From: Actinotalea alkalitolerans
Lineage (GTDB): Bacteria; Actinomycetota; Actinomycetes; Actinomycetales; Cellulomonadaceae
Length of the DNA stretch: 64,000 nt
Assembly: GCF_023369855.1 (NCBI RefSeq)
Contig: NZ_JAMBPP010000004.1
Span: 186,001-250,000 of the forward strand
Direction: 5' to 3'
Below the pieces are notes generated by a model. It worked only from the letters and a program-made list of their open reading frames with translations, was not told where the DNA came from and did not search any database. This document shows positions 1-64,000 of this stretch, piece after piece. Made by a program: the position numbers and the translations under genes. Within the stretch, counting starts at the first letter, position 1. Every line of letters starts with the position of its first letter.

Positions 1-75
1 GACGTGTCCGGGCCCGTCTACGACCTCGGGCCGCTGCGCGAGTGGATCGCGTGGCGTGATGAGGTCAACGCCTGA
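1..75 (+). CDS. C-terminal end of an unidentified protein (partial)
   Basis: The window opens inside a reading frame whose last 24 residues end in LREWIAWRDEVNA before TGA at 73-75. Codon use matches the neighbouring genes. Too little is visible to assign a family. The next gene begins 115 nt downstream on the same strand, with an inverted repeat in between, so it is probably a separate transcription unit. Confidence 0.6.
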   Translation, partial: DVSGPVYDLGPLREWIAWRDEVNA

Positions 76-104
76 GAGAGCCGGCTGGCGGTCGGGTCGC
101 CCGG

Positions 105-123
105 TGTTCGCCCAGAGCGAACA
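105..123. repeat. Inverted repeat TGTTCGC-N5-GCGAACA
   Basis: The 7-bp arms are perfect and separated by CCAGA. The repeat lies 30 nt after the stop of the upstream frame and 68 nt before the metallophosphoesterase start. It could be a short terminator hairpin, although no U-run follows, or an operator. The orientation TGTTCG...CGAACA is not that of the actinobacterial LexA box (CGAAC-N4-GTTCG). Confidence 0.45.
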
Positions 124-190
124 TGCCTGAGGGTTCGTGCCCCTGCCGAGCGGTGCCCGCCGGACGATAGGAGAGGGGAGGAGGACGGTC

Positions 191-2005
191 ATGGAACAGC
201 CAGCGGATCGCCGCCCGTCGGGCTCGGCCGGTCTCGGCCATCGCCTTGCCCGGTGGCTGCTCGTCGTCCTGGCGGTGCTGGTCCCCGCGGCGCTCTTCGG
301 TGTGACCACCGCGCGGGCCGAGGCATCCCTCGGCCCGCACCTGGCGCGGTACGAGGTCACCACCGACCACCTGGTGACCGTCGACCTCGGACCGTTGGGC
401 ACGCTCGTCATCGACTCGCCACTCCCGTTGACGCTCGGCGCCCGGGTGGTGGTCCAGGAGATCCCCCGTGACGTGACCGCGGTCGAGCAGGCCGACACGC
501 TCGCCGCGCTCGGGACCGACCTGGAGAGCTACGTGCAGTTCTTCAGCGGTCCGCAGGCTGCGCTGGACGTCGCCGTGCGCGCACTGGTGACCGATGCTGT
601 CCGCCGCACCGTCCTGGCAGCTCTCGCCGTCGCGATCGGTGCCGGGCTGGTGCGCGTACTGCTGGGCCGTGCACGACGTGAGGAGCTGGAGGCGAGACTC
701 GCCCCTCACCGTCGTGACACGGTCCTGGCCACCGGCATCGTCCTGGTCCTCGCTGCCACGGTCACTTCGAGCGACCGAGCCGAGCCGAGGCTGCCCGACG
801 GCGCCCTGGCCTCGCGGGTGTTCGACGACACCCCGCTGGAAGGTGCGCGCCTGACCGGTCGGCTCGCCGGCGTCATCGACACCTACGGCGGCTACGTCGT
901 GGAGGCGTACCTGGACAACGAGACCTTCTACGACCAGGCCAGGAGCAACCTCCAGGTCGCGTGGGAGGCGCGTGCTGCCGCAGATGCCGAGCTCGGCGCC
1001 CTGCGCGCCGCGATCCGCGACGGGAGCCCCCTCCCCGCCCCGAGCCCGCCCCCTCCCGCGACCGGCGAGCAGGACGAGGTGGACGGCCCGACGCCCGCAC
1101 CGACGTCGAGCCCGAGCCCGACCCAGGGTGCGGAGGACGGAGACGACGACGCCGTGCCTCGGCAGGAGGCAGGAGCGCAGGGGACCGGCGCGGCGGAGGG
1201 CGACCAGGCGGTCGAGGCCTCCGACGGCCCTGAGGTCGAGCCGGTGACCCTGCTGGTCGTCTCCGACCTGCACTGCAACGTGGGGATGGCACGCGTCATC
1301 CGGGAGGCTGCCGAGCTCGGGGAGGTCGACGTGATCCTCAACGCGGGCGACACCACCGTCAACGGCACCGCGGTCGAGTCCTACTGCATCACCGCCTTCG
1401 CGGGCGCGGTCCCGCCGGGGGTGACGATGGTCGTCTCGGACGGCAACCACGACAGCGTCGAGACCTCGGCGCAGGAGCGCCGCGCGGGGATGACCGTCCT
1501 GGACGGGAAGGTCGTCGAGGTCGCCGGCCTGCGCATCCTGGGCGACAGCGACCCGAACGCCACCCGCATCGGTATCGGGACGAGCCCCGTCGGCGACGAG
1601 TCCGCAGGCCAGATGGGACGCCGGCTCGCCGAGGCCGCGTGCGCCGATCCCGACGGCGTCGACCTGCTCCTGGTGCACACCCCCTCGGTCGGGAGCTACC
1701 CGCTCGGTACGGGATGCGTCCCGGCGCAGGTCTCCGGGCACGCCCACCGCAGGATCGGACCGGTGTCCATGGGCGAGGGGGTGCGGTACGTGAGCTCGAG
1801 CACCGCGGGAGCGGCACACGGGCAGCCGACGGTGGGTCCGCTCAACGGCATCGCCGAGATGACGATCCTGAGGTTCGACCCGCAGAGCAGGCGCTTCCTG
1901 GACTACCGCCTGATCCGGGTCCACCCGGACGCCGCGGTGGACGTCGGCCTCGCACTGCGCTGGCCCGGGACCTCCGACCCGTGGCTGCGCCGCGGCATCC
2001 GGTGA
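191..2005 (+). CDS. Membrane-anchored metallophosphoesterase
   Basis: This 604-aa protein carries the complete calcineurin-like metallophosphoesterase motif set in its C-terminal third: SDLHCN (about residue 358), GDTT, GNHD (about 418), a HTP motif and GHAHRR (about 516). These supply the ligands for a two-metal phosphoesterase site. The N-terminal part has a membrane segment at about residues 27-48 and two more at about 150-170 and 185-200. A Pro/Asp/Glu-rich linker (about 290-355) joins this membrane part to the enzyme. ATG at 191 is chosen because a strong GGGGAGGAGGA ribosome site precedes it; GTG at 137 is in frame but has none. The substrate is unknown. The linker suggests that the catalytic domain is held away from the membrane, probably on the outside. 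Confidence 0.8.
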   Translation: MEQPADRRPSGSAGLGHRLARWLLVVLAVLVPAALFGVTTARAEASLGPHLARYEVTTDHLVTVDLGPLGTLVIDSPLPLTLGARVVVQEIPRDVTAVEQADTLAALGTDLESYVQFFSGPQAALDVAVRALVTDAVRRTVLAALAVAIGAGLVRVLLGRARREELEARLAPHRRDTVLATGIVLVLAATVTSSDRAEPRLPDGALASRVFDDTPLEGARLTGRLAGVIDTYGGYVVEAYLDNETFYDQARSNLQVAWEARAAADAELGALRAAIRDGSPLPAPSPPPPATGEQDEVDGPTPAPTSSPSPTQGAEDGDDDAVPRQEAGAQGTGAAEGDQAVEASDGPEVEPVTLLVVSDLHCNVGMARVIREAAELGEVDVILNAGDTTVNGTAVESYCITAFAGAVPPGVTMVVSDGNHDSVETSAQERRAGMTVLDGKVVEVAGLRILGDSDPNATRIGIGTSPVGDESAGQMGRRLAEAACADPDGVDLLLVHTPSVGSYPLGTGCVPAQVSGHAHRRIGPVSMGEGVRYVSSSTAGAAHGQPTVGPLNGIAEMTILRFDPQSRRFLDYRLIRVHPDAAVDVGLALRWPGTSDPWLRRGIR

Positions 2006-2110
2006 GCACCGTCGTGCCTGGACGTCGCACCCAGGTACAGCGCGTACCGTGTCCTGACACCGGGTGGGACGAGCGACCGCCCTTGACCTTCCGTGACCGC
2101 AAGGAGCTCC

Positions 2111-2737
2111 GTGCGTCAGCGTCCGGCCGGGGGCCGTCGTCCCCTCCGCCTCCTGTGGTCGGTGCTCGTCGGAGCGTCGGCCCTGATCATCGTCCTCGCC
2201 GGCCCGTCCGCGGCTCATGACGTCCTCGAGTCGAGCGTCCCGGCGGCCGGCGCGGTCCTGACGGAGCAGCCGACCCAGGTGCTGCTCACGTACTCCGCGC
2301 AGCAGCTCGACCTCGGCGCGGGCGTGCAGGTGACCGGTGCGGACGGTGCGGGGTGGGCCGACGGCGACGTGGTCATCGCGGACCGCACGCTGACCCAGCC
2401 CCTGCGCGAAGGGATGCCCGCGGGCGTCTACACCGTGCAGTGGAGGTCGGTCTCGAGCGACGGTCACGCGATCGACGGTGACTTCACCTTCACCCTCGAC
2501 CTCCCTGCGCCGACGGTCGAGGAGCCCGCCCCGACACCCGAGACGCAGGCGGGGACGGACGCCCAGGCCCCGGCGCCGACGCAGGAGCCCGAGCAGGAGA
2601 CGATCTCACCGGTGGTCCCGGGCACCCCTGACGGGCCGTCGACCATGAGCCCGCTCCTGGTCGTCGGTCTCGTGCTGGGTGCGAGCGCGGCCGCGGTCAC
2701 CGTCCTGGTGCTGCTGCGACGCAAGGGTGAGCGGTGA
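2111..2737 (+). CDS. CopC-domain copper-binding protein with C-terminal membrane anchor
   Basis: This 208-aa exported protein has a signal peptide ending ...GPSAA, then HDVLESSVPAAGAVL, the usual start of mature CopC proteins, whose N-terminal His is a Cu(II) ligand. The CopC beta-sandwich covers about residues 38-130 (ending near DGHAIDGDFTFTL). A Pro/Glu-rich stretch and a single C-terminal membrane helix (MSPLLVVGLVLGASAAAV...) followed by RRKGER anchor it. GTG at 2111 is preferred because AAGGAG lies just upstream; GTG at 2093 would add six residues. The next gene overlaps it by 4 nt, so the two are probably co-translated. A role in extracytoplasmic copper handling is inferred from the family. 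Confidence 0.82.
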   Translation: MRQRPAGGRRPLRLLWSVLVGASALIIVLAGPSAAHDVLESSVPAAGAVLTEQPTQVLLTYSAQQLDLGAGVQVTGADGAGWADGDVVIADRTLTQPLREGMPAGVYTVQWRSVSSDGHAIDGDFTFTLDLPAPTVEEPAPTPETQAGTDAQAPAPTQEPEQETISPVVPGTPDGPSTMSPLLVVGLVLGASAAAVTVLVLLRRKGER

Positions 2738-3480
2738 GTACCCAGGAGACCCCCGAGCGGCGGACGGGGGAGCCTGCACCGGTCGACCATCGCCATGCCT
2801 GGCGGTGGGTCGCGACCGTGATCGGCGTCCTGGTCCTGGGCATGGTGGCCGGGCCCTGGGCCTATGCCCGCTGGATCGCCCCGGACGCGCCCGGACCGTT
2901 CGCGCTCAGCACACCAGCTCCTGTCGAGGAGACCGAGGCACCGGTCGACGATCCTGACGACGACGTCGTCGAGGGGACATGGGTGGTGGGGGAGGGCTCG
3001 CAGGCCGGCTACCGGCTCGCCGAGGTGCTCTCGGGGCAGCCGGTCACCGTGGTGGGCCGTGGCAGCGAGGTCAGCGGCACCGTGGTCGTCGCCGGCGGGC
3101 AGCTGGTCGAGGCCCAGATCGTCGTCGGGGTCGCCTCGATCTCGACCGACGAGTCGGCGCGTGACGCCTACTTCCGCCGCGCGCTGGACACCAGCACGTA
3201 CCCGGAGTCGACCTTCGTCCTGGACACGCCGGTGGACCTGGGCCCGCTGGCGTCGCAGGGGACCGCCGTCGAGCTGCAGGCCGTGGGGACGTTGACGCTG
3301 CGTGGTGTCGCCCGGCAGGTCACCGCGAGCCTGGAGGTCCAGCGCACCGCCGACGGCGTCGAGGTCGCGGGCCAGGTCCCGCTGACCCTGGCGGATCACG
3401 GTCTGACCGCACCGGACCTGGGTTCGGTCACGGTCGAGCCGACCGGCTCGGTCGAGCTGCACCTGCTGCTCACGCGCTGA
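2734..3480 (+). CDS. YceI-family lipocalin-like protein with N-terminal membrane helix
   Basis: This 248-aa protein overlaps copC by 4 nt (GTGA). One membrane segment (about residues 28-50) precedes an acidic linker and a YceI domain from about residue 85 to the end, with the typical signatures FRRALDTSTYPESTF and LTLRGVARQVTASLEV. YceI domains are beta-barrels that bind long isoprenoid or lipid-like ligands outside the cytoplasm. The pairing with CopC suggests a small envelope operon. No enzyme motif is visible and the ligand is unknown. Confidence 0.83.
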   Translation: MSTQETPERRTGEPAPVDHRHAWRWVATVIGVLVLGMVAGPWAYARWIAPDAPGPFALSTPAPVEETEAPVDDPDDDVVEGTWVVGEGSQAGYRLAEVLSGQPVTVVGRGSEVSGTVVVAGGQLVEAQIVVGVASISTDESARDAYFRRALDTSTYPESTFVLDTPVDLGPLASQGTAVELQAVGTLTLRGVARQVTASLEVQRTADGVEVAGQVPLTLADHGLTAPDLGSVTVEPTGSVELHLLLTR

Positions 3481-3520
3481 GCACCGCGACGGCTGCTCCG
3501 TCCGCGCGGCCACCCGTATC

Positions 3521-3534
3521 TTCGGGTGTCCGAA
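3521..3534. promoter_or_regulatory. Inverted repeat TTCGG-GTGT-CCGAA, candidate operator of the metal-transport operon
   Basis: A perfect 5-bp inverted repeat with a 4-bp spacer lies just upstream of a plausible promoter: TTGCCC at 3542-3547, a 17-nt spacer, and TAGACA at 3565-3570, which is 6 nt from the ATG at 3577. As the operon encodes its own DtxR-type repressor, this is the best candidate site for it. That assignment is inference. Confidence 0.45.
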
Positions 3535-3576
3535 CTTTCGTTTGCCCCGGGAGCACGGGCAGGGTAGACAGACCCC

Positions 3577-4515
3577 ATGCTCAGGCGCCGGCTCGCCAGT
3601 CTGCTGGTTCTCGCCGGCTGCGCCTCGGTCGGCTGCAGCGCCTCGGTGGACGCTGCGGAGCCGTCCGCCTCCCGCTCCTCGGCGGTGCCCGTGGTGCTGA
3701 CCACCTTCACCGTCCTGGCCGACATGGTGCAGGTGGTGGGAGGACCGCAGGTGCAGGTCGAGTCCCTCCTCGAGGTGGGACGGGAGGTGCACGGGTACGA
3801 GCCCACCCCGGCGGACCTGCGGCGCGCCGCGGGGGCCGATCTCCTGATCGCGAACGGACTGGGGCTCGAGGGGTGGCTCGACGGCCTCCTCGCGCCCCTC
3901 GACCTTCCTCGGGTGACCCTGACCGACAGGATCGAGCCGATCCTCGTGCGGTCCGGGGAGTACGAGGGACTGGCGAACCCCCACGCATGGATGTCACCGG
4001 TGGTCGGCCAGCAGTACGTCGAGGCGATCGCCGACGCCCTCGCGACGCTCGCCCCCCGTCACAGCCGGCTCTTCGCCGAGCGGGCCGAGGCGTACTCGGT
4101 GACCCTCGACGAGCTCCATGACCAGACGGTCGAGCGGCTCGCGACGGTGCCGACGAGTGCGCGGGTCCTGGTCACCTGCGAGGGTGCCTTCTCCTACCTG
4201 GCCCGTGACGCCGGTCTCGAGGAGGTCTACCTGTGGGCGGTCAACGCCGACCGGCAGGGAACCCCCCGGCAGGTGGCGGACGCGATCACGACGGTGCGTG
4301 ACCGCGGCGTCCCCGCGGTGTTCTGCGAGTCGACCGTCTCCTCGACCGGGCAGGAGCAGGTCGCCCGCGAGTCGGGCGCCACCTTCGGTGGCGTGCTGTA
4401 CGTGGACTCGCTGTCCGAGGCGGACGGCCCCGTCCCCACCTACCTGGACCTGCTGCGCCACGACGTCGAGGTCATCGTCGCAGGCCTGACCCGGTCCCAG
4501 GAGGTGGTGGGGTGA
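3577..4515 (+). CDS. mntA: Metal ABC transporter substrate-binding lipoprotein, Mn/Fe-type
   Basis: This 312-aa cluster A-I (TroA/PsaA) solute-binding protein has a lipobox LAGC with Cys15 as the likely lipidated residue. Metal ligands expected for the family are visible: His in EVHGYEPTP, His in NPHAWM, Glu in VTCEGAFSYL and Asp in YVDSLS. Glu at the third position is the pattern of Mn/Fe-binding members (PsaA, MntC); Zn-binding members carry His. There is no His-rich loop, unlike the second binding protein at 43.9-45.0 kb. The gene heads a four-gene operon with 4-nt overlaps: ATPase, permease, DtxR regulator. The start has a leaderless-like hexamer TAGACA 6 nt upstream. Confidence 0.85.
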   Translation: MLRRRLASLLVLAGCASVGCSASVDAAEPSASRSSAVPVVLTTFTVLADMVQVVGGPQVQVESLLEVGREVHGYEPTPADLRRAAGADLLIANGLGLEGWLDGLLAPLDLPRVTLTDRIEPILVRSGEYEGLANPHAWMSPVVGQQYVEAIADALATLAPRHSRLFAERAEAYSVTLDELHDQTVERLATVPTSARVLVTCEGAFSYLARDAGLEEVYLWAVNADRQGTPRQVADAITTVRDRGVPAVFCESTVSSTGQEQVARESGATFGGVLYVDSLSEADGPVPTYLDLLRHDVEVIVAGLTRSQEVVG

Positions 4516-5264
4516 CCCCGGCGCTCCAGGTTCGCGGGCTGACCGTGCGCTATCGCGAGGTGCTGGCCCTGGACGACGTCCATCTCGCCGTGGCGCCCGG
4601 AGAGGCCTGCGGGCTGGTCGGGATGAACGGCTCGGGCAAGTCGACCCTCTTCAGGGCGGTGCTCGGACTGGTCCCCACGAGCCGCGGCGACGTCGAGGTG
4701 CTGGGTGGGTCCCCGCAGCACGCCCGGGCTCGGGGAGAGGTGGGCTACGTCCCCCAGACCGACGACGTCGACCGGGACTTCCCGGTCAGCGTGGCCGACG
4801 TCGTGCTCATGGGTCGCTACCACCTGATGGGGTGGCGCAGGCGTCCGCGCGCGGCGGACCACGCCGCGGTCGAGGCAGCCCTGGACCGGGTTCGGCTCAC
4901 CGAGCTCGCGGGCCGGCAGATCGGCCGGCTCTCCGGGGGGCAGCGCCAACGAGTGCTGCTGGCACGCGCCCTGGCCCAGCAGGCCCGGGTGCTGCTGCTC
5001 GACGAGCCGTTCACCGGGGTCGACGCCGCGTCCGAGGCCGCGGTGAGCAGCGTCCTGCGCGAGCTCGTCGCCGACGGCTGCAGCGTGCTGCTCTCGACCC
5101 ACGACCTGGCGACGCTGCCCGACCTGTGCGAGCGGTCGGTGCTGCTGCACCGGCGTGTGCTCGCCGAGGGACCGACGGCTCAGGTGCTCACCCCGGAGAA
5201 CCTCGCGCTCGCCTTCGGCCTGGGTACGCCCGGGAGCGCCCGGAGGGGGACGGGAGCACGGTGA
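4512..5264 (+). CDS. mntB: Metal ABC transporter ATP-binding protein
   Basis: This 250-aa ABC ATPase has Walker A GMNGSGKST (about residues 37-45), a Q-loop in YVPQTDDVD, the signature RLSGGQRQR, Walker B VLLLDEPFTGVD and the switch His in STHDLATL. YVPQ...D followed by DFPVSVADVVLMGRY is typical of ATPases of Mn/Zn importers. The GTG start overlaps the mntA stop (GTGA) and is preceded by AGGAGGTG. It powers the importer formed with the flanking binding protein and permease. Confidence 0.9.
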   Translation: MTPALQVRGLTVRYREVLALDDVHLAVAPGEACGLVGMNGSGKSTLFRAVLGLVPTSRGDVEVLGGSPQHARARGEVGYVPQTDDVDRDFPVSVADVVLMGRYHLMGWRRRPRAADHAAVEAALDRVRLTELAGRQIGRLSGGQRQRVLLARALAQQARVLLLDEPFTGVDAASEAAVSSVLRELVADGCSVLLSTHDLATLPDLCERSVLLHRRVLAEGPTAQVLTPENLALAFGLGTPGSARRGTGAR

Positions 5265-6211
5265 ACCTCGACCTGGTGACCGAGGCGTTCGGGTTCGCCT
5301 TCATGCAGAGGGCCCTGCTCGTGACCGTCGTCGCGAGCATCGTGTGCGCGCTGCTGAGCTGCTGGCTGGTCCTGATCGGGTGGTCGCTGATGGGCGACGC
5401 CGTCTCCCACGCGGTGCTCCCGGGAGTCGTCCTGTCCTACCTGTTCGGTCTGCCCTTCGCCGTCGGGGCGTTCGTCTTCGGGATCGGTGCCGTGGCGTTG
5501 ATCGGCACGGTGCGCGAGACCACCCGGCTCAAGGAGGACGCCGCCATCGGCGTGGTCTTCACCACGGTCTTCGCGTTCGGGGTCGTGCTGGTCTCGGTCA
5601 CCCCGAGCCAGGTCGACCTGTCCCACATCCTGTTCGGGAACGTGCTGGGTGTCTCGGACGTCGACATCGTCCAGGTGCTCGTCCTGGGTGCGGTGGCCTT
5701 CGCGGTGCTCGTCCTGCTCCGTCGCGACCTGACGCTGTACTCGTTCGACCGCGTGCACGCGCACGTCATCGGCCTGCGGGCGCGGCGGACCGGCGCGATC
5801 CTGCTGGGACTCCTCGCACTCACCGTGGTCGTGGCGCTCCAGGCCGTGGGCGTGGTGCTCGCGGTCGCGATGCTGATCACCCCGGGAGCGACCGCCTTCC
5901 TGCTGACCGACCGGATCTCCCGGATGCTGCTGATCGCCCCGACCATCGCCGTGGCGTGCGCGGTCGTCGGCATCTGGGCGAGCTACGCGCTCGACGCTGC
6001 GAGCGCGGGTCTGGTGGTGGTGTGCCAGGGGCTCGCCTTCACCCTGGCCTACCTGTTCTCGCCGACCCAGGGGCTGCTGCGGCGGCACGGTGCGCTCAGG
6101 GCGGGTGGGCGCGGCCGGCAGCGGGCTCCCCTCTCCCTCACCGCCGCGGAGGGCACCGGGGTGGGTTCCGTGCTGCCGAGCGCGGAGACCGACGGGACAC
6201 GGGCTCCGTGA
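5261..6211 (+). CDS. mntC: Metal ABC transporter permease
   Basis: This 316-aa polytopic protein of the ABC-3 family has about eight hydrophobic segments. The family hallmark GDAVSHAVLPGVVLSYLFG lies near the N-terminus and VVALQAVGVVLAVAMLITPGATA near the C-terminus. The GTG start overlaps the ATPase stop by 4 nt. The last 35 residues are hydrophilic and Arg/Gly-rich. It forms the membrane channel of the importer; the Mn preference is inferred from the binding protein and regulator. Confidence 0.88.
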   Translation: MNLDLVTEAFGFAFMQRALLVTVVASIVCALLSCWLVLIGWSLMGDAVSHAVLPGVVLSYLFGLPFAVGAFVFGIGAVALIGTVRETTRLKEDAAIGVVFTTVFAFGVVLVSVTPSQVDLSHILFGNVLGVSDVDIVQVLVLGAVAFAVLVLLRRDLTLYSFDRVHAHVIGLRARRTGAILLGLLALTVVVALQAVGVVLAVAMLITPGATAFLLTDRISRMLLIAPTIAVACAVVGIWASYALDAASAGLVVVCQGLAFTLAYLFSPTQGLLRRHGALRAGGRGRQRAPLSLTAAEGTGVGSVLPSAETDGTRAP

Positions 6212-6837
6212 GCTCGGCTCCACGAGCGGAACCGAGCCGCGCGGGCCAGGACTGCCTCAAGGCGATCTGGTCGGCTCAGGAGTGGACCTCCGCACCGGTC
6301 GCCACCTCCCAGGTGGCCGAGCGGCTCGGTGTCGGCGCACCGACCGTCTCGGAGACCGTGCAGCGGCTGGTCGGGCAGGGGCTCGTGGAGCACCGACGCT
6401 ACGGTCCGGTCACGTTGACCCCGGCAGGGCGGGTGGTGGCCCTGAGGATGGTGCGGCGGCACCGACTGATCGAGACGTGGCTGGTCGAGCACCTCGGGTA
6501 CGGCTGGGACGAGGTGCACGACGAGGCCGAGGTGCTCGAGCACGCGGTGTCCGACCTGTTCGTGGAACGGCTCGACGCGCTCCTCGGCCGACCCGTCCGT
6601 GACCCGCACGGCGACCCCGTCCCGTCGGCCGACGGACAGGTCGTGCTGCCGGACGCCGTGCCGCTGGCCGGCCTCGCCCCCGGGCAGCGCGGCACGGTGG
6701 CACGGGTCTCGGACGCCGACCCGGCGGTCCTGCGCGAGTGCAGGGCGGCGGGGATCGGGCTCGACGTGGTCGTCACCGCGCCCACCGACCTGTCCCTCGC
6801 GGCACAGCAGGCCGTCCGGGTCGTGCCGCAGGACTAG
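6208..6837 (+). CDS. mntR: DtxR/MntR-family metal-dependent transcriptional repressor
   Basis: This 209-aa regulator has a winged helix at about residues 10-75 (SQVAERLGVGAPTVSETVQRLVGQGLV). The DtxR dimerisation and metal-binding region follows, with HDEAEVLEHAVSD and the conserved DPHGDPVPSADG. A C-terminal FeoA/SH3-like domain comes last (LAGLAPGQRGTVARVSD). It overlaps the permease stop (GTGA) and is the last gene of the operon, so transporter and sensor are made together. DtxR-family repressors bind DNA when loaded with Mn(II) or Fe(II). Because the transporter looks Mn-type, MntR function is more likely than IdeR function. Confidence 0.86.
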   Translation: MSSAPRAEPSRAGQDCLKAIWSAQEWTSAPVATSQVAERLGVGAPTVSETVQRLVGQGLVEHRRYGPVTLTPAGRVVALRMVRRHRLIETWLVEHLGYGWDEVHDEAEVLEHAVSDLFVERLDALLGRPVRDPHGDPVPSADGQVVLPDAVPLAGLAPGQRGTVARVSDADPAVLRECRAAGIGLDVVVTAPTDLSLAAQQAVRVVPQD

Positions 6838-6897
6838 TCGTTCCGGCCCGGCGGGTATTGCCCTCCCATGAAGCGTGCATAGTCGCCGACCGCAGGT

Positions 6898-6922
6898 TAC
6901 GCTTGCGTAGGTTCGTCGAACC
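6898..6922. promoter_or_regulatory. Two adjacent inverted repeats upstream of the desaturase gene
   Basis: TACGC-TT-GCGTA (6898-6909) is followed directly by GGTTCG-T-CGAACC (6910-6922); both are perfect. They lie 88-112 nt before the desaturase start, in an intergenic region of 172 nt that contains nothing else recognisable. They are plausible operators for regulated membrane-lipid desaturation. Which protein binds them is unknown. Confidence 0.4.
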
Positions 6923-7009
6923 GGATGTGCTGCCGACGGCACGCGTCACCCCCACAGCTAGTCCCACGAGCACCCCACGGCTAGCCCTGACAGAGTGGAA
7001 ACGCACCGT

Positions 7010-8116
7010 ATGGAAGCCAGCACCGCTTCGCACGACTCTGCCTCCTCGACCGTCACCAGGACCAGTCCGCGCGAGCGGCAGGTGAGCGAGTTCACCGCCC
7101 TGACCCGGACGGTCCAGGAAGCCGGTCTGATGCGTCGTCGGTACGGCTACTACTGGACCCGGTTCGTGGTGCTGACAGCGCTGCTGGCCAGCATCGGCGT
7201 CGCGTTCGTGCTGATCGGGGACTCATGGTGGCAGCTCGCGCTGGCCGCGGTGCTCGCCCTGGTGCTGGGGCAGGTCATGTTCCTCGGGCACGACGCCGCG
7301 CACCGGCAGATCTTCTCCTCGGGCAAGTGGAACGACTGGGCCAGTCTCGTCCTGGCCAATCTCTACGCGGGGATGAGCTACGGCTGGTGGCAGCACAAGC
7401 ACAGCCGTCACCACGCCAAGCCCAACCAGATCGGTGCTGACGGCGACATCGACAACGGTGTCCTGGTCTTCACCACCGACAGCCTTCCCGCCGCACGGAC
7501 CGGGCTCGCCGGCTGGTTCGCGCAGCGCCAGGGATGGCTGTTCTTCCCGTTGCTCCTCCTCGAGGGCCTGAACCTGCACATCTCGGGGGTCAAGACGATC
7601 TTCGGTCGAGGTGAGGTCAAGCGCCGTCCGATCGAGATCGCGTTCGTGACCCTGCGCCTCGGGGGCTATCTCGGTCTGGTGTTCTGGCTGCTCCCGGTCG
7701 GGATGGCGTTCGCCTTCATCGGGGTCCAGCTCGCCCTGTTCGGCCTGTACATGGGCGCTGTCTTCGCCCCCAACCACAAGGGCATGCCGATCGTCCCCCC
7801 GGACGCCAAGATCGACTTCCTGCGCCGTCAGGTGCTGATGAGCCGCAACGTCAAGGGTGGCCCGGTCGTCGACGAGTTCATGGGTGGGCTGAACTACCAG
7901 ATCGAGCACCACCTCTTCCCCAACATGGCCCGCCCCCACCTGCGTGAGGTCCAGCCCATCGTGCGCGAGTTCTGCGCCTCTCGGGGGATCTCGTACACCG
8001 AGACCACCATGGTGAAGTCGTACGGCATCGTGATCCGCTACCTCAACAGGGTGGGACTGGCAGCTCGCGACCCGTTCCAGTGCCCGTTGACGGCGGAGTA
8101 CCGCTCGGCGCGCTGA
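7010..8116 (+). CDS. Membrane fatty-acid desaturase
   Basis: This 368-aa integral-membrane desaturase has the three His boxes that hold the di-iron centre: GHDAAH (about residue 93), KHSRHH (about 130) and QIEHHLFP (about 300), the last in the variant form typical of acyl-lipid and front-end desaturases. Paired hydrophobic segments lie between boxes 1 and 2 and again before box 3. It would introduce a double bond into membrane acyl chains using O2 and electrons from ferredoxin or a reductase that is not encoded here. ATG at 7010 is used; GTG at 6995 is in frame but no better supported. A strong hairpin follows the stop, so the gene is probably monocistronic. Confidence 0.88.
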   Translation: MEASTASHDSASSTVTRTSPRERQVSEFTALTRTVQEAGLMRRRYGYYWTRFVVLTALLASIGVAFVLIGDSWWQLALAAVLALVLGQVMFLGHDAAHRQIFSSGKWNDWASLVLANLYAGMSYGWWQHKHSRHHAKPNQIGADGDIDNGVLVFTTDSLPAARTGLAGWFAQRQGWLFFPLLLLEGLNLHISGVKTIFGRGEVKRRPIEIAFVTLRLGGYLGLVFWLLPVGMAFAFIGVQLALFGLYMGAVFAPNHKGMPIVPPDAKIDFLRRQVLMSRNVKGGPVVDEFMGGLNYQIEHHLFPNMARPHLREVQPIVREFCASRGISYTETTMVKSYGIVIRYLNRVGLAARDPFQCPLTAEYRSAR

Positions 8117-8147
8117 TCCCCCTGCCGGGCAGCCCCGGACACCTGCC

Positions 8148-8178
8148 TCGGCCCAGGTCCACCACGGACCTGGGCCGA
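8148..8178 (+). terminator. Rho-independent-type hairpin after the desaturase gene
   Basis: A perfect 13-bp GC-rich stem (8148-8160 with 8166-8178) and a 5-nt loop ACCAC lie 31 nt after the desaturase stop. No U-tract follows, as is common for actinobacterial terminators. It separates the gene from the leuS promoter. Confidence 0.7.
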
Positions 8179-8195
8179 CGTGCGTCCACCGACGG

Positions 8196-8201
8196 TAGCC
8201 T
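8196..8201 (+). promoter_or_regulatory. Leaderless-type -10 hexamer TAGCCT of leuS
   Basis: TAGCCT ends 6 nt before the GTG of leuS, and no ribosome-binding site lies between. Transcription would start at or next to the start codon. Confidence 0.55.
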
Positions 8202-8207
8202 GGGCGG

Positions 8208-11147
8208 GTGCAGACGCAGGACGCCCAGACGGCCACCGACCCATCGACCCCGCACGTACCGGCAGCGACCGAGGCCGGCGGGGGCCCGCCCCTCTCGCCC
8301 TTCCGCTACACCGCGGACCTCGCGGCGCAGATCGAGCTCCGCTGGCAGGACCGTTGGGACGAGCGCGGCACGTTCCACACGCCCAACCCGTCCGGCCCGC
8401 TCACCGATGCTGCGGGGGAGCACGCGGACTCCGGGTCGCCGTCCTTCTTCATCATGGACATGTTCCCGTACCCCTCCGGCGCCGGGCTCCACGTGGGCCA
8501 CCCGCTGGGCTACATCGCGACCGACGTGGTGGGACGCCACCGGCGCATGTGCGGCGACAACGTGCTGCACGCCCTGGGCTACGACGCGTTCGGACTGCCT
8601 GCCGAGCAGTACGCCGTCCAGACCGGCCAGCACCCCCGGGTGACCACCGAGGCGAACATCGCCACGATGCGCCGTCAGCTGCGCAGGCTCGGACTGGCCC
8701 ACGACCCCCGGCGCACCTTCGCGACCACGGACTCCGACTACGTCCGCTGGACGCAGTGGATCTTCCTGCAGGTCTTCGGCTCCTGGTACGACGCGCAGGC
8801 CCCGCGCCCCGACGGCGGCACGGGTCGCGCGCGCCCGGTGAGCGAGCTGGTCGAGCAGTACGAGCAGGGCCTGCGGGCGACGCCCGACGGGCGTCCGTGG
8901 TCCGAGCTGGACGACGTCGAGCGTCGACGCGTCGTCGACGCCCAGCGGCTGGCCTACATGTCCGAGACCCCGGTCAACTGGTGCCCAGGTCTGGGCACCG
9001 TGCTGGCGAACGAGGAGGTCACGGTCGACGGGCGCTCCGAGCGCGGCAACTACCCGGTGTTCAGGCGGAGCCTGCGGCAGTGGAACATGCGGATCACCGC
9101 CTACGCCGACCGTCTGGCCGACGACCTCGACCTGATCGACTGGCCGGACAAGGTCCGTGCGATGCAGCGCAACTGGATCGGACGGTCCGAGGGCGCGCAG
9201 GTGACGTTCGAGGTGATCGGTGGGGCCGAGCTGGGGGTCTTCACGACCCGCCCGGACACCTTGTTCGGCGCGACCTTCATGGTCGTCGCCCCGGAGCACC
9301 CGCTGCTGGACGAGGTGCCGCCGGCCTGGCCCGACGGCACCCACAGCACGTGGACCGTCGGGCACGCGACGCCGATCGCGGCCGTCGCGGCCTACCGGGC
9401 GGAGGCCGCCGGCAGGTCGGCCGTGGAGCGGCAGGCCGACACCTCCAAGTCCGGGGTGTTCACCGGGCACCTGGCGATCAACCCGGTCGACGGTCGACCG
9501 ATCCCGGTCTTCACCGCCGACTACGTGCTGATGGGCTACGGGACGGGCGCCATCATGGCCGTGCCCGGTGGGGACGAGCGGGACTTCGCCTTCGCCCAGG
9601 CGTTCGAGCTACCGGTGGTGCACACCGTGGCCCCTCCCGAGGGTTTCGAGGGCGGTGCCTGGACCGGGGACGGGTTGGTCGTCAACTCCACCTCGGCCGA
9701 GCTGTCCCTGGACGGCCTGGACGTGGCCACAGCCAAGGCCACCGTCGTGGAGTGGCTCGAGGCCCGAGGGCTGGGCACCGGTACGGTCACCTACCGGCTG
9801 CGGGACTGGCTCTTCAGCCGGCAGCGGTACTGGGGCGAGCCCTTCCCGATCGTCTACGACGAGCACGACCTGCCGATCGCGCTGCCCGACGAGCTGCTGC
9901 CGGTGGACCTGCCCGAGGTCCCGGACTACTCCCCGCGGACCTTCGCGCCCGACGACGCCCAGTCCACCCCCGAACCCCCTCTGGGACGCAACGAGGAGTG
10001 GGTCTCGGTGACGCTGGACCTGGGGGACGGGCCCCGGACCTACCGCCGCGACACCAACACGATGCCCAACTGGGCCGGCTCCTGCTGGTACTACCTGAAC
10101 TACCTGGACCCGTCCCGGCGCGACGTGGTCGTCGACGCCGAGCTCGAGCGGTACTGGATGGGTCCAGGTCACAACGCGCAGACCGGGCCGAGCGGCGGGG
10201 TGGACCTGTACGTGGGTGGCGTCGAGCACGCCGTCCTGCACCTGCTCTACGCCCGGTTCTGGCACAAGGTGCTCTACGACCTGGGGCACGTCTCGAGCGT
10301 CGAACCGTTCCGGACGCTGTTCAACCAGGGCTACATCCAGGCCTACGCCTACGCCGACGCGCGTGGCCAGTACGTCCCGGCGGCTGAGGTCGTGGAGGAC
10401 CAGGGCGTCGCGAGCGGGTACTCGTGGCAGGGCCAAGAGGTCTTCCGCGAGTACGGCAAGATCGGCAAGTCGCTCAAGAACAGCGTGACCCCCGACGAGA
10501 TCTACGAGGCGTACGGTGCCGACACCTTCCGGCTCTACGAGATGTCCATGGGTCCGCTGGACCTGTCGCGACCGTGGGAGACCCGCGCGGTGGTCGGTTC
10601 GCAGCGCTTCCTCCAGCGGCTGTGGCGCAACGTGGTCGACGAGACCACCGGTGAGGTCACGGTCGTCGACGCCGAGCCGGACCTCGCCACGGCCCGCCTG
10701 CTGCACCGGACCATCGACGAGGTCCGGACCGAGATGGACGGCATGCGGTTCAACACCGCCATCGCCCGCCTCATCGTCCTGAACAACCATCTGACCTCGT
10801 TGGCGCAGGTCCCGCGCACGGTCGCCGAGCGGCTCGTGCTGATGGTCGCCCCGCTCGCGCCGCACATCGCCGAGGAGCTCTGGGAGCTGCTCGGACACCC
10901 GCAGAGCCTCGTCCGCGAGCCGTACCCGGTCGCCGACCCGGCGCTGCTGGTCCAGGAGACCGTGACGTGCGTCGTGCAGGTCCAGGGCAAGGTGCGCGAC
11001 CGGATCGAGGTCTCGCCCGACATCGACCCCGACGAGCTCCGCGCCCTCGCCCTGGCGACACCGGGCGTCCAGCGCTCGCTGGACGGCCGAGGGATCCGCA
11101 CCGTGATCGTGCGGGCACCCAAGCTCGTCAACGTGGTCCCGGACTAG
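8208..11147 (+). CDS. leuS: Leucyl-tRNA synthetase
   Basis: This 979-aa class Ia synthetase has the HIGH motif as HVGH within [12 protein letters not shown] (about residues 86-97) and the KMSKS loop as KIGKS (about 751-755). The CP1 editing insert includes the conserved Thr-rich stretch [14 protein letters not shown]. The tRNA-binding and C-terminal domains are present up to the closing VVPD. Length agrees with actinobacterial LeuRS. The frame is preceded by a leaderless-type hexamer and followed 2 nt later by the degV start. I see no T-box leader, so expression is not under tRNA-sensing control of that kind. Confidence 0.97.
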
Positions 11148-11149
11148 GC

Positions 11150-12043
11150 GTGGTCAGCCCGGGAGAGGGTCGGCACGTCGCGGTCGTCACCGACTCGACC
11201 GCGTCGCTCCCGCCCGGGCTGATCGGCCACCCGTGCCTGACGGTGGTCCCGCTGTACGTCGTGGTGGACGGTGTGACCTACCGCGAGGGGGTCGACCTCG
11301 CGCCCGACCAGCTGCTCGAGGCGTTGCGGTCCGGAGCCCGGGTGAGCACCTCGCAGCCAGGCCCGGAGGTCTTCGCGCGCGCCTACGCACGCGCTGCTGC
11401 GCGCGGTGCCCGGGAGATCGTCTCGGTGCACCTCTCGGGAGACCTCTCGGGAACGGTCGACTCCGCGGGGCTGGCCGCCCAGACGACCGGTGTCCCGGTC
11501 AAGGTGGTGGACTCGCGCACGGTGGGCATGGGTCTGGGGTTCGCGGTGCTCGCCGCGGTGCTCGCCGCGACCGAGGGGTCCGACACGGGATCGGCCGCGC
11601 ACGGTGCCGCGGTGGCTCGTGCAGCGAGGTCGCATGCCACCTCGAGCACGGTGCACTTCGCGGTCGACACCCTCGAGCACCTGCGGCGCGGAGGACGCCT
11701 TGGCGCCGTCTCGGCAGCGGTGGGGACGGTGCTGGGCCTTCGACCCGTGCTGGCGGTCGTCGGGGGACGCATCGATGTCGTGGAGAAGGTCCGGACCAGT
11801 GAGCGGGCGCGCACCCGGGTGGTCGAGCTTGCCGCGCAGGACGTCGCGGTGCGGCGAAGCCACTGCGACGTGGCCGTCCATCACGTCGGTGACCCCGACC
11901 TGGGCCGGCTCGTGGCTGACCGTCTGGTCGCCGTGTGCGGGAACCGGCTCGGACGGGTCGAGGTCGCCGAGATCAGCGCAGTGGTCGCGGCGCACGTGGG
12001 GCCAGGTCTGGTCGCCGTGGTCGTCACCGACACCGTCGCGTGA
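11150..12043 (+). CDS. DegV-family fatty-acid-binding protein
   Basis: This 297-aa protein starts with the DegV signature VAVVTDSTASLPP and later has VSTSQPGPEVFARAY, VHLSGDLSGTVDSA and the C-terminal GPGLVAVVV. DegV/FakB proteins bind a fatty acid and, where a FakA kinase exists, present it for phosphorylation and phospholipid synthesis. No fakA is visible here. The GTG start lies 2 nt after the leuS stop, so the pair is probably co-transcribed. Confidence 0.88.
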   Translation: MVSPGEGRHVAVVTDSTASLPPGLIGHPCLTVVPLYVVVDGVTYREGVDLAPDQLLEALRSGARVSTSQPGPEVFARAYARAAARGAREIVSVHLSGDLSGTVDSAGLAAQTTGVPVKVVDSRTVGMGLGFAVLAAVLAATEGSDTGSAAHGAAVARAARSHATSSTVHFAVDTLEHLRRGGRLGAVSAAVGTVLGLRPVLAVVGGRIDVVEKVRTSERARTRVVELAAQDVAVRRSHCDVAVHHVGDPDLGRLVADRLVAVCGNRLGRVEVAEISAVVAAHVGPGLVAVVVTDTVA

Positions 12044-12118
12044 GGACCACAGCGCTTCGGCGCGCGAGGTGCTCCACAGCAGGTCCGGTCGTGGTGCGCC
12101 CGGGCTGACCGTCCTGCC

Positions 12119-12124
12119 TAGCGT
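12119..12124 (+). promoter_or_regulatory. Leaderless-type -10 hexamer TAGCGT of comEA
   Basis: The hexamer ends 6 nt before the GTG at 12131. The degV-comEA gap of 87 nt contains no ribosome-binding site. Confidence 0.5.
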
Positions 12125-12130
12125 CGGGTC

Positions 12131-13075
12131 GTGGCCGACGACCAGCACGACAAGGAGCACATCCGTTCTCGCCTCGTCGGGCTGGGGGTGCCCGGGCCGC
12201 CCGTCGGCGGTTGGGTCCCGCAGCGTCCTGTCGGCGGTGCGGTCGCACGGCCGATCACACCCTTGTCGGGTCCGGACGGCGGGACGACCGGTCCCGAGGT
12301 CACCGGCCCGGGCTCCGACCTGCGGTCACGGGCCCTCGCGGGAGCGGTGGCCGCCTACACGGCAGCGCACGGACACCCGCTCGAGCACGACGACGCCCAG
12401 GCGCGCGTCGGGCGGGCGCGGTGGTCGCTCCGCCCGCGCGCGGCGGTGGCAGCGGCTCTGGTCCTCGTGCTGCTGGGGGCCGCGGTCGTCTGGCGTGCCA
12501 CGGCACAGGTGCCGACACTGGTGGTCGGTGAGAGCACCGCCCTCCCGGCCCTGCCGGTGCCCGACGCCCCCGCGGTCGGCGACCGGTTCCAGGACGGTCA
12601 GGCGGGGAGCGGCTCCGGGCCGGACGAGCAGGTCCCGGACGTGGTCGTCCACGTCGTGGGCAGGGTGCTCAGCCCGGGAGTCGTGCACCTCCCGGCCGGG
12701 TCCCGACTGGCTGACGCCCTCGAGGCCGCTGGAGGGCCGACGCCCGAGGCCGATCTCGCCGCGGTCAACCTGGCGCGAGTCGTCACGGACGGCGAGCAGG
12801 TCCACGTGCCGGCCCCGGGCGAGGCTCCACCCGTCCAGCAGCCGGCTGCGCCGGGGGCCGGCGACCAGGCGACGGAGGCCGGCGCTGCGTTGGACCTCAA
12901 CACGGCGGACGCGGTGCAGCTCGACGTCCTCCCAGGGATCGGACCGGTCCTGGCGCAGCGCATCGTCGACTGGCGCGCACAGAACGGTCCGTTCACCTCG
13001 GTCGAGGAGCTCGGTGAGGTCAGCGGCATCGGGCCACGACTGCTCGAGGGCCTGCGGTCCGCGGTACGGACATGA
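12131..13075 (+). CDS. comEA: ComEA-like DNA-binding protein (SLBB plus helix-hairpin-helix)
   Basis: This 314-aa protein has a cytoplasmic N-terminal extension of about 100 residues and a single membrane helix (about 103-122). An SLBB domain (VVVHVVGRVLSPGVVHLPAG, about 175-230) and paired helix-hairpin-helix motifs follow (LNTADAVQLDVLPGIGPVLA ... GIGPRLLEGLR, about 255-310). ComEA binds incoming double-stranded DNA outside the membrane and hands it to ComEC. The next gene, comEC, overlaps it by 4 nt. The long N-terminal tail is larger than in Firmicute ComEA. Whether this organism is naturally competent cannot be told from these genes alone. Confidence 0.9.
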   Translation: MADDQHDKEHIRSRLVGLGVPGPPVGGWVPQRPVGGAVARPITPLSGPDGGTTGPEVTGPGSDLRSRALAGAVAAYTAAHGHPLEHDDAQARVGRARWSLRPRAAVAAALVLVLLGAAVVWRATAQVPTLVVGESTALPALPVPDAPAVGDRFQDGQAGSGSGPDEQVPDVVVHVVGRVLSPGVVHLPAGSRLADALEAAGGPTPEADLAAVNLARVVTDGEQVHVPAPGEAPPVQQPAAPGAGDQATEAGAALDLNTADAVQLDVLPGIGPVLAQRIVDWRAQNGPFTSVEELGEVSGIGPRLLEGLRSAVRT

Positions 13076-15576
13076 GCGAGCCACCGGTTCCCGCAGACCT
13101 GCGGATGATCCCCGCCGCTGTGGCGGGATGGCTCGGCGCCGCGTGGGGTGTCGGCGCGTCGTGGGGATCGGTGAGGGTGGTCTCGCTCCTCGTGGCCGTG
13201 GTCGTCATCCTCCTCGGTGCGGTTCACGCCGTGGGCCGGGGGACGCCCCGCAGTGGTTCGGTGCGCATGGGCCGACCACGCAGGGTCACCGCCACCGCCT
13301 GGCTCGCGCTCGTCGCGCTCGCGGTGGTCCTGGCATCGTGCGCCGCCCAGCTGTCCACACGGGAGCGTGGTCTGCTCGCCGACCTCGTCGAGGGACGCGC
13401 CACCGCGACGGTGGTCGGTGTCGTGCGTTCGGACCCTGCCGTGATGGCACGTGACCGGCCCTGGGGACCCGTCCTCGGCCCGCCCGAGGTGGACGGGTAC
13501 CGCATGACCGTCTCGGTCGAGCAGGTGACCGGCCGGGGTCGGTCCGGCGGCGCGGCGGCTGCTGTGCTCGTGCTCGCCGACGACCCCGAGGGTTCCCCGG
13601 ACTACGGCTCCCAGGTCCAGGTGACGGGACGACTGGCACCTGTCGACCCGGGTTCGGACGTCCAGGGTCTGCTCGTGGCCACGAGCGTGGACCTCCTCGA
13701 CCCGCCCGGGCCGGGCCACCGACGGGTGAACTCCGTCCGGGCGGCACTCCTCGAGGTGACTGCGGACCTGCCTGCCGACGCGCGAGGCCTGGTCCCGGGA
13801 GCCTCGATCGGCGACACCTCGCGACTGCCGTCGGACCTGGACGAGGCGATGAGGGCGACGAGCCTCACCCACATCACGGCGGTCTCGGGCGGGCACTTCG
13901 CCGTGGTCAGCCTGGCGGTGCTCTCGGTCACCGCGCTGCTCAGGCTGCCGCGATGGGCGCGTGCCGTCACATCGGCGTCGGCGCTGTGCGCCTTCGTGGT
14001 ACTGGTGCGACCCGAGCCGAGCGTCGTCCGAGCGGCCGCGATGGGTGCGGTCTCGCTGATCGGGCTGGTCCTGGGTCGGCCCTCGCGGGCGGCACCGGCC
14101 CTGGCCTCGGCCGTCGTGGTCCTGCTGGTCCTCGACCCGTGGCTCGCACGGACCTACGGGTTCGTCCTGTCCGTGCTGGCGACGGCGGCTCTGGTGCTGC
14201 TCGCCCCGCCGCTCGCCGAGGTCCTCACCCGTTCGATGCCGAGGTGGGCGGCGTACGCGTTGTCGGTCCCGGTCGCTGCGCAGGCCGTGTGCGCACCGGT
14301 GGTGCTGCTCCTCGAGCCGGCGGTGGGTCTGTACGCGGTGCCGGCGAACCTGCTGGCCACCCCGGCGCTGCTGCCGGCGACGCTCTTCGGCGTCGCGGCC
14401 GCCGTGACGGCACCGTGGGCTCCCGCGGTCGCGGTCGCGCTCGCCCACGTCGCAGCGGTCGCCACGTGGTGGATCGCGCTGGTCGCGCGATCCGCAGCTG
14501 GTCTGCCCGGCGCACGGCTCGACTGGCCAGGCGACCTGATGGGTGTTCTTGCCCTGGTGCTGGTCACCGCCGTCGTCCTGGCGCTCGTGCTGTCGCGGGG
14601 CCGGGCGCTGGGCCGGCTCGGCGAGCATCGCACGGTGGGTGCGCTGGTGATGTGCGCCGTGCTCCTGCTGGTACCCCCGGTGCGGGGCCGTGTGCTGGAG
14701 GCCCTGCCTTCTGGGTGGCCGCCTGACCAGTGGCAGGCCGTGATGTGCGACGTCGGGCAGGGGGACGCCCTCGTGGTCCGGTCGGGACCGCGTGCTGCGG
14801 TGGTCGTCGACGTCGGTCCGCCGGGGGCCGCCGCCGACGAGTGCCTCGATCGGCTGGGTGTGAGCACGATCGACCTGCTCGTGCTGACCCACCACCACGC
14901 TGACCATGTCGGCGGGCTCGAGCCGGTCCTGGCCGGTCGGGAGGTCGTCCTGGCCGTGGTCAGCCCCCTGGGTGAGCCCGCGAGTCAGGCGGGTGCGACC
15001 CTCGAGGCCCTCGCGAGAGCCGGCGTCCCCACCGTGACCGGCCTGTCCGCACGAGCGCTCGCGGATGGTGACGAGCGTGACGACGGATCCGGGAGGCGGG
15101 CGACGGCGCGCTCGGGCGGCCGGGCCGGCTCGGTCGCCTGGCAGGTCCTGTGGCCCCATCGGGTTCCTCCGACAGGTGGTGCGGCGGGTGCCGAGAGCAG
15201 TGTCGCCAACGACGCGAGCGTGGTCGTCATGCTGCAGGGACCCGTCCTGGGTGTCCTTGCCCTGGGTGATCTCGAGCCCGACGCCCAGACCGCGCTGCTG
15301 CGCGACCTCCGGGCGCAGGGGATCGAGAGGCCCGCCGAGGTGGTCAAGGTCGCCCACCACGGCTCCTCACGGCAGTCGGCCGACCTGGCCCGGCTGCTCT
15401 CGCCGGTGGTCGCACTGATCGGTGCGGGGGAGGGGAACACCTACGGTCACCCGAGCCCGACGGCGATCGGCCTGTACGAGTCCACCGGCGCTGTGGTCCT
15501 GAGCACCGACCGGTGCGGGACCGTCGCGGTGTCCGACCGGGGCGGTGCTCTCGAGGTCGCCGGCACCTGTGTGTGA
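13072..15576 (+). CDS. comEC: ComEC/Rec2 DNA-uptake channel protein
   Basis: This 834-aa protein overlaps comEA (ATGA). It has an N-terminal DUF4131-like region with membrane segments and an OB-like loop. The competence domain follows, with TSLTHITAVSGGHFAVV, the hallmark near residue 265, and many helices. A C-terminal metallo-beta-lactamase-like domain carries THHHADHVGG (about 606-615) and VKVAHHGSSRQS. ComEC carries single-stranded DNA across the membrane, and its hydrolase-like domain is thought to degrade the other strand. All three parts are intact. Confidence 0.93.
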   Translation: MSEPPVPADLRMIPAAVAGWLGAAWGVGASWGSVRVVSLLVAVVVILLGAVHAVGRGTPRSGSVRMGRPRRVTATAWLALVALAVVLASCAAQLSTRERGLLADLVEGRATATVVGVVRSDPAVMARDRPWGPVLGPPEVDGYRMTVSVEQVTGRGRSGGAAAAVLVLADDPEGSPDYGSQVQVTGRLAPVDPGSDVQGLLVATSVDLLDPPGPGHRRVNSVRAALLEVTADLPADARGLVPGASIGDTSRLPSDLDEAMRATSLTHITAVSGGHFAVVSLAVLSVTALLRLPRWARAVTSASALCAFVVLVRPEPSVVRAAAMGAVSLIGLVLGRPSRAAPALASAVVVLLVLDPWLARTYGFVLSVLATAALVLLAPPLAEVLTRSMPRWAAYALSVPVAAQAVCAPVVLLLEPAVGLYAVPANLLATPALLPATLFGVAAAVTAPWAPAVAVALAHVAAVATWWIALVARSAAGLPGARLDWPGDLMGVLALVLVTAVVLALVLSRGRALGRLGEHRTVGALVMCAVLLLVPPVRGRVLEALPSGWPPDQWQAVMCDVGQGDALVVRSGPRAAVVVDVGPPGAAADECLDRLGVSTIDLLVLTHHHADHVGGLEPVLAGREVVLAVVSPLGEPASQAGATLEALARAGVPTVTGLSARALADGDERDDGSGRRATARSGGRAGSVAWQVLWPHRVPPTGGAAGAESSVANDASVVVMLQGPVLGVLALGDLEPDAQTALLRDLRAQGIERPAEVVKVAHHGSSRQSADLARLLSPVVALIGAGEGNTYGHPSPTAIGLYESTGAVVLSTDRCGTVAVSDRGGALEVAGTCV

Positions 15577-15639
15577 CGGGCCGCCGTGCGCACACCTGCC
15601 GGTGGGGTCGCTGTCGGCCGCGCGTGGGAGGCTGTGCGC

Positions 15640-16647
15640 ATGCCCCCTGGGATCCGTCGCCCTGCGTCGCCGTCGGCCCGCACCGCCTCCTGGGACGAGG
15701 TGACGGTCGCTCCTGTCGTGCTCGTGACGGGCAGTGAGCTGCTGCTCGCCGAGCGTGCGGTCGACCGGTTGATCGCTCAGGCGCGTACCGCCGAGCCGTC
15801 GCTCGAGGTGACGCGGATCGAGGCGGCCGGCTACCAGCCCGGCCAGCTGCGGGTCGCTACCAGCCCGTCGCTGTTCGACGAGGCGCGGGTGGTGGTCGTC
15901 GAGGGTCTCCAGAGTGCGACGGAGGTCGCCCTCGCCGAGGTCGCCGCTCAGCTCCTCGAGCCCTCCGAGGACGTCGTGCTGATCCTTCAGCACGGCGGTG
16001 GCGTTCGCGGCAAGAAGACCCTCGACGCGATCCGTGCCGCAGGGGCGGTGCTGGTGCAGTGCGACCCGATCAAGCGCGATGCGGACAAGGTGGCGTTCGC
16101 GGCGGCCGAGCTCGCACGTGCGGGCCGCAAGGCTGAGCCTGCCGCGCTGCGTGCGCTGGTCGAGGCCTGCGGCAACGACCTCCGTGATCTCGCCGCAGCG
16201 TGCTCGCAGTTGGTCGCCGACACCAGTGGTCGTGTCACGGCCGAGATGGTCAGCCAGTACCACGGCGGCAGGGTCGAGGCGACGGGTTTCCGTGTCGCTG
16301 ACGCAGCCGTCGACGGTCGGTCCGGCGATGCCGTCGCACTTCTCCGGCACGCGTTGGCCACAGGCTCGGACCCGGTCCCGGTGGTCGCGGCTCTCGCGGC
16401 GAAGCTGCGCACGCTGGCCAAGGTCGCGGCCGCGCGTGGCCGAGGCATCGACCCGGTACGGGACCTCGGTCTGGCGCCGTGGCAGGTGGACCGCGCTCGC
16501 AAGGACCTGGTCGGCTGGACGCCCGAGGCGTTGGCCGAGGCGATCTCTGCGGTCGCTCAGGCCGACGCCGAGGTCAAGGGTGCCGGACGTGATCCTGTGT
16601 TCGCCGTGGAACGTGCCGTGCTGCGCGTGGCCGCCGCCGCCTCCTGA
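15640..16647 (+). CDS. holA: DNA polymerase III delta subunit
   Basis: This 335-aa clamp-loader delta subunit has the expected start APVVLVTGSELLLAERAVDRL, the central VVVVEGLQSATE and the C-terminal collar region ending AVERAVLRVAAAAS. It loads the beta sliding clamp together with delta-prime and gamma/tau. ATG at 15640 is chosen because GAGGCT lies 6 nt upstream, the leaderless pattern seen through the window; GTG at 15586 would add 18 residues of low family likeness. Its position after comEC is conserved in actinobacteria. Confidence 0.92.
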   Translation: MPPGIRRPASPSARTASWDEVTVAPVVLVTGSELLLAERAVDRLIAQARTAEPSLEVTRIEAAGYQPGQLRVATSPSLFDEARVVVVEGLQSATEVALAEVAAQLLEPSEDVVLILQHGGGVRGKKTLDAIRAAGAVLVQCDPIKRDADKVAFAAAELARAGRKAEPAALRALVEACGNDLRDLAAACSQLVADTSGRVTAEMVSQYHGGRVEATGFRVADAAVDGRSGDAVALLRHALATGSDPVPVVAALAAKLRTLAKVAAARGRGIDPVRDLGLAPWQVDRARKDLVGWTPEALAEAISAVAQADAEVKGAGRDPVFAVERAVLRVAAAAS

Positions 16648-16683
16648 GGGCACCGCTGGGTCACCTGAGGCACTGCTGGGTCA
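16643..16683. repeat. Tandem direct repeat at the holA stop codon
   Basis: CCTGAGGGCACCGCTGGGTCA (16643-16663) is repeated at once as CCTGAGGCACTGCTGGGTCA (16664-16683), with one substitution and one deletion. The first copy contains the holA stop. It looks like a recent slippage or duplication product of no obvious function. Confidence 0.6.
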
Positions 16684-17068
16684 ACCGGGCCACCACTGCG
16701 CGCTCCCTCACCACAGGGGTGTCTGCGCGCCGTCACTGACCCGAGGTCCTTGGCGGGCGGCGTCCCCCTGCCACCCGGCCCCGGCCTGGCCTGCACGCGG
16801 AGCGCAGGTCTGACCGACCCGCGCCCACCTGTGCGCACCCGTGCCCACCCGCACCCAGGGTGCGTCCCGACGGCTGGGCGACGACGCCTGATCATGTGCC
16901 CGGAGTCATTCTGGATGTGACAGGCGAGATCCGGCTCGTCGAGCAACCGCGTCGGTGGCAGACATCGTTCACGGTCGATACGCGCGGATTATCCCTAAAT
17001 CACCTCAAAAGTGCACCGGGAACTCGTCAAGTTACCAGGTCAGGAGTGGTGCATTTCCGGAGGAATGC
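16684..17068. other. Long intergenic region upstream of the peptide gene
   Basis: This is the longest gene-free stretch of the window. Its first part is C-rich and low in complexity (CCCACC/GCACCC runs at about 16822-16865). From about 16980 to 17068 the base composition turns clearly AT-richer than anywhere nearby (ATTATCCCTAAATCACCTC, AAAAGTGCACC), which suits a regulated promoter or protein-binding region. I find no convincing gene or structured RNA here. Confidence 0.6.
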
Positions 17069-17087
17069 TGTCATAGTGGTCATGACA
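17069..17087. promoter_or_regulatory. Operator-like inverted repeat TGTCAT-N7-ATGACA at the peptide-gene promoter
   Basis: Perfect 6-bp arms are separated by AGTGGTC. The left half contains an extended -10-like TG-T-CATAGT (17069-17077), which would place the transcript start near 17084 and a 45-nt leader before the peptide ATG. A repressor bound here would cover the promoter. The adjacent XRE protein is the natural candidate; this is inference. Confidence 0.5.
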
Positions 17088-17128
17088 ACGCGATGCCGAC
17101 GCGTCGCCATCTACCCGAGGAGAACACC

Positions 17129-17260
17129 ATGTCCCGCATCGCCAAGACCTTCGCAGCGTCCGCCCTCGCACTCGGCCTGGCCTTCGCGGGTGCTGCCGTC
17201 GCGATACCTGCCGAGGCGGACCTCATCAACGCCGGTCCGGCAGGGTGCTGCCGCAACTGA
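17129..17260 (+). CDS. Small secreted peptide precursor (43 aa) ending in GCCRN
   Basis: ATG at 17129 has a good ribosome site (GAGGAG, 7-8 nt upstream). The product begins MSRIAKTF and runs into a hydrophobic core (about residues 8-25), a clear Sec signal. Possible signal-peptidase sites are after AVA (residue 25) or AEA (residue 30). They would release an 18- or 13-residue peptide ending NAGPAGCCRN, with two adjacent cysteines near the C-terminus. I do not recognise the family. An HTH-TPR regulator starts 105 nt downstream on the same strand, and an inverted repeat covers the promoter. The arrangement suggests a secreted signalling peptide or a modified peptide product. No modification enzyme or transporter gene is adjacent. 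Confidence 0.7.
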   Translation: MSRIAKTFAASALALGLAFAGAAVAIPAEADLINAGPAGCCRN

Positions 17261-17350
17261 CGGCGGGTCGCACGGTGCATCCGATCCCGCCGAGGAACAT
17301 TTCACCCGGACGGGCGACGTGGGAGCGGTGCGTCCGGCCGGAGTCACGGC

Positions 17351-17377
17351 TAGAGTTACCGACTGTGACTGAACTCT
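17351..17377 (+). promoter_or_regulatory. Promoter hexamer and inverted repeat at the start of the XRE-TPR gene
   Basis: TAGAGT (17351-17356) lies 8 nt before the GTG at 17365. It overlaps the left arm of AGAGTT-N14-AACTCT (17352-17357 and 17372-17377), which is centred on the start codon. This arrangement would allow autoregulation. With 6-bp arms and a long spacer, chance occurrence cannot be excluded. Confidence 0.35.
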
Positions 17378-18711
17378 CAGAGCGTCTCCATGCAGAGCGC
17401 ACCCGCGCAGGGCTGTCTCAGACCGCACTCGCCGGTGACGACTTCTCGCCGAGCTACATCTCGCTGATCGAGGCAGGGCGGCGGGTCCCCACCGACGGCG
17501 CTCTGAAGATCCTCGCGGACCGTCTCGGGACCACGTCGGACTACCTCCGTTACGGCGACAAGGCCCCCAGCGAGGAGAGGGCACGCCTGGAGATCGGCTT
17601 CGCCAAGCTCGCCCTGGCGAACGGTTCGCCGGAGGAGGCGCGCGACAGGCTCGAGCAGCTCGACCTGTCGACGATCGCACCTCGGCACCATCCTGAGGCG
17701 TTGCACGCGCTCGCCCGCGCCCATGAGGCGATGGGTGATCTCGAGCGGTCCGTCGAGATCCTCGAGCCGCTGCTCGCCGATGCCCGCACGAAGGGCCGCT
17801 GGCTCGACGCCGCGGTGCTCGCGACCGACCTCGTCGGCTCGTACCTCGAGGCGGGCGACCTCCACCACAGCGTCGAGCTCGGCGAGCAGGTGCTTGCCGA
17901 GCTCGAGCGGGAAGGTGTCTCAGGGACGGACGAGCACCTGCGTCTCGCGTCGACCCTTCTGTGGGCCTACCACCAGCGCGGCGACCTGCTCTTCGCCGCG
18001 CACCGGGCGGCCTCCCTGCTGAGGTTGGTCGACACGACGGGGACCCCTCGCGGGCGCGGGAGCATCTACTGGAACGCGGCGCTCATCGCCGAGGCCCGTC
18101 AGGACTACCACGAGGCCCAGCGACTCACCGAGCGGGCACTGGCCTATCTCTCCGAGGCCGCGTCGAGCCGCGACGTCCCACGCCTGCGGCAGGTCTACGG
18201 CTGGCTGCTCCTGCGGACCGATCCGCCTCGGCCCACCGAGGCGCTCGAGCACCTCGGCACCGCCGCTGAAGAGCTTGCCGTGGTGGGCTCCGAGGTCGAT
18301 GTCGCGAAGTGCGACATCGAGCGAGGCCGTGCCTATCTGATGCTCGGTGAGCCGGCGGCAGCCCAGCGGGCGGCGCAGGATGCGCTCGAGCGGCTCGGGG
18401 AGAGCCCACGGCTCGACTCGTGCGACGCCCACATGGTCCTGGGCGACGCCTTGCTCGCCCTCGGCGACGACGAGGGCGCCAAGCGCTCCCTCCAGTGGGC
18501 CGCCGACATGCTCGGCATGATGGCGGCGAACAGGCAGTCGGCCGTCGTGTGGCGTGCGCTGGGAGACAGGATGCTGCGCCACCACGATGTCGCCGGTGCG
18601 GCCAACGCCTACGAGCGGGCGTTGAGCGAGGTTGGGGTTCGTCGCGCGATCACGCCGGTTCCGCCGACGCCGGTCGCGGACCGGTCCGACCAGCAGCAGG
18701 CCACCCGCTAG
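17365..18711 (+). CDS. XRE-type HTH regulator with about nine TPR repeats
   Basis: This 448-aa protein has an N-terminal Cro/C1 helix-turn-helix (about residues 3-62; LSQTALAGDDFSPSYISLIE). About nine tetratricopeptide-like helical pairs then fill residues 75-440, for example ALHALARAHEAMGDLERSVE and AKCDIERGRAYLMLGEPAAA. This HTH-plus-TPR plan is shared by RRNPP peptide receptors of Firmicutes and by some actinobacterial regulators. GTG at 17365 is used because the HTH begins directly there and a TAGAGT hexamer precedes it. The neighbouring 43-aa exported peptide makes a peptide-sensing role attractive, but no ligand can be shown from sequence. A 25-bp hairpin ends the unit. Confidence 0.85.
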   Translation: MTELSERLHAERTRAGLSQTALAGDDFSPSYISLIEAGRRVPTDGALKILADRLGTTSDYLRYGDKAPSEERARLEIGFAKLALANGSPEEARDRLEQLDLSTIAPRHHPEALHALARAHEAMGDLERSVEILEPLLADARTKGRWLDAAVLATDLVGSYLEAGDLHHSVELGEQVLAELEREGVSGTDEHLRLASTLLWAYHQRGDLLFAAHRAASLLRLVDTTGTPRGRGSIYWNAALIAEARQDYHEAQRLTERALAYLSEAASSRDVPRLRQVYGWLLLRTDPPRPTEALEHLGTAAEELAVVGSEVDVAKCDIERGRAYLMLGEPAAAQRAAQDALERLGESPRLDSCDAHMVLGDALLALGDDEGAKRSLQWAADMLGMMAANRQSAVVWRALGDRMLRHHDVAGAANAYERALSEVGVRRAITPVPPTPVADRSDQQQATR

Positions 18712-18888
18712 CGCCGGCCGCGCGCGCCGACCCGGCGTGCGCGGACCGCGGACCCGTGATCCGCACGAGGGCACAGGGCGCCGGTGACGTCGGCACGCAG
18801 GGGGAGTCGACGTCGCGGCGTGGTGCTCACGGTGGAGAGCGGCACCTCGGACCGGACGGCCGCATGACGCGAAGGCGTGCGAGACAGA

Positions 18889-18941
18889 GGACGAGACAGC
18901 GAAGGCGTCACCCGATGGGTGACGCCTTCGCTGTCTCGTCC
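18889..18941. terminator. Very strong bidirectional terminator hairpin
   Basis: A perfect 25-bp stem (18889-18913 with 18917-18941) has a 3-nt loop GAT. It lies between the XRE-TPR gene (plus, ends 18711) and rpsT (minus, ends 18973), so it can serve both strands. It is 178 nt beyond the plus-strand stop but only 32 nt beyond the rpsT stop, so it is mainly the rpsT terminator. The 261-nt gap holds nothing else I recognise. Confidence 0.85.
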
Positions 18942-18972
18942 GTGGTGCCGAGCTGCCTGGGCAGCCGACGGC

Positions 18973-19233
18973 TCAGAGGCCGGCGACCTGCTTGGCGAGT
19001 GCCGACTTGCGGTTGGCCGCCTGGTTCTCGTGGATGACGCCCTTGCTCACGGCCTTGTCGAGCTTGGTCGACGCCTCGCGGAGAGCGGTGGATGCGGCGT
19101 CCTTGTCACCGGCCGAGACGGCCTCCTTCACCCGACGCACGTGCGTCTTGAGCTCGGACTTGACCGCCTTGTTGCGCAGGCGGGCGATCTCGTTGGTACG
19201 GATGCGCTTGATCTGGGACTTGATGTTCGCCAC
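18973..19233 (-). CDS. rpsT: Small-subunit ribosomal protein bS20
   Basis: This 86-aa basic protein starts [15 protein letters not shown] and has the long-helix pattern of bS20 ([14 protein letters not shown] ... [23 protein letters not shown]). It binds 16S rRNA at the base of the 30S body early in assembly. It stands alone on the minus strand, with a strong terminator just downstream and a 199-nt upstream region that it shares with the end of the dodecin gene. Confidence 0.97.
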
Positions 19234-19432
19234 GTGTGGACTTCCTATGTGTGTTCGCCGGAGCGATCTGACAGGTCGTAGAGGGCGTGCTCAGCCCCGG
19301 GACTGGGGCGTGGGGACACCCGCGGGAAGGAGCTGGGCTAGTGCCCGCCGACCTGGGCGGACACGCGAATCACGATAGTAGCAGTCGGACCACGACCCCA
19401 GCGACCTCCGCCTCTCGTCGGATCCGCCGGTG

Positions 19433-19636
19433 CTAGTCGAGGACGAAGGTGATCTCGAGCATGACCTGATAGGTCGTGATCTCCCCGTCGGTGACCTCGA
19501 CCTTCTGCTCCTTGACCCAGGCCCCCTGCACGTTGCGCAGGGTCTGGGTGGCACGTGCGATCCCTTCGCGGATCGCGTCGTCGAAGCTGGTCTGCGAGCG
19601 CGAGCTGATCTGCGTGACGCGTGCGACGGTCGACAT
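19433..19636 (-). CDS. Dodecin (flavin-binding small protein)
   Basis: This 67-aa protein reads MSTVARVTQISSRSQTSF and later NVQGAWVKEQKVEVTDGEI, the dodecin fold signature, ending YQVMLEITFVLD. Trp in GAWV is the residue that stacks on flavin in known dodecins. Dodecins form 12-mers that store or buffer FMN or riboflavin. The gene is monocistronic on the minus strand. Confidence 0.9.
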   Translation of the reverse strand: MSTVARVTQISSRSQTSFDDAIREGIARATQTLRNVQGAWVKEQKVEVTDGEITTYQVMLEITFVLD

Positions 19637-19836
19637 GACGCCTCCAGTGGTGTGACTGATCAACGGACCTCCAGCGTCCGCCCGGCGGCGCACGGCTGCA
19701 ACAGGAGGCGTGCGGGGCCGGTGGCTGCTCCCCACGCGGGTCGTGGGACCATGGACGGGACGACCGGCGCACCGTGGTGCACCTGTCGCCGACCGCCACG
19801 ACCTGCGAGCCACCCCGAGCCTGGAGCGAGCCCCCG

Positions 19837-21723
19837 TTGTCCCCGATCCCCAGCGCAGCGCTGAACGCGCGCATCCAGCCCGCGGCGACGCCGCCCGAGC
19901 TGCTGCGCAACTTCTGCATCATCGCCCACATCGACCACGGCAAGTCCACCTTGGCCGACCGCATGCTGCAGCTGACGGGTGTGGTCGACGACCGCGCGAT
20001 GCGAGCCCAGTACCTGGACCGGATGGACATCGAGCGCGAGCGTGGCATCACGATCAAGTCGCAGGCCGTCCGCATGCCCTGGGGGGTCACCGGTCCCACG
20101 GGCGAGGTCGCGGCCTACGCCTTGAACATGATCGACACCCCTGGGCACGTGGACTTCACCTACGAGGTGTCGCGGTCGCTGGCCGCCTGCGAGGGCGCGG
20201 TCCTCCTGGTGGATGCCGCTCAGGGCATCGAGGCTCAGACACTTGCCAACCTGTACCTGGCGATGGAGAACGACCTCCAGATCATCCCGGTCCTGAACAA
20301 GATCGACCTGCCCGCGGCCCAGCCCGAGAAGTACGCCGAGGAGATTGCTGGTCTGGTCGGCGGGGACCCGGCCGACGTCCTGCGGGTCTCGGGCAAGACC
20401 GGAGCGGGCGTCCTGGAGCTGCTCGACCGCATCGTCGAGCTCGTCCCGGCGCCGCAGGGTGACGCCGCGGCACCGGCGCGCGCGATGATCTTCGACTCGG
20501 TGTACGACTCGTACCGGGGAGTGGTGACCTACGTCCGTGTGGTCGACGGCCACCTGAGCCCCCGAGAGAAGATCGTGATGATGTCCACCCGGGCGACCCA
20601 CGAGCTGCTCGAGATCGGGGTGATCTCACCCGAGCCGTCGCCCACCAAGGGGCTGGGTGTCGGAGAGGTCGGCTACCTGATCACCGGGGTCAAGGACGTG
20701 CGGCAGTCCAAGGTCGGCGACACGGTCACCAACGCGAGCAAGCCCGCGGCCTCGGCCCTCGCCGAGTACCACGACCCGCGCCCGATGGTCTTCTCCGGTC
20801 TGTACCCGCTCGACGGCTCGGACTACCCGGTGCTGCGCGACGCGCTGGACAAGCTCAAGCTCAACGACGCGGCCCTGGTCTACGAGCCCGAGACGTCGGT
20901 GGCGCTGGGCTTCGGCTTCCGTGTCGGCTTCCTCGGTCTGCTGCACCTGGAGATCGTGCGGGAGCGGCTCGAGCGAGAGTTCGACCTCGCGCTGATCTCC
21001 ACCGCCCCGAACGTGGTCTACGAGGTGACCATGGAAGACCGCGGGGTGATCACGGTGACCAACCCGAGCGAGTTCCCGGGCGGGAAGATCGCCGAGGTCC
21101 GCGAGCCGGTCGTCAAGGCGACGATCCTGTGCCCGAGCGAGTTCATCGGGTCGGTGATGGAGCTCTGCCAGACGCGCCGAGGTGACCTGCAGGGGATGGA
21201 CTACCTCTCTGCCGAGCGGGTGGAGATGCGCTACATGCTGCCTCTCGCCGAGATCGTCTTCGACTTCTTCGACCAGCTGAAGTCCAAGACCCGCGGCTAC
21301 GCCTCGCTGGACTACGAGCCGGTCGGCGAGCAGGCCGCGGCGCTCGTCAAGGTCGACATCCTGCTCCAGGGTGAGCAGGTGGACGCCTTCAGCGCGATCG
21401 TGCACAAGGACAAGGCGTACGCCTACGGCGTGATGATGGCCGGCAAGCTCAAGGACCTCATCCCGCGCCAGCAGTTCGAGGTGCCCATCCAGGCTGCGAT
21501 CGGGGCGCGCGTGATCGCGCGCGAGACGATCCGCGCGATGCGCAAGGACGTCCTGGCCAAGTGCTACGGCGGTGACATCAGTCGCAAGCGCAAGCTCCTC
21601 GAGAAGCAGAAGGAGGGCAAGAAGCGCATGAAGACCATCGGTCGGGTGGACGTCCCGCAGGAGGCCTTCATCGCAGCCCTGTCCTCGGACGACTCGGGCA
21701 AGGACGCCAAGGCCAAGAAGTGA
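19837..21723 (+). CDS. lepA: Elongation factor 4 (LepA) GTPase
   Basis: This 628-aa translational GTPase has G1 AHIDHGKST (about residues 30-38), G2 RGITIK, G3 DTPGHVDF and G4 NKIDLP. Domain II, the EF-G-like domains and the LepA-specific C-terminus ([23 protein letters not shown]) follow. EF4 acts on stalled or mistranslocated ribosomes. TTG at 19837 gives [15 protein letters not shown] before the conserved [10 protein letters not shown] and has GGAG 10 nt upstream; GTG at 19774 would add 21 residues and has no better support. hemW follows 4 nt after the stop. Confidence 0.95.
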
Positions 21724-21727
21724 GCTC

Positions 21728-22993
21728 GTGAGTCCTGCGCTGCCCGATGGCGAGCCCGTGCCGCTGGACGGCGCGCTGCCCGCCTGGGTGCGACCCACGG
21801 CCGAGGTGGGTCCAGATCCGCACCGGGGGGTGGACCCACAGCTCGGGGTCTACGTGCACGTGCCGTTCTGCACGGTTCGCTGTGGCTACTGCGACTTCAA
21901 CACGTACACCGCGAGCGAGCTCGGCGGGGGCGCGAGCCAGTCCGAGTACGCCGCGACCGCAGTCCGTGAGGTCGAGCTCGCCGCCCGTGTGCTGGACGAG
22001 GCCGGCCGGGGTGGCCGACCGGTCAGCACGGTCTTCGTCGGTGGGGGGACTCCCACGGTGCTGCCGGTCGACGACCTCGCGCGGGTGCTCGACGCGATCA
22101 GCGGCGCATGGGGACTGGCACCGGGGGCAGAGATCACGACCGAGGCCAACCCGGACTCGGTCACTCCCGCCTCGCTCGGGCAGCTCGCCGCCGCAGGGTT
22201 CACCCGCGTGTCCTTCGGCATGCAGTCCGCGGTGCCCCACGTGCTCGCCACCCTGGAGCGCACCCACGACCCGGACCGCGTCCCCGAGGCCGTGCGGTGG
22301 GCCAAGGACGCCGGCCTGTCGGTGTCCCTGGATCTCATCTACGGCACACCGGGTGAGTCGCTGCACGACTGGCGCCGCTCGGTGGAGGCGGCCGTGGCCT
22401 GCGAGGTCGACCACGTCTCCGCCTATGCCCTGGTCGTGGAGCCCGGGACCCGGATGGCTGCGCAGGTGCGGCGGGGTGTCCTGACGCTGCCGGACCCGGA
22501 CGACCAGGCGACCAAGTACGAGCTCGTCGACGACCTGCTGACCGCGGCCGGCCTCGCGTGGTACGAGGTGAGCAACTGGGCCCGGACCCCCGAGGACGCC
22601 TGCCGTCACAACCTGGCCTACTGGCGGGGCGCGGACTGGTGGGGCGTGGGCCCGGGAGCGCACTCCCATGTCGGGGCGGGGGAGCGCGCGGTGCGCTGGT
22701 GGAACGTCAAGCACCCGCGGGCCTATGCGGGTCGGCTCGCCACGGGTCTGAGCCCTGCTGCGGGACGCGAGCTCCTGGGGTCCCCAGACGTGCGCCTCGA
22801 GCGGGTGATGCTGGGTGTCCGGATCCGCGACGGGCTGGATCTTGCCGAGCTCTCGGCGAGCGGGCGGACCGCGGTCGCCGGGCTGGTGGCGGACGGGCTG
22901 CTCGAGGGTGTCGCGGCGATCCGAGGGCGTGCGGTCCTGACCCGCCGGGGCAGGCTGCTGGCCGATGCGGTCGTCCGTGCGCTGACCGACTGA
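21728..22993 (+). CDS. hemW: Radical SAM heme chaperone / coproporphyrinogen III oxidase-like protein
   Basis: This 421-aa radical SAM protein has the cluster motif CTVRCGYC (CX3CX2C, about residues 48-55), GGGTPTVLP and the HemN-like TEANPDSVTP. The downstream region typical of HemW is present (YEVSNWARTPEDACRHNLAYWRG). The extra N-terminal Cys of true HemN is absent in the C-x3-C-x2-C-x-C position (YCDF), so a heme-trafficking HemW role is more likely than oxidase activity. It is translationally close to lepA (4-nt gap), as in many actinobacteria. A strong hairpin follows. Confidence 0.9.
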   Translation: MSPALPDGEPVPLDGALPAWVRPTAEVGPDPHRGVDPQLGVYVHVPFCTVRCGYCDFNTYTASELGGGASQSEYAATAVREVELAARVLDEAGRGGRPVSTVFVGGGTPTVLPVDDLARVLDAISGAWGLAPGAEITTEANPDSVTPASLGQLAAAGFTRVSFGMQSAVPHVLATLERTHDPDRVPEAVRWAKDAGLSVSLDLIYGTPGESLHDWRRSVEAAVACEVDHVSAYALVVEPGTRMAAQVRRGVLTLPDPDDQATKYELVDDLLTAAGLAWYEVSNWARTPEDACRHNLAYWRGADWWGVGPGAHSHVGAGERAVRWWNVKHPRAYAGRLATGLSPAAGRELLGSPDVRLERVMLGVRIRDGLDLAELSASGRTAVAGLVADGLLEGVAAIRGRAVLTRRGRLLADAVVRALTD

Positions 22994-23036
22994 CGTCGCC
23001 ACCAGGGGTGGTCGCCAGCAGACCGGTCCGGGCGCG

Positions 23037-23072
23037 CCGAGGGCCGGCGACCGTGCGGTCGCCGGCCCTCGG
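23037..23072. terminator. Bidirectional terminator hairpin after hemW
   Basis: A 16-bp perfect stem (23037-23052 with 23057-23072) closes a GTGC tetraloop. It lies 43 nt beyond the hemW stop and 23 nt beyond the end of the convergent DUF4870 gene. Confidence 0.8.
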
Positions 23073-23095
23073 CTGACGTGCGAGTGCTCAGCGCC

Positions 23096-23635
23096 TCACT
23101 TGATGAGGCGGATGTTCACCGGGTAGCGGTAGGCCTCGCCCTTGTTCGCTGCGACGGCGGCCATGATCATGAAGACCACCGCGACGATGAACGCCAGGAA
23201 GAGGATCGAGCCGATCCCGAGCGTGATCACCGAGATGATCGTGATGGCCACCGAGGCGATGAGCAGCGTGATCTGGAAGTTCAGCGCCTCCTTGGCCTGC
23301 TCCTCGAGGAACTGTCCGCGGCCCTTGAACACCAGCCACACCACCAGGGGCGGCACGATCGACAGGCCGATCAGCGGCAGGATGTGCGCCAGGGTCGCCC
23401 AGAGGCGCTGGTCGGAGTCGCTCAGCGGGGCGCCGGCGACCGTCGAGCCATAGGCCGGGGCGGGGGGAGGTGCGCCGTACTGGCCGCCGGGTGCCTGGTA
23501 GGCCGGGGGCGGCGCAGGAGCCGCCGGAGCCTCGTAGGCGGGGGGTGCCGGGGGTGGCGGCGTCTCGGGGGCCGGGGGCGGCGGCGGGGTGGGGTCGCCG
23601 CTGGGCTGCTGGTCGTCAGGAGGGGTCGTCGTCAT
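23096..23635 (-). CDS. DUF4870 membrane protein with proline-rich N-terminus
   Basis: This 179-aa protein has a Pro/Ala/Tyr-rich cytoplasmic tail (residues 1-70) and then a DUF4870 core: LWATLAHILPLIGLSIVPPLVVWLVFKG, EEQAKEALNFQITLLIAS and a last hydrophobic pair. It ends with NKGEAYRYPVNIRLIK. The function of DUF4870 is unknown. The gene starts 1 nt after the stop of a shorter paralogue, so the two form one operon and may form a mixed membrane complex. Confidence 0.85.
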   Translation of the reverse strand: MTTTPPDDQQPSGDPTPPPPPAPETPPPPAPPAYEAPAAPAPPPAYQAPGGQYGAPPPAPAYGSTVAGAPLSDSDQRLWATLAHILPLIGLSIVPPLVVWLVFKGRGQFLEEQAKEALNFQITLLIASVAITIISVITLGIGSILFLAFIVAVVFMIMAAVAANKGEAYRYPVNIRLIK

Positions 23636-23636
23636 G

Positions 23637-24017
23637 TCACTTCACCAGTTCGAGTGAGAAGGGGTACTTGTAGGCCTGCCCGCGGTTGACCGCCTGGTAG
23701 CCCATCACCGAGAAGATCACGGCGAGTACCCAGATCACGAAGTTCAGGAAGCTCGTGAACGGGATCACGAAGCTGAGGAACGACAGTGCCAGGTAGCCGA
23801 TGAGCAGCGTGATCTGGAAGTTCAAGGCGGTCCGTGCCTCCTGGGCGACGAACGCGCTGCGGTCCTTGTAGACCAGCCAGATGATCAACGACGGGAGGAA
23901 GCCGAGGATGCCACCGAGGTGGGCGAACCCGGCCCACTGACGGACCTCGGCGTCGCTGAGCGGCGCGGCGGGGCCGGACGGCCCCGCGGGGGGTGGGGGC
24001 GGGTACGAGTCGGACAT
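23637..24017 (-). CDS. DUF4870 membrane protein (short paralogue)
   Basis: This 126-aa protein starts MSDSYPPPPPAGPSG and then has the DUF4870 core: LSDAEVRQWAGFAHLGGILG, VYKDRSAFVAQEARTALNFQ, two more membrane helices and the ending NRGQAYKYPFSLELVK. It shares the EARTALNFQITLLI and QAYKYP signatures with the following gene and probably arose with it by duplication. AAAGG upstream of ATG 24017 supports the start. Function unknown. Confidence 0.85.
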   Translation of the reverse strand: MSDSYPPPPPAGPSGPAAPLSDAEVRQWAGFAHLGGILGFLPSLIIWLVYKDRSAFVAQEARTALNFQITLLIGYLALSFLSFVIPFTSFLNFVIWVLAVIFSVMGYQAVNRGQAYKYPFSLELVK

Positions 24018-24156
24018 GTCGTGGGCCTTTCGGGTGGACCGGAATGCACCAGCGTGGTGCACAGAGGGTGCAGCGCAGGTGCGTTGCGTCACAGTGCATC
24101 CGAACACTAGCGAAAACGGACAGCACCGTGGGGTCGCCCGGGTGGCGCGCCGTCGA

Positions 24157-25005
24157 TCATCCGGTGACGAAGTCGATGAGCTCCTCGACCCGGCCGAGCA
24201 GTGCGGGCTCCAGGTCGCGGTAGTCACGCACGACTCCCAGGATCCGCTGCCACGCGCGGGCGACGTCGGCCTGGTCCTGCGAGGGCCACCCGAGCTCGGC
24301 CAGGATGCCGCGCTTCCACTCGGTCCCGCGGTCGATCCTCGGCCACGCGACCAGACCGACCCGTTCAGGACGGACCGCCTGCCACACGTCGACGTAGGGG
24401 TGCCCCAGCACCAGCAGCGTTCCGGCCGGGGCCACGTGCATCGCCTCTGACGCGATCCGGCTCTCCTTCGAGCCCGGGACGAGATGGTCCACCAGCACAC
24501 CCAGCCGACGTCCGGCGTCGGGCGCGAAGTCCCGGACCGCGGCGGCGAGGTCGTCGACGCCGTCGAGCATCTCGACCACGACCCCCTCGACCCGCAGGTC
24601 GTCTCCCCACACCTTCTCGACGAGCTCGGCGTCGTGCTTGCCCTCGACCCAGATGCGGCTGCCCCGGGCGACCCGCGCGCGCCGGTCGGCGACCGCCCGT
24701 GAGCCCGACGCCGTCCGAGCGGGTGGTGACGGTGCGGGAGGTCCCGAGGGCGCGGGGGTGAGCTCGACGGGACGTCCCTCGACCCAGAACCCGGGACCGA
24801 GCGGGAACGTGCGGGTCGCACCGCGCCGGTCCTCCAGGACCACGACCCGCATGCCACCCGAGACCTCGACCCGGACGACGGCGCCGACCCAACCCGTCGT
24901 CACCTCCTCGACCACCAGGCCAGGGGTCGCGGGCGTCGGTGCCGAGACCGGGCCGTGGCGGGCGGGCCCCCCTGCGAGCACGTCACGGCCGTACCTGTCC
25001 GACAT
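24157..25005 (-). CDS. DUF3097 protein, possible TOPRIM-like domain
   Basis: This 282-aa protein belongs to the actinobacterial DUF3097 family (start MSDRYGRDVLAGG, ending GRVEELIDFVTG). The N-terminal half has a small beta-rich domain. The middle carries GSRIWVEGKHDAELVEKVWG followed by VVEMLDGVDDLAAAV and RLGVLVDHLVPGSKE. The invariant Glu and the later acidic pairs resemble the VEGxxD...DxD layout of TOPRIM domains seen in primases, topoisomerases and nucleases. That link is inference. It lies next to hrcA but points the other way. Confidence 0.8.
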   Translation of the reverse strand: MSDRYGRDVLAGGPARHGPVSAPTPATPGLVVEEVTTGWVGAVVRVEVSGGMRVVVLEDRRGATRTFPLGPGFWVEGRPVELTPAPSGPPAPSPPARTASGSRAVADRRARVARGSRIWVEGKHDAELVEKVWGDDLRVEGVVVEMLDGVDDLAAAVRDFAPDAGRRLGVLVDHLVPGSKESRIASEAMHVAPAGTLLVLGHPYVDVWQAVRPERVGLVAWPRIDRGTEWKRGILAELGWPSQDQADVARAWQRILGVVRDYRDLEPALLGRVEELIDFVTG

Positions 25006-25132
25006 CGATCCTCCTGAGGTGCCCGACGGCGGGTCGGTCGGTGCCCGACCGATGATGCCAGGACCCGACGTCGTGGGCATGCACGCGTGGACGGTGCCTG
25101 GGCAGCATGACCGCCCCGTCGGTGGTCCGTCG

Positions 25133-25164
25133 TAGGATTGGCACTCGAGGTCGTCGAGTGCCAT
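25133..25164 (+). promoter_or_regulatory. hrcA promoter with CIRCE operator
   Basis: TTGGCACTC (25138-25146), a 9-nt spacer and GAGTGCCAT (25156-25164) match the CIRCE element (TTAGCACTC-N9-GAGTGCTAA), with 8-bp perfect arms. A TAGGAT hexamer (25133-25138) directly abuts it, so bound HrcA would sit on the transcription start. The element lies 69 nt before hrcA, indicating autoregulation. Confidence 0.9.
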
Positions 25165-25232
25165 CGGCGGGAGCGCCGCACCCGACCGCGTCGACGACCT
25201 CCCGGGAACGACGGACGGCGTGAGGAGGTGCG

Positions 25233-26252
25233 ATGAGCGAGGACCGCAGGCTCGAGGTGCTCCGGGCGATCGTCGAGGACTACGTCCAGACACGTGAGCC
25301 CGTCGGCTCGCGGGTGCTCGTCGAGCGCCACGCCCTCGGGGTCTCCCCGGCGACCATCCGCAACGACATGGCCGCCCTCGAGGAGGGCGGCTTCATCGCG
25401 CAGCCGCACACCTCCGCCGGTCGTGTGCCGACCGACAAGGGCTACCGCCTCTTCGTGGACCGCCTCTCCACGGTCAAGGCGCTGTCGAGCCCTGAGAAGC
25501 GCGCGATCCAGGTCTTCCTCGAGGACGCGGTCGACCTCGACGACGTCGTGGACCGCTCGGTGCGGCTGCTCGCCCAGCTGACCCAGCAGGTCGCCGTCGT
25601 GCAGTACCCGTCTCTGCGGCGTTCCGCGCTGCGGCACCTCGAGCTGGTGCCCGTCGGCGACACACGGTTGCTCGTGGTGATCATCACCGACACCGGCCGG
25701 GTCGAGCAGCGCACCCTGGAGCTGACCTCGGCCGTGCCCGAGCAGGTCGTCCACGAGCTGCGCGCGCGGCTGAACGTCGCCGTGGCCGGGCGTCGGCTCG
25801 CAGACGCCCGGGCGCCGCTCGAGGAGATCGTCCATGCCTTCGGGGTCGTCGAGCAGCCGTTGGTCACCTCGGTGATCACCGTGGTCGAGGATGCCCTGGC
25901 GGAGGAGAGCGAGGAGCGCATCGTGATGGCCGGCACGGCCAACCTCGCGCGCAGCGGCACCGACTTCACCCAGACCATCCGACCAGTTCTCGAGGCGCTC
26001 GAGGAACAGGTCGTGCTCCTGCGGTTGTTGACCGAGATGGCGGAGGACTCCGCCGGTGTCACGGTGCGGATCGGCCGTGAGACGCAGCACGCCGGGCTCG
26101 CGGAGACCTCCATCGTCGCCGCGGGGTACGGGGCCGACGGGGAGACCGTGGCTCGCATCGGCTCGCTCGGCCCGACCCGGATGGACTACGCCGGGACCAT
26201 CGCGTCGGTGCGAGCCGTCGCGAGGTACCTCTCGCGGATCCTTGCGAGCTGA
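25233..26252 (+). CDS. hrcA: Heat-shock repressor HrcA
   Basis: This 339-aa repressor has the N-terminal winged helix ([22 protein letters not shown] ... [19 protein letters not shown]) and [18 protein letters not shown], a hallmark of the family. GAF-like and dimerisation parts follow, ending with [21 protein letters not shown]. HrcA binds CIRCE and represses groE/dnaK-type chaperone genes until chaperones are titrated. A CIRCE site precedes the gene and GAGGAGG sets the start. dnaJ follows after 91 nt, as in other actinobacteria. Confidence 0.96.
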
Positions 26253-26343
26253 CCCGGAGCGACCAGACAGAGACCGTTCGTCCGCCCTTCGACCGGTGGG
26301 CCCTGCAGCCCGCACGTCCGCGACCGTCAGCAGAGAGTGACCA

Positions 26344-27471
26344 GTGAGCAGCAACTACTACGAGATCCTCGGCGTCAGTCCTGAGGCGAGCACCGACGAC
26401 ATCAAGAAGGCCTACCGTCGACTCGCCCGACAGCTGCACCCCGACGTCGCCACGGGCGACGGTGCGGAGGACCGCTTCAAGGACGTCTCACGCGCGTACG
26501 AGGTGCTGTCCAACCCCGAGAAGCGACAGATGTACGACCGCGGCGCAGACCCGGCGGCCCCGGGAGGCGGCAGCTTCGGTGCAGGCTTCGGCTTCCAGGA
26601 CATCTTCGAGACCTTCTTCGGCGCCGGTGGGGGTGCGGCCCAGCGCGGCCCCGTGCCCCGGGCGCGCCGCGGGCAGGACGCCCTGGTCCGGCTGGACCTC
26701 GACCTCGCCGAGGCCACCTTCGGCGTGCACCGGGAGATCCAGGTCGACACCGCGGTGGTCTGCACCACCTGCAACGGGAGCTGCTGCCGCCCGGGGACGG
26801 CGCCACGCACCTGCGAGGTGTGCGCCGGACGCGGTGTGGTGCAGCGGGTGGCGCGCTCGTTCCTGGGTCAGGTCATGACCTCGTCTCCCTGCGCCGCGTG
26901 CCACGGCTACGGCACGGTGATCCCGGAACCCTGCCCGGAGTGCTCGGGCGAGGGTCGGGTGCGCAGCCGCCGGACGCTGAACGTCGACGTCCCCGCCGGG
27001 GTCGACACGGGGACACGCATCAAGCTGACCGGGCAGGGCGAGGTCGGTCCTGCCGGCGGTCCACCCGGGGATGTCTACCTCGAGGTGCGAGAACGCCGCC
27101 ACGAGACGTTCGTGCGTCGCGGTGACGACCTGCACTGCACGCTCGAGCTGCCGATGACGGCTGCGGCCCTGGGGACAGTGCTCGAGCTCGACACGCTCGA
27201 CGGCACGCGTGAGATCGACGTCCGTCCGGGAACCCAGCCCGGAGAGGTGCTGGTGCAGAAGGGTCTCGGGGTCGGCCGGCTGCACGTCGGCGGCCGCGGC
27301 GACCTCCACGTCCACGTCGAGGTCCAGGTGCCCACGATCCTCGACGAGGAGCAGGAGCGGCTGCTGCGCGAGCTCGCCACCCTGCGCGGTGAGGAGCGTC
27401 CTGCCTCGCGCTTCAGCCCGGCCAGCCCAGGGGTCTTCGCCAAGCTGCGCGACAAGTTCGCCGGTCGGTGA
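26344..27471 (+). CDS. dnaJ: Co-chaperone DnaJ (type I, second actinobacterial form)
   Basis: This 375-aa protein has a J domain with HPD at residues 32-34 and a Gly/Phe-rich linker (about 70-95). Four zinc-binding repeats lie at about 140-205: CTTCNGSC, CEVCAGRG, CAACHGYG and CPECSGEG. The C-terminal substrate-binding domains follow. The first repeat ends in Cys where Gly is usual. The gene pairs with hrcA, as does DnaJ2 in actinobacteria, and stimulates DnaK ATPase. It probably shares CIRCE control through the upstream promoter. The GTG start at 26344 follows a weak ribosome site. Confidence 0.95.
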   Translation: MSSNYYEILGVSPEASTDDIKKAYRRLARQLHPDVATGDGAEDRFKDVSRAYEVLSNPEKRQMYDRGADPAAPGGGSFGAGFGFQDIFETFFGAGGGAAQRGPVPRARRGQDALVRLDLDLAEATFGVHREIQVDTAVVCTTCNGSCCRPGTAPRTCEVCAGRGVVQRVARSFLGQVMTSSPCAACHGYGTVIPEPCPECSGEGRVRSRRTLNVDVPAGVDTGTRIKLTGQGEVGPAGGPPGDVYLEVRERRHETFVRRGDDLHCTLELPMTAAALGTVLELDTLDGTREIDVRPGTQPGEVLVQKGLGVGRLHVGGRGDLHVHVEVQVPTILDEEQERLLRELATLRGEERPASRFSPASPGVFAKLRDKFAGR

Positions 27472-27481
27472 GCCGGCCCGG

Positions 27482-28267
27482 ATGAGTGCACCTGTCTTCC
27501 TGGCTGATCCCGGGCGCCTGGACGGCTCACGGCCCGGGGACCAGTACGTGCTCGAGGGCGGTGAGGCACGGCACGCCGGGGTGGTCCAGCGTCGTCGAGC
27601 GGGGGAGCGGGTCGACGTCGTGGACAGCGCAGGCGTCCGTCTGCACTGCCGGATCTCCACGGTCGAACCCGGTCGGCTCGTGCTCGACATCGAGCAGCGC
27701 ACCGATGAGCCCACCCACGGGGTGCACCTGGTGCTGGTGCAGGCGCTGGCCAAGGGGGACCGGGACGAGATGGCCATCGAGGCGTCGACCGAGGTCGGTG
27801 TCGATGCCGTGATCCCGTGGCAGGCGGGCCGGTCGGTGGTGGTGTGGCGTGGAGAGCGTGCAGCCAAGAGCCGCGCACGCTGGCTCGCGAGAGTCCGGCA
27901 GGCAGCCAAGCAGTCACGACGCGCCTTCGTCCCCGAGGTGGGTCACGCGGTGGACACGCCCGGCCTGGTCGCCCTGGTCGAGGCTGCAGTGGCCACGGGT
28001 GGTCGAGCCCTCGTCCTGCACGAGGAGGCACGCCTCCCTCTCGCCGCGGTGGACCTGCCGTCCGACGTCCGGCCGACCGACGACGCCGCCCCGCGCGAGG
28101 TGCTGGTCGTCGTCGGCCCCGAAGGGGGCATCTCGGCCGACGAGGTCGAGGCGCTCGTCGGGGCAGGGGCCCTCGCGGTGCGGCTGGGGCCGCACGTCCT
28201 GCGCACCTCGACGGCCGGTCCGGTGGCGGTCGCCCTGCTCGCCGAACGGCTCGGGCGCTGGACCTGA
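27482..28267 (+). CDS. rsmE: 16S rRNA (uracil-1498-N3)-methyltransferase RsmE
   Basis: This 261-aa SPOUT-type methyltransferase has an N-terminal PUA-like part (DQYVLEGGEARHAGVVQRRRAGERV). The family motifs LVQALAKGDRDEMAIEASTEVGV, VVGPEGGISADEVEAL and LGPHVLRTSTAGPVA form the trefoil knot that binds SAM. It methylates U1498 of 16S rRNA. It follows dnaJ by 10 nt, so it probably shares its transcript. This hrcA-dnaJ-rsmE order is common in Gram-positive bacteria. Confidence 0.95.
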   Translation: MSAPVFLADPGRLDGSRPGDQYVLEGGEARHAGVVQRRRAGERVDVVDSAGVRLHCRISTVEPGRLVLDIEQRTDEPTHGVHLVLVQALAKGDRDEMAIEASTEVGVDAVIPWQAGRSVVVWRGERAAKSRARWLARVRQAAKQSRRAFVPEVGHAVDTPGLVALVEAAVATGGRALVLHEEARLPLAAVDLPSDVRPTDDAAPREVLVVVGPEGGISADEVEALVGAGALAVRLGPHVLRTSTAGPVAVALLAERLGRWT

Positions 28268-28282
28268 GCGCGCCTGACCGTC

Positions 28283-28807
28283 TCAGCCGACCGTGAAGTC
28301 GACCTCGACGAGGTTGAGGTAGGGGCCGAGGGTGCTCTCCCCGTCGGAGATGTCGGCCTCCCACACCTGCACCGTGTAGCTCCCGGGGGCGAGCTCGACG
28401 TCCTGGCTGTACGGACCGATCTCACCGTTGGCCCCCGCCGTGGTGAAGCCCTCCTGGACGGTCTCCTCGGTGCCGGCCACGAGCACCCTCCACTGCAGGG
28501 TCGCCTCGTAGGCGGTGCCCTCGCCCGAGATCGTCACGACCGGTCCCGTGACGGTCTCGCCCGGGGTCGGGGAGACGATCGAGTTCGGACCGTTGACGAC
28601 GGGTCCTTCCGTGGCGGTCGGCGGGTCGGTCGGTTCGCTGGTCTCCTCGACGTCCGTCGGACTGGGCGAGGGCGTGTCGGTCGCGGTCGTCGTCGGCTCA
28701 GGGGACGGCTCGGCTCCCGGGTCGGCACCGGTCTGGCAGCCGGTCAGCAGGACCGCGCTGACGAGCAGCGCAGCGGCCGACCGTGCCGAGGGGAGAAGGG
28801 TGCGCAC
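28283..28807 (-). CDS. Lipoprotein with Gmad2 immunoglobulin-like domain
   Basis: This 174-aa protein has a lipobox LTGC with Cys24 as the likely lipidated residue. A Thr/Pro/Glu/Asp-rich spacer (about residues 28-75) leads to one Gmad2 domain: VVNGPNSIVSPTPGETVTGPVVTI and then AYEATLQWRV ... SYTVQVWEADISDGESTLGP. Gmad2 domains occur in GerM-like and other surface proteins and probably act in protein-protein or wall contacts. GTG at 28807 has GGAG 6-8 nt upstream. The gene converges on rsmE and diverges from the HIT gene. Confidence 0.83.
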   Translation of the reverse strand: MRTLLPSARSAAALLVSAVLLTGCQTGADPGAEPSPEPTTTATDTPSPSPTDVEETSEPTDPPTATEGPVVNGPNSIVSPTPGETVTGPVVTISGEGTAYEATLQWRVLVAGTEETVQEGFTTAGANGEIGPYSQDVELAPGSYTVQVWEADISDGESTLGPYLNLVEVDFTVG

Positions 28808-28873
28808 GGTGTGCTCCGTTCGTCGAGGCGATCTGGTCGCCCATCCTCGCAGGCTGTCGGCCCCGGACGGCGC

Positions 28874-28879
28874 TAGCCT
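28874..28879 (+). promoter_or_regulatory. Leaderless-type -10 hexamer TAGCCT of the HIT gene
   Basis: The hexamer ends 6 nt before ATG 28886. It is the same hexamer and spacing as at leuS. Confidence 0.5.
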
Positions 28880-28885
28880 GGCGGG

Positions 28886-29257
28886 ATGTCGCCGATGAGC
28901 TCGCCTGACCCGATCACCTCGCCCGACTGCCTGTTCTGCCGCATCGTCGCGGGGGAGCTGCCCTCCACGGTGGTGGCGCGCCGTGAACGCACGGTGGCCT
29001 TCCAGGACATCGACCCCCAGGCGCCGATGCACGTCCTGGTGGTCCCGCGCGACCACTACGGTGACGTCGCCCAGCTGGCCGCGTCAGCCCCTGACGTCCT
29101 GGCCGAGGTCGTCTCCCTCGCCCAGGAGGTCGCGACCTCGGAGGCGGACGGGCAGTTCCGGCTCGTGTTCAACACGGGGACCGAGGCCGGGCAGTCGGTG
29201 TTCCACGCGCACGCGCACGTGATCGGCGGCGCGGCGCTGGGGTGGACCCCGGCCTAG
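28886..29257 (+). CDS. HIT-family (HINT-like) nucleotide hydrolase
   Basis: This 123-aa protein has the zinc Cys pair CLFC near residue 16, FQDIDPQAPMHVLVVPRDHY, and the catalytic histidine triad in FHAHAHVIGG (about residues 106-115). HINT proteins hydrolyse adenosine 5'-phosphoramidates and aminoacyl-adenylates. It directly precedes phoH, a conserved actinobacterial arrangement, and its stop codon overlaps the hexamer TAGGAT that may start the phoH transcript. Confidence 0.92.
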   Translation: MSPMSSPDPITSPDCLFCRIVAGELPSTVVARRERTVAFQDIDPQAPMHVLVVPRDHYGDVAQLAASAPDVLAEVVSLAQEVATSEADGQFRLVFNTGTEAGQSVFHAHAHVIGGAALGWTPA

Positions 29258-29327
29258 GATGGGGCAGGGATGTGCCGCACCGGCCACCCGTCGACCACGA
29301 GGAGACCCAGGCCTGCGGGCCGTACCC

Positions 29328-30338
29328 ATGGCACAGAGCAGCTTCGCCGGGCGTGAGCCGGGCGTCATCGACGTCGAGAACCGGATCGTCCTGCCTGCCC
29401 ACCTCCCCGCGGTCGCTCTGCTCGGCCCGGGCGACGAGGTGCTGCTCGCGGTCGAGCGGGGCTTCCCGACCGTGCGGATCCATGCGCGGGGCGACGAGAT
29501 CACCCTCGTCGGACCCGCCGGGGACGTCGGTCTGGCCTCACGGCTGCTCGACGAGCTGCTCGAGGTCGCCGCATCGGGCACCCAGCTGAGCGCCGAGGTG
29601 GTCGACCGATCGGTGGCGATGCTCACCGCGGCCCCGTCGAGCCGACCCGCCGAGGTGCTGACCCAGAACATCCTGTCGAGCCGCGGCCGCACCATCCGGC
29701 CCAAGACCGTGGGGCAGAAGGCCTACGTCGACGCGATCGACCGCCACACCATCACGTTCGGCATCGGCCCCGCGGGCACCGGCAAGACGTACCTCGCGAT
29801 GGCCAAGGCCGTCCAGGCCCTGCAGGCCAAGCAGGTCAACCGGATCGTGCTGACCCGCCCCGCGGTCGAGGCGGGGGAACGGCTCGGCTTCCTGCCGGGC
29901 AGCCTGAGCGACAAGATCGACCCGTACCTGAGGCCGCTCTACGACGCGCTCCACGACATGGTCGATCCCGACTCGATCCCGCGTCTGATGGAGGCCGGCA
30001 CGGTCGAGGTGGCGCCCCTGGCGTACATGCGCGGGCGGACGCTCAACGACGCCTTCATCATCCTGGACGAGGCGCAGAACACCTCGACCGACCAGATGAA
30101 GATGTTCCTGACGCGGTTGGGCTTCGGCTCGCGGGTGGTGGTCACCGGTGACGTCACCCAGGTGGACCTGCCGGGGGGCACGACGTCGGGCCTGCGGGTG
30201 GTCGAGGGGATCCTGGGGACGCTCGAGGACGTCGCCTTCTGCCGGCTCACGTCCGCCGACGTCGTCCGGCACCGGCTGGTCGGGGAGATCATCGACGCCT
30301 ACGCACTGTGGGACACCCGGCGGGAGAGCACCCGATGA
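29328..30338 (+). CDS. phoH: PhoH-like ATPase
   Basis: This 336-aa protein has an N-terminal region ([22 protein letters not shown]) followed by the PhoH P-loop domain: Walker [19 protein letters not shown] (about residue 146), [16 protein letters not shown], Walker [12 protein letters not shown] and [12 protein letters not shown]. PhoH-like ATPases are linked to RNA metabolism and sit next to ybeY in most bacteria. ATG 29328 is used; ATG 29259 is in frame and overlaps the HIT stop, but its extra residues look non-conserved. ybeY overlaps the stop by 4 nt. Confidence 0.93.
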
Positions 30339-30787
30339 GCATCGAGGTCAACAACGAGTCCGGGCACGAGGTCGACGAGGTGGAGTTCGCTGCGCTCGGC
30401 CGCCACGTGCTCGACGCGATGAACGTGCACCCGCAGACCGACCTGTCGATCCTGCTGGTCGGGACGGACGTGATGACCGAGCTGCACGTGCAGTGGATGG
30501 ACGAGCCGGGCCCCACGGACGTGCTCTCCTTCCCGATGGACGAGCTGCGACCCGGGAGCGCGGACGAGCCGACGCCGGCGGGACTGCTCGGTGACGTCGT
30601 GCTGTGCCCCGAGGTCGCCGCAGCTCAGGCGCGCGAGGCCGGCCACTCGACCACCGAGGAGCTCCTGCTCCTGACCACGCACGGCATCTTGCACCTCCTC
30701 GGCTACGACCATGCCGAGCCCGAGGAGGAGAAGGAGATGTTCGCGCTGCAGCGCCAGCTCCTGCTCACCTTCCTCGCCTCACGATGA
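30335..30787 (+). CDS. ybeY: rRNA maturation endoribonuclease YbeY
   Basis: This 150-aa metalloprotein has the signature [11 protein letters not shown] (about residues 115-125), whose three His bind zinc, and [16 protein letters not shown] upstream. YbeY works in 16S rRNA 3'-end maturation and ribosome quality control. It overlaps phoH (ATGA) and the following CNNM gene (ATGA), so the four genes phoH-ybeY-CNNM-era are translationally coupled. Confidence 0.96.
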
Positions 30788-32067
30788 CCGGCGTACCCGT
30801 CGGTCTCCTGGGGGCTGTCGCGGGCCTGAGCCTGCTGCTCGCAGCCGCGCTGAGTGCGGGGCAGACGGCGGTGCTCCGGCTGGGTCGCGCGGCCCTGGGC
30901 GAGATGGTCGCCGCGGACCTCTCCGGGACGGCCCGGCTGCGTCGGGTGATGAGCGAGCCCCGCCGGGTGGCTGCCTCCGCGGCGACGGTCCGGGTGGTGC
31001 TCGAGTCGTCGGTGGCCGTGTGCGTGACACTGATGGTCGCCTCGACCGGACTGGTGTGGTGGGGGGTCGTGCTCGCAGCGGTCGGTGTCGTGGGAGCCGC
31101 AGCGCTGACCGTCGTGCGGCTGGGCCCCCGGACCCTCGGTCGGCACCATCCCGGGGCGACCGCGCGGGTGAGCGCCGGGCTGCTCCTGGTGGCCGACCGT
31201 CTGGTGGGTCTCCTGCGGCCTGGCGGGTCTCGTCCCCCGCAGGACCTCACCGACGAAGAGGTTCGCGCCATGGTCGACCGGGTCAGCGAGTCCGAGCACA
31301 TCGAGGACGACGAGCGTGAGATGTTCCGCTCGGTGCTCGAGCTCGGTGACACGTTGACCCGCGCGGTGATGGTCCCGCGGACCGAGATGATCACCCTCGC
31401 CGCCGGCACACCGGTCCGCAAGGCGCTGGGGCTGTTCCTGCGGTCCGGGTACTCGCGGGTGCCTGTGGTCGGCGAGACGGTCGACGAGGTGGTGGGGGTC
31501 CTGTACCTCAAGGACGTGGTCCGCCACCGGCACCTGCAGCCGGGCTCCGACGACGACCCGGTCGACCCGCTGCTGCGCCCGGTGGTGTACGTCCCCGAGT
31601 CCAAGCCGGTCGACGAGCTCCTGCGCGACATGCAGCAGGGCGCCTCGCACATCGCGCTGGTCGTCGACGAGTACGGGGGCATCGCTGGCCTGGTGACCAT
31701 CGAGGACGCGCTCGAGGAGATCGTGGGCGAGCTGACCGACGAGCACGACCGCTCCGGGCCGGAGGTCGAGGACCTCGGCGACGGCGCCTTCCGGGTGCCC
31801 GCGCGGCTCCCGGTCGACGAGCTGGGCGAGCTCTTCGACCTCGTCCTGGACGACGACGACGTCGACACCGCAGGGGGACTGCTGGCCAAGGCGCTCGGTA
31901 AGGTCCCTCTGGTCGGGTCGCAGGCCGGGGTCGCCGGCCTCGTCCTGACCGCCGACCGGGTCGAGGGCCGCCGCAAGCAGGTGTCCACGCTGCTCGTGCG
32001 CCAGGCACCGGCTGACGACCAGCACCACGACCAGCCCTCGACCACCTCGCAAGGAGCCTCACGATGA
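30784..32067 (+). CDS. CNNM/CBS-domain membrane protein (CorC/HlyC family)
   Basis: This 427-aa protein has three or four N-terminal membrane helices (CNNM/DUF21). A hinge [22 protein letters not shown] leads to two CBS repeats (about residues 205-320; [20 protein letters not shown] and [20 protein letters not shown]). A C-terminal CorC_HlyC domain ends near [19 protein letters not shown] proteins are linked to Mg2+ export and homeostasis; the old hemolysin label is not functional evidence. It overlaps ybeY and era by 4 nt each. Confidence 0.92.
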
Positions 32068-33011
32068 CCGAGCAGCCCGCACCCTCCTCCTTCAGGTCGG
32101 GGTTCGTGTGCGTCGTCGGGCGCCCCAACGCCGGGAAGTCGACGTTGACGAACGCGATCGTCGGCCAGAAGGTCGCGATCACCTCAGGTCGGCCCCAGAC
32201 GACGCGGCACGTGATCCGCGGCATCGTCCACCGGCCCGACGCCCAGATCGTGCTGGTCGACACCCCGGGGCTGCACAGGCCGCGCACCCTGCTCGGCGAA
32301 CGCCTCAACGCGCTGGTCAAGGACACCCTGACCGAGGTCGACGCGGTGGTCTTCTGCCTGCCCTCGGACCAGAAGATCGGGCCGGGGGACCGGTTCATCG
32401 CCCAGCAGCTGACCGAGCTGGCCCAGGGCCGGACGGCGCCGCCGGTCATCGCGGTGGCCACCAAGGCCGACGCGGTCGGTCGGGGCAGGCTCGCGGAGCA
32501 CCTGCTCGAGATCTCCGCTCTCGGGGAGTGGACGGACATCGTGCCGGTCAGCGCCGTCGACGGCTACCAGGTGGACACCCTGCTCGACGTCCTGGTCGCG
32601 AACCTTCCGCAGGGCCCCGCGCTCTACCCGGACGGTGAGCTCACCGACGAGCCGGAGGCGGTGATGGTGGCCGAGCTGGTGCGTGAGGCAGCCCTGGAGG
32701 GGGTGCGCGACGAGCTGCCCCACTCCCTCGCGGTGGTGGTCGACGAGATCACCCCGCGGCACGCCGAGGGTGACGACCCGGCGACCTCCGTACCGACGAT
32801 GCTGGACGTCCGGGTGCACCTGTTCGTCGAGCGGGACAGCCAGAAGGCGATCATCATCGGCAAGGGCGGGAGCCGGCTCCGTGACGTCGGCAGCCAGGCC
32901 CGCCAGGGCATCGAGGCGCTCCTCGGGTCACGTGTCTACCTGGACCTGCACGTCAAGGTGCTCAAGGACTGGCAGCGCGACCCCAAGCAGCTGCGTCGGC
33001 TCGGGTTCTGA
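32064..33011 (+). CDS. era: GTPase Era
   Basis: This 315-aa GTPase has G1 GRPNAGKST (residues 19-27), G2 TTRHVIRGI, G3 DTPGLH and G4 in the form TKAD. The C-terminal KH domain contains IIIGKGGSRLRDVG. Era binds the 3' end of 16S rRNA during 30S maturation, which suits its coupling with ybeY. It is the last gene of the coupled operon (ATGA overlap with CNNM). The stop is followed by a promoter for the next gene within 65 nt. Confidence 0.97.
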   Translation: MTEQPAPSSFRSGFVCVVGRPNAGKSTLTNAIVGQKVAITSGRPQTTRHVIRGIVHRPDAQIVLVDTPGLHRPRTLLGERLNALVKDTLTEVDAVVFCLPSDQKIGPGDRFIAQQLTELAQGRTAPPVIAVATKADAVGRGRLAEHLLEISALGEWTDIVPVSAVDGYQVDTLLDVLVANLPQGPALYPDGELTDEPEAVMVAELVREAALEGVRDELPHSLAVVVDEITPRHAEGDDPATSVPTMLDVRVHLFVERDSQKAIIIGKGGSRLRDVGSQARQGIEALLGSRVYLDLHVKVLKDWQRDPKQLRRLGF

Positions 33012-33075
33012 GTGAGGACGCGACGGGTCGCGAGGGCGCCCCGGTACTGCACCAGCAGGAACTAGACTCCGGCGG

Positions 33076-34569
33076 GTGCGGTACCGGATCGCTGTCTCGA
33101 GCGCAGTCGGCGTGGTGGTCCTCGGTCTCCTCGGTGTGGTGGCAGGGCCTGGCTGGGACCCGGTCCCGCTGACCGAGTCGATCGACGTCGAGACCTCCGA
33201 CACACGCATCGGCGGTGTCCAGGACGCGGTGCCCGAGGGGACCTACGAGGTGACGACCCGGCTCGTCACGGTCCCGTTGGCCGGCTCGGAGGTCGAGGCG
33301 CTCATCAGCGAGCCGGTCGGAGCACCTGAGGGACGCGCCGCGGTGGTCTTCGTGCACGGTGCAGGCACCGGGCAGTACCGCGACGCCTTCGTGGACCACG
33401 GCCACGCGCTGGCCAGTGCGGGGATCGTCACGATGGTGCCGAACAAGCGCCTCGAGTCCTACACGGTGCGCTCGCGGGACTACGCGGCGATGGCCAACGA
33501 CTACCTGCGCAGCGTCGAGCTGCTGCGTGACTGGCCGGGCGTCGACCCCGACCGGGTCGGCGTGTACGGCGAGAGCGAGGGCGGCTGGATCGTCCCGGTC
33601 ATGGCTGCCGACAACCCGTCGGTGTCGTTCTCGGTCCTGGTGGCGACCGCCGTCGTCCCACCGCGGCAGCAGGCGGCGTTCGCGGTCGACTCGTACCTGC
33701 GCAGCACCGGGGTGCCCGCCGAGATCCTCCGGGCGATCCCTCGGTTCGTGGGGATGAACTTCCCTGGCGGCGGGTTCGAGTACGGACGGTTCGACGTGAC
33801 CCCCTTCCAGCAGCGGATGCGTCAGCCTGCGCTCATCGTCTACGGCACGGGGGACGCTGCGATGCCCACCGTCCAGGGCGCGCTCCAGCTCATCGACGAC
33901 CTGGGGACCGCGGGGAACGAGAGCTGGACGGTCCGGTACTACGAGGGTGCCAACCACGGCATCCGCGTCGACGGCGACCTGGTCCCAGAGTTCACCCGTG
34001 ACCTGATCAGCTGGGTGCAGGGCCTGCCCGGCACCGCGCAGGCTGATCCGAGGGTCGCCGGCGCGGAGCCGTACCAGCGGTTCGTCGCTGCGCCTGTCGA
34101 CCGTCCACGGTGGTACGCCGAGGGGGACCTGATCGTCGCGGCTCTGGGTGCCACGGCGGCTGCCCTGGCCCTCGGCCCGATCATCTGGGTGGTCCGTCGT
34201 CTGCGGGGACGCCGCGAGCGGACCCTCGCCGAGGGAGTGACCGGTCCGCTCGTCACGATGGCCGCCGGGTGCGTCCTGACCTTCGTGCTGCTCGTGGTCT
34301 ACCTGTTCGTGGTGGCGAACCTCGCGCAGAACTACCGCACGAGCACCGTGGTGGTGCAGGGCGGCTGGTTGCTCATCCGGGTGCTCGGCATCGCGACGGT
34401 CGTCGCCGGCTCGGTCCTGGTGTTCCGGGTCCTGGACGGCCGGCGGACCAACGGTGTGCCCGCCGCGCTGACCACCTCGGGCGAGTGGACCCTCGCCGGT
34501 TCGGTGGGTGGGTCGGTCGCTCTTCTGGTGCAGCTCGCCTACTGGGGCGTCTTTCCCGCCTTCGCGTGA
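33076..34569 (+). CDS. Alpha/beta hydrolase fused to a C-terminal membrane domain
   Basis: This 497-aa protein has an N-terminal signal-anchor helix (about residues 5-25) and then an alpha/beta-hydrolase domain with the oxyanion stretch VVFVHGAGTGQYRD. The nucleophile elbow is VYGESEGGW (Ser about residue 166), with an acid in YGTGDAAMP and His in EGANHGIR. From about residue 350 to the end there are four or five membrane helices. The catalytic part probably lies outside the cell. A TAGACT hexamer 6 nt before the GTG suggests its own leaderless promoter. The substrate is unknown; dienelactone-hydrolase or acyl-peptidase-like activity is possible. Confidence 0.82.
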   Translation: MRYRIAVSSAVGVVVLGLLGVVAGPGWDPVPLTESIDVETSDTRIGGVQDAVPEGTYEVTTRLVTVPLAGSEVEALISEPVGAPEGRAAVVFVHGAGTGQYRDAFVDHGHALASAGIVTMVPNKRLESYTVRSRDYAAMANDYLRSVELLRDWPGVDPDRVGVYGESEGGWIVPVMAADNPSVSFSVLVATAVVPPRQQAAFAVDSYLRSTGVPAEILRAIPRFVGMNFPGGGFEYGRFDVTPFQQRMRQPALIVYGTGDAAMPTVQGALQLIDDLGTAGNESWTVRYYEGANHGIRVDGDLVPEFTRDLISWVQGLPGTAQADPRVAGAEPYQRFVAAPVDRPRWYAEGDLIVAALGATAAALALGPIIWVVRRLRGRRERTLAEGVTGPLVTMAAGCVLTFVLLVVYLFVVANLAQNYRTSTVVVQGGWLLIRVLGIATVVAGSVLVFRVLDGRRTNGVPAALTTSGEWTLAGSVGGSVALLVQLAYWGVFPAFA

Positions 34570-34744
34570 CGCTGGACACGTCGCGGCCCCTGGGAAGTCG
34601 AGGACACCGGGGCCGCGGTCGCGCTACGGTCTTGCCGGCAGGCGCCCCCCGACGCTCGCCTCGGCCTTCCGGATCAGGTGCCCCGGCAGGTCGCCCCCTG
34701 CCAGCACGACGACGCCCGACCGGCGTGTCCGAGGAGCCGACGAC

Positions 34745-35887
34745 ATGAGCCCCGAAACGTTCACCGCGCAGCAGGCGGCCGACCCCGCGACGCCCGCGCA
34801 GGTGCTGGCCGACATCGCGGAGCAGCGACCTGACCTGCGCCCTGCCGTCGCGAGCAACCCGTCCGCCTACCCCGACCTGCTCGCCTGGCTGGGCTCGCTG
34901 CGCGACGCGGCGGTTGACGGAGCGCTCCAGGCCCGCTCGCGACGCGAGAGCCTGGGCATCGGTCTGCCGGTCGCCGCCGCCCCGGTCTGGGTCCCTGGGG
35001 CCGAGAGCCTTTCGCCGGTCCAGGGTGAGGCGCCCGGAACGCCTCTCGGCGGTGACCCGGGCACGCCCGTCGCTCCGTACGGCGGCTACGTCGCCGCACC
35101 CGCCCCGGCGTGGTCCTCGCCCGAGCACGGGGGACCGGCCGGCTCGTGGGCGGGGCAGAGCGGTCACGGTGGTCCCCCGGTCGCGTCGGGCGGCGGCTCG
35201 CGCCGGACGGTGCTGGTCGTGGTGGGGGTGCTCGCGGTCGTGCTGGTCCTCGCGGTCCTGGCGGTGGTCGGTGTGGTCCGGCTCATCGCGTCGGCCATGC
35301 CCGGCACCTCGTACGGCGACGACCCCGCGCTGGACGCGCTGTGGGACGCGTGCGCCGACGAGGAGTGGCAGGCGTGCGACGACCTGTTCCTCGAGTCGCC
35401 CTTGGGGTCGGAGTACGAGCGCTTCGGCGACACCTGCGGCGACCGGACCGGTGGGGGGCCCTCGTGCTCGGAGCAGATGGCCGGTCCTGCCCCCACGAGC
35501 ACCGACGTCGACGCCTACGGAGACGACCCCGACCTCGACGTGCTGTGGGACGCGTGCGCCGCGGGTGACGGGCAGGCCTGTGATGACCTCTACCTCGAGG
35601 CTCCTCTCGGGTCGCAGTACGAGGACTTCGGGGACACCTGCGGTGGGACGAGCGACGGGTCGAGCTTCTGCGCCGGGTCGGCCGACGCCGGGGGCACGAG
35701 CTCGGAGGGCACGGCCGACGGGTACGGTGACGACCCGGTGCTGGACGTGCTGTGGGACGCGTGCGCCGCGGGTGACGGGCAGGCCTGCGACGACCTCTAC
35801 TTCGACTCGCCGTGGGGGTCGCAGTACGAAGAGTTCGGGGACACCTGCGGAGGCCGCGAGGAGGGGGGCACGATGTGCGCGCCGTGA
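34745..35887 (+). CDS. Membrane protein with variant leucine-rich N-terminus and three cysteine-rich extracellular repeats
   Basis: This 380-aa protein begins with a short helical domain (TFTAQQAADPATPAQVLADIAEQRPDL...) of the variant leucine-rich repeat type common in actinobacteria. A Gly/Pro-rich stretch and one membrane helix (about residues 157-182) follow. Outside are three tandem repeats of about 65 residues, each with YGDDP-LD-LWDACA, ACDDL(Y/F) and FGDTCG plus a fourth Cys. The motifs start near residues 191, 257 and 327. Four Cys per repeat suggest two disulfides. The repeats are nearly identical at DNA level, so they duplicated recently. Function unknown; the acidic residues could bind Ca2+ or a surface partner. 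Confidence 0.8.
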   Translation: MSPETFTAQQAADPATPAQVLADIAEQRPDLRPAVASNPSAYPDLLAWLGSLRDAAVDGALQARSRRESLGIGLPVAAAPVWVPGAESLSPVQGEAPGTPLGGDPGTPVAPYGGYVAAPAPAWSSPEHGGPAGSWAGQSGHGGPPVASGGGSRRTVLVVVGVLAVVLVLAVLAVVGVVRLIASAMPGTSYGDDPALDALWDACADEEWQACDDLFLESPLGSEYERFGDTCGDRTGGGPSCSEQMAGPAPTSTDVDAYGDDPDLDVLWDACAAGDGQACDDLYLEAPLGSQYEDFGDTCGGTSDGSSFCAGSADAGGTSSEGTADGYGDDPVLDVLWDACAAGDGQACDDLYFDSPWGSQYEEFGDTCGGREEGGTMCAP

Positions 35888-35918
35888 GCGGGGACTGGGG
35901 CCTCAGGGCGCCGCGGGG

Positions 35919-35924
35919 TACAGT
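35919..35924 (+). promoter_or_regulatory. Leaderless-type -10 hexamer TACAGT before the leu leader peptide
   Basis: The hexamer ends 6 nt before the GTG at 35931, so the transcript would start at the leader-peptide start codon. Confidence 0.55.
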
Positions 35925-35930
35925 GGCCGG

Positions 35931-35968
35931 GTGCGCGTGACCCAGCAGCATGGGCTGCTCCTTCGTCG

Positions 35969-35984
<16 letters not shown>
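35931..35984 (+). CDS. leuL: leuA leader peptide with three consecutive leucine codons
   Basis: This 17-codon frame reads VRVTQQHGLLLRRRGGA, with CTG-CTC-CTT at 35955-35963. It starts 6 nt after a TACAGT hexamer and ends 75 nt before leuA. Position, size and the Leu run fit a leucine-sensing attenuation leader, as proposed for leuA of other actinobacteria. Under leucine shortage the ribosome would pause at the Leu codons and alter folding of the downstream RNA. The codon run and location are seen; the control mechanism is inferred. Confidence 0.72.
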
Positions 35985-37835
<1,851 letters not shown>

Positions 37836-37841
37836 CCGGGT

Positions 37842-38981
37842 TCACCGGCCGTTCTCCCGTCGCCGGTAGGCGCGTCGGATGGCCTTCTGCCGTCCGGCGA
37901 TCTCGGCTCGCAGGCGCGCGTCGGTGCGCGCTGCCTGGTGCTCGATCTCCCGCTGGAGCTTGCGGTAGCTCGTCAGGCGACGCTCGGGGAGAGCTCCTGA
38001 CCGCACGGCGGCGAGCACGGCGCAGTCGGGCTCGGTGCGGTGGGTGCAGTCGGTGAAGCGGCACCCGCGCGCGAGCTCGGGGACCTCGGCGAAGACCTCG
38101 TCGAGGTCCTCGCGACCGCTCAGCCCGATCACCCGCATCCCTGGGGTGTCGAGCACCGCTCCACCGTCGGGAGCGAGGTGGAGCTCGCGGGTCACGGTCG
38201 TGTGCCGACCCTTGCCGTCGGAGCGCAGGCCAGCGGTCGCCATGACCGGGTGGTCGGCGCCTGCGACCAGGGCGTTGAGCAGGGTCGACTTGCCTGCGCC
38301 CGAGGCGCCGACCAGCGCCAAGGTCGAGCCTGCTGCCAGTCGTCCGTGCAGCGCGGTCAGGCCCTCGCCGTCGACCGCGGAGGTGGAGAGCACCTCGATC
38401 CCCGGCGTCAGCATCCCGACCGTGGCGGCGATCGCCCGCGGGTCGGGTACCAGGTCCGACTTGGTCAGCACGACGACCGGCTGGGCCCCCGAGGCCCACG
38501 CCAGGGCCAGGAGCCGCTCGAGGCGTCCTGGCACCGGGGCGGGGAGCATCCCTTCGACCACGGCGACGACGTCCGCGTTCGCGGCGAGCACCTGCTGCCG
38601 GGAGGAGCCCGCGACGACCTGAGCTCGGCTCAGGACGGTTCGGCGGGGGAGCACGGCATCGATGGTCGCCGTCGCCGTCCTGCCGTCCGGTGGGGACTCC
38701 GACGTGACCAGCACCCAGTCACCCGTCACCGGGGACTCGGCCGGGTCGTTCGCGGCCGCGCGGGCGAGCTCGGGAGCCCAGGTCGCCCGCTGGTGGACCA
38801 GGCCGTGCCCCCCCGCGAGGAGGAGGTCGCAGGATCCCGGTCCCGACCGGGTGACGCGCGCAGGTGCCGGTGGCGGCACCGTGTGCGGGCGCCCTTGCAG
38901 GGCCGTCTCCAGGACGAGGGACCAGGAACGGTCCCAGCCGAGGGGTTGCAGAGCAGCGGGGAGGGGGCGTAGGTCAGACAC
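37842..38981 (-). CDS. rsgA: Ribosome small-subunit-dependent GTPase A
   Basis: This 379-aa circularly permuted GTPase has motifs in the order G4 VVLTKSDLV, G1 GASGAGKSTLLN (about residue 225) and G3 DTPGMR. An OB-fold precedes them, and a zinc knuckle follows (CRFTDCTHRTEPDC, about residue 304). RsgA checks late 30S assembly. The C-terminus is Arg-rich. It is transcribed away from recO; the 291-nt region between them holds a possible tiny frame upstream of rsgA. Confidence 0.94.
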   Translation of the reverse strand: MSDLRPLPAALQPLGWDRSWSLVLETALQGRPHTVPPPAPARVTRSGPGSCDLLLAGGHGLVHQRATWAPELARAAANDPAESPVTGDWVLVTSESPPDGRTATATIDAVLPRRTVLSRAQVVAGSSRQQVLAANADVVAVVEGMLPAPVPGRLERLLALAWASGAQPVVVLTKSDLVPDPRAIAATVGMLTPGIEVLSTSAVDGEGLTALHGRLAAGSTLALVGASGAGKSTLLNALVAGADHPVMATAGLRSDGKGRHTTVTRELHLAPDGGAVLDTPGMRVIGLSGREDLDEVFAEVPELARGCRFTDCTHRTEPDCAVLAAVRSGALPERRLTSYRKLQREIEHQAARTDARLRAEIAGRQKAIRRAYRRRENGR

Positions 38982-39017
38982 CTGGGTTCCTTCGGGTGGG
39001 CCCCGGTGCGCAGGAGG

Positions 39018-39071
39018 TCAGCGACAGGGGGCGGGGGAGGTGAGGGGCACGGTGCGGGTCTCCACAGCCAT
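39018..39071 (-). CDS. Possible 17-aa upstream peptide before rsgA
   Basis: ATG at 39071 (minus) is preceded by GGGAGG at an 8-nt spacing, one of the better ribosome sites in the window. It opens a frame MAVETRTVPLTSPAPCR ending 36 nt before the rsgA start. It could be a translated leader that affects rsgA, or a chance frame. No family is recognised. Confidence 0.3.
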   Translation of the reverse strand: MAVETRTVPLTSPAPCR

Positions 39072-39272
39072 GGTCGGTACCTCCCGTCCTGAGTCGCTGT
39101 CGTGGGTGTCGTGCAGGTCTTCCCGACGGTAGTCCTGCGCCCGAGGACCTGTCTCCGGGTTTTCTCGTGGGTCCGCCGGGCGGCTGAGGTCCGGTCCCGA
39201 CGGGTCGCGGCGGGGCTGGTCTGCTGGCGCGCCCCGTGGGCTGATGTCCCTGCGGAGAGGGACAATGGGCGG

Positions 39273-40004
39273 GTGAGTCTCTACCGTGACGAGGGCATCG
39301 TGCTGCGCGTCCAGAAGCTGGGCGAGGCCGATCGCATCGTCACGCTGCTGACCCGGCACCACGGGAAGGTGCGTGCCGTCGGCAAGGGGGTCCGCCGGAC
39401 GTCCTCGCGGTTCGGGTCGCGCCTCGAACCCTTCATGGTCAACGACCTGCAGCTGCACACCGGGCGGAGCCTGGACATCGTCACGCAGGTCGAGACCATC
39501 GGTCCGTACGGCAGGTCGATCTGTCGGGACTACGCCCTCTACACCGCCGGGACCGCGATGCTCGAGACGGCCGACCGCCTGGTCGAGACCGAGCACGAAC
39601 CTTCGGTCCAGCAGTACCTCCTGCTGGTCGCCGCAGTCAGGTCGCTGGCCGACCGGGCGCACGCCCCGGGCCTGGTCCTGGACTCCTACCTGCTGCGAGC
39701 CCTGGCGGTGGCGGGGTGGGCGCCGTCCTTCACCGACTGCGCCCGGTGCGGTGCCCCCGGTCCGCAGAGGTCCTTCGCGGTGGGCTCGGGTGGTGCGGTG
39801 TGCCCAGGGTGCCGTCCGCCGGGCGCCGCGTCGCCGGCGGGTGAGACGTTCGCACTGCTTGCGGCGCTCCTCACGGGTGACTGGCCGGTGGCTGATGCGA
39901 GCCACGAACGGCATCGTCGCGAGGCGAGCGGACTGGTCGCGGCCTTCCTGCAGTTCCACCTCGAGCGCACGCTGCGCTCGCTGCGCATGGTGGAGCGCGT
40001 GTGA
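39273..40004 (+). CDS. recO: DNA repair protein RecO
   Basis: This 243-aa protein has the RecO N-terminal OB-fold ([24 protein letters not shown] and [16 protein letters not shown]), a helical middle, and a zinc-binding part CARCGAPG ... CPGC (about residues 156-180). RecO loads RecA on SSB-coated DNA with RecR. GTG 39273 is used because YRDEGIVLR is the usual start of the family and GACAAT lies 6 nt upstream. uppS overlaps the stop (GTGA), a conserved actinobacterial pair. Confidence 0.94.
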
Positions 40005-40825
40005 GCCGGCGGACGGACCGCGCCGGGCGGGCGCTCCCCACGCACGTGGTCGTCCCCCCTCCGCCGCACCCTTCGGGGGAGCGCGCGCCCCGGGTGCCGG
40101 CCGATCTCGTGCCGCAGCACGTGGCGATCGTCATGGACGGCAACGGGCGGTGGGCCAACGCCCGTGGGCTGCCGCGTACCGCGGGTCATGCGGCCGGTGA
40201 GGCAGCGTTGCTCGACGTCGTCGCCGGTGCCATCGAGGTCGGGGTCAAGCACGTCTCCGCCTACGCCTTCTCGACCGAGAACTGGAAGCGGTCGCCCGAG
40301 GAGGTCCGCTTCCTGATGGGCTTCAACCGGGACGTCCTGCGCCGGCAGCGCGACACGATGCACTCCTGGGGGGTTCGGGTGCGCTGGGCCGGACGGCGTC
40401 CGCGGCTGTGGCGCTCGGTGATCACCGAGCTCGAGACCGCCGAGGACCTGACCCGCGGCAACGACGTGTGCACCCTGACGATGTGCGTCAACTACGGTGG
40501 ACGGGCCGAGGTCGCCGATGCTGCCCGGGCGATCGCCCGCGAGGTGGCCGCGGGCCGGCTCAACCCGGACCGGGTCGACGAACGGACGGTCGCGCGCTTC
40601 CTGGACGAGCCGGACCTGCCCGACGTCGACCTGTTCCTGCGGACCTCAGGCGAGCAGCGCACCTCGAACTTCATGATCTGGCAGGCGGCGTACGCCGAGC
40701 TGATCTTCCTCGAGGAGTACTGGCCCGACGTGGATCGCCGGCACCTGTGGCGGGCGGTCGAGACCTTCGCCAGCCGGGATCGACGCTACGGCGGTGCGGT
40801 CGACACACCGGAGGTCGGGTCGTAG
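40001..40825 (+). CDS. uppS: Isoprenyl (undecaprenyl or decaprenyl) diphosphate synthase
   Basis: This 274-aa cis-prenyltransferase has [17 protein letters not shown] (catalytic Asp in DGNGR), [37 protein letters not shown] and [12 protein letters not shown]. It makes the C50/C55 lipid carrier for cell-wall synthesis. The N-terminal extension of about 40 residues is normal for actinobacteria. It is coupled to recO by a 4-nt overlap. Its own stop TAG begins the hexamer that may start the next gene. Confidence 0.95.
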
Positions 40826-40835
40826 CGTCGCACCC

Positions 40836-41189
40836 ATGACACTTGGTGTGGCGATGGTGACGTTCGACGCACGTGACGCGCGCTCGTTGGCAGGGTGGTG
40901 GGCTCGGCAGGTCGGCGGGGAGGTCCTGGTCGACGACGACGCGGAGTTCGTGGTGGTCGACCCCGGACCTGCGGGTGGGCCGCGACTGGCCTTCCAGCGG
41001 GTCGCCGAGCCCACGGTCGGCAAGAACCGCATCCACCTGGACCTCGAGACGGGGGATCGTGAGCTCGAGGTGGAACGGCTGCTGGGTGACGGAGCCCTCG
41101 AGGTCGCACGTCACGAGACGGCGGGGTTCGGGTGGGTCGTCCTCGCCGATCCCGAGGGCAACCAGTTCTGCGTCTCGCAGCGGCACTGA
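40836..41189 (+). CDS. VOC-superfamily (glyoxalase-like) protein
   Basis: This 117-aa protein has the betaalphabetabetabeta pattern of a VOC domain: VTFDARDARSLAGWWARQVGGEV, LAFQRVAEPTVGKNRIHLDL and WVVLADPEGNQFCV. Such proteins bind metal or small ligands, including antibiotics; no specific subfamily can be named. TAGCGT, which overlaps the uppS stop, lies 7 nt before the ATG. The gene ends at a strong palindrome. Confidence 0.82.
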   Translation: MTLGVAMVTFDARDARSLAGWWARQVGGEVLVDDDAEFVVVDPGPAGGPRLAFQRVAEPTVGKNRIHLDLETGDRELEVERLLGDGALEVARHETAGFGWVVLADPEGNQFCVSQRH

Positions 41190-41226
41190 CCTGCTCGTAG
41201 GTCGGTCCGTGGGGGTCGGAGGCCTT

Positions 41227-41248
41227 CTCTCGACCCTAGGGTCGAGAG
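41227..41248. terminator. Palindromic bidirectional terminator overlapping a stop codon
   Basis: Perfect 11-bp arms meet at CCTAGG without spacer (left CTCTCGACCCT, right AGGGTCGAGAG). Flanks extend the pairing to about 41223-41252 with one G-U. It lies 37 nt after the VOC stop and contains the TAG stop (41236-41238) of the minus-strand membrane gene in its centre. Confidence 0.75.
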
Positions 41249-41766
41249 GAGGAGACGACGTCGGTCGCGGGGTCGATGGCCTGCCGTGGCCTCCCGGGTC
41301 CGTCGACCGTCGCGCGACGCCGGCGGATGACCACGGTCGTGCCTGCACCGAGCAGCGCCAGCACGGCTGCCAGTGCCCACGGTGACTGCGCGGCCAACGC
41401 CACACCGCCGACGAGAGCTGCTGTCCCGCCGCCCGCCCACACGAGCGCCCAGGCGAACCAGCCCGGCACGCACCACATCGTGTACCGGAGCCACGCGATC
41501 CTCAGCAGGCCGGCGGCACCGTTGACCGCGGTCTGGAACCCGACCGTCAGGAACGACAGCGGGATGATCGGCATCCCGCGGCGCCTGATCGCTGCGACCG
41601 CGCGATGGGTTCGCTCACCGTCGAAGCGTTCGCGCCAACGGCTGCGCAGGACACCCGCGGCGATGCCGCGCCCGGTCCAGTAGGTGGCCTGGGAGCGTAG
41701 GGCCGCTCCGAGGACGAAGAAGAGGTAGATCGCGAGGAACGGCCAGTCCTCGATCCACCCGGGCAT
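41236..41766 (-). CDS. VTT/DedA-like small membrane protein
   Basis: This 176-aa protein has four or five hydrophobic segments. The middle region RRRGMPIIPLSFLTVGFQTAVNGAAGLLRIAWLRYTMWCVPGWFAWALVW resembles the DedA/VTT core (RFxPGxRT...AGxxRM...N...W). Here the usual Arg/Pro core reads SFLTVGFQT, so it is a divergent member. DedA/VTT proteins are lipid scramblases or flippases. Its start overlaps the zur stop (ATGA), so it is the last gene of the zinc operon. A link to zinc is only positional. Confidence 0.65.
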   Translation of the reverse strand: MPGWIEDWPFLAIYLFFVLGAALRSQATYWTGRGIAAGVLRSRWRERFDGERTHRAVAAIRRRGMPIIPLSFLTVGFQTAVNGAAGLLRIAWLRYTMWCVPGWFAWALVWAGGGTAALVGGVALAAQSPWALAAVLALLGAGTTVVIRRRRATVDGPGRPRQAIDPATDVVSSSRP

Positions 41767-42173
41767 CAGCTGCCCTCGCGGCGGTGCCCTTCGGCAGCGC
41801 AGCGGGCGCAGGTGCCGAACAGCTCCATCGTGTGGTCGATGTCCTCGAAACCGTGCTGGGCCCCCATCTGGGCCGCCCACGTCTCCACGCTGGGTCCGTC
41901 GATCTCGACCGTCGCCCCGCAGACCCGGCACATCAGGTGGTGGTGGTGCCCGCGTCGGACGCACCGGCGGTACACCGACTCACCGTCCGCGGTCCGCAGG
42001 ACGTCCACCTCACCCCCGTCGGCCAGGGACTGGAGCGTCCGGTAGACGGTCGCCAGACCGACCCCCTCGCCGCGGTCGCGGAGGATCTCGTGCAGCTGCT
42101 GCGCGCTGCGGAAGTCCTCGACGGCGTCCAGCACGTCCGCGACGGCCGAACGCTGCCGGGTCATGCGTTGCAT
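41766..42173 (-). CDS. zur: Fur-family zinc uptake regulator Zur
   Basis: This 135-aa Fur-family repressor has a winged helix (RMTRQRSAVADVLDAVEDFRSAQQ ... GLATVYRTLQSLADGGEVD). Metal ligands include RRGHHHHLMCRVCG (sensor and structural site) and CARC near the C-terminus. As the gene lies directly behind znuACB and tandem Zur-box-like sites precede znuA, Zur is the clear choice within the Fur family. ATG 42173 has GGAG 7 nt upstream. Confidence 0.92.
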   Translation of the reverse strand: MQRMTRQRSAVADVLDAVEDFRSAQQLHEILRDRGEGVGLATVYRTLQSLADGGEVDVLRTADGESVYRRCVRRGHHHHLMCRVCGATVEIDGPSVETWAAQMGAQHGFEDIDHTMELFGTCARCAAEGHRREGS

Positions 42174-42184
42174 CAACGGTCTCC

Positions 42185-43102
42185 TCAGGGAACGAGCTCC
42201 ACGTCGTCGGCGACCTGGAGGTGGGGGTCTTCGGGGAGGTTGTGACGCCGCCCTCGTACCAGGATAGGCCGCAGGACGGACACCACGGCGTACAGCACGA
42301 TCGCGAGCACCACGATCGTGGCGCCGGGGGCGGCGTCCTGCCAGTACGTGATGCTCAGGCCCCCGACGCAGACGGTCACCCCGATCGCCATCGCGGTGAT
42401 CATCGTGCGGTGGAACGAGGTCGTCACGATCTGCGCGACCGCGACCGGCACGATCATCAGGGCGCTGACGAGCAGCAGACCCACGACCCGCATCGCGACG
42501 GTGACGGTCAGCGCGGCGATCACCGCGATCAGCAGGTTGAGCGCGCGGACGGGGATGCCTGAAGCGCGTGCGAACTCCTCGTCGTGGGAGACCGCGAACA
42601 GGGCGGTGCGCAGGCCCACCCCCACGCCCACGACGAGCACGGACAGGACCACGGTGAGGACCAGGTCTCCCTGGGAGACGGTCGAGATGGAACCGAAGAG
42701 GTACCCCATGAGGTTGGCGTTGGTCCCGCCCGCCTGGGAGATGATCAGGACGCCACCGGCGATGCCGCCGTAGAAGAGCAGGGCGAGCGCGACGTCGCCG
42801 CTGGTCCGGCCGCGCTCACGGACCAGCTCGATGGCCACCGCGCCGATGATCGCCGCGACGACGGCGCCGGGCACCGCGAGGGCGTCGTGCGGGGTGAGGC
42901 CCATGATGTTTCCCACGAGCCAACCGAGCGCGACGCCGGTCAGCGCGACGTGCCCGATGCCGTCCCCGAGCAGCGAGAGCCGCCGCTGCACCAGGTAGGT
43001 GCCCATGACGGGTGCGGCGAGCCCCACCAGGAGGGCGGCGAGGAGGGCCCGCTGCATCAGGGGGTCGCCGAGCATCCCGACGACCTCGTCCACGACGGTC
43101 AT
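42185..43102 (-). CDS. znuB: Zinc ABC transporter permease
   Basis: This 305-aa ABC-3 family permease has eight or more helices. GDGIGHVALTGVALGWLVG is the N-terminal family motif, and MRVVGLLLVSALMIVPVAVAQ lies near the C-terminus. ATG 43102 overlaps the znuC stop (ATGA). It forms the channel for Zn2+ delivered by ZnuA. zur follows 11 nt later. Confidence 0.92.
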   Translation of the reverse strand: MTVVDEVVGMLGDPLMQRALLAALLVGLAAPVMGTYLVQRRLSLLGDGIGHVALTGVALGWLVGNIMGLTPHDALAVPGAVVAAIIGAVAIELVRERGRTSGDVALALLFYGGIAGGVLIISQAGGTNANLMGYLFGSISTVSQGDLVLTVVLSVLVVGVGVGLRTALFAVSHDEEFARASGIPVRALNLLIAVIAALTVTVAMRVVGLLLVSALMIVPVAVAQIVTTSFHRTMITAMAIGVTVCVGGLSITYWQDAAPGATIVVLAIVLYAVVSVLRPILVRGRRHNLPEDPHLQVADDVELVP

Positions 43103-43881
43103 CCTCGCCACCTGACGTCCGGCTGCAGGACCACCGGACCGGTGTCAGCCGCGGCGAGGTCACCGTGCGGGTGCTCGTGGTCGTGGTCCGGTGCCGCGTG
43201 CTCACCCACGGGTCGCGGTGGCGGACCGTCGTGGACGATCGCCCCGTGACGCAGCACGACGGCGCGGCGGATCAGCGGTGCCAGGACCCCGAGCTCGTGA
43301 AGCACGACCAGGATGGTGGTGCCGGAGTCGACCAGGCGTCCGAGCGCGGCCGCGAAGGCGTGCTGGCTGGGCAGGTCGACCCCTGAGACGGGCTCGTCCA
43401 GGAGCAGCAGGTCGGGGGAGCGGACCAGTGCCCGGGCGATGAGCACCCGCTGCTGCTGACCGCCCGAGAGCTCGCGCACCGCGCGGTCGGCGACGTGCGC
43501 GAGGCCGACGAGCTCGAGGGCCTCGTGGGCGCGGGCGCGGGCGTCCCGGGCGGGGCGCAGCCGTCGGCCGTGCAGGCTGCCCGAGACGACGACCTCGCGG
43601 GCCGTCGCGGGGATCCCCGTGGCTGCGCCCGCCCGCTGGGGGACGTATCCGACGCGATGCCAGGGGACCGACCGACCGAGCGGGCTGCCCAGCAGCTCCA
43701 CGGTGCCCCGCTCGGTGGGGACGACACCCACCAGGGAACGGACCAGGGTCGACTTGCCGGATCCGTTGGCGCCCAGCAGACCGACGACCTCACCGTCGGC
43801 GACGGTGAGGTCGATGTCGTGCAGGATCGTGGCGCCGCCGAGGCTGACCCGCAGCCCGGCGGCACGGACCGCAGCGGTCAT
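43099..43881 (-). CDS. znuC: Zinc ABC transporter ATP-binding protein
   Basis: This 260-aa ATPase has Walker A GANGSGKST (about residues 35-43), Q-loop VGYVPQRAG, signature ELSGGQQQRV, Walker B LLLLDEPVSGVD and switch His in VVLHELG. The C-terminal tail is His/Asp-rich (APDHDHEHPHGD), which fits a metal-related role. It overlaps znuA and znuB by 4 nt on either side. Confidence 0.93.
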   Translation of the reverse strand: MTAAVRAAGLRVSLGGATILHDIDLTVADGEVVGLLGANGSGKSTLVRSLVGVVPTERGTVELLGSPLGRSVPWHRVGYVPQRAGAATGIPATAREVVVSGSLHGRRLRPARDARARAHEALELVGLAHVADRAVRELSGGQQQRVLIARALVRSPDLLLLDEPVSGVDLPSQHAFAAALGRLVDSGTTILVVLHELGVLAPLIRRAVVLRHGAIVHDGPPPRPVGEHAAPDHDHEHPHGDLAAADTGPVVLQPDVRWRG

Positions 43882-44966
43882 GCGCAGCCGAGGCCGGCGC
43901 GCAGCGCAGCGAGGTTGGACTCCATGACCTCACGGTAGTCCGTCATGTCCTCGGCGAGCGTCTCGATGGGGTCCAGCACCCCGGTGTCGACGCCCAGGTC
44001 ACGGGCCAGGATCTGGGTGACCTGCGGGTTGACGGCCGACTCGGCGTAGATCGTCGTCACCCCGTGCTCGCGGACGACGTCGCCGATCTCCCGGAGCCTG
44101 GCGGGCGAGGGCTCGGTCTCGGGGTCGATCCCGGCGATACCCACGTGCTGCAGGCCGAACCGGTCCAGGAGGTATCCGAAGGCGGCGTGCGGCGTGACCA
44201 CAATCCCCCGCTCGCACTGGGCCAGGCCCTCGGCGAACTCCTGGTCGAGAGAGCTCAGGTCGGCCTCGAGGGCGTCCGCCCGGTCGAGGAAGGTCTGCGC
44301 GTGCTCGGGGGCGGCTGCACCCAGCACCCGGGCGACCTCGTGGCCCACGGCTGCCAGACGCTCGACGTCGAGCCAGAAGTGGGGGTCGAGCACCTCGCCG
44401 TCCGCGGCGTGCTCCTCCTCGGCGACCTCCTCCTCGGCGTGCTCCTCGCCCTCGTGGCCGTGCTCGTCCTCGGCGTGCTCCTCGCCCTCGTGACCGTGCT
44501 CGTCCTCGGCGTGCTCGTCGTCCCCGTGGTCGTGGTCGTGCAGGTCCCCGCCGCCGGTGTAGGGAACGAGACGGGCGGCCTGAGCCGTGTCCAGGAGGTG
44601 CTCGGGCTCACGCGAGACGATCGCCTCGTCGACCGCCGCCTGGAAGCCCGAGAGGTACACCACGACGTCCGCCTCCGAGACGGTACGGACCTGACGCGGC
44701 GAGAGCTCGAGGTCGTGGGGGTCGGCCCCCTCGGGGGTCATCGAGGAGACCGAGACGAGGTCGCCGCCCACCTGCTGGACGACGTACTCGAGGGGGTAGA
44801 AGGAGGCGAGCACCTCGAGCGTGTCCTGCTCGACCGCCTCGGTGTCCTGCGCGGGTGACTGCGGTGCCTGGCCTCCCGATGCCTCCGGCGTGCTTCCGCA
44901 GGCGGACAGGGTGAGGGCGCCGGCGGCGAGCAGCGCGAGCAGGGGGTACCGACGGGGGATCGACAT
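43878..44966 (-). CDS. znuA: Zinc ABC transporter substrate-binding lipoprotein
   Basis: This 362-aa cluster A-I binding protein has lipobox LSAC (Cys23). A long His/Glu/Asp-rich loop (about residues 136-194) contains two tandem 12-residue repeats [12 protein letters not shown], typical of zinc-loading loops of ZnuA. The third metal ligand is His in [10 protein letters not shown], as in zinc binders. Other ligands are [11 protein letters not shown] and [12 protein letters not shown] 44966 is preferred over ATG 44975 because a Zur-box-like sequence and a GAGAAT hexamer directly abut it. Confidence 0.94.
44431..44517. repeat. 36-nt tandem repeat in znuA encoding the His-rich loop
   Basis: Two 36-nt copies (44431-44466 and 44467-44502) differ at one base and are followed by a partial third copy. 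Each encodes twelve residues of the metal-binding loop. Such repeats change copy number easily by slippage. Confidence 0.9.
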
Positions 44967-45002
44967 GAGGATCATTCTCGTAGCCGATGAGAACGATTGT
45001 CA
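44966..45002 (-). promoter_or_regulatory. Tandem Zur-box-like operators at the znuA promoter
   Basis: TGAGAACGATTGTCA (44988-45002) and TGAGGATCATTCTCG (44966-44980) both fit the Zur box TGAaAATnATTTTCA. Their centres are 22 bp apart, about two helical turns. The proximal one covers a GAGAAT hexamer 7 nt before the znuA ATG, so bound Zur would block transcription. Confidence 0.75.
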
Positions 45003-45025
45003 AACGCGCACGGGAGTCGCGCGGG

Positions 45026-45031
45026 TAGCCT
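45026..45031 (+). promoter_or_regulatory. Putative -10 hexamer TAGCCT of glyS
   Basis: This is the same hexamer as at leuS, but 95 nt before the glyS start, giving a leader of about 90 nt. No T-box features are visible in that leader. Confidence 0.4.
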
Positions 45032-45126
45032 GTGGCGACGACCGTGCCCGGCCGCCACACGCGGCAGGGGGTCGATCCTGTCCGCGCGAGCCACGTGCGG
45101 ACCCGCCGATCTCTGGAGTGATCCCG

Positions 45127-46515
45127 TTGGCTGCAGCCCCGTCCCGTCTCGACGCCATCACGAACCTCGCCAAGCGACGGGGCTTCGTCTTCCCCTGCGG
45201 AGAGATCTACGGCGGTACGCGGTCCGCCTGGGACTACGGCCCCCTGGGCGTCGAGCTCAAGGAGAACATCAAGCGCCAGTGGTGGCGGGCGATGGTCACC
45301 GGCCGCGAGGACATCGTCGGGCTCGACTCCTCGGTCATCCTGCCGCGTCAGGTCTGGGTCGCCTCGGGCCACGTGGGGGTGTTCACCGACCCGCTCACCG
45401 AGTGCCTCAGCTGCCACAAGCGCTACCGCGAGGACCAGATGCTCGAGGAGTTCGAGGAGAAGAAGGGTCGTGCCCCCGAGAACGGGCTCGGCGACATCGC
45501 GTGCCCGAACTGCGGAACCCGCGGCCGCTGGACCGAGCCCCGTGACTTCAACATGATGCTCAAGACCCACCTCGGACCTGTCGAGGACGAGTCGGGCCTG
45601 CACTACCTGCGTCCGGAGACCGCGCAGGGCATCTTCGTCAACTTCGGCCAGGTCATGGCGACCTCCCGCAAGAAGCCCCCGTTCGGCATCGGGCAGATCG
45701 GCAAGTCCTTCCGCAACGAGATCACCCCGGGGAACTTCATCTTCCGTACCCGGGAGTTCGAGCAGATGGAGATGGAGTTCTTCGTCGAGCCTGGCACCGA
45801 CGCAGAGTGGCACCAGTACTGGATCGACACCCGGACCGACTGGTACGTCGACCTCGGGCTCTCGCGGGACAACCTGCGCCTGTACGAGCACCCGGCCGAG
45901 AAGCTCTCCCACTACTCGACCCGGACCGTTGACATCGAGTACCGGTTCGGGTTCCAGGGCAGCGAGTGGGGCGAGCTCGAGGGCGTCGCCAACCGCACGG
46001 ACTTCGACCTCAAGACCCACTCCGAGCACTCCGGCACCGACCTGTCCTACTTCGACCAGGCCAAGAACGAGCGCTGGGTGCCCTACGTGATCGAGCCCGC
46101 AGCGGGCCTGACCCGGTCGCTGATGGCCTTCCTGGTCGAGGCGTACGCCGAGGACGAGGCCCCCAACACCAAGGGCGGTGTGGACAAGCGGACCGTGCTC
46201 AAGCTCGACCCGCGGTTGGCCCCGGTCAAGGCCGCGGTGCTGCCGCTGTCCCGCCACGAGGACCTCTCACCGGTGGCCCGCGACCTGGCCGCCGAGCTGC
46301 GGCGCAGCTGGAACGTCGAGTTCGACGACGCCGGGGCGATCGGTCGCCGGTACCGGCGACAGGACGAGATCGGCACGCCGTTCTGCATCACCGTCGACTT
46401 CGACAGCCTCCAGGACCAGGCCGTGACCATCAGGTCGCGCGACACCATGGCCCAGGAGCGGGTGAGCCTGGACCAGGTCACGACCTACCTGGCCACACGC
46501 CTGGTGGGTGCCTGA
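45127..46515 (+). CDS. glyS: Glycyl-tRNA synthetase (alpha-2 type)
   Basis: This 462-aa class II synthetase begins [29 protein letters not shown]. It carries a zinc ribbon (CLSCHKR ... CPNCGTRG), motif 2 [24 protein letters not shown], motif 3 [14 protein letters not shown] and the anticodon-binding C-terminus. This is the single-chain eukaryotic-like form usual in actinobacteria. TTG 45127 is chosen because GGAG lies 8 nt upstream; GTG 45118 is in frame but lacks a ribosome site. It is divergent from znuA, with Zur boxes in between. Confidence 0.95.
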
Positions 46516-47737
46516 GACGACGGCGGGCGACCGGGGGATGACGACGTCGGCGCACGGCCACGGGCCGGCCCCCCGTGCCACGCCGAGGGTGCGGCTGGTG
46601 CTGGCCCTGTCGGTCCTGCCCGCCCTGGTCCTGACGATCATCGGCCTGGTCACCCTGTGGCCCGGTGCCGACGACCGGGTCGACCGCATCCCCACGGTCG
46701 CCGAGGGAGGGTCGTACCTGCGGGCCGACGTCACGCGGGTGCTGCCTGAGGCGGGGCTGCTCGAGGTCGAGGTCGACGGTCTGGTCGAGCTGGCCTACGT
46801 CCCGCCCGAGGCCATCGCGGGAGGCGTCGAGGCCGGTGACCGGATCAAGCTGCTGTCGATCCCCCAGGCCCCCGACGACGGCGTGGCGTACGTGTTCGTC
46901 GACCACGTGCGCGACCTGCCGATCGGTGCGCTGGCCATCGCCTACGCGGCGCTGGTCGCGCTGGTGGCGCGGTGGCGCGGTCTGGCGGCCCTGGTCGGTC
47001 TCGTGGTCGCCCTGGGTCTGATCGCGGTCTTCACGCTTCCTGCTCTGCTCGCCGGGTACAACGCGCTCTACGTGGGTGTGGTGACCGCGTCTGCCGCGAT
47101 GTTCGTGGTGCTCTACCTGGCCCACGGGTTCAGTGCGCGCACCACGACCGCGCTGCTGGGCACCCTCCTGGGGCTCGGCCTCACCGCCGTGCTGGCCGGC
47201 TGGGCCACCGGGGCCGCGCGGCTGACCGGGATGACCGGTGAGGACGCCCTGGTCCTGCCCTCCTTCGCCCCCGAGGCCGATCTGCGCGGCGTGGTGCTGT
47301 GCGGCATCATCCTGGCCGGGCTGGGCGTGCTCAACGACGTCACGATCACCCAGGCCTCGGCGGTCTGGGAGCTCAAGACCATCGCGCCGCACCTGTCGCC
47401 GGTCGAGCTGTTCCGGCGTGGCATGCGCATCGGGCGCGACCACATCGCCTCGACGGTCTACACGATCGCCTTCGCCTACGTGGGAGCCGCGCTGCCGGTC
47501 ATGCTGCTGGTCAGCCTCTACGACCAGCCGCTGGGCGACACGCTGACCGCCGGCGAGGTGGCCGAGGAGGTGGTACGGACCCTCGTCGGTTCGATCGGTC
47601 TGGTCGCGGCGATCCCGCTGACCACGGCCATCGCGGTCGCGGTCGTCAGTGCAGGTGGCCGTGGGCAGGCGGCGCAGTCTGACGCCGTCGACCATGTCCG
47701 TGCACCGGGTCCGGCGCAGGAGCCGGCCCCGCGGTGA
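46508..47737 (+). CDS. YibE/F-family membrane protein (copy 1)
   Basis: This protein of up to 409 aa has an N-terminal membrane helix and a small beta-rich extracytoplasmic domain (about residues 65-135). Seven or so helices follow with the YibE/F motifs [38 protein letters not shown] and [19 protein letters not shown]. The function of YibE/F is unknown; a transport role is assumed. GTG 46508 overlaps the glyS stop; ATG 46538 is an alternative start. Its 3' end overlaps that of a convergent paralogue by 92 bp. Confidence 0.85.
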
Positions 47738-48965
47738 CGACGACCGCGGCGATGAGGGTGGTCAGCGGGATGGCGAGCACCAGGCCGATCGACCCGACCA
47801 AGGTCCTGGCGATCTCCTCGGCGAACTCCCCGCTGCTGATGGTCTGCAGGAACGGCAGCTGGTACACCTGCAGCAGCAGCAGGATCGGCAGCGCCGCGCC
47901 AGCGTAGGCGAAGGCGATCGTGTAGACCGTCGAGGCGATGTGGTCCCGCCCGATGCGCATGCCCTGGGAGAACAGCGCACCGCGGGAGGCTGCCGGGTCG
48001 GCCGAGCGCAGCTCCCACACCGCGGAGGCCTGGGTGATCGTGACGTCGTTGAGCACGCCCAGCCCGGCCAGGACGACCCCGCACAGGAACAGGCCGCGCA
48101 GTGCCGTCCCGTCGAGCTGACCGGTGAGCATCGCGAGCCGGTAGCTGTCCTCGGTCGAGATGCCGGTCAGTCGCGCGGTGCTGGCCGCGGCCACTCCCAG
48201 AGCCGCGGTGACCGCCAGGCCCGCCATCGTGCCGAGCAGCGCGGTGGTGGTGCGTCGGGAGAACCCGTGGGCCAGGTAGAGGACGGCGAACATGATCGCC
48301 GAGGACCCGACCAGGCCGACCGTGAGCGCATCCCGCCCCTCCAGCAGGGCAGGCAGCATGAAGGTCGCGATGACCCCGAACGCCAGGGCCAGCCCGATCA
48401 AGGCCCGCAGGCCTCGCAGGCCCGCGACCGCCGTGACCACCAGGGCGAAGGCCCCGGCCAGGACACCGAGCGGGACGGTGCGTGCGAAGTCGTACCAGGC
48501 CCAGACCTCGGGCTCGGTCTCGGTGGCGAGGTAGCGGGCGAGGACGACCCTGGTGCCTGGCCCGAGGTCCGTGACCCCGAGGTTCACCGGGGCCCACACC
48601 TCGACGACCTCGCCGGTGGCGTCCGACGAGGTGACCTCGACCTCGACCAGCGTGCAGCGCACCCGGTCGGGGATGTCACCGTCCGGGGTGCGGTCCTCGG
48701 TCTCCCCGGCGCAGGACTCCGTGGTCGCGCTCAGGACCCGGCCCGTGGGGTACTCGGTGTCCACCGCGACGATCCCGGTGGACGGCGCCTGGGCGCTGGG
48801 CCACAGCAGCACGAGGCCGGCGGCGGTGGCGATCGCCAGGGGCAGCAGGATGGCGGCCAGCACGAGGCCCACCCGGTCCGGCCCGCGGGCGTCCGAGGTC
48901 GCCGAGGCTGGTCCGGGACGGGTCGTGGACCCGTCGGGGTCGAGGTCGTTCGTCGTCCGGGACAC
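47646..48965 (-). CDS. YibE/F-family membrane protein (copy 2, convergent)
   Basis: This 439-aa paralogue of the preceding gene lies on the opposite strand. It shares [38 protein letters not shown] and [19 protein letters not shown]. The extracytoplasmic domain is larger and contains two Cys (SCAGE ... RVRCTLVEVEV) that could form a disulfide. The tail is His-rich ([20 protein letters not shown]) and is encoded antisense to the end of copy 1. GTG 48965 has AATGAT 6 nt upstream, the leaderless pattern. The function is unknown; the His tail may bind metal. Confidence 0.87.
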   Translation of the reverse strand: MSRTTNDLDPDGSTTRPGPASATSDARGPDRVGLVLAAILLPLAIATAAGLVLLWPSAQAPSTGIVAVDTEYPTGRVLSATTESCAGETEDRTPDGDIPDRVRCTLVEVEVTSSDATGEVVEVWAPVNLGVTDLGPGTRVVLARYLATETEPEVWAWYDFARTVPLGVLAGAFALVVTAVAGLRGLRALIGLALAFGVIATFMLPALLEGRDALTVGLVGSSAIMFAVLYLAHGFSRRTTTALLGTMAGLAVTAALGVAAASTARLTGISTEDSYRLAMLTGQLDGTALRGLFLCGVVLAGLGVLNDVTITQASAVWELRSADPAASRGALFSQGMRIGRDHIASTVYTIAFAYAGAALPILLLLQVYQLPFLQTISSGEFAEEIARTLVGSIGLVLAIPLTTLIAAVVVTAGPAPAPDPVHGHGRRRQTAPPAHGHLH

Positions 48966-49055
48966 CCGCAGATCATTCCCGTGCGCGGGGGGCACGTCCA
49001 GGCCGACAGGCGGCGCGCCCGGTCCCGCACGCGCCGACGATGGGAGACTGGAGGG

Positions 49056-50261
49056 GTGACGACCCTCTCGGCGGCCGACCAGGCGCCCTCTCGTGCCGCT
49101 GCGGCGACGCCCGGCGCAGTGCTCCCTGCGCTCCGGATCGGACCCCTGACCATCGACACGCCGGTGGTCCTGGCACCCATGGCAGGCGTGACCAACCGGG
49201 CGTTCCGTCGGCTGTGCCGTGAGCACGGGGCCGGCCTGTACGTCGCGGAGATGGTGACCTCCCGGGCACTGGTCGAGCGCACCCCCGAGTCCATGCGGAT
49301 CATCCGGCACGACGACGACGAGCGGCCGCGCTCGGTCCAGGTGTACGGCGTGGACCCGGCCACCGTGGGGGCCGCGGTGCACCTGCTCGCCGGCGAGGAC
49401 CGCGCCGACCACGTGGACCTCAACTTCGGCTGCCCCGTGCCCAAGGTGACCCGCAAGGGTGGCGGGGCCGTGCTGCCCTGGAAGCGGGACCTGTTCGGGG
49501 CGATCGTCGAGGCGGCGGTCCGTGCGGCAGCGCCGCACGGGGTCCCGGTCACGGTCAAGATGCGCAAGGGCATCGACGAGGAGCACCTGACCTACCTCGA
49601 GGCGGGGCTCCGTGCCCAGGACGCCGGGGTGGCGGCGGTCGCGCTGCACGCACGGACCGCGGCGGACTACTACTCGGGCACGGCCGACTGGGAGTCGATC
49701 GCACGGCTCAAGGCTGCGGTGACCGACATCCCGGTGCTCGGCAACGGGGACATCTGGTCCGCGGAGGACGCCCTGGCGATGGTCGAGCAGACCGGGTGCG
49801 ACGGCGTGGTCGTGGGACGCGGCTGCCAGGGTCGACCGTGGCTCTTCGCCGACCTCGCGGCGGCCTTCCACGGCTCGTCGGCGCGGGTGCGGCCCGGGAT
49901 GGCCGAGGTCGCCACGGCGGTCCGTCGGCACGCCGAGCTGATGATCGAGGAGTTCGACGACGAGTCCAAGGCCCTGCGAGAGATGCGCAAGCACATGGCC
50001 TGGTACTTCAAGGGCTACGTGGTGGGCGGTGAGCTGAGGGCGAGGTTGGGGTTGGTGAGCACCCTCGGACAGCTCGAGGACCTCCTGGCCGAGCTCGACC
50101 TGGACCAGCCGTACCCGGGCGCGGGGGCTGAGGGGCAGCGGGGCCGGGCCGGGTCGCCCAAGAAGCCGTCCCTGCCCTACGGGTGGCTCGACTCACGTGA
50201 GCTCAGCGAGTCCTTCCAGCAGGCCCTGCAGGAGGCCGAGCTCAGCGTCTCGGGCGGGTGA
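49056..50261 (+). CDS. dusB: tRNA-dihydrouridine synthase B
   Basis: This 401-aa FMN enzyme has VLAPMAGVTNRAFRRLC, NFGCPVPKVTRKGGGAVL with the catalytic Cys (about residue 125), VKMRKGIDEEH, GNGDIWSAEDAL and DGVVVGRGCQGRPWLF. It reduces uridines in the tRNA D-loop. GTG 49056 is supported by an adjacent GGAGGGG and by GAGACT 6 nt upstream, so both leadered and leaderless reading are possible. The C-terminus beyond the Dus domain (about residues 330-401) is Pro/Gly-rich and less conserved. Confidence 0.94.
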   Translation: MTTLSAADQAPSRAAAATPGAVLPALRIGPLTIDTPVVLAPMAGVTNRAFRRLCREHGAGLYVAEMVTSRALVERTPESMRIIRHDDDERPRSVQVYGVDPATVGAAVHLLAGEDRADHVDLNFGCPVPKVTRKGGGAVLPWKRDLFGAIVEAAVRAAAPHGVPVTVKMRKGIDEEHLTYLEAGLRAQDAGVAAVALHARTAADYYSGTADWESIARLKAAVTDIPVLGNGDIWSAEDALAMVEQTGCDGVVVGRGCQGRPWLFADLAAAFHGSSARVRPGMAEVATAVRRHAELMIEEFDDESKALREMRKHMAWYFKGYVVGGELRARLGLVSTLGQLEDLLAELDLDQPYPGAGAEGQRGRAGSPKKPSLPYGWLDSRELSESFQQALQEAELSVSGG

Positions 50262-50309
50262 GGGGCCGCCCGGCCCTACCTCGTCGGCTCCCCGGCTAGC
50301 CTGAGCGCC

Positions 50310-51818
50310 GTGCCCCGACGCCCGCGTGCAGGTCCCGGCGACCGGGACGGCGCTGTCGACGTCGTGCTGGTCGAGGCGGACGGTTCCATGGGTCCCGACC
50401 CTGCGGATGTGGCCGGTTCGCTCCCTCCAGGTGAGCGCGGCCGGTCCTCGGCCCGGCACGGTGGACGCGGGCGGGCCCGGGGTCTGGTCGTCCTGTCCGT
50501 GGTGGTGGCCCTCGTGGTGGGCGCCGGCTGGGTCCAGGACCGTGCCGAGCAGGGGCGGCTCGCTGCGCTCGCGCAGGTACCCGGCCTCGTGCCGCCGCTG
50601 GAAGGACCGCTCGAGGAGGTCTGGCGCACGACCCCGGGGACCTGGCAGATGATCGCCGGGGGGATGGTCGTCCGGGTCGACCCGCGTGGGGTGACCGCGA
50701 TCGATCCGGTGACCGGCCGTGAACGCTGGACCCGGGCATGGCCCGAGGCCCAACCCTCTGACCTGACCTGCGGGACAGACGCCGTCGAGCCGGACGGCAT
50801 GTGGCGAGCCGGAGGTGCCCTGCTGGAGGCTGACCACGTGTGGTGCGTCGTCCTGACGCCGGAGCCCGGTGTCGAGGCCGCGGTCCTCGCGCCTCCCGTC
50901 GTCGTGGTGCTGGATGCCCTGACCGGCGAGCAGGTGACCAGCTGGGACCTCGAGGGCACCCCCGTGCTGAGTCAGAAGGTCGGCCAGGACCTGGTCGTCG
51001 GGTTGCGAACCGAGCAGGGACGGCTGCGTGTCGTCCGTCACGACATCGCCACCGGTGAGCGCCGCTGGGAGTTCGTGAGCGACCAGGACGGGGCGATCGG
51101 CGAGCACGAGAGCGCCGGATGGTCGTTCGACGGCATCACGCTCGTCTGGTCCGGGTCGACGGAGATCGCCGTCGACCTCACCGACGGCAGCGTGGTCGAG
51201 GGGGGCGAGGTGCCCTCCGGCCTCTGGCCCGAGGAGTCGGCCGACCTCCCCGGTGGCGGGGTCGTCGAGTGGTCCTTCGGGGGCGAGACGTTCCGCAGCA
51301 GGGTTCTCGACCTCGACGGACAGCTGCTGTTCGAGATCGACGGGACGGTCTTCCCCGTCCCGGTCACCGACGGGTCGGTGCCGGAGATCCTGCTGGTCCT
51401 CCAGTGGGGCGTGAGCCCGACAGGTGAGGGACCTGGGGTGACCGGTGTGGACTCCGCCACCGGTGAGCAGGTCTGGGTGTCGCCCGTGGTGCCGGGATAC
51501 CCGGTCGTGCAGATCGACGGGCTGGTCCTGCTACGGGGTGAGTCATCGGTCGACGCGGTCGACGTCACGGACGGGACAGGTCTGTGGACAGTGCCGACCT
51601 CCCCGACGTCGTTCTGGCTGCCCGTGAGCGACGGCCGCACCGTCCTGCTCCCGGCTCTCGCCGAGGACGGGACCGGGGACCGCGTGGTGGCTGCTGTCGA
51701 CCTGCGCACGGGTCAGGAGCGGTGGCGCACCGACCTCCCCAAGAGGACGCAGATGCTCACCGCCGTCGGCGGGCGCCTGATCGCACTGACCGCTGGCGAT
51801 CTGGTCGGTCTCGGCTGA
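50310..51818 (+). CDS. Membrane-anchored PQQ-like beta-propeller protein (copy 1)
   Basis: This 502-aa protein has a cytoplasmic Arg-rich tail with VDVVLVEADG, one membrane helix (about residues 58-75) and an exported domain. The domain carries repeated blades of the PQQ-like type: AIDPVTGRERWTRAWP, ATGERRWEFVSDQDG, DSATGEQVWVSPVVP and DLRTGQERWRTDLP. Such propellers act as scaffolds or sensors in the envelope. A TAGCCT hexamer 7 nt before GTG 50310 suggests its own promoter. The next gene is a paralogue; both are unassigned. Confidence 0.83.
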   Translation: MPRRPRAGPGDRDGAVDVVLVEADGSMGPDPADVAGSLPPGERGRSSARHGGRGRARGLVVLSVVVALVVGAGWVQDRAEQGRLAALAQVPGLVPPLEGPLEEVWRTTPGTWQMIAGGMVVRVDPRGVTAIDPVTGRERWTRAWPEAQPSDLTCGTDAVEPDGMWRAGGALLEADHVWCVVLTPEPGVEAAVLAPPVVVVLDALTGEQVTSWDLEGTPVLSQKVGQDLVVGLRTEQGRLRVVRHDIATGERRWEFVSDQDGAIGEHESAGWSFDGITLVWSGSTEIAVDLTDGSVVEGGEVPSGLWPEESADLPGGGVVEWSFGGETFRSRVLDLDGQLLFEIDGTVFPVPVTDGSVPEILLVLQWGVSPTGEGPGVTGVDSATGEQVWVSPVVPGYPVVQIDGLVLLRGESSVDAVDVTDGTGLWTVPTSPTSFWLPVSDGRTVLLPALAEDGTGDRVVAAVDLRTGQERWRTDLPKRTQMLTAVGGRLIALTAGDLVGLG

Positions 51819-51880
51819 ACGACCTCGCCCGGGTGCCTGTGTGGCGTCCACCGAGGGGGTGCACGGCCTAGGGTCGGAGC

Positions 51881-53452
51881 ATGCGTCAGCACCCGACGGC
51901 GGGGCCGGGCGCCGAGCACGTCGTCGAGGTCGAGCTGGTCGAGGACGACAGCACAGGTCCACCCGACGAGCGAGCCGGCGACGGTCCGCCGGGCGCTGCG
52001 CCCCGGTCGGTGGCAGGGAACGCCCCCGGGGCCGGCCGCGAGAGGTCGGGACGCCGCGGGGGCCTCCGGGCCCGGCACGGCGTGGTCGCTGTGGTGGCCC
52101 TCGCGCTCGTCCTGGCCACGGTGGTGCAGGTCCGGCAGGAGGCCGCGTCACGGGCGGCCCTGGCCGCCGTCCCCGGAGTGCTGTCACCCATGGTGTCGCC
52201 GCCCCGAGAGCTCTGGCGGGTCGCCTCGGTCGACGGGCAGGCCGAGGTCGCCGGCGACCTCCTGCTGCTCACGGACAGCGCAGGTGCGCGGCTGCGGGCG
52301 GTCGACCCGTCGAACGGTCAGGAGCGCTGGCAGCACGACTGGGGTCAGGCACGACCCGGCTCGGGAGGAGGGTCCTGCAGCGACGTCGCAGGCTTCGGCA
52401 CCGCCACGGGTCCCTCGTACGCCAGGGGTCAGGAGACGCACGCGCAGGACGTCGCGCCCAGGATCCTGTGCCTGCGGGCGCAGCCCGAGTTCGCCGGCAA
52501 CCTCATCGGGCTGTTCCCCCCGACGGTCGTGGTCGTGCTGTCGGGCACGGACGGCGAGGTCGTGGCGCGACGTGAGGTCCGTGGCAACCTCCTGCTCGTG
52601 CGGAGGATCGGTGATGACCTCCTGCTGGCATGGGCCGGGTCGGAGGGTGGGGTGACAGTGGTGCGGCAGGACCTCCGTACCGGGGAGGACCTGTGGGTCC
52701 ACCGCAGCGAGCCGGGTGTGCTGGGGTCGGAGGGCGGGGCGCAGTTCGACGTCGTCCTCCACGAGGACGTGCTGACCCTCACCTCGCGAGGAGCGTTCTC
52801 GGTAGAGATCGCCGACGGCGCACCCCTCGGCCCGGCGGACGAGGCGCCGCGGCCGGGTCCTGACGACCTGACCTGGGTGTATGCCCAGACGGTGCTCCCT
52901 GATGGCCACCTGGTGCGGTGGGGCGCCCGGACCGCGACCTTCTCGACGGTCGAGGTGACCGCACCCGACGGGCGGGCCGTCCTGCGGGTGACGGGTGACC
53001 CCGCCTGGCCTCTCCCGCACGACGGCTCGGTCCCCGACGTCCTGGTGGTGGTCGCCTGGGACCGATCGGCCCTCGAGGGGTACGACGTGAGGTCGGGTGA
53101 TCTGCTCTGGTCGGTCGAGGCGGCGTCGACCACCGACCCGGTCGCCCAGCTCGACGGGCGCCTGTTCCTGGTCGAGGACGACCAGGTTCGTGCGGTCGAC
53201 GTGCACGACGGCACGACCGTGTGGCGGGCCGCCGTCGATCCGTTGCTCGCCTGGTCGGTCGCGACCGACGGGCGATCGCTGCTGGTGCCGGTTCCCCGGG
53301 GGCAGGGCGGGTCTGCTCAGCTCGCGGCCCTGCGCCTGGACGACGGGACCGAGCGGTGGCGCACCGAGCTGCCCCGCGGTACGCAACGCCTTGCGGTGGC
53401 GGCAGACCGCCTGGTCGCCGTGACCGGGAGCGTCGTCGTCGGTCTCGGCTGA
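51881..53452 (+). CDS. Membrane-anchored PQQ-like beta-propeller protein (copy 2)
   Basis: This 523-aa paralogue of the preceding gene has the same plan: a short cytoplasmic motif VVEVELVEDDS, one membrane helix (about residues 67-85) and propeller blades such as AVDPSNGQERWQHDWG, DLRTGEDLWVHRSEPG and RLDDGTERWRTELP. Two Cys (SCSDVAGFG and ILCLRAQ) may form a disulfide. TAGGGT 6 nt before ATG 51881 suggests separate leaderless expression. The conserved acidic (V/E)xLVExD tail in both copies hints at a shared cytoplasmic partner. Confidence 0.83.
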   Translation: MRQHPTAGPGAEHVVEVELVEDDSTGPPDERAGDGPPGAAPRSVAGNAPGAGRERSGRRGGLRARHGVVAVVALALVLATVVQVRQEAASRAALAAVPGVLSPMVSPPRELWRVASVDGQAEVAGDLLLLTDSAGARLRAVDPSNGQERWQHDWGQARPGSGGGSCSDVAGFGTATGPSYARGQETHAQDVAPRILCLRAQPEFAGNLIGLFPPTVVVVLSGTDGEVVARREVRGNLLLVRRIGDDLLLAWAGSEGGVTVVRQDLRTGEDLWVHRSEPGVLGSEGGAQFDVVLHEDVLTLTSRGAFSVEIADGAPLGPADEAPRPGPDDLTWVYAQTVLPDGHLVRWGARTATFSTVEVTAPDGRAVLRVTGDPAWPLPHDGSVPDVLVVVAWDRSALEGYDVRSGDLLWSVEAASTTDPVAQLDGRLFLVEDDQVRAVDVHDGTTVWRAAVDPLLAWSVATDGRSLLVPVPRGQGGSAQLAALRLDDGTERWRTELPRGTQRLAVAADRLVAVTGSVVVGLG

Positions 53453-53470
53453 CCGCCGCCCTTCGGTCAG
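53449..53470. terminator. Short bidirectional hairpin between PQQ-like and alpha-glucosidase genes
   Basis: CTGACCG (53449-53455) pairs with CGGTCAG (53464-53470) over an 8-nt loop. The stem includes both convergent stop codons. It is weaker than the other hairpins in this window. Confidence 0.45.
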
Positions 53471-55236
53471 GTCAGGCGAGCCCAGACGGTCGTGTCGGCC
53501 GGGACGAGCACTGCGTCGTCGTCGGCCAGGGGGAGGTCTTGCGAGGCGTGCAGCAGCTGCAGGTCGGCTGGCAGGCGCAGCAGGTCCGGACCGAAGTTCG
53601 TGACCACCAGGACGTCGCGGTTGACGAACGCGAGCACCGAGCTCTCGGCTGAGCTCGGCAGACCGTCGACCCATGCCAGGGAGCCGGTGCCCAGACGGAA
53701 CTCGCGGCGCAGGCGCAGCGCTGAGCGGTAGACCTCGTAGGTGGAGCCGGCGACGCCGCGCTGGGTGTCGAGCGCGTAGCGGGAGAAGGAGTCAGGCTGG
53801 GAGAGCCACGTCCGGCCGGAGGCGGAGAAGCCCAGCCCCGGCTCGCCGGAGGCCCAGGGGAGCGGGACGCGGCAGCCGTCCCGGCCACGCTCGGTGTAGC
53901 CCGAGCGCCACCAGGCCGGGTCCTGCCGCTCCTCGTCGTCCAGGGTGGTGTGCTCGGGCAGGCCCAGCTCCTCGCCCTGGTACAGGTAGGCCGAGCCGGG
54001 CAGCGCGAGCATCAGCAGCGTCGCCGCGCGAGCGCGACGCAGGCCCAGCGCCTCGTCGGGCTGCGGGTCGGCCGCGCCGATCCCGTTGGGCTTGGAGCCC
54101 GGGACCTCGAGCCCGAGCCTGCTGGCGTGCCGCACGACGTCGTGGTTGGAGAGCACCCAGGTGGTCGGCGCCCCGACCTCGTCGCTCGCGACCAGCGAGG
54201 CGTTGACCACCGTGCGCAGGTCCGGTGCACGCCAGAGCGTCGTGAGGAAGGAGAAGTTGAAGGCCTGGTGCATCTCGTCGGGACGGACGTAGCGGGCCAG
54301 GCGGCTCAACGGCTCGACCCAGGCCTCGGCCACCAGCGCGCGGTCGCCGTCGTACTCGGCCAGGACGGTGTGCCAGGCACGGTAGATGTCGTGGACACCC
54401 TCCTGGTCCCACATCGGGCCGGCGTTGCCCGCACCCGTCGAGCCGTCCTCGGAGCCGGCGATCCCTTCGTGGGCGCCGTCGATCATCGACGAGGTCCCGT
54501 CCCAGTCGGGCAGGCCGTCCTCCTTGACCATGCCGTGGGCCACGTCCACGCGGAAGCCGTCGACCCCACGGTCGAGCCAGAAGCGCAGGACGGCCTCGAA
54601 CTCCGTCCGTACCTCGGGGTTGCGCCAGTCCAGGTCCGGCTGGCTGGTGTCGAACAGGTGCAGGTACCACTGGCCCGCGGTGCCATCAGGCTCGGTGACC
54701 CGTGTCCAGGCCGCCCCGCCGAAGACCGACGTCCAGTTGTTGGGCGGCTGCGAGCCCCCGGGACCGGTGCCGTCGCGGAAGATGTACCGCGCACGCTCGG
54801 GGCTCTCGGGTGCCGCGGCGAGAGCGGCCTGGAACCACTCGTGATCGGCCGAGGTGTGGTTCGGCACCAGGTCGACGATGACGCGGATGCCCAGGCCGTG
54901 CGCCCGGGCGAGCATCGCGTCGAAGTCCTCGAGGGTGCCGAAGAGCGGATCGACGTCGCGGTAGTCGGCCACGTCGTAGCCCGCGTCGTGCTGGGGGGAG
55001 CGGTAGAACGGCGACAGCCAGATCGCGTCGACCCCGAGCCGTGCGAGGTGGTCGAGCCGACTGGTCACACCGGGGAGGTCGCCGATGCCGTCCCCGTCGC
55101 CGTCGGCGAACGAGCGCGGGTAGACCTGGTAGATCACCGCGTGGCGCCACCACTCGGTCCGCCCCGTTCGGGGCGGGTGCACCAGGGTCGTGGTGGTAGG
55201 CGCAGCGGACGTGGTGGGTGAGGGCGTGAGCGTCAC
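53467..55236 (-). CDS. aglA: GH13 alpha-glucosidase
   Basis: This 589-aa cytoplasmic glycoside hydrolase (oligo-1,6/alpha-glucosidase group) has no signal peptide. It starts WWRHAVIYQVYPRSFADGDGDG. Conserved regions include VDLVPNHTSADHEWF, the nucleophile Asp in GFRVDVAHG (about residue 231), the acid/base Glu in VAEAWVE (about 301) and the third Asp in LSNHDVVRH (about 362). It would release glucose from imported malto-oligosaccharides. It lies downstream of lacI on the same strand (118-nt gap) and converges with the PQQ genes. Confidence 0.93.
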   Translation of the reverse strand: MTLTPSPTTSAAPTTTTLVHPPRTGRTEWWRHAVIYQVYPRSFADGDGDGIGDLPGVTSRLDHLARLGVDAIWLSPFYRSPQHDAGYDVADYRDVDPLFGTLEDFDAMLARAHGLGIRVIVDLVPNHTSADHEWFQAALAAAPESPERARYIFRDGTGPGGSQPPNNWTSVFGGAAWTRVTEPDGTAGQWYLHLFDTSQPDLDWRNPEVRTEFEAVLRFWLDRGVDGFRVDVAHGMVKEDGLPDWDGTSSMIDGAHEGIAGSEDGSTGAGNAGPMWDQEGVHDIYRAWHTVLAEYDGDRALVAEAWVEPLSRLARYVRPDEMHQAFNFSFLTTLWRAPDLRTVVNASLVASDEVGAPTTWVLSNHDVVRHASRLGLEVPGSKPNGIGAADPQPDEALGLRRARAATLLMLALPGSAYLYQGEELGLPEHTTLDDEERQDPAWWRSGYTERGRDGCRVPLPWASGEPGLGFSASGRTWLSQPDSFSRYALDTQRGVAGSTYEVYRSALRLRREFRLGTGSLAWVDGLPSSAESSVLAFVNRDVLVVTNFGPDLLRLPADLQLLHASQDLPLADDDAVLVPADTTVWARLT

Positions 55237-55354
55237 GTCGATCCAGTCTGGGTCGGGTTCGGGGTGCGGTGGGGGGCGCGCAGGCGGAGGTCGGGTGCCG
55301 GCTGCGGGGCGCAGGGTCTACGCGCCACCGTACGGCGTGGGCGTGGGCTGCGTC

Positions 55355-56392
55355 TCATGGACCGGGGACGGGTGCCGTCCCGGTCGACCTGCGGACGATG
55401 AGCTCGGGGTGGAACAACAGCTCGGCGCGCGGCACGCGCGTCCCGCTGATCTCGGACACGAGGGCGTTGACCGCTGCCTGCCCCATGCCCAGCACGGGCT
55501 GGCGGACGGTGGTCAGCGGCGGGTCGGTGAAGGCGATGAGCGGTGAGTCGTCGTAGCCGACCACGGAGATGTCCTCGGGGACGCGCAGACCGCGGGCCCG
55601 AGCAGCGCGGATGGCGCCCAGCGCCATGAGGTCGGAGCCGCAGATGATCGCGGTGTGGCCGGAGTCGATGAGCTCGCCCCCGGCGGCCTGCCCCCCCTCG
55701 ACCGTGAACAGCGTCGTCACCACGTGGGTGGGGACCTCGGTCGCGCCCTCGCGCTCCATCGCTGCAGTGAACGCAGCGAGCTTGCGGCGTGCCGGTGTGT
55801 AGCGGTCCGGACCGATGGCCAGACCGATCCGCCGGTGTCCCAGCGAGGTCAGGTGCCGCACGGCGAGGTCGACCGCGACGGCGTCGTCGGCCGAGATGCT
55901 GGGCGCGTCGATCCCCTCGGCGTGGCCGTTGACCAGGACGATCGGCAGCCCTCGGCTGCGCAGCCGGTGATAGCGGTCGTGGGTCGCGGTGGTGTCGGCG
56001 TGACGCCCCGAGACGAACACGATGCCGTCGACGCCGTGCTCGAGGAGCATCTCGACGTACTCGTCCTCGGTGGTGCCACCGGGGGACTGCGTGCACAGCA
56101 GAGGGGTGTACCCGCTGTCCGAGAGTGAGGTCTCCACGACCTGGGCGAGTGCCGGGAAGACGGGGTTGCCGAGCTCGGGGACGATGAGCCCGACGAGACC
56201 CTTGGACCGTGTCCGCAGCTTCTCGGGCCGGTCGTAGCCCAGGACGTCGAGGGCTGCTAGCACGGACTTGCGCGTCTGCGTGGCCACGCCGGCCTTGCCG
56301 TTGAGCACCCGGGAGACGGTCGCCGTGCTGACGCCGGCCTGGTCGGCCAGATCCTTCAGTCGGGTGCGCACGGGCGGAAGCGTAGTGGACAC
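55355..56392 (-). CDS. LacI-family transcriptional repressor of the maltodextrin locus
   Basis: This 345-aa regulator has the LacI helix-turn-helix RLKDLADQAGVSTATVSRVLNGK (about residues 10-32), the hinge and a periplasmic-binding-like sensor domain (GLVGLIVPELGNPVFPALAQ ... VVGYDDSPLIAFTDPPLTTV). GTG 56392 is chosen because GAGGAGG lies just upstream; the longer frame adds 13 unlikely residues. It is divergent from malE and upstream of aglA, so it most likely controls both in response to a maltodextrin. Confidence 0.92.
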   Translation of the reverse strand: MSTTLPPVRTRLKDLADQAGVSTATVSRVLNGKAGVATQTRKSVLAALDVLGYDRPEKLRTRSKGLVGLIVPELGNPVFPALAQVVETSLSDSGYTPLLCTQSPGGTTEDEYVEMLLEHGVDGIVFVSGRHADTTATHDRYHRLRSRGLPIVLVNGHAEGIDAPSISADDAVAVDLAVRHLTSLGHRRIGLAIGPDRYTPARRKLAAFTAAMEREGATEVPTHVVTTLFTVEGGQAAGGELIDSGHTAIICGSDLMALGAIRAARARGLRVPEDISVVGYDDSPLIAFTDPPLTTVRQPVLGMGQAAVNALVSEISGTRVPRAELLFHPELIVRRSTGTAPVPGP

Positions 56393-56452
56393 GGGACCTC
56401 CTCGTCCTAGACATCCAGGCCCCGCGACCACTCGCGAAAGCGTTGCCTGAAA

Positions 56453-56496
56453 GTTACCGTAACGGCTTGCAAAGCGCGAACAACTCCGGTTAGCGT
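56453..56496 (+). promoter_or_regulatory. malE promoter with candidate LacI-family operators
   Basis: A promoter TTGCAA (56467-56472), 18-nt spacer, TAGCGT (56491-56496) lies 78 nt before malE. GTTAC-C-GTAAC (56453-56463) directly precedes the -35, and GCTT-GCA-AAGC (56465-56475) overlaps it. A repressor bound there would exclude RNA polymerase. The identity of the true operator is inferred from position only. Confidence 0.5.
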
Positions 56497-56573
56497 CACC
56501 GCATCAGGGCTGAGGTCGGCGGGGTCACCCGGCGGTCGAGGCCGAGAACCATGCGACTCATCTGGAGAACCCG

Positions 56574-57812
56574 ATGCGACGGAGCATCCCCCTGGTGGCG
56601 GTAGCCCTCGGCGCCGCACTCACCCTCACCGCTTGCGGCGGCGACACCACCGAGACCCCCGAGGCTGCGCCCGAGGAGACCTCGACCGAGGCTCCTGCCG
56701 AGGGCGGCGCTCTCACCATCTGGGTCGACGAGACACGCCAGGCGGCGGTCCAGTCCGCCGCGACGGCGTACGAGGAGGAGACCGGCGGGACCGTCGAGCT
56801 CGTCCTGAAGAACTTCGAGGACATCCGGACCGACTTCCTCGCCCAGGTTCCCACCGGTGAGGGTCCCGACATCACCGTCGGGGCGCACGACTGGCTCGGC
56901 GAGATGACCGTGAACGGCGTCGTCGCCCCCATCGAGCTCGGCGACCTCGTCGACGCCTTCGAGCCCGTGTCGGTCGAGGCCTTCACCCAGGACGGTCAGG
57001 TGTACGGCCTGCCCTACGCGGTCGAGAACATCGGCCTGATCCGCAACACGGCGCTGGCCGCTGAGGCCCCCGCCACCTGGGACGACGCCGTCGCTGCCGG
57101 CCAGGCCGCGGGGACGACCTACCCGATCCTCATCCACCTGGGTGAGGAGGGCGACCCGTACCACATGTACCCGCTGCAGACCTCCTTCGGGGCCCCGGTC
57201 TTCGTCCAGAACGAGGACGGCTCCTACGCCCCCGAGCTCGCGCTCGGCGGCCCCGAGGGCACAGCCTTCGCCGAGTGGCTCGCAGCGCAGGGCGCGGCTG
57301 GCGTCCTCGACACGGCCGTGACCTACGACGTCGCCGTCGAGGCCTTCGCCAACGGCGAGTCGCCGTTCATCATCGCCGGGCCGTGGACCCTCGACTCCTT
57401 CGGGGACCTCGATCTCGCAGTCGACCCCATCCCGAGCGCAGGCGGCCAGCCCGCCCAGCCCTTCGTGGGCGTGGCCGGCTTCTACGTGAGCGCGCAGAGC
57501 GACAACGCGCTGCTCGCCAACGACTTCCTGGTCAACTACATGTCGACCGAGGAGGCCCAGCTCGCCCTGTACGAGGCCGGCAACCGCCCGCCGGCCCTGA
57601 TCGCGGCGGCCGACACCGCGTCCGCCGACCCGATCACCGCGGGCTTCCGTGAGGTCGGCGCCGACGCCGTGCCGATGCCGTCGATCCCCGAGATGGGTTC
57701 GGTCTGGGCCTTCTGGGGAGTCACCGAGGCCGGCATCGTCTCGGGTGCCCAGGAGCCGGTCGCGGCCTGGGAGAAGATGGTCTCCGACATCCAGGGTGCG
57801 CTCGACTCCTGA
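56574..57812 (+). CDS. malE: Maltose/maltodextrin ABC transporter substrate-binding lipoprotein
   Basis: This 412-aa family-1 solute-binding protein has lipobox LTAC (Cys21) and an acidic Thr/Glu/Pro spacer. The MalE-like core follows: ALTIWVDETRQAAVQSAATAYEEETG, TGEGPDITVGAHDWLGEM, LPYAVENIGLIRN and FYVSAQSDN. A GGAG 6 nt before ATG 56574 sets the start. It heads malE-malF-malG-GH13 and is separated from malF by a large hairpin, so it may be made in excess over the membrane parts. Confidence 0.93.
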   Translation: MRRSIPLVAVALGAALTLTACGGDTTETPEAAPEETSTEAPAEGGALTIWVDETRQAAVQSAATAYEEETGGTVELVLKNFEDIRTDFLAQVPTGEGPDITVGAHDWLGEMTVNGVVAPIELGDLVDAFEPVSVEAFTQDGQVYGLPYAVENIGLIRNTALAAEAPATWDDAVAAGQAAGTTYPILIHLGEEGDPYHMYPLQTSFGAPVFVQNEDGSYAPELALGGPEGTAFAEWLAAQGAAGVLDTAVTYDVAVEAFANGESPFIIAGPWTLDSFGDLDLAVDPIPSAGGQPAQPFVGVAGFYVSAQSDNALLANDFLVNYMSTEEAQLALYEAGNRPPALIAAADTASADPITAGFREVGADAVPMPSIPEMGSVWAFWGVTEAGIVSGAQEPVAAWEKMVSDIQGALDS

Positions 57813-57853
57813 GTCGAGGCCCGAGACCCGCGCGTCGCGCGGGACTGTACGAC

Positions 57854-57899
57854 CGTGCGGCGCGCACCCGGTGGACCACCACCGGGTGCGCGCCGCACG
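57854..57899 (+). terminator. 21-bp hairpin between malE and malF
   Basis: A perfect 21-bp stem (57854-57874 with 57879-57899) has a 4-nt loop ACCA and no U-tract. It lies 42 nt after the malE stop and 148 nt before malF. It could be a leaky terminator or a 3'-end stabiliser that lets malE mRNA outlast the malFG part. Confidence 0.75.
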
Positions 57900-58046
57900 C
57901 GGACCGCAACCCTGGCCCGTGCACCCCCGGTGCGGCGACGGCGCCGCCCCGACCACCTGCAGGACGCCGCCCGGTGGGTGGGGCGTCAGGCAACGCCCCA
58001 CGACGACGCAGGACGTGGCTCGACGGCCCCCTGCACGGAGGTTTCG

Positions 58047-59660
58047 ATGAGCTCGAACCAGGCCCCGCAGCTCCGGCCCCCGCAGGCCGGTCCCGGCGGC
58101 CCCGACGTGCGGACGTCGCACGCGACCAACTTCTCCAAGGGCTTCGTGGTCAAGCTCCTGCTGCTGGGCATGGTCAACGCCCTGGGCGTCTACGGGGTCC
58201 TCGCGGCCTGGGGAGCGGAGTCCTACGGGATCCTGTGGGCCATGGTCGCGCTGCTCGTGGCGGCCAACTACGTGTACTTCAGCAAGCGCGCCCTGCCGCT
58301 CAAGTACATCCTCCCCGGTCTGGCCTTCCTGCTCGTCTACCAGGTCTTCGTGGTCTTCTACACGGGCTACATCGCGTTCACGAACTACGGTGACGGCCAC
58401 AACTCGGTCAAGGGCGACGCGATCGAGTTCCTGCTGATCTCCAACGAGCGTCGGCTCGAGGGCTCGGCCTCCTACCCGCTGACCGTGATCCGCGACGGGG
58501 AGGAGCTCGGCTTCGCGATCCTCACCCAGGGTGACGTGGTGCGGGTCGGCCGCGCCGAGCAGCCCCTCCAGGACGCGCCGGACGCCGTCGTCAGCGACGG
58601 CGTGGTCACCGAGGTCCCCGGCTACGAGATCCTGCCGCGCGGCGAGGTGCTGCAGCGCTCGGACGACGTGACCCGGCTGCGCGTGCCGCTGTCCGAGGAC
58701 CCCGAGGACGGGTCGATCCGGACGCAGGACGCCCGCGCCGGCTACGTGTACGTCTCGACCCTGGAGTACGACGAGTCCGCCGACACGATGACCGACACCG
58801 TCGCCGGCACCGTCTACCGACCCAACGAGCGCGGTCAGTTCGAGGCCGAGGACGGTTCCCGGCTGCCTGTCGGCTGGCGCGTGACGGTCGGTGCGGAGAA
58901 CTTCACCACGGCCTTCGCCGACCCCCGGTACTCGACCCCGTTCGTCAAGATCTTCGCCTGGACGGTCGCCTTCGCCGCACTGTCCGTGGTCACCACGTTC
59001 CTGCTGGGCCTGGCGTTGGCGATGGTCTTCAACGACCCCAGGCTGCGCGGCCGCAAGATCTACCGGTCGCTGCTCATCCTCCCGTACGCCTTCCCGGGCT
59101 TCCTGGCGGCACTGCTGTGGTCCGGCCTGCTAAACCGACGCTACGGCTTCATCAACGACGTGATCCTCAACGGCGCGCAGATCGGCTGGTTGACCGACCC
59201 GTGGTTGGCCAAGCTGTCGGTGCTGGGGGTCAACCTCTGGCTCGGCTTCCCCTACATGTTCCTCATCTGCACCGGGGCCCTGCAGTCCATCCCGCAGGAC
59301 GTCACCGAGGCCGCGAAGATCGACGGTGCGGGCCGCATCCGTACCTGGCGCTCGGTGGTGATGCCGCTGCTGCTCGTCTCGACCGCCCCGCTGCTGATCT
59401 CCTCCTTCGCCTTCAACTTCAACAACTTCACCTTGATCTACCTGCTCACCGGGGGAGGTCCCCGGTTCTCCGACGCCTCGGTCCCGCTGGGCCACACCGA
59501 CATCCTGATCTCGATGGTGTACTCGATCTCGGGCATCGACGGGAACGCCCCGAGGAACTACGGGCTCGCCAGCGCGCTGTCGATCGTGATCTTCGTGATC
59601 GTGGCCACGATCTCGGCCATCGCCTTCCGTCAGACCCGCAAGCTCGAGGAGATCAACTGA
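58047..59660 (+). CDS. malF: Maltodextrin ABC transporter permease MalF
   Basis: This 537-aa permease has three N-terminal helices, then a large extracytoplasmic loop (about residues 115-285), comparable with the MalF P2 loop of enterobacteria. Further helices follow, with the ATPase-contact EAA motif EAAKIDGAGRIRTWRSVVMP (about residue 420). GGAGG upstream of ATG 58047 sets the start. It pairs with MalG, 1 nt downstream. The loop probably contacts MalE. Confidence 0.94.
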   Translation: MSSNQAPQLRPPQAGPGGPDVRTSHATNFSKGFVVKLLLLGMVNALGVYGVLAAWGAESYGILWAMVALLVAANYVYFSKRALPLKYILPGLAFLLVYQVFVVFYTGYIAFTNYGDGHNSVKGDAIEFLLISNERRLEGSASYPLTVIRDGEELGFAILTQGDVVRVGRAEQPLQDAPDAVVSDGVVTEVPGYEILPRGEVLQRSDDVTRLRVPLSEDPEDGSIRTQDARAGYVYVSTLEYDESADTMTDTVAGTVYRPNERGQFEAEDGSRLPVGWRVTVGAENFTTAFADPRYSTPFVKIFAWTVAFAALSVVTTFLLGLALAMVFNDPRLRGRKIYRSLLILPYAFPGFLAALLWSGLLNRRYGFINDVILNGAQIGWLTDPWLAKLSVLGVNLWLGFPYMFLICTGALQSIPQDVTEAAKIDGAGRIRTWRSVVMPLLLVSTAPLLISSFAFNFNNFTLIYLLTGGGPRFSDASVPLGHTDILISMVYSISGIDGNAPRNYGLASALSIVIFVIVATISAIAFRQTRKLEEIN

Positions 59661-59661
59661 C

Positions 59662-60552
59662 ATGGCCGCCACCACAGACCAGCCAGTCGTCCTCCGGAAC
59701 CGGATGAGCACCCGACGGTGGTTCTCCGAGCTCGGCTGGCGGCACATCGTCGGTGTGATCGCCGTCGCCTACGCGGGTTTCCCGCTGATCTACGTGCTCT
59801 CGGCCTCGGTCAGCTCGCGCGGGACGCTGACCGGCTCCAACCGTCTCTTCAGCGAGGTCGGCACCAGCAACTTCGCGGCGCTCAACGAGACGTACTTCTG
59901 GCACTGGATGGGCAACACCCTGATCATCGCGACGGCGACCGGGATCGGCACCGTCCTGATGGGGGCGGCCGCGGCCTACGCGTTCTCCCGGTTCCGGTTC
60001 ACCGGCCGCCGCGGGGGGCTGACCGCGCTGCTGGTGATCCAGATGTTCCCGCAGATGCTCGCCTTCGTGGCGATCTTCCTCCTGCTGCTGGGACTGGGCA
60101 ACGTGGTGCCGGTCCTGGGGCTCAACAGCAAGCTCGCGCTGATCTGCGTCTACCTCGGCGGCGCGCTGGGGGTGAACACATTCCTGATGTACGGGTTCTT
60201 CAACACCGTGCCCCGCGAGCTCGACGAGGCAGCCAAGCTCGACGGCGCCTCGCACGCGCAGATCTACTGGACGATCATCCTGCGGCTAGTCACCCCGATC
60301 CTGGCGGTGGTCGGGCTGCTCTCCTTCATCAGCTCCTTCGGGGAGTTCATCATCGCCCGGATCATCCTCCAGACCGAGAGCAACTGGACCCTCGCTGTGG
60401 GGCTGTACGGCTGGGTCTCCGCGCTGCTCGAGGCCAACTGGGGCCTGTTCGCCGCGGGCGCCGTGATCTCGGCGGTCCCGGTGATCCTGCTCTTCCTCTT
60501 CCTGCAGAAGTACATCGTGGGTGGGCTCACGGCGGGCTCCGTCAAGGGATGA
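59662..60552 (+). CDS. malG: Maltodextrin ABC transporter permease MalG
   Basis: This 296-aa permease has six helices, the EAA motif ELDEAAKLDGASHAQIYWTI and the C-terminal FLQKYIVGGLTAGSVKG, which in MalG reaches into the binding-protein site or ATPase interface. It starts 1 nt after malF and overlaps the following GH13 gene by 4 nt (ATGA). No malK ATPase gene follows, so a shared ATPase encoded elsewhere (MsmK-like) is expected. Confidence 0.95.
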   Translation: MAATTDQPVVLRNRMSTRRWFSELGWRHIVGVIAVAYAGFPLIYVLSASVSSRGTLTGSNRLFSEVGTSNFAALNETYFWHWMGNTLIIATATGIGTVLMGAAAAYAFSRFRFTGRRGGLTALLVIQMFPQMLAFVAIFLLLLGLGNVVPVLGLNSKLALICVYLGGALGVNTFLMYGFFNTVPRELDEAAKLDGASHAQIYWTIILRLVTPILAVVGLLSFISSFGEFIIARIILQTESNWTLAVGLYGWVSALLEANWGLFAAGAVISAVPVILLFLFLQKYIVGGLTAGSVKG

Positions 60553-62369
60553 CCGTGCGGCACCTGCTCGACGAGCCCCACCACGACGGCAGCGCCCTGT
60601 ACGTCCCGTTCGGGACCCCGGCCCTGGGCGACGTGGTCCCGGTGCGGCTCCGTGTGCCGTCGTCGTGCACCGAGACCGGGGTGCACCTGCGCACGGTGCA
60701 CGACGGTGAGCCGGTGATGTCCACGGCACGGCTCGAGCGGGTCACCCCGCACGAGCGCTGGTACGTCGCGGACGTCGTGGTGCACAACCCGGTGACCGGC
60801 TACCGCTTCCTGCTCGACGAGCCCTCGGGGTACCGCTGGCTCAACGGCCGGGGCGTGCACGCCCGGGACGTCACCGACGCCGCCGACTTCCGGCTCATGG
60901 TGCACGAACCGGCCCCCGCGTGGAGCGCGGACGCCGTGGTGTACCAGGTGTTCCCCGACCGCTTCGCGCGCTCGGGGGCCGTTCGTGAGGTCCCCGACTG
61001 GGCCGAGCCGGCAGAGTGGTCCGACGAACCGGTCGGTGCGGGGCCGAGCACGCCGCGCCAGCTCTACGGCGGTGACCTCGCGGGGATCGAGGAGCACCTC
61101 GACCACCTCGAGCGGCTGGGCGTGGACGTGCTGTACCTCACGCCGTTCTTCCCCTCACGCTCCAACCACCGCTACGACGCCACCTCCTTCGACCACGTCG
61201 ACCCCGTGCTGGGCGGTGACGAGGCCCTCGCCTCGTTGTCCCGGGCGGTGCATGCCCGTGGCCTGCGACTGATGGGCGACCTGACCACCAACCACACCGG
61301 TGCGGGCCACGAGTGGTTCCAGCGGGCGCAGGCCGACCGCAGCAGTCAGGAGGCGACGTTCTACCTCTGGACCGACGAGCCCCCGGGCTACGTGGGCTGG
61401 CTCGGCCACGACTCGCTGCCCAAGCTGGATCACCGCGCGCCGGAGCTCGCGGCCCGCCTGGTCCAGGGACCGGACTCGGTGATCGGACGCTGGCTGCGAC
61501 CGCCCTACGCGCTGGACGGGTGGCGGATCGACGTGGCGAACATGACCGGCCGGTGGGGCGCCACCGACCTGACCCACGACGTGGCGCGGACCATCCGGTC
61601 CACCATGACCGAGGTCGCGCCGGACGCGCTGCTGGTCAGTGAGCACTTCCACGACTCGAGCGGTGACCTGCCCGGGGACGGCTGGCACGTCACGATGAAC
61701 TACTCGGCCTTCACCCGCCCCGTGTGGGCCTGGCTGGCCTCGCCGGACAACCCGCGAACAGCCCTCGGCCTGCCGACGTCCTACGCCCGTCGCCCCGGTG
61801 CGACGGTGGTGGAGACGATGCGGGACTTCGACGCGGTGCACCCCTGGCGCACCGCGTCCCGCCAGTGGAACATGCTCGGCTCGCACGACACCCCACGGCT
61901 GCGGACGCTGGTCGAGGACCCGGCGCTGGTCGAGGTCGCCGTGGGTCTGCTGATGACCTACCCCGGGACGCCGGTGATCTTCGCCGGCGACGAGGTCGGT
62001 GCGACAGGGACGAACGGTGAGCACGGGCGGGTCACGATGCCGTGGGACGAGCCCGGGCGCTGGGACGGTGCGACCTTCGAGGTCTACCGCGCGCTGATCG
62101 CCCTTCGCCGGTCCTCGGCCGCCCTGCGCGCCGGTGGTCTGCGCTGGGCCGTCGTGGCCGACGACGCCCTGGGGTTCCTGCGTGAGACGGCCGACGAGCG
62201 GGTGCTGGTCGTGGTGGCCCGGGCTGCGTGGGAGGGCGTCGACCTCCCCGCGCACCTTCTCGGGTCGGGCCGGGCGCCGCAGACCCTCTACGGGCAGACC
62301 GACCTGCACGTGGGGGAGACCCTGCGGGTGCCGGGCGAGGGTCCGGGCGTCGGCGTGTGGCGGCTGTGA
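60549..62369 (+). CDS. GH13 alpha-amylase / neopullulanase-type enzyme
   Basis: This 606-aa protein has an N-terminal beta-sandwich (CBM34-like, about residues 1-120) typical of neopullulanase, cyclomaltodextrinase and maltogenic amylase. The catalytic barrel has DAVVYQVFPDRFARSG, GDLTTNHTGAGHEWF, nucleophile GWRIDVANM (about residue 326), acid/base VSEHFHD (about 364) and GSHDTPRLRT (about 445). There is no signal peptide, so it should act in the cytoplasm on imported dextrins or cyclodextrins. The overlap with malG (ATGA) ties it to the transporter. Confidence 0.92.
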   Translation: MTVRHLLDEPHHDGSALYVPFGTPALGDVVPVRLRVPSSCTETGVHLRTVHDGEPVMSTARLERVTPHERWYVADVVVHNPVTGYRFLLDEPSGYRWLNGRGVHARDVTDAADFRLMVHEPAPAWSADAVVYQVFPDRFARSGAVREVPDWAEPAEWSDEPVGAGPSTPRQLYGGDLAGIEEHLDHLERLGVDVLYLTPFFPSRSNHRYDATSFDHVDPVLGGDEALASLSRAVHARGLRLMGDLTTNHTGAGHEWFQRAQADRSSQEATFYLWTDEPPGYVGWLGHDSLPKLDHRAPELAARLVQGPDSVIGRWLRPPYALDGWRIDVANMTGRWGATDLTHDVARTIRSTMTEVAPDALLVSEHFHDSSGDLPGDGWHVTMNYSAFTRPVWAWLASPDNPRTALGLPTSYARRPGATVVETMRDFDAVHPWRTASRQWNMLGSHDTPRLRTLVEDPALVEVAVGLLMTYPGTPVIFAGDEVGATGTNGEHGRVTMPWDEPGRWDGATFEVYRALIALRRSSAALRAGGLRWAVVADDALGFLRETADERVLVVVARAAWEGVDLPAHLLGSGRAPQTLYGQTDLHVGETLRVPGEGPGVGVWRL

Positions 62370-62411
62370 GGCGCCGGCGGGGTCCGGTCGGGGCACGTCG
62401 CACCTGGTGAC

Positions 62412-62417
62412 TAGGGT
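62412..62417 (+). promoter_or_regulatory. Leaderless-type -10 hexamer TAGGGT of dgt
   Basis: The hexamer ends 7 nt before GTG 62425, with no ribosome-binding site in between. Confidence 0.5.
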
Positions 62418-62424
62418 TGGCCCC

Positions 62425-63747
62425 GTGCCATCACCAGCGCGGCCTGGCGCCGGGCCCACCGGCGCGCCGAACCTGATCGAGCCCGTCGACGCGGGGTACA
62501 CCTCAGCCGACCGCGACCGTTGGCTCGACGAGGCCCCCAAGAGCAAGCAGCGGACCCCCTTCGAGCGTGACCGGGCGCGCATCCTGCACTCGTCCGCGCT
62601 CCGGCGCCTGGGCGCCAAGACGCAGGTGCTCGGGCCCTCGACGGACGACTTCGTGCGTACCCGACTGACCCACACCCTGGAGGTGGCGCAGGTCGGCCGC
62701 GAGCTCGGCAAGGCCCTGGGGTGTGATCCCGACGTGGTGGACGCAGCCTGCCTCGCCCACGACCTCGGGCACCCGCCCTTCGGGCACAACGGTGAACGGG
62801 CGCTGGCCGACGCCGCAGCAGCGATCGGTGGGTTCGAGGGCAACGCGCAGACGCTGCGGCTGCTCACCCGGCTGGAGCCCAAGGTCACCGACCCGGTCAC
62901 CGGTCGGGCGGTGGGTCTCAACCTCACCCGGGCGAGTCTGGACGCCTCGGTCAAGTACCCCTGGACCGCGCCCGACGCCCCCGAGCGCACCGACGGCCTG
63001 CGCACGCTCAAGTTCGGCGTGTACGACGACGACGCCGAGGTCTTCAGCTGGCTGCGACGTGGTGCCCCGCGGCGCGTCCGCTGTCTCGAGGCCCAGGTGA
63101 TGGACCTGGCCGACGACGTCTCCTACTCGGTCCACGACGTGGAGGACGCGGTCGTGGGTGGCCGGCTCGAGCTCGACGTGCTCGACGACGCCGAGGTGCG
63201 GGCACGCGTCGTGGCGGAGGTGCACGCCTGGTACGGCCGGGCGGTCGACGACGCCGAGCTCGGCGCAGCGATGGAGCGGCTGTCCGCGCTGACCTCGTGG
63301 GTGCGCGGCTACGACGGCTCGCGCCGCGCGCTCGCCGCGCTCAAGGACATGACCAGCCAGCTCATCGGGCGTTTCTGCGGCGAGGCGATCGCCGCGACCC
63401 GTGAGCGCTACGGCGACGGCACGCTGACCCGCTACGCGGCCCAGCTCGTGGTCCCCCCGCAGACGCTCGCGGAGATCCTCGTGCTCAAGGGGCTGGCCGT
63501 GACCTACGTGATGGGGCCGCGCGAGCACGAGCCGCTCTACCAGCGGCAGCGCGAGATCCTGCAGGACCTCGTCCAGGTGCTCGCCGAGCGGGCGCCGGTG
63601 TCGCTCGAGATCCCGTTCGCCGCCGACTGGGCCGACGCCGCCGACGACGGCGCGCGGCTCCGGGTCGTGGTCGACCAGGTGGCCTCGCTGACCGACGTCA
63701 GCGCCGCCGAGTGGCACGCCCGGCTGGTCCACCCGCCGCGTCGCTGA
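62425..63747 (+). CDS. dgt: dGTP triphosphohydrolase-like protein
   Basis: This 440-aa HD-domain enzyme has RLTHTLEVAQVGRELGKALG, CLAHDLGHPPFGHNGERAL (HD about residue 112) and LEAQVMDLADDVSYSVHDVEDAV, which supply the metal-binding His and Asp residues. It hydrolyses dNTPs to nucleoside and triphosphate. The start GTG 62425 is defined by a leaderless hexamer. It precedes dnaG, as in many actinobacteria, linking nucleotide pools with replication. Confidence 0.92.
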   Translation: MPSPARPGAGPTGAPNLIEPVDAGYTSADRDRWLDEAPKSKQRTPFERDRARILHSSALRRLGAKTQVLGPSTDDFVRTRLTHTLEVAQVGRELGKALGCDPDVVDAACLAHDLGHPPFGHNGERALADAAAAIGGFEGNAQTLRLLTRLEPKVTDPVTGRAVGLNLTRASLDASVKYPWTAPDAPERTDGLRTLKFGVYDDDAEVFSWLRRGAPRRVRCLEAQVMDLADDVSYSVHDVEDAVVGGRLELDVLDDAEVRARVVAEVHAWYGRAVDDAELGAAMERLSALTSWVRGYDGSRRALAALKDMTSQLIGRFCGEAIAATRERYGDGTLTRYAAQLVVPPQTLAEILVLKGLAVTYVMGPREHEPLYQRQREILQDLVQVLAERAPVSLEIPFAADWADAADDGARLRVVVDQVASLTDVSAAEWHARLVHPPRR

Positions 63748-63795
63748 CCGTCCACCACGGCAGCGACGTCGGCCTCGGGCGCAGCCGGCAGCGCC

Positions 63796-63801
63796 TAGAC
63801 T
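63796..63801 (+). promoter_or_regulatory. Leaderless-type -10 hexamer TAGACT of dnaG
   Basis: The hexamer ends 6 nt before GTG 63808. It is the same sequence and spacing as at the hydrolase gene at 33 kb. Confidence 0.5.
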
Positions 63802-63807
63802 CACGCC

Positions 63808-64000
63808 GTGGCAGGACGGATCCGACGCGAGGACGTGGGCGTCGTCCGCGAGCGTGCGCCGATCGAGGAGATCGTCGGGGAGCACGTCACCCTCAAGCCT
63901 GCCGGGGTCGGCTCGATGAAGGGTCTGTGCCCCTTCCACGACGAGCGCTCACCCTCGTTCCACGTGCGGCCCCAGGTGGGGTTGTGGCACTGCTTCGGTT
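63808..64000 (+). CDS. dnaG: DNA primase DnaG (5' part, cut by the window edge)
   Basis: The first 64 residues begin [20 protein letters not shown] and continue with the zinc-binding domain: [14 protein letters not shown] and GLWHCFG, the CHC2 ligands. DnaG makes RNA primers for replication. The frame is open to the end of the window. Confidence 0.95.

Follow-up and report, generated by a model that had tools for sequence, protein, structure and literature searches.

A small Cys-Cys peptide gene and an HTH-TPR regulator gene form a conserved pair in Actinotalea alkalitolerans and other actinobacteria and are a likely peptide-signaling cassette

RESULTS

A predicted propeptide gene lies upstream of an HTH-TPR regulator gene.

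We analyzed a 64,000-nucleotide stretch of the Actinotalea alkalitolerans genome (contig NZ_JAMBPP010000004.1, positions 186,001 to 250,000), here called the window. We found the following features; positions are those of the window, and binding to the operators is putative.

16905 to 16921, either strand: operator O3, a third copy absent from the initial annotation, identified from sequence
17070 to 17086, either strand: operator O2 at the peptide promoter, GTCATAGTGGTCATGAC
17117 to 17122, plus strand: ribosome-binding site GAGGAG of the peptide gene
17129 to 17260, plus strand: 43-aa Sec-type propeptide with the C terminus GPAGCCRN (sequence, homologues, codon constraint)
17204 to 17257, plus strand: possible mature 18-mer, suggested by AVA and AEA cleavage-like motifs
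17246 to 17251, plus strand: codons of the invariant Cys-Cys (CC in 71/71 close homologues)
17343 to 17359, either strand: operator O1, conserved, one mismatch, 22 nt before the regulator start
17365 to 18711, plus strand: HTH-TPR regulator, 448 aa, GTG start, single copy in the genome (HTH and TPR models, structure model)

The ORF at 17129 to 17260 translates as MSRIAKTFAASALALGLAFAGAAVAIPAEADLINAGPAGCCRN. We confirmed the good ribosome site and the 43-aa frame ending in GCCRN that had been reported, and its Sec-type signal is predicted from sequence; the signal character of all peptide ORFs was judged by charge and hydrophobicity only. In our reading, the propeptide would be cut after AVA or AEA to give the 18-mer or a 13-mer starting at 17219, the same two pieces that had been named earlier. 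The upstream region had been called unusually AT-rich. Its GC content is indeed 0.65 to 0.66, but 0.65 is also found at 19000 to 19499 and 21250 to 21749, so that little is left of the word unusual.

The XRE helix-turn-helix and TPR build ascribed to the regulator held up. The protein matched HTH_31 (E = 1.9e-10) and several TPR models over their cut-offs, and its AlphaFold2 model (mean pLDDT, 86.3; pTM, 0.69) shows an HTH and, after it, a helical superhelix. The window genome has a single copy of the gene, and the regulator was found in 19 of the 19 genus genomes searched, with one copy interrupted by a contig end. Upstream of the pair are comEC and holA, and downstream are rpsT, a dodecin-type gene, and lepA. 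Nothing beyond this neighborhood links the pair to competence through comEC, and we do not claim such a link.

The peptide and the regulator are a conserved pair.

A conserved peptide frame beside orthologous regulators had been named beforehand as a test of the pairing. We found the regulator (at E 1e-20) in 29 of 121 genomes of the same family. A match to the peptide profile that reached the CC end was present in all 29 of these genomes and in 0 of the 92 genomes without the regulator. Ten further family genomes matched only the front of the profile (up to model position 39 of 45), and these matches are inside ORFs of at least 150 codons.

We also scanned contigs for regulator homologues and refer to the 79 loci that were best among the matches listed as the named relatives. 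Every locus with a regulator of at least 51% identity (70/70 among the matches listed) has a CC peptide upstream on the same strand. The 70 closest loci among the matches listed come from Actinotalea, Cellulomonas, Pengzhenrongella, one Cellulosimicrobium-labelled record, and MAGs. The nine distant regulators among the matches listed (37 to 43% identity) each have a CC peptide as well. It is upstream on the same strand in a Nocardioidaceae MAG (L109, ending in ..SASALNVPCCRR) and an Actinomycetales MAG (L110), upstream and divergent in two MAGs (L111 and L112), Jiangella, and two Phytoactinopolyspora, and downstream on the opposite strand in Streptomyces sp. SID12488 and Longispora albida.

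Under a uniform rule (a ribosome site, a signal-like start, and CC within the last 27 residues), we found a CC peptide beside 78 of the 79 named relatives among the matches listed, down to 37% identity; 71 of these 78 are upstream on the same strand, 5 are upstream on the opposite strand, and 2 are downstream on the opposite strand. The single miss among the matches listed (L046) has the peptide with a weak ribosome site. The same kind of rule returned 0/79 window tiles, 0/71 far-downstream segments, and 1/71 far-upstream segments (1/221 in total), and 0/420 CC peptides in shuffled sequences. The contig of the lone background match has a second receptor gene, directly beside the match. Among the matches listed, HolA is upstream in 68/79 and rpsT is downstream in 67/79 named relatives. 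In L109 to L117, neither is beside the regulator, and the linkage of peptide and regulator is still kept.

Codon-level conservation had also been named beforehand as a point on which the peptide might fail. The pN/pS ratio of the peptide genes was 0.48 (130 pairs, which are non-independent), and in ungapped pairs the true frame was the lowest, at 0.45 versus 1.19 and 1.95 in the two wrong frames. The peptide evolves as a protein, and the ORF at 17129 to 17260 is more than chance. We concluded that the 43-aa peptide and the HTH-TPR regulator are a conserved pair, an observation larger than the one first noted.

We aligned 71 close peptide homologues, the window included; L109 and L110 are left out of these counts and of the 71-locus operator counts below. 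CC is present in 71/71, the residue before it is Gly in 69/71, and the residue after it is Arg or Lys in 68/71. In the Cellulomonadaceae, the eight residues before CC are 41% identical and thus conserved, not diversified, which fits either one shared signal or a non-signal role. The first 20 residues of the 71 homologues are 32% identical, and the signal sequences differ among clades. This bears on an alternative in which the ligand of the regulator is the unexported, cytosolic propeptide and the readout is the cell's own export capacity or thiol state, not cell density. A re-import step would then be unnecessary, and the signal part and CC are the features common to the family. However, signal sequences that differ among clades do not favor this alternative, and hypervariability directly before CC, which we found in one genus (see below), fits recognition of the C terminus. 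We consider binding of the unexported propeptide improbable.

Palindromic operators are conserved at the peptide and regulator promoters.

The inverted repeats that had been reported over both promoters are present at O2 and O1, and both sites and O3 share the consensus GTCA-N9-TGAC. O1 is GTCACGGCTAGAGTTAC and spans a TAGAGT -10-like element at 17351 to 17356; the regulator mRNA is probably leaderless. Within the window, sites with up to one mismatch are not rare (42 versus 31.7 expected), and the weight of the operators therefore comes from their conservation across loci. The 71 loci together have 171 perfect GTCA-N9-TGAC sites, whereas 20 shuffles averaged 0.95 and never exceeded 4. Of these loci, 60 have a perfect site at the regulator, 53 have one at the peptide, 57 have one at the third place, and 31 have one at each of the three. 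The operator at the peptide is about 40 to 60 nt before the peptide start, and the third copy is about 140 to 205 nt farther up. The operator was not found in L109 and L110. The window also has a perfect GTCA-N9-TGAC at 18907 to 18923, within a hairpin-like repeat between the regulator gene and rpsT, which is probably coincidental.

In nearly all loci, an operator with a TAnnnT element inside it is 21 to 22 nt before the regulator start. This argues against reading the small ORF as an attenuator, a leader peptide that senses cysteine for the regulator gene; the idea comes from its position upstream on the same strand and from two neighboring Cys codons close to its end. With such an operator, the regulator gene has its own promoter. 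Furthermore, a simple scan found no terminator-like hairpin between the two genes, and RNA folding between them is not unusual (z = -1.25). A cysteine-responsive leader would be upstream on the same transcript, but 7/79 named loci among the matches listed have the small ORF downstream or on the other strand. We therefore rejected the attenuator, which we consider highly improbable.

The longer palindrome TGTCA-N9-TGACA is present at the peptide promoter in 18 of the 19 genus genomes. A genome-wide count of the strict operator in these 19 genomes gave 24 sites, of which 18 are the peptide promoters; the other 6 equal the 6 found with the reversed control. A looser pattern in eight genus genomes also gave, among the matches listed, non-locus matches that were few or near background. 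Across the 19 genus genomes and 18 other family genomes, operator matches outside the locus were few or near background, and we therefore do not propose a regulon beyond the locus. In two close relatives, an operator-like palindrome precedes a secreted GH10/CBM gene (L146 and L154, 1501 to 1517 in both); this gene is a possible extra target, and the support is too weak to claim it.

With strict operators no commoner than background elsewhere in the 19 genomes, the target with the best support is the peptide gene. The same result would suit an alternative in which the peptide is the product of the circuit: the regulator would sense something else and control an exported Cys-Cys peptide acting in metal or redox chemistry or as an antimicrobial. 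Vicinal cysteines could bind metal, and GCC[KR] is strongly conserved in the Cellulomonadaceae. However, operators head EAL-domain genes too, one genus has a mature segment that is hypervariable outside CC, and the receptor is of a peptide-binding build. We regard a peptide that is only the product as unlikely.

The third operator heads EAL-domain genes at Cellulomonas-type loci.

Among the matches listed, we found divergent upstream EAL-type genes at 55 of the 79 named loci, with two or more at 33; one further locus has an EAL-type gene downstream only, and one has them on both sides. The start codon of the EAL ORF is inside the third operator in 45 of the 55 loci among the matches listed, and in Cellulomonas the third operator usually contains the start codon of the divergent EAL-domain gene. 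Three proteins of the first type (E = 4e-12 to 4e-14) and one of the second type (E = 1.2e-12) reached the Pfam EAL cut-off. We take the first EAL protein of a pair to be mostly degenerate in its catalytic residues and the second to be intact. Since the operator heads these divergent genes, the circuit at Cellulomonas-type loci probably tunes cyclic-di-GMP. The window genome has no EAL gene at the locus, and no remnant was detected in 16401 to 17400; it keeps O3 despite this absence.

The operator-linked EAL proteins share an ARQ-x-I-F type start and an EAL domain with HDOD-EAL proteins, but no HDOD match was found in the four that we tested. An HDOD-EAL protein (L220) is encoded at another place in the window genome. 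Two Actinotalea have an EAL-type ORF downstream of the receptor gene and convergent with it (L040, 4417 to 5358; L051, 4553 to 5350).

Many receptor genes across the class have CC peptides, some of them hypervariable.

Of the 394 genomes sampled from the class, 82, from 34 of 138 genera, matched a receptor profile (16 rows) at E 1e-40. Of the 109 profile-match places, one is the window, and we checked for the peptide at 69; the remaining 39 are for the most part low-scoring places or second copies in one family. The class-level loci overlap partly with the genomes of the named set. Under a strict rule, a CC peptide was called at 24/29 and 25/40 loci. The match at L292 was spurious, with an ORF at the usual place that lacks CC, and the count is therefore 48/69, not 49. 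The other 21/69 loci had no convincing CC peptide under the strict rule. Looser rules gave extra CC candidates at L263, L269, L298, and L304. No CC peptide was found at L259, L262, L265 (short contigs), L266, L271, L277, L281, L284, L286, and L307 or in the lower-scoring clade L300 to L303.

In one genus, we found the peptide in 15 of 15 genomes at a constant divergent position. Identity averages 59% over its first 28 residues but is 10% over the eight before the terminal CC, which differ in all 15. Two Cellulomonadaceae genomes have a paralogous HTH-TPR receptor gene followed by four tandem CC peptides. A hypervariable segment before CC and tandem peptides are both marks of peptide signals. 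Tandem propeptides occur in the RRNPP family too, according to PMC11343458.

The pair resembles RRNPP systems in plan.

The RRNPP(A) peptide quorum-sensing systems of Firmicutes include PlcR-PapR, Rgg, ComR, NprR, and AimR. As in these systems, a signal-type propeptide gene adjoins an HTH-TPR regulator gene. The regulator has the HTH and TPR domains of an RRNPP receptor and, at 448 aa, is within the range of 250 to 500 aa given in PMC10075063. Our receptor profile matched the HTH and first TPRs of PlcR (E = 1.4e-6). The regulator model matched PlcR-PapR7-DNA (E = 1.0e-5) at rank 43, whereas designed and eukaryotic TPR proteins matched better; by fold, RRNPP proteins are not nearer to the regulator than other TPR proteins are. 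A single-sequence search with the regulator found no RRNPP protein. The pairs differ from RRNPP systems further in that they are in Actinomycetota, their peptides have a near-fixed Cys-Cys motif, and in Cellulomonas they are linked to EAL-domain genes. The pair likely works like an RRNPP system. The NsdA family (NCBIfam NF053720) matched the TPR part of the regulator weakly (residues 194 to 418), at 19.8 bits versus a cut-off of 75, which does not make the regulator a member.

The pair is a likely pheromone gene and receptor gene.

The initial annotation read the locus as a candidate peptide-signaling cassette, and this reading gains support from the recurrent pairing, the codon constraint, the three gene arrangements, and the hypervariability in one genus. 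We infer that the peptide is the ligand of the regulator; the three arrangements and the hypervariable genus back this assignment. We consider it likely that the locus encodes a peptide pheromone and its cytosolic receptor, RRNPP-like and with local feedback. Since relatives across the class carry Cys-Cys peptides of their own, the window pair would be one member of an actinobacterial family of such pairs.

According to this model, the propeptide is predicted to be exported by Sec and would then be trimmed. A short C-terminal Cys-Cys piece would reenter the cell and bind the TPR superhelix of the regulator. The regulator would occupy GTCA-N9-TGAC at the peptide promoter and over its own -10-like element. 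The position of the operators suggests that peptide binding most likely releases the regulator from them, which would lift repression and give positive feedback; the opposite sign is possible. The same operator also heads the divergent EAL gene, or often two such genes, of Cellulomonas-type loci, where the signal probably acts on cyclic-di-GMP.

A wider hypothesis, for which we see the case as evenly balanced, is that these pairs are class-wide pheromone systems of Actinomycetota. HTH-TPR receptors would pair with exported peptides in which the Cys-Cys anchor is nearly fixed and a specificity segment is, in some lineages, hypervariable. The Cellulomonas circuit would drive EAL proteins and so connect cell density with cyclic-di-GMP, and the Cys pair may redox-gate the signal, oxidized outside and reduced inside.

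Actinobacterial signaling is mostly attributed to small molecules, and the same pairing in many actinobacteria points to an undescribed kind of peptide signaling there. We found no such actinobacterial peptide-receptor system in the PMC literature as searched (including portions of PMC9765709, PMC13220807, and PMC12700828), a scope that leaves out preprints and most subscription papers. In the portions consulted, the peptide-receptor survey PMC10075063 covers Firmicutes and viruses only, and PMC4748050 gives TPR among the predicted elements in some genera and has no such peptide pair. Should these pairs prove to be pheromone systems, direct tests of actinobacterial peptide communication become possible, since the ligands are encoded, short, and easily synthesized and the operators are ready reporters. 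If this is true in Cellulomonas, signaling there would be joined to EAL-domain proteins.

Other small ORFs accompany receptor genes.

At L280, L290, and L292, a signal-type ORF at the usual place, upstream on the opposite strand, ends in ..GWNHPG, ..GWGWPG, and ..PWGYPI, without CC; these ORFs are relatives of the hypervariable peptides. L300 to L303 have a conserved small ORF upstream on the same strand that starts with MQ[VG]KK/T. The four tandem signal-type ORFs of the two Cellulomonadaceae genomes end in ..SPCCK[SQ]A.. (L138, 3178 to 4053; L139, reverse strand, oriented 3168 to 4103). Some Jiangella-like loci (L249, L253, L254, and L255) carry a second CC ORF in the downstream flank, across the receptor gene from the first, ending in ..GSDFCC, ..GSDYCC, or ..GSLYCC.
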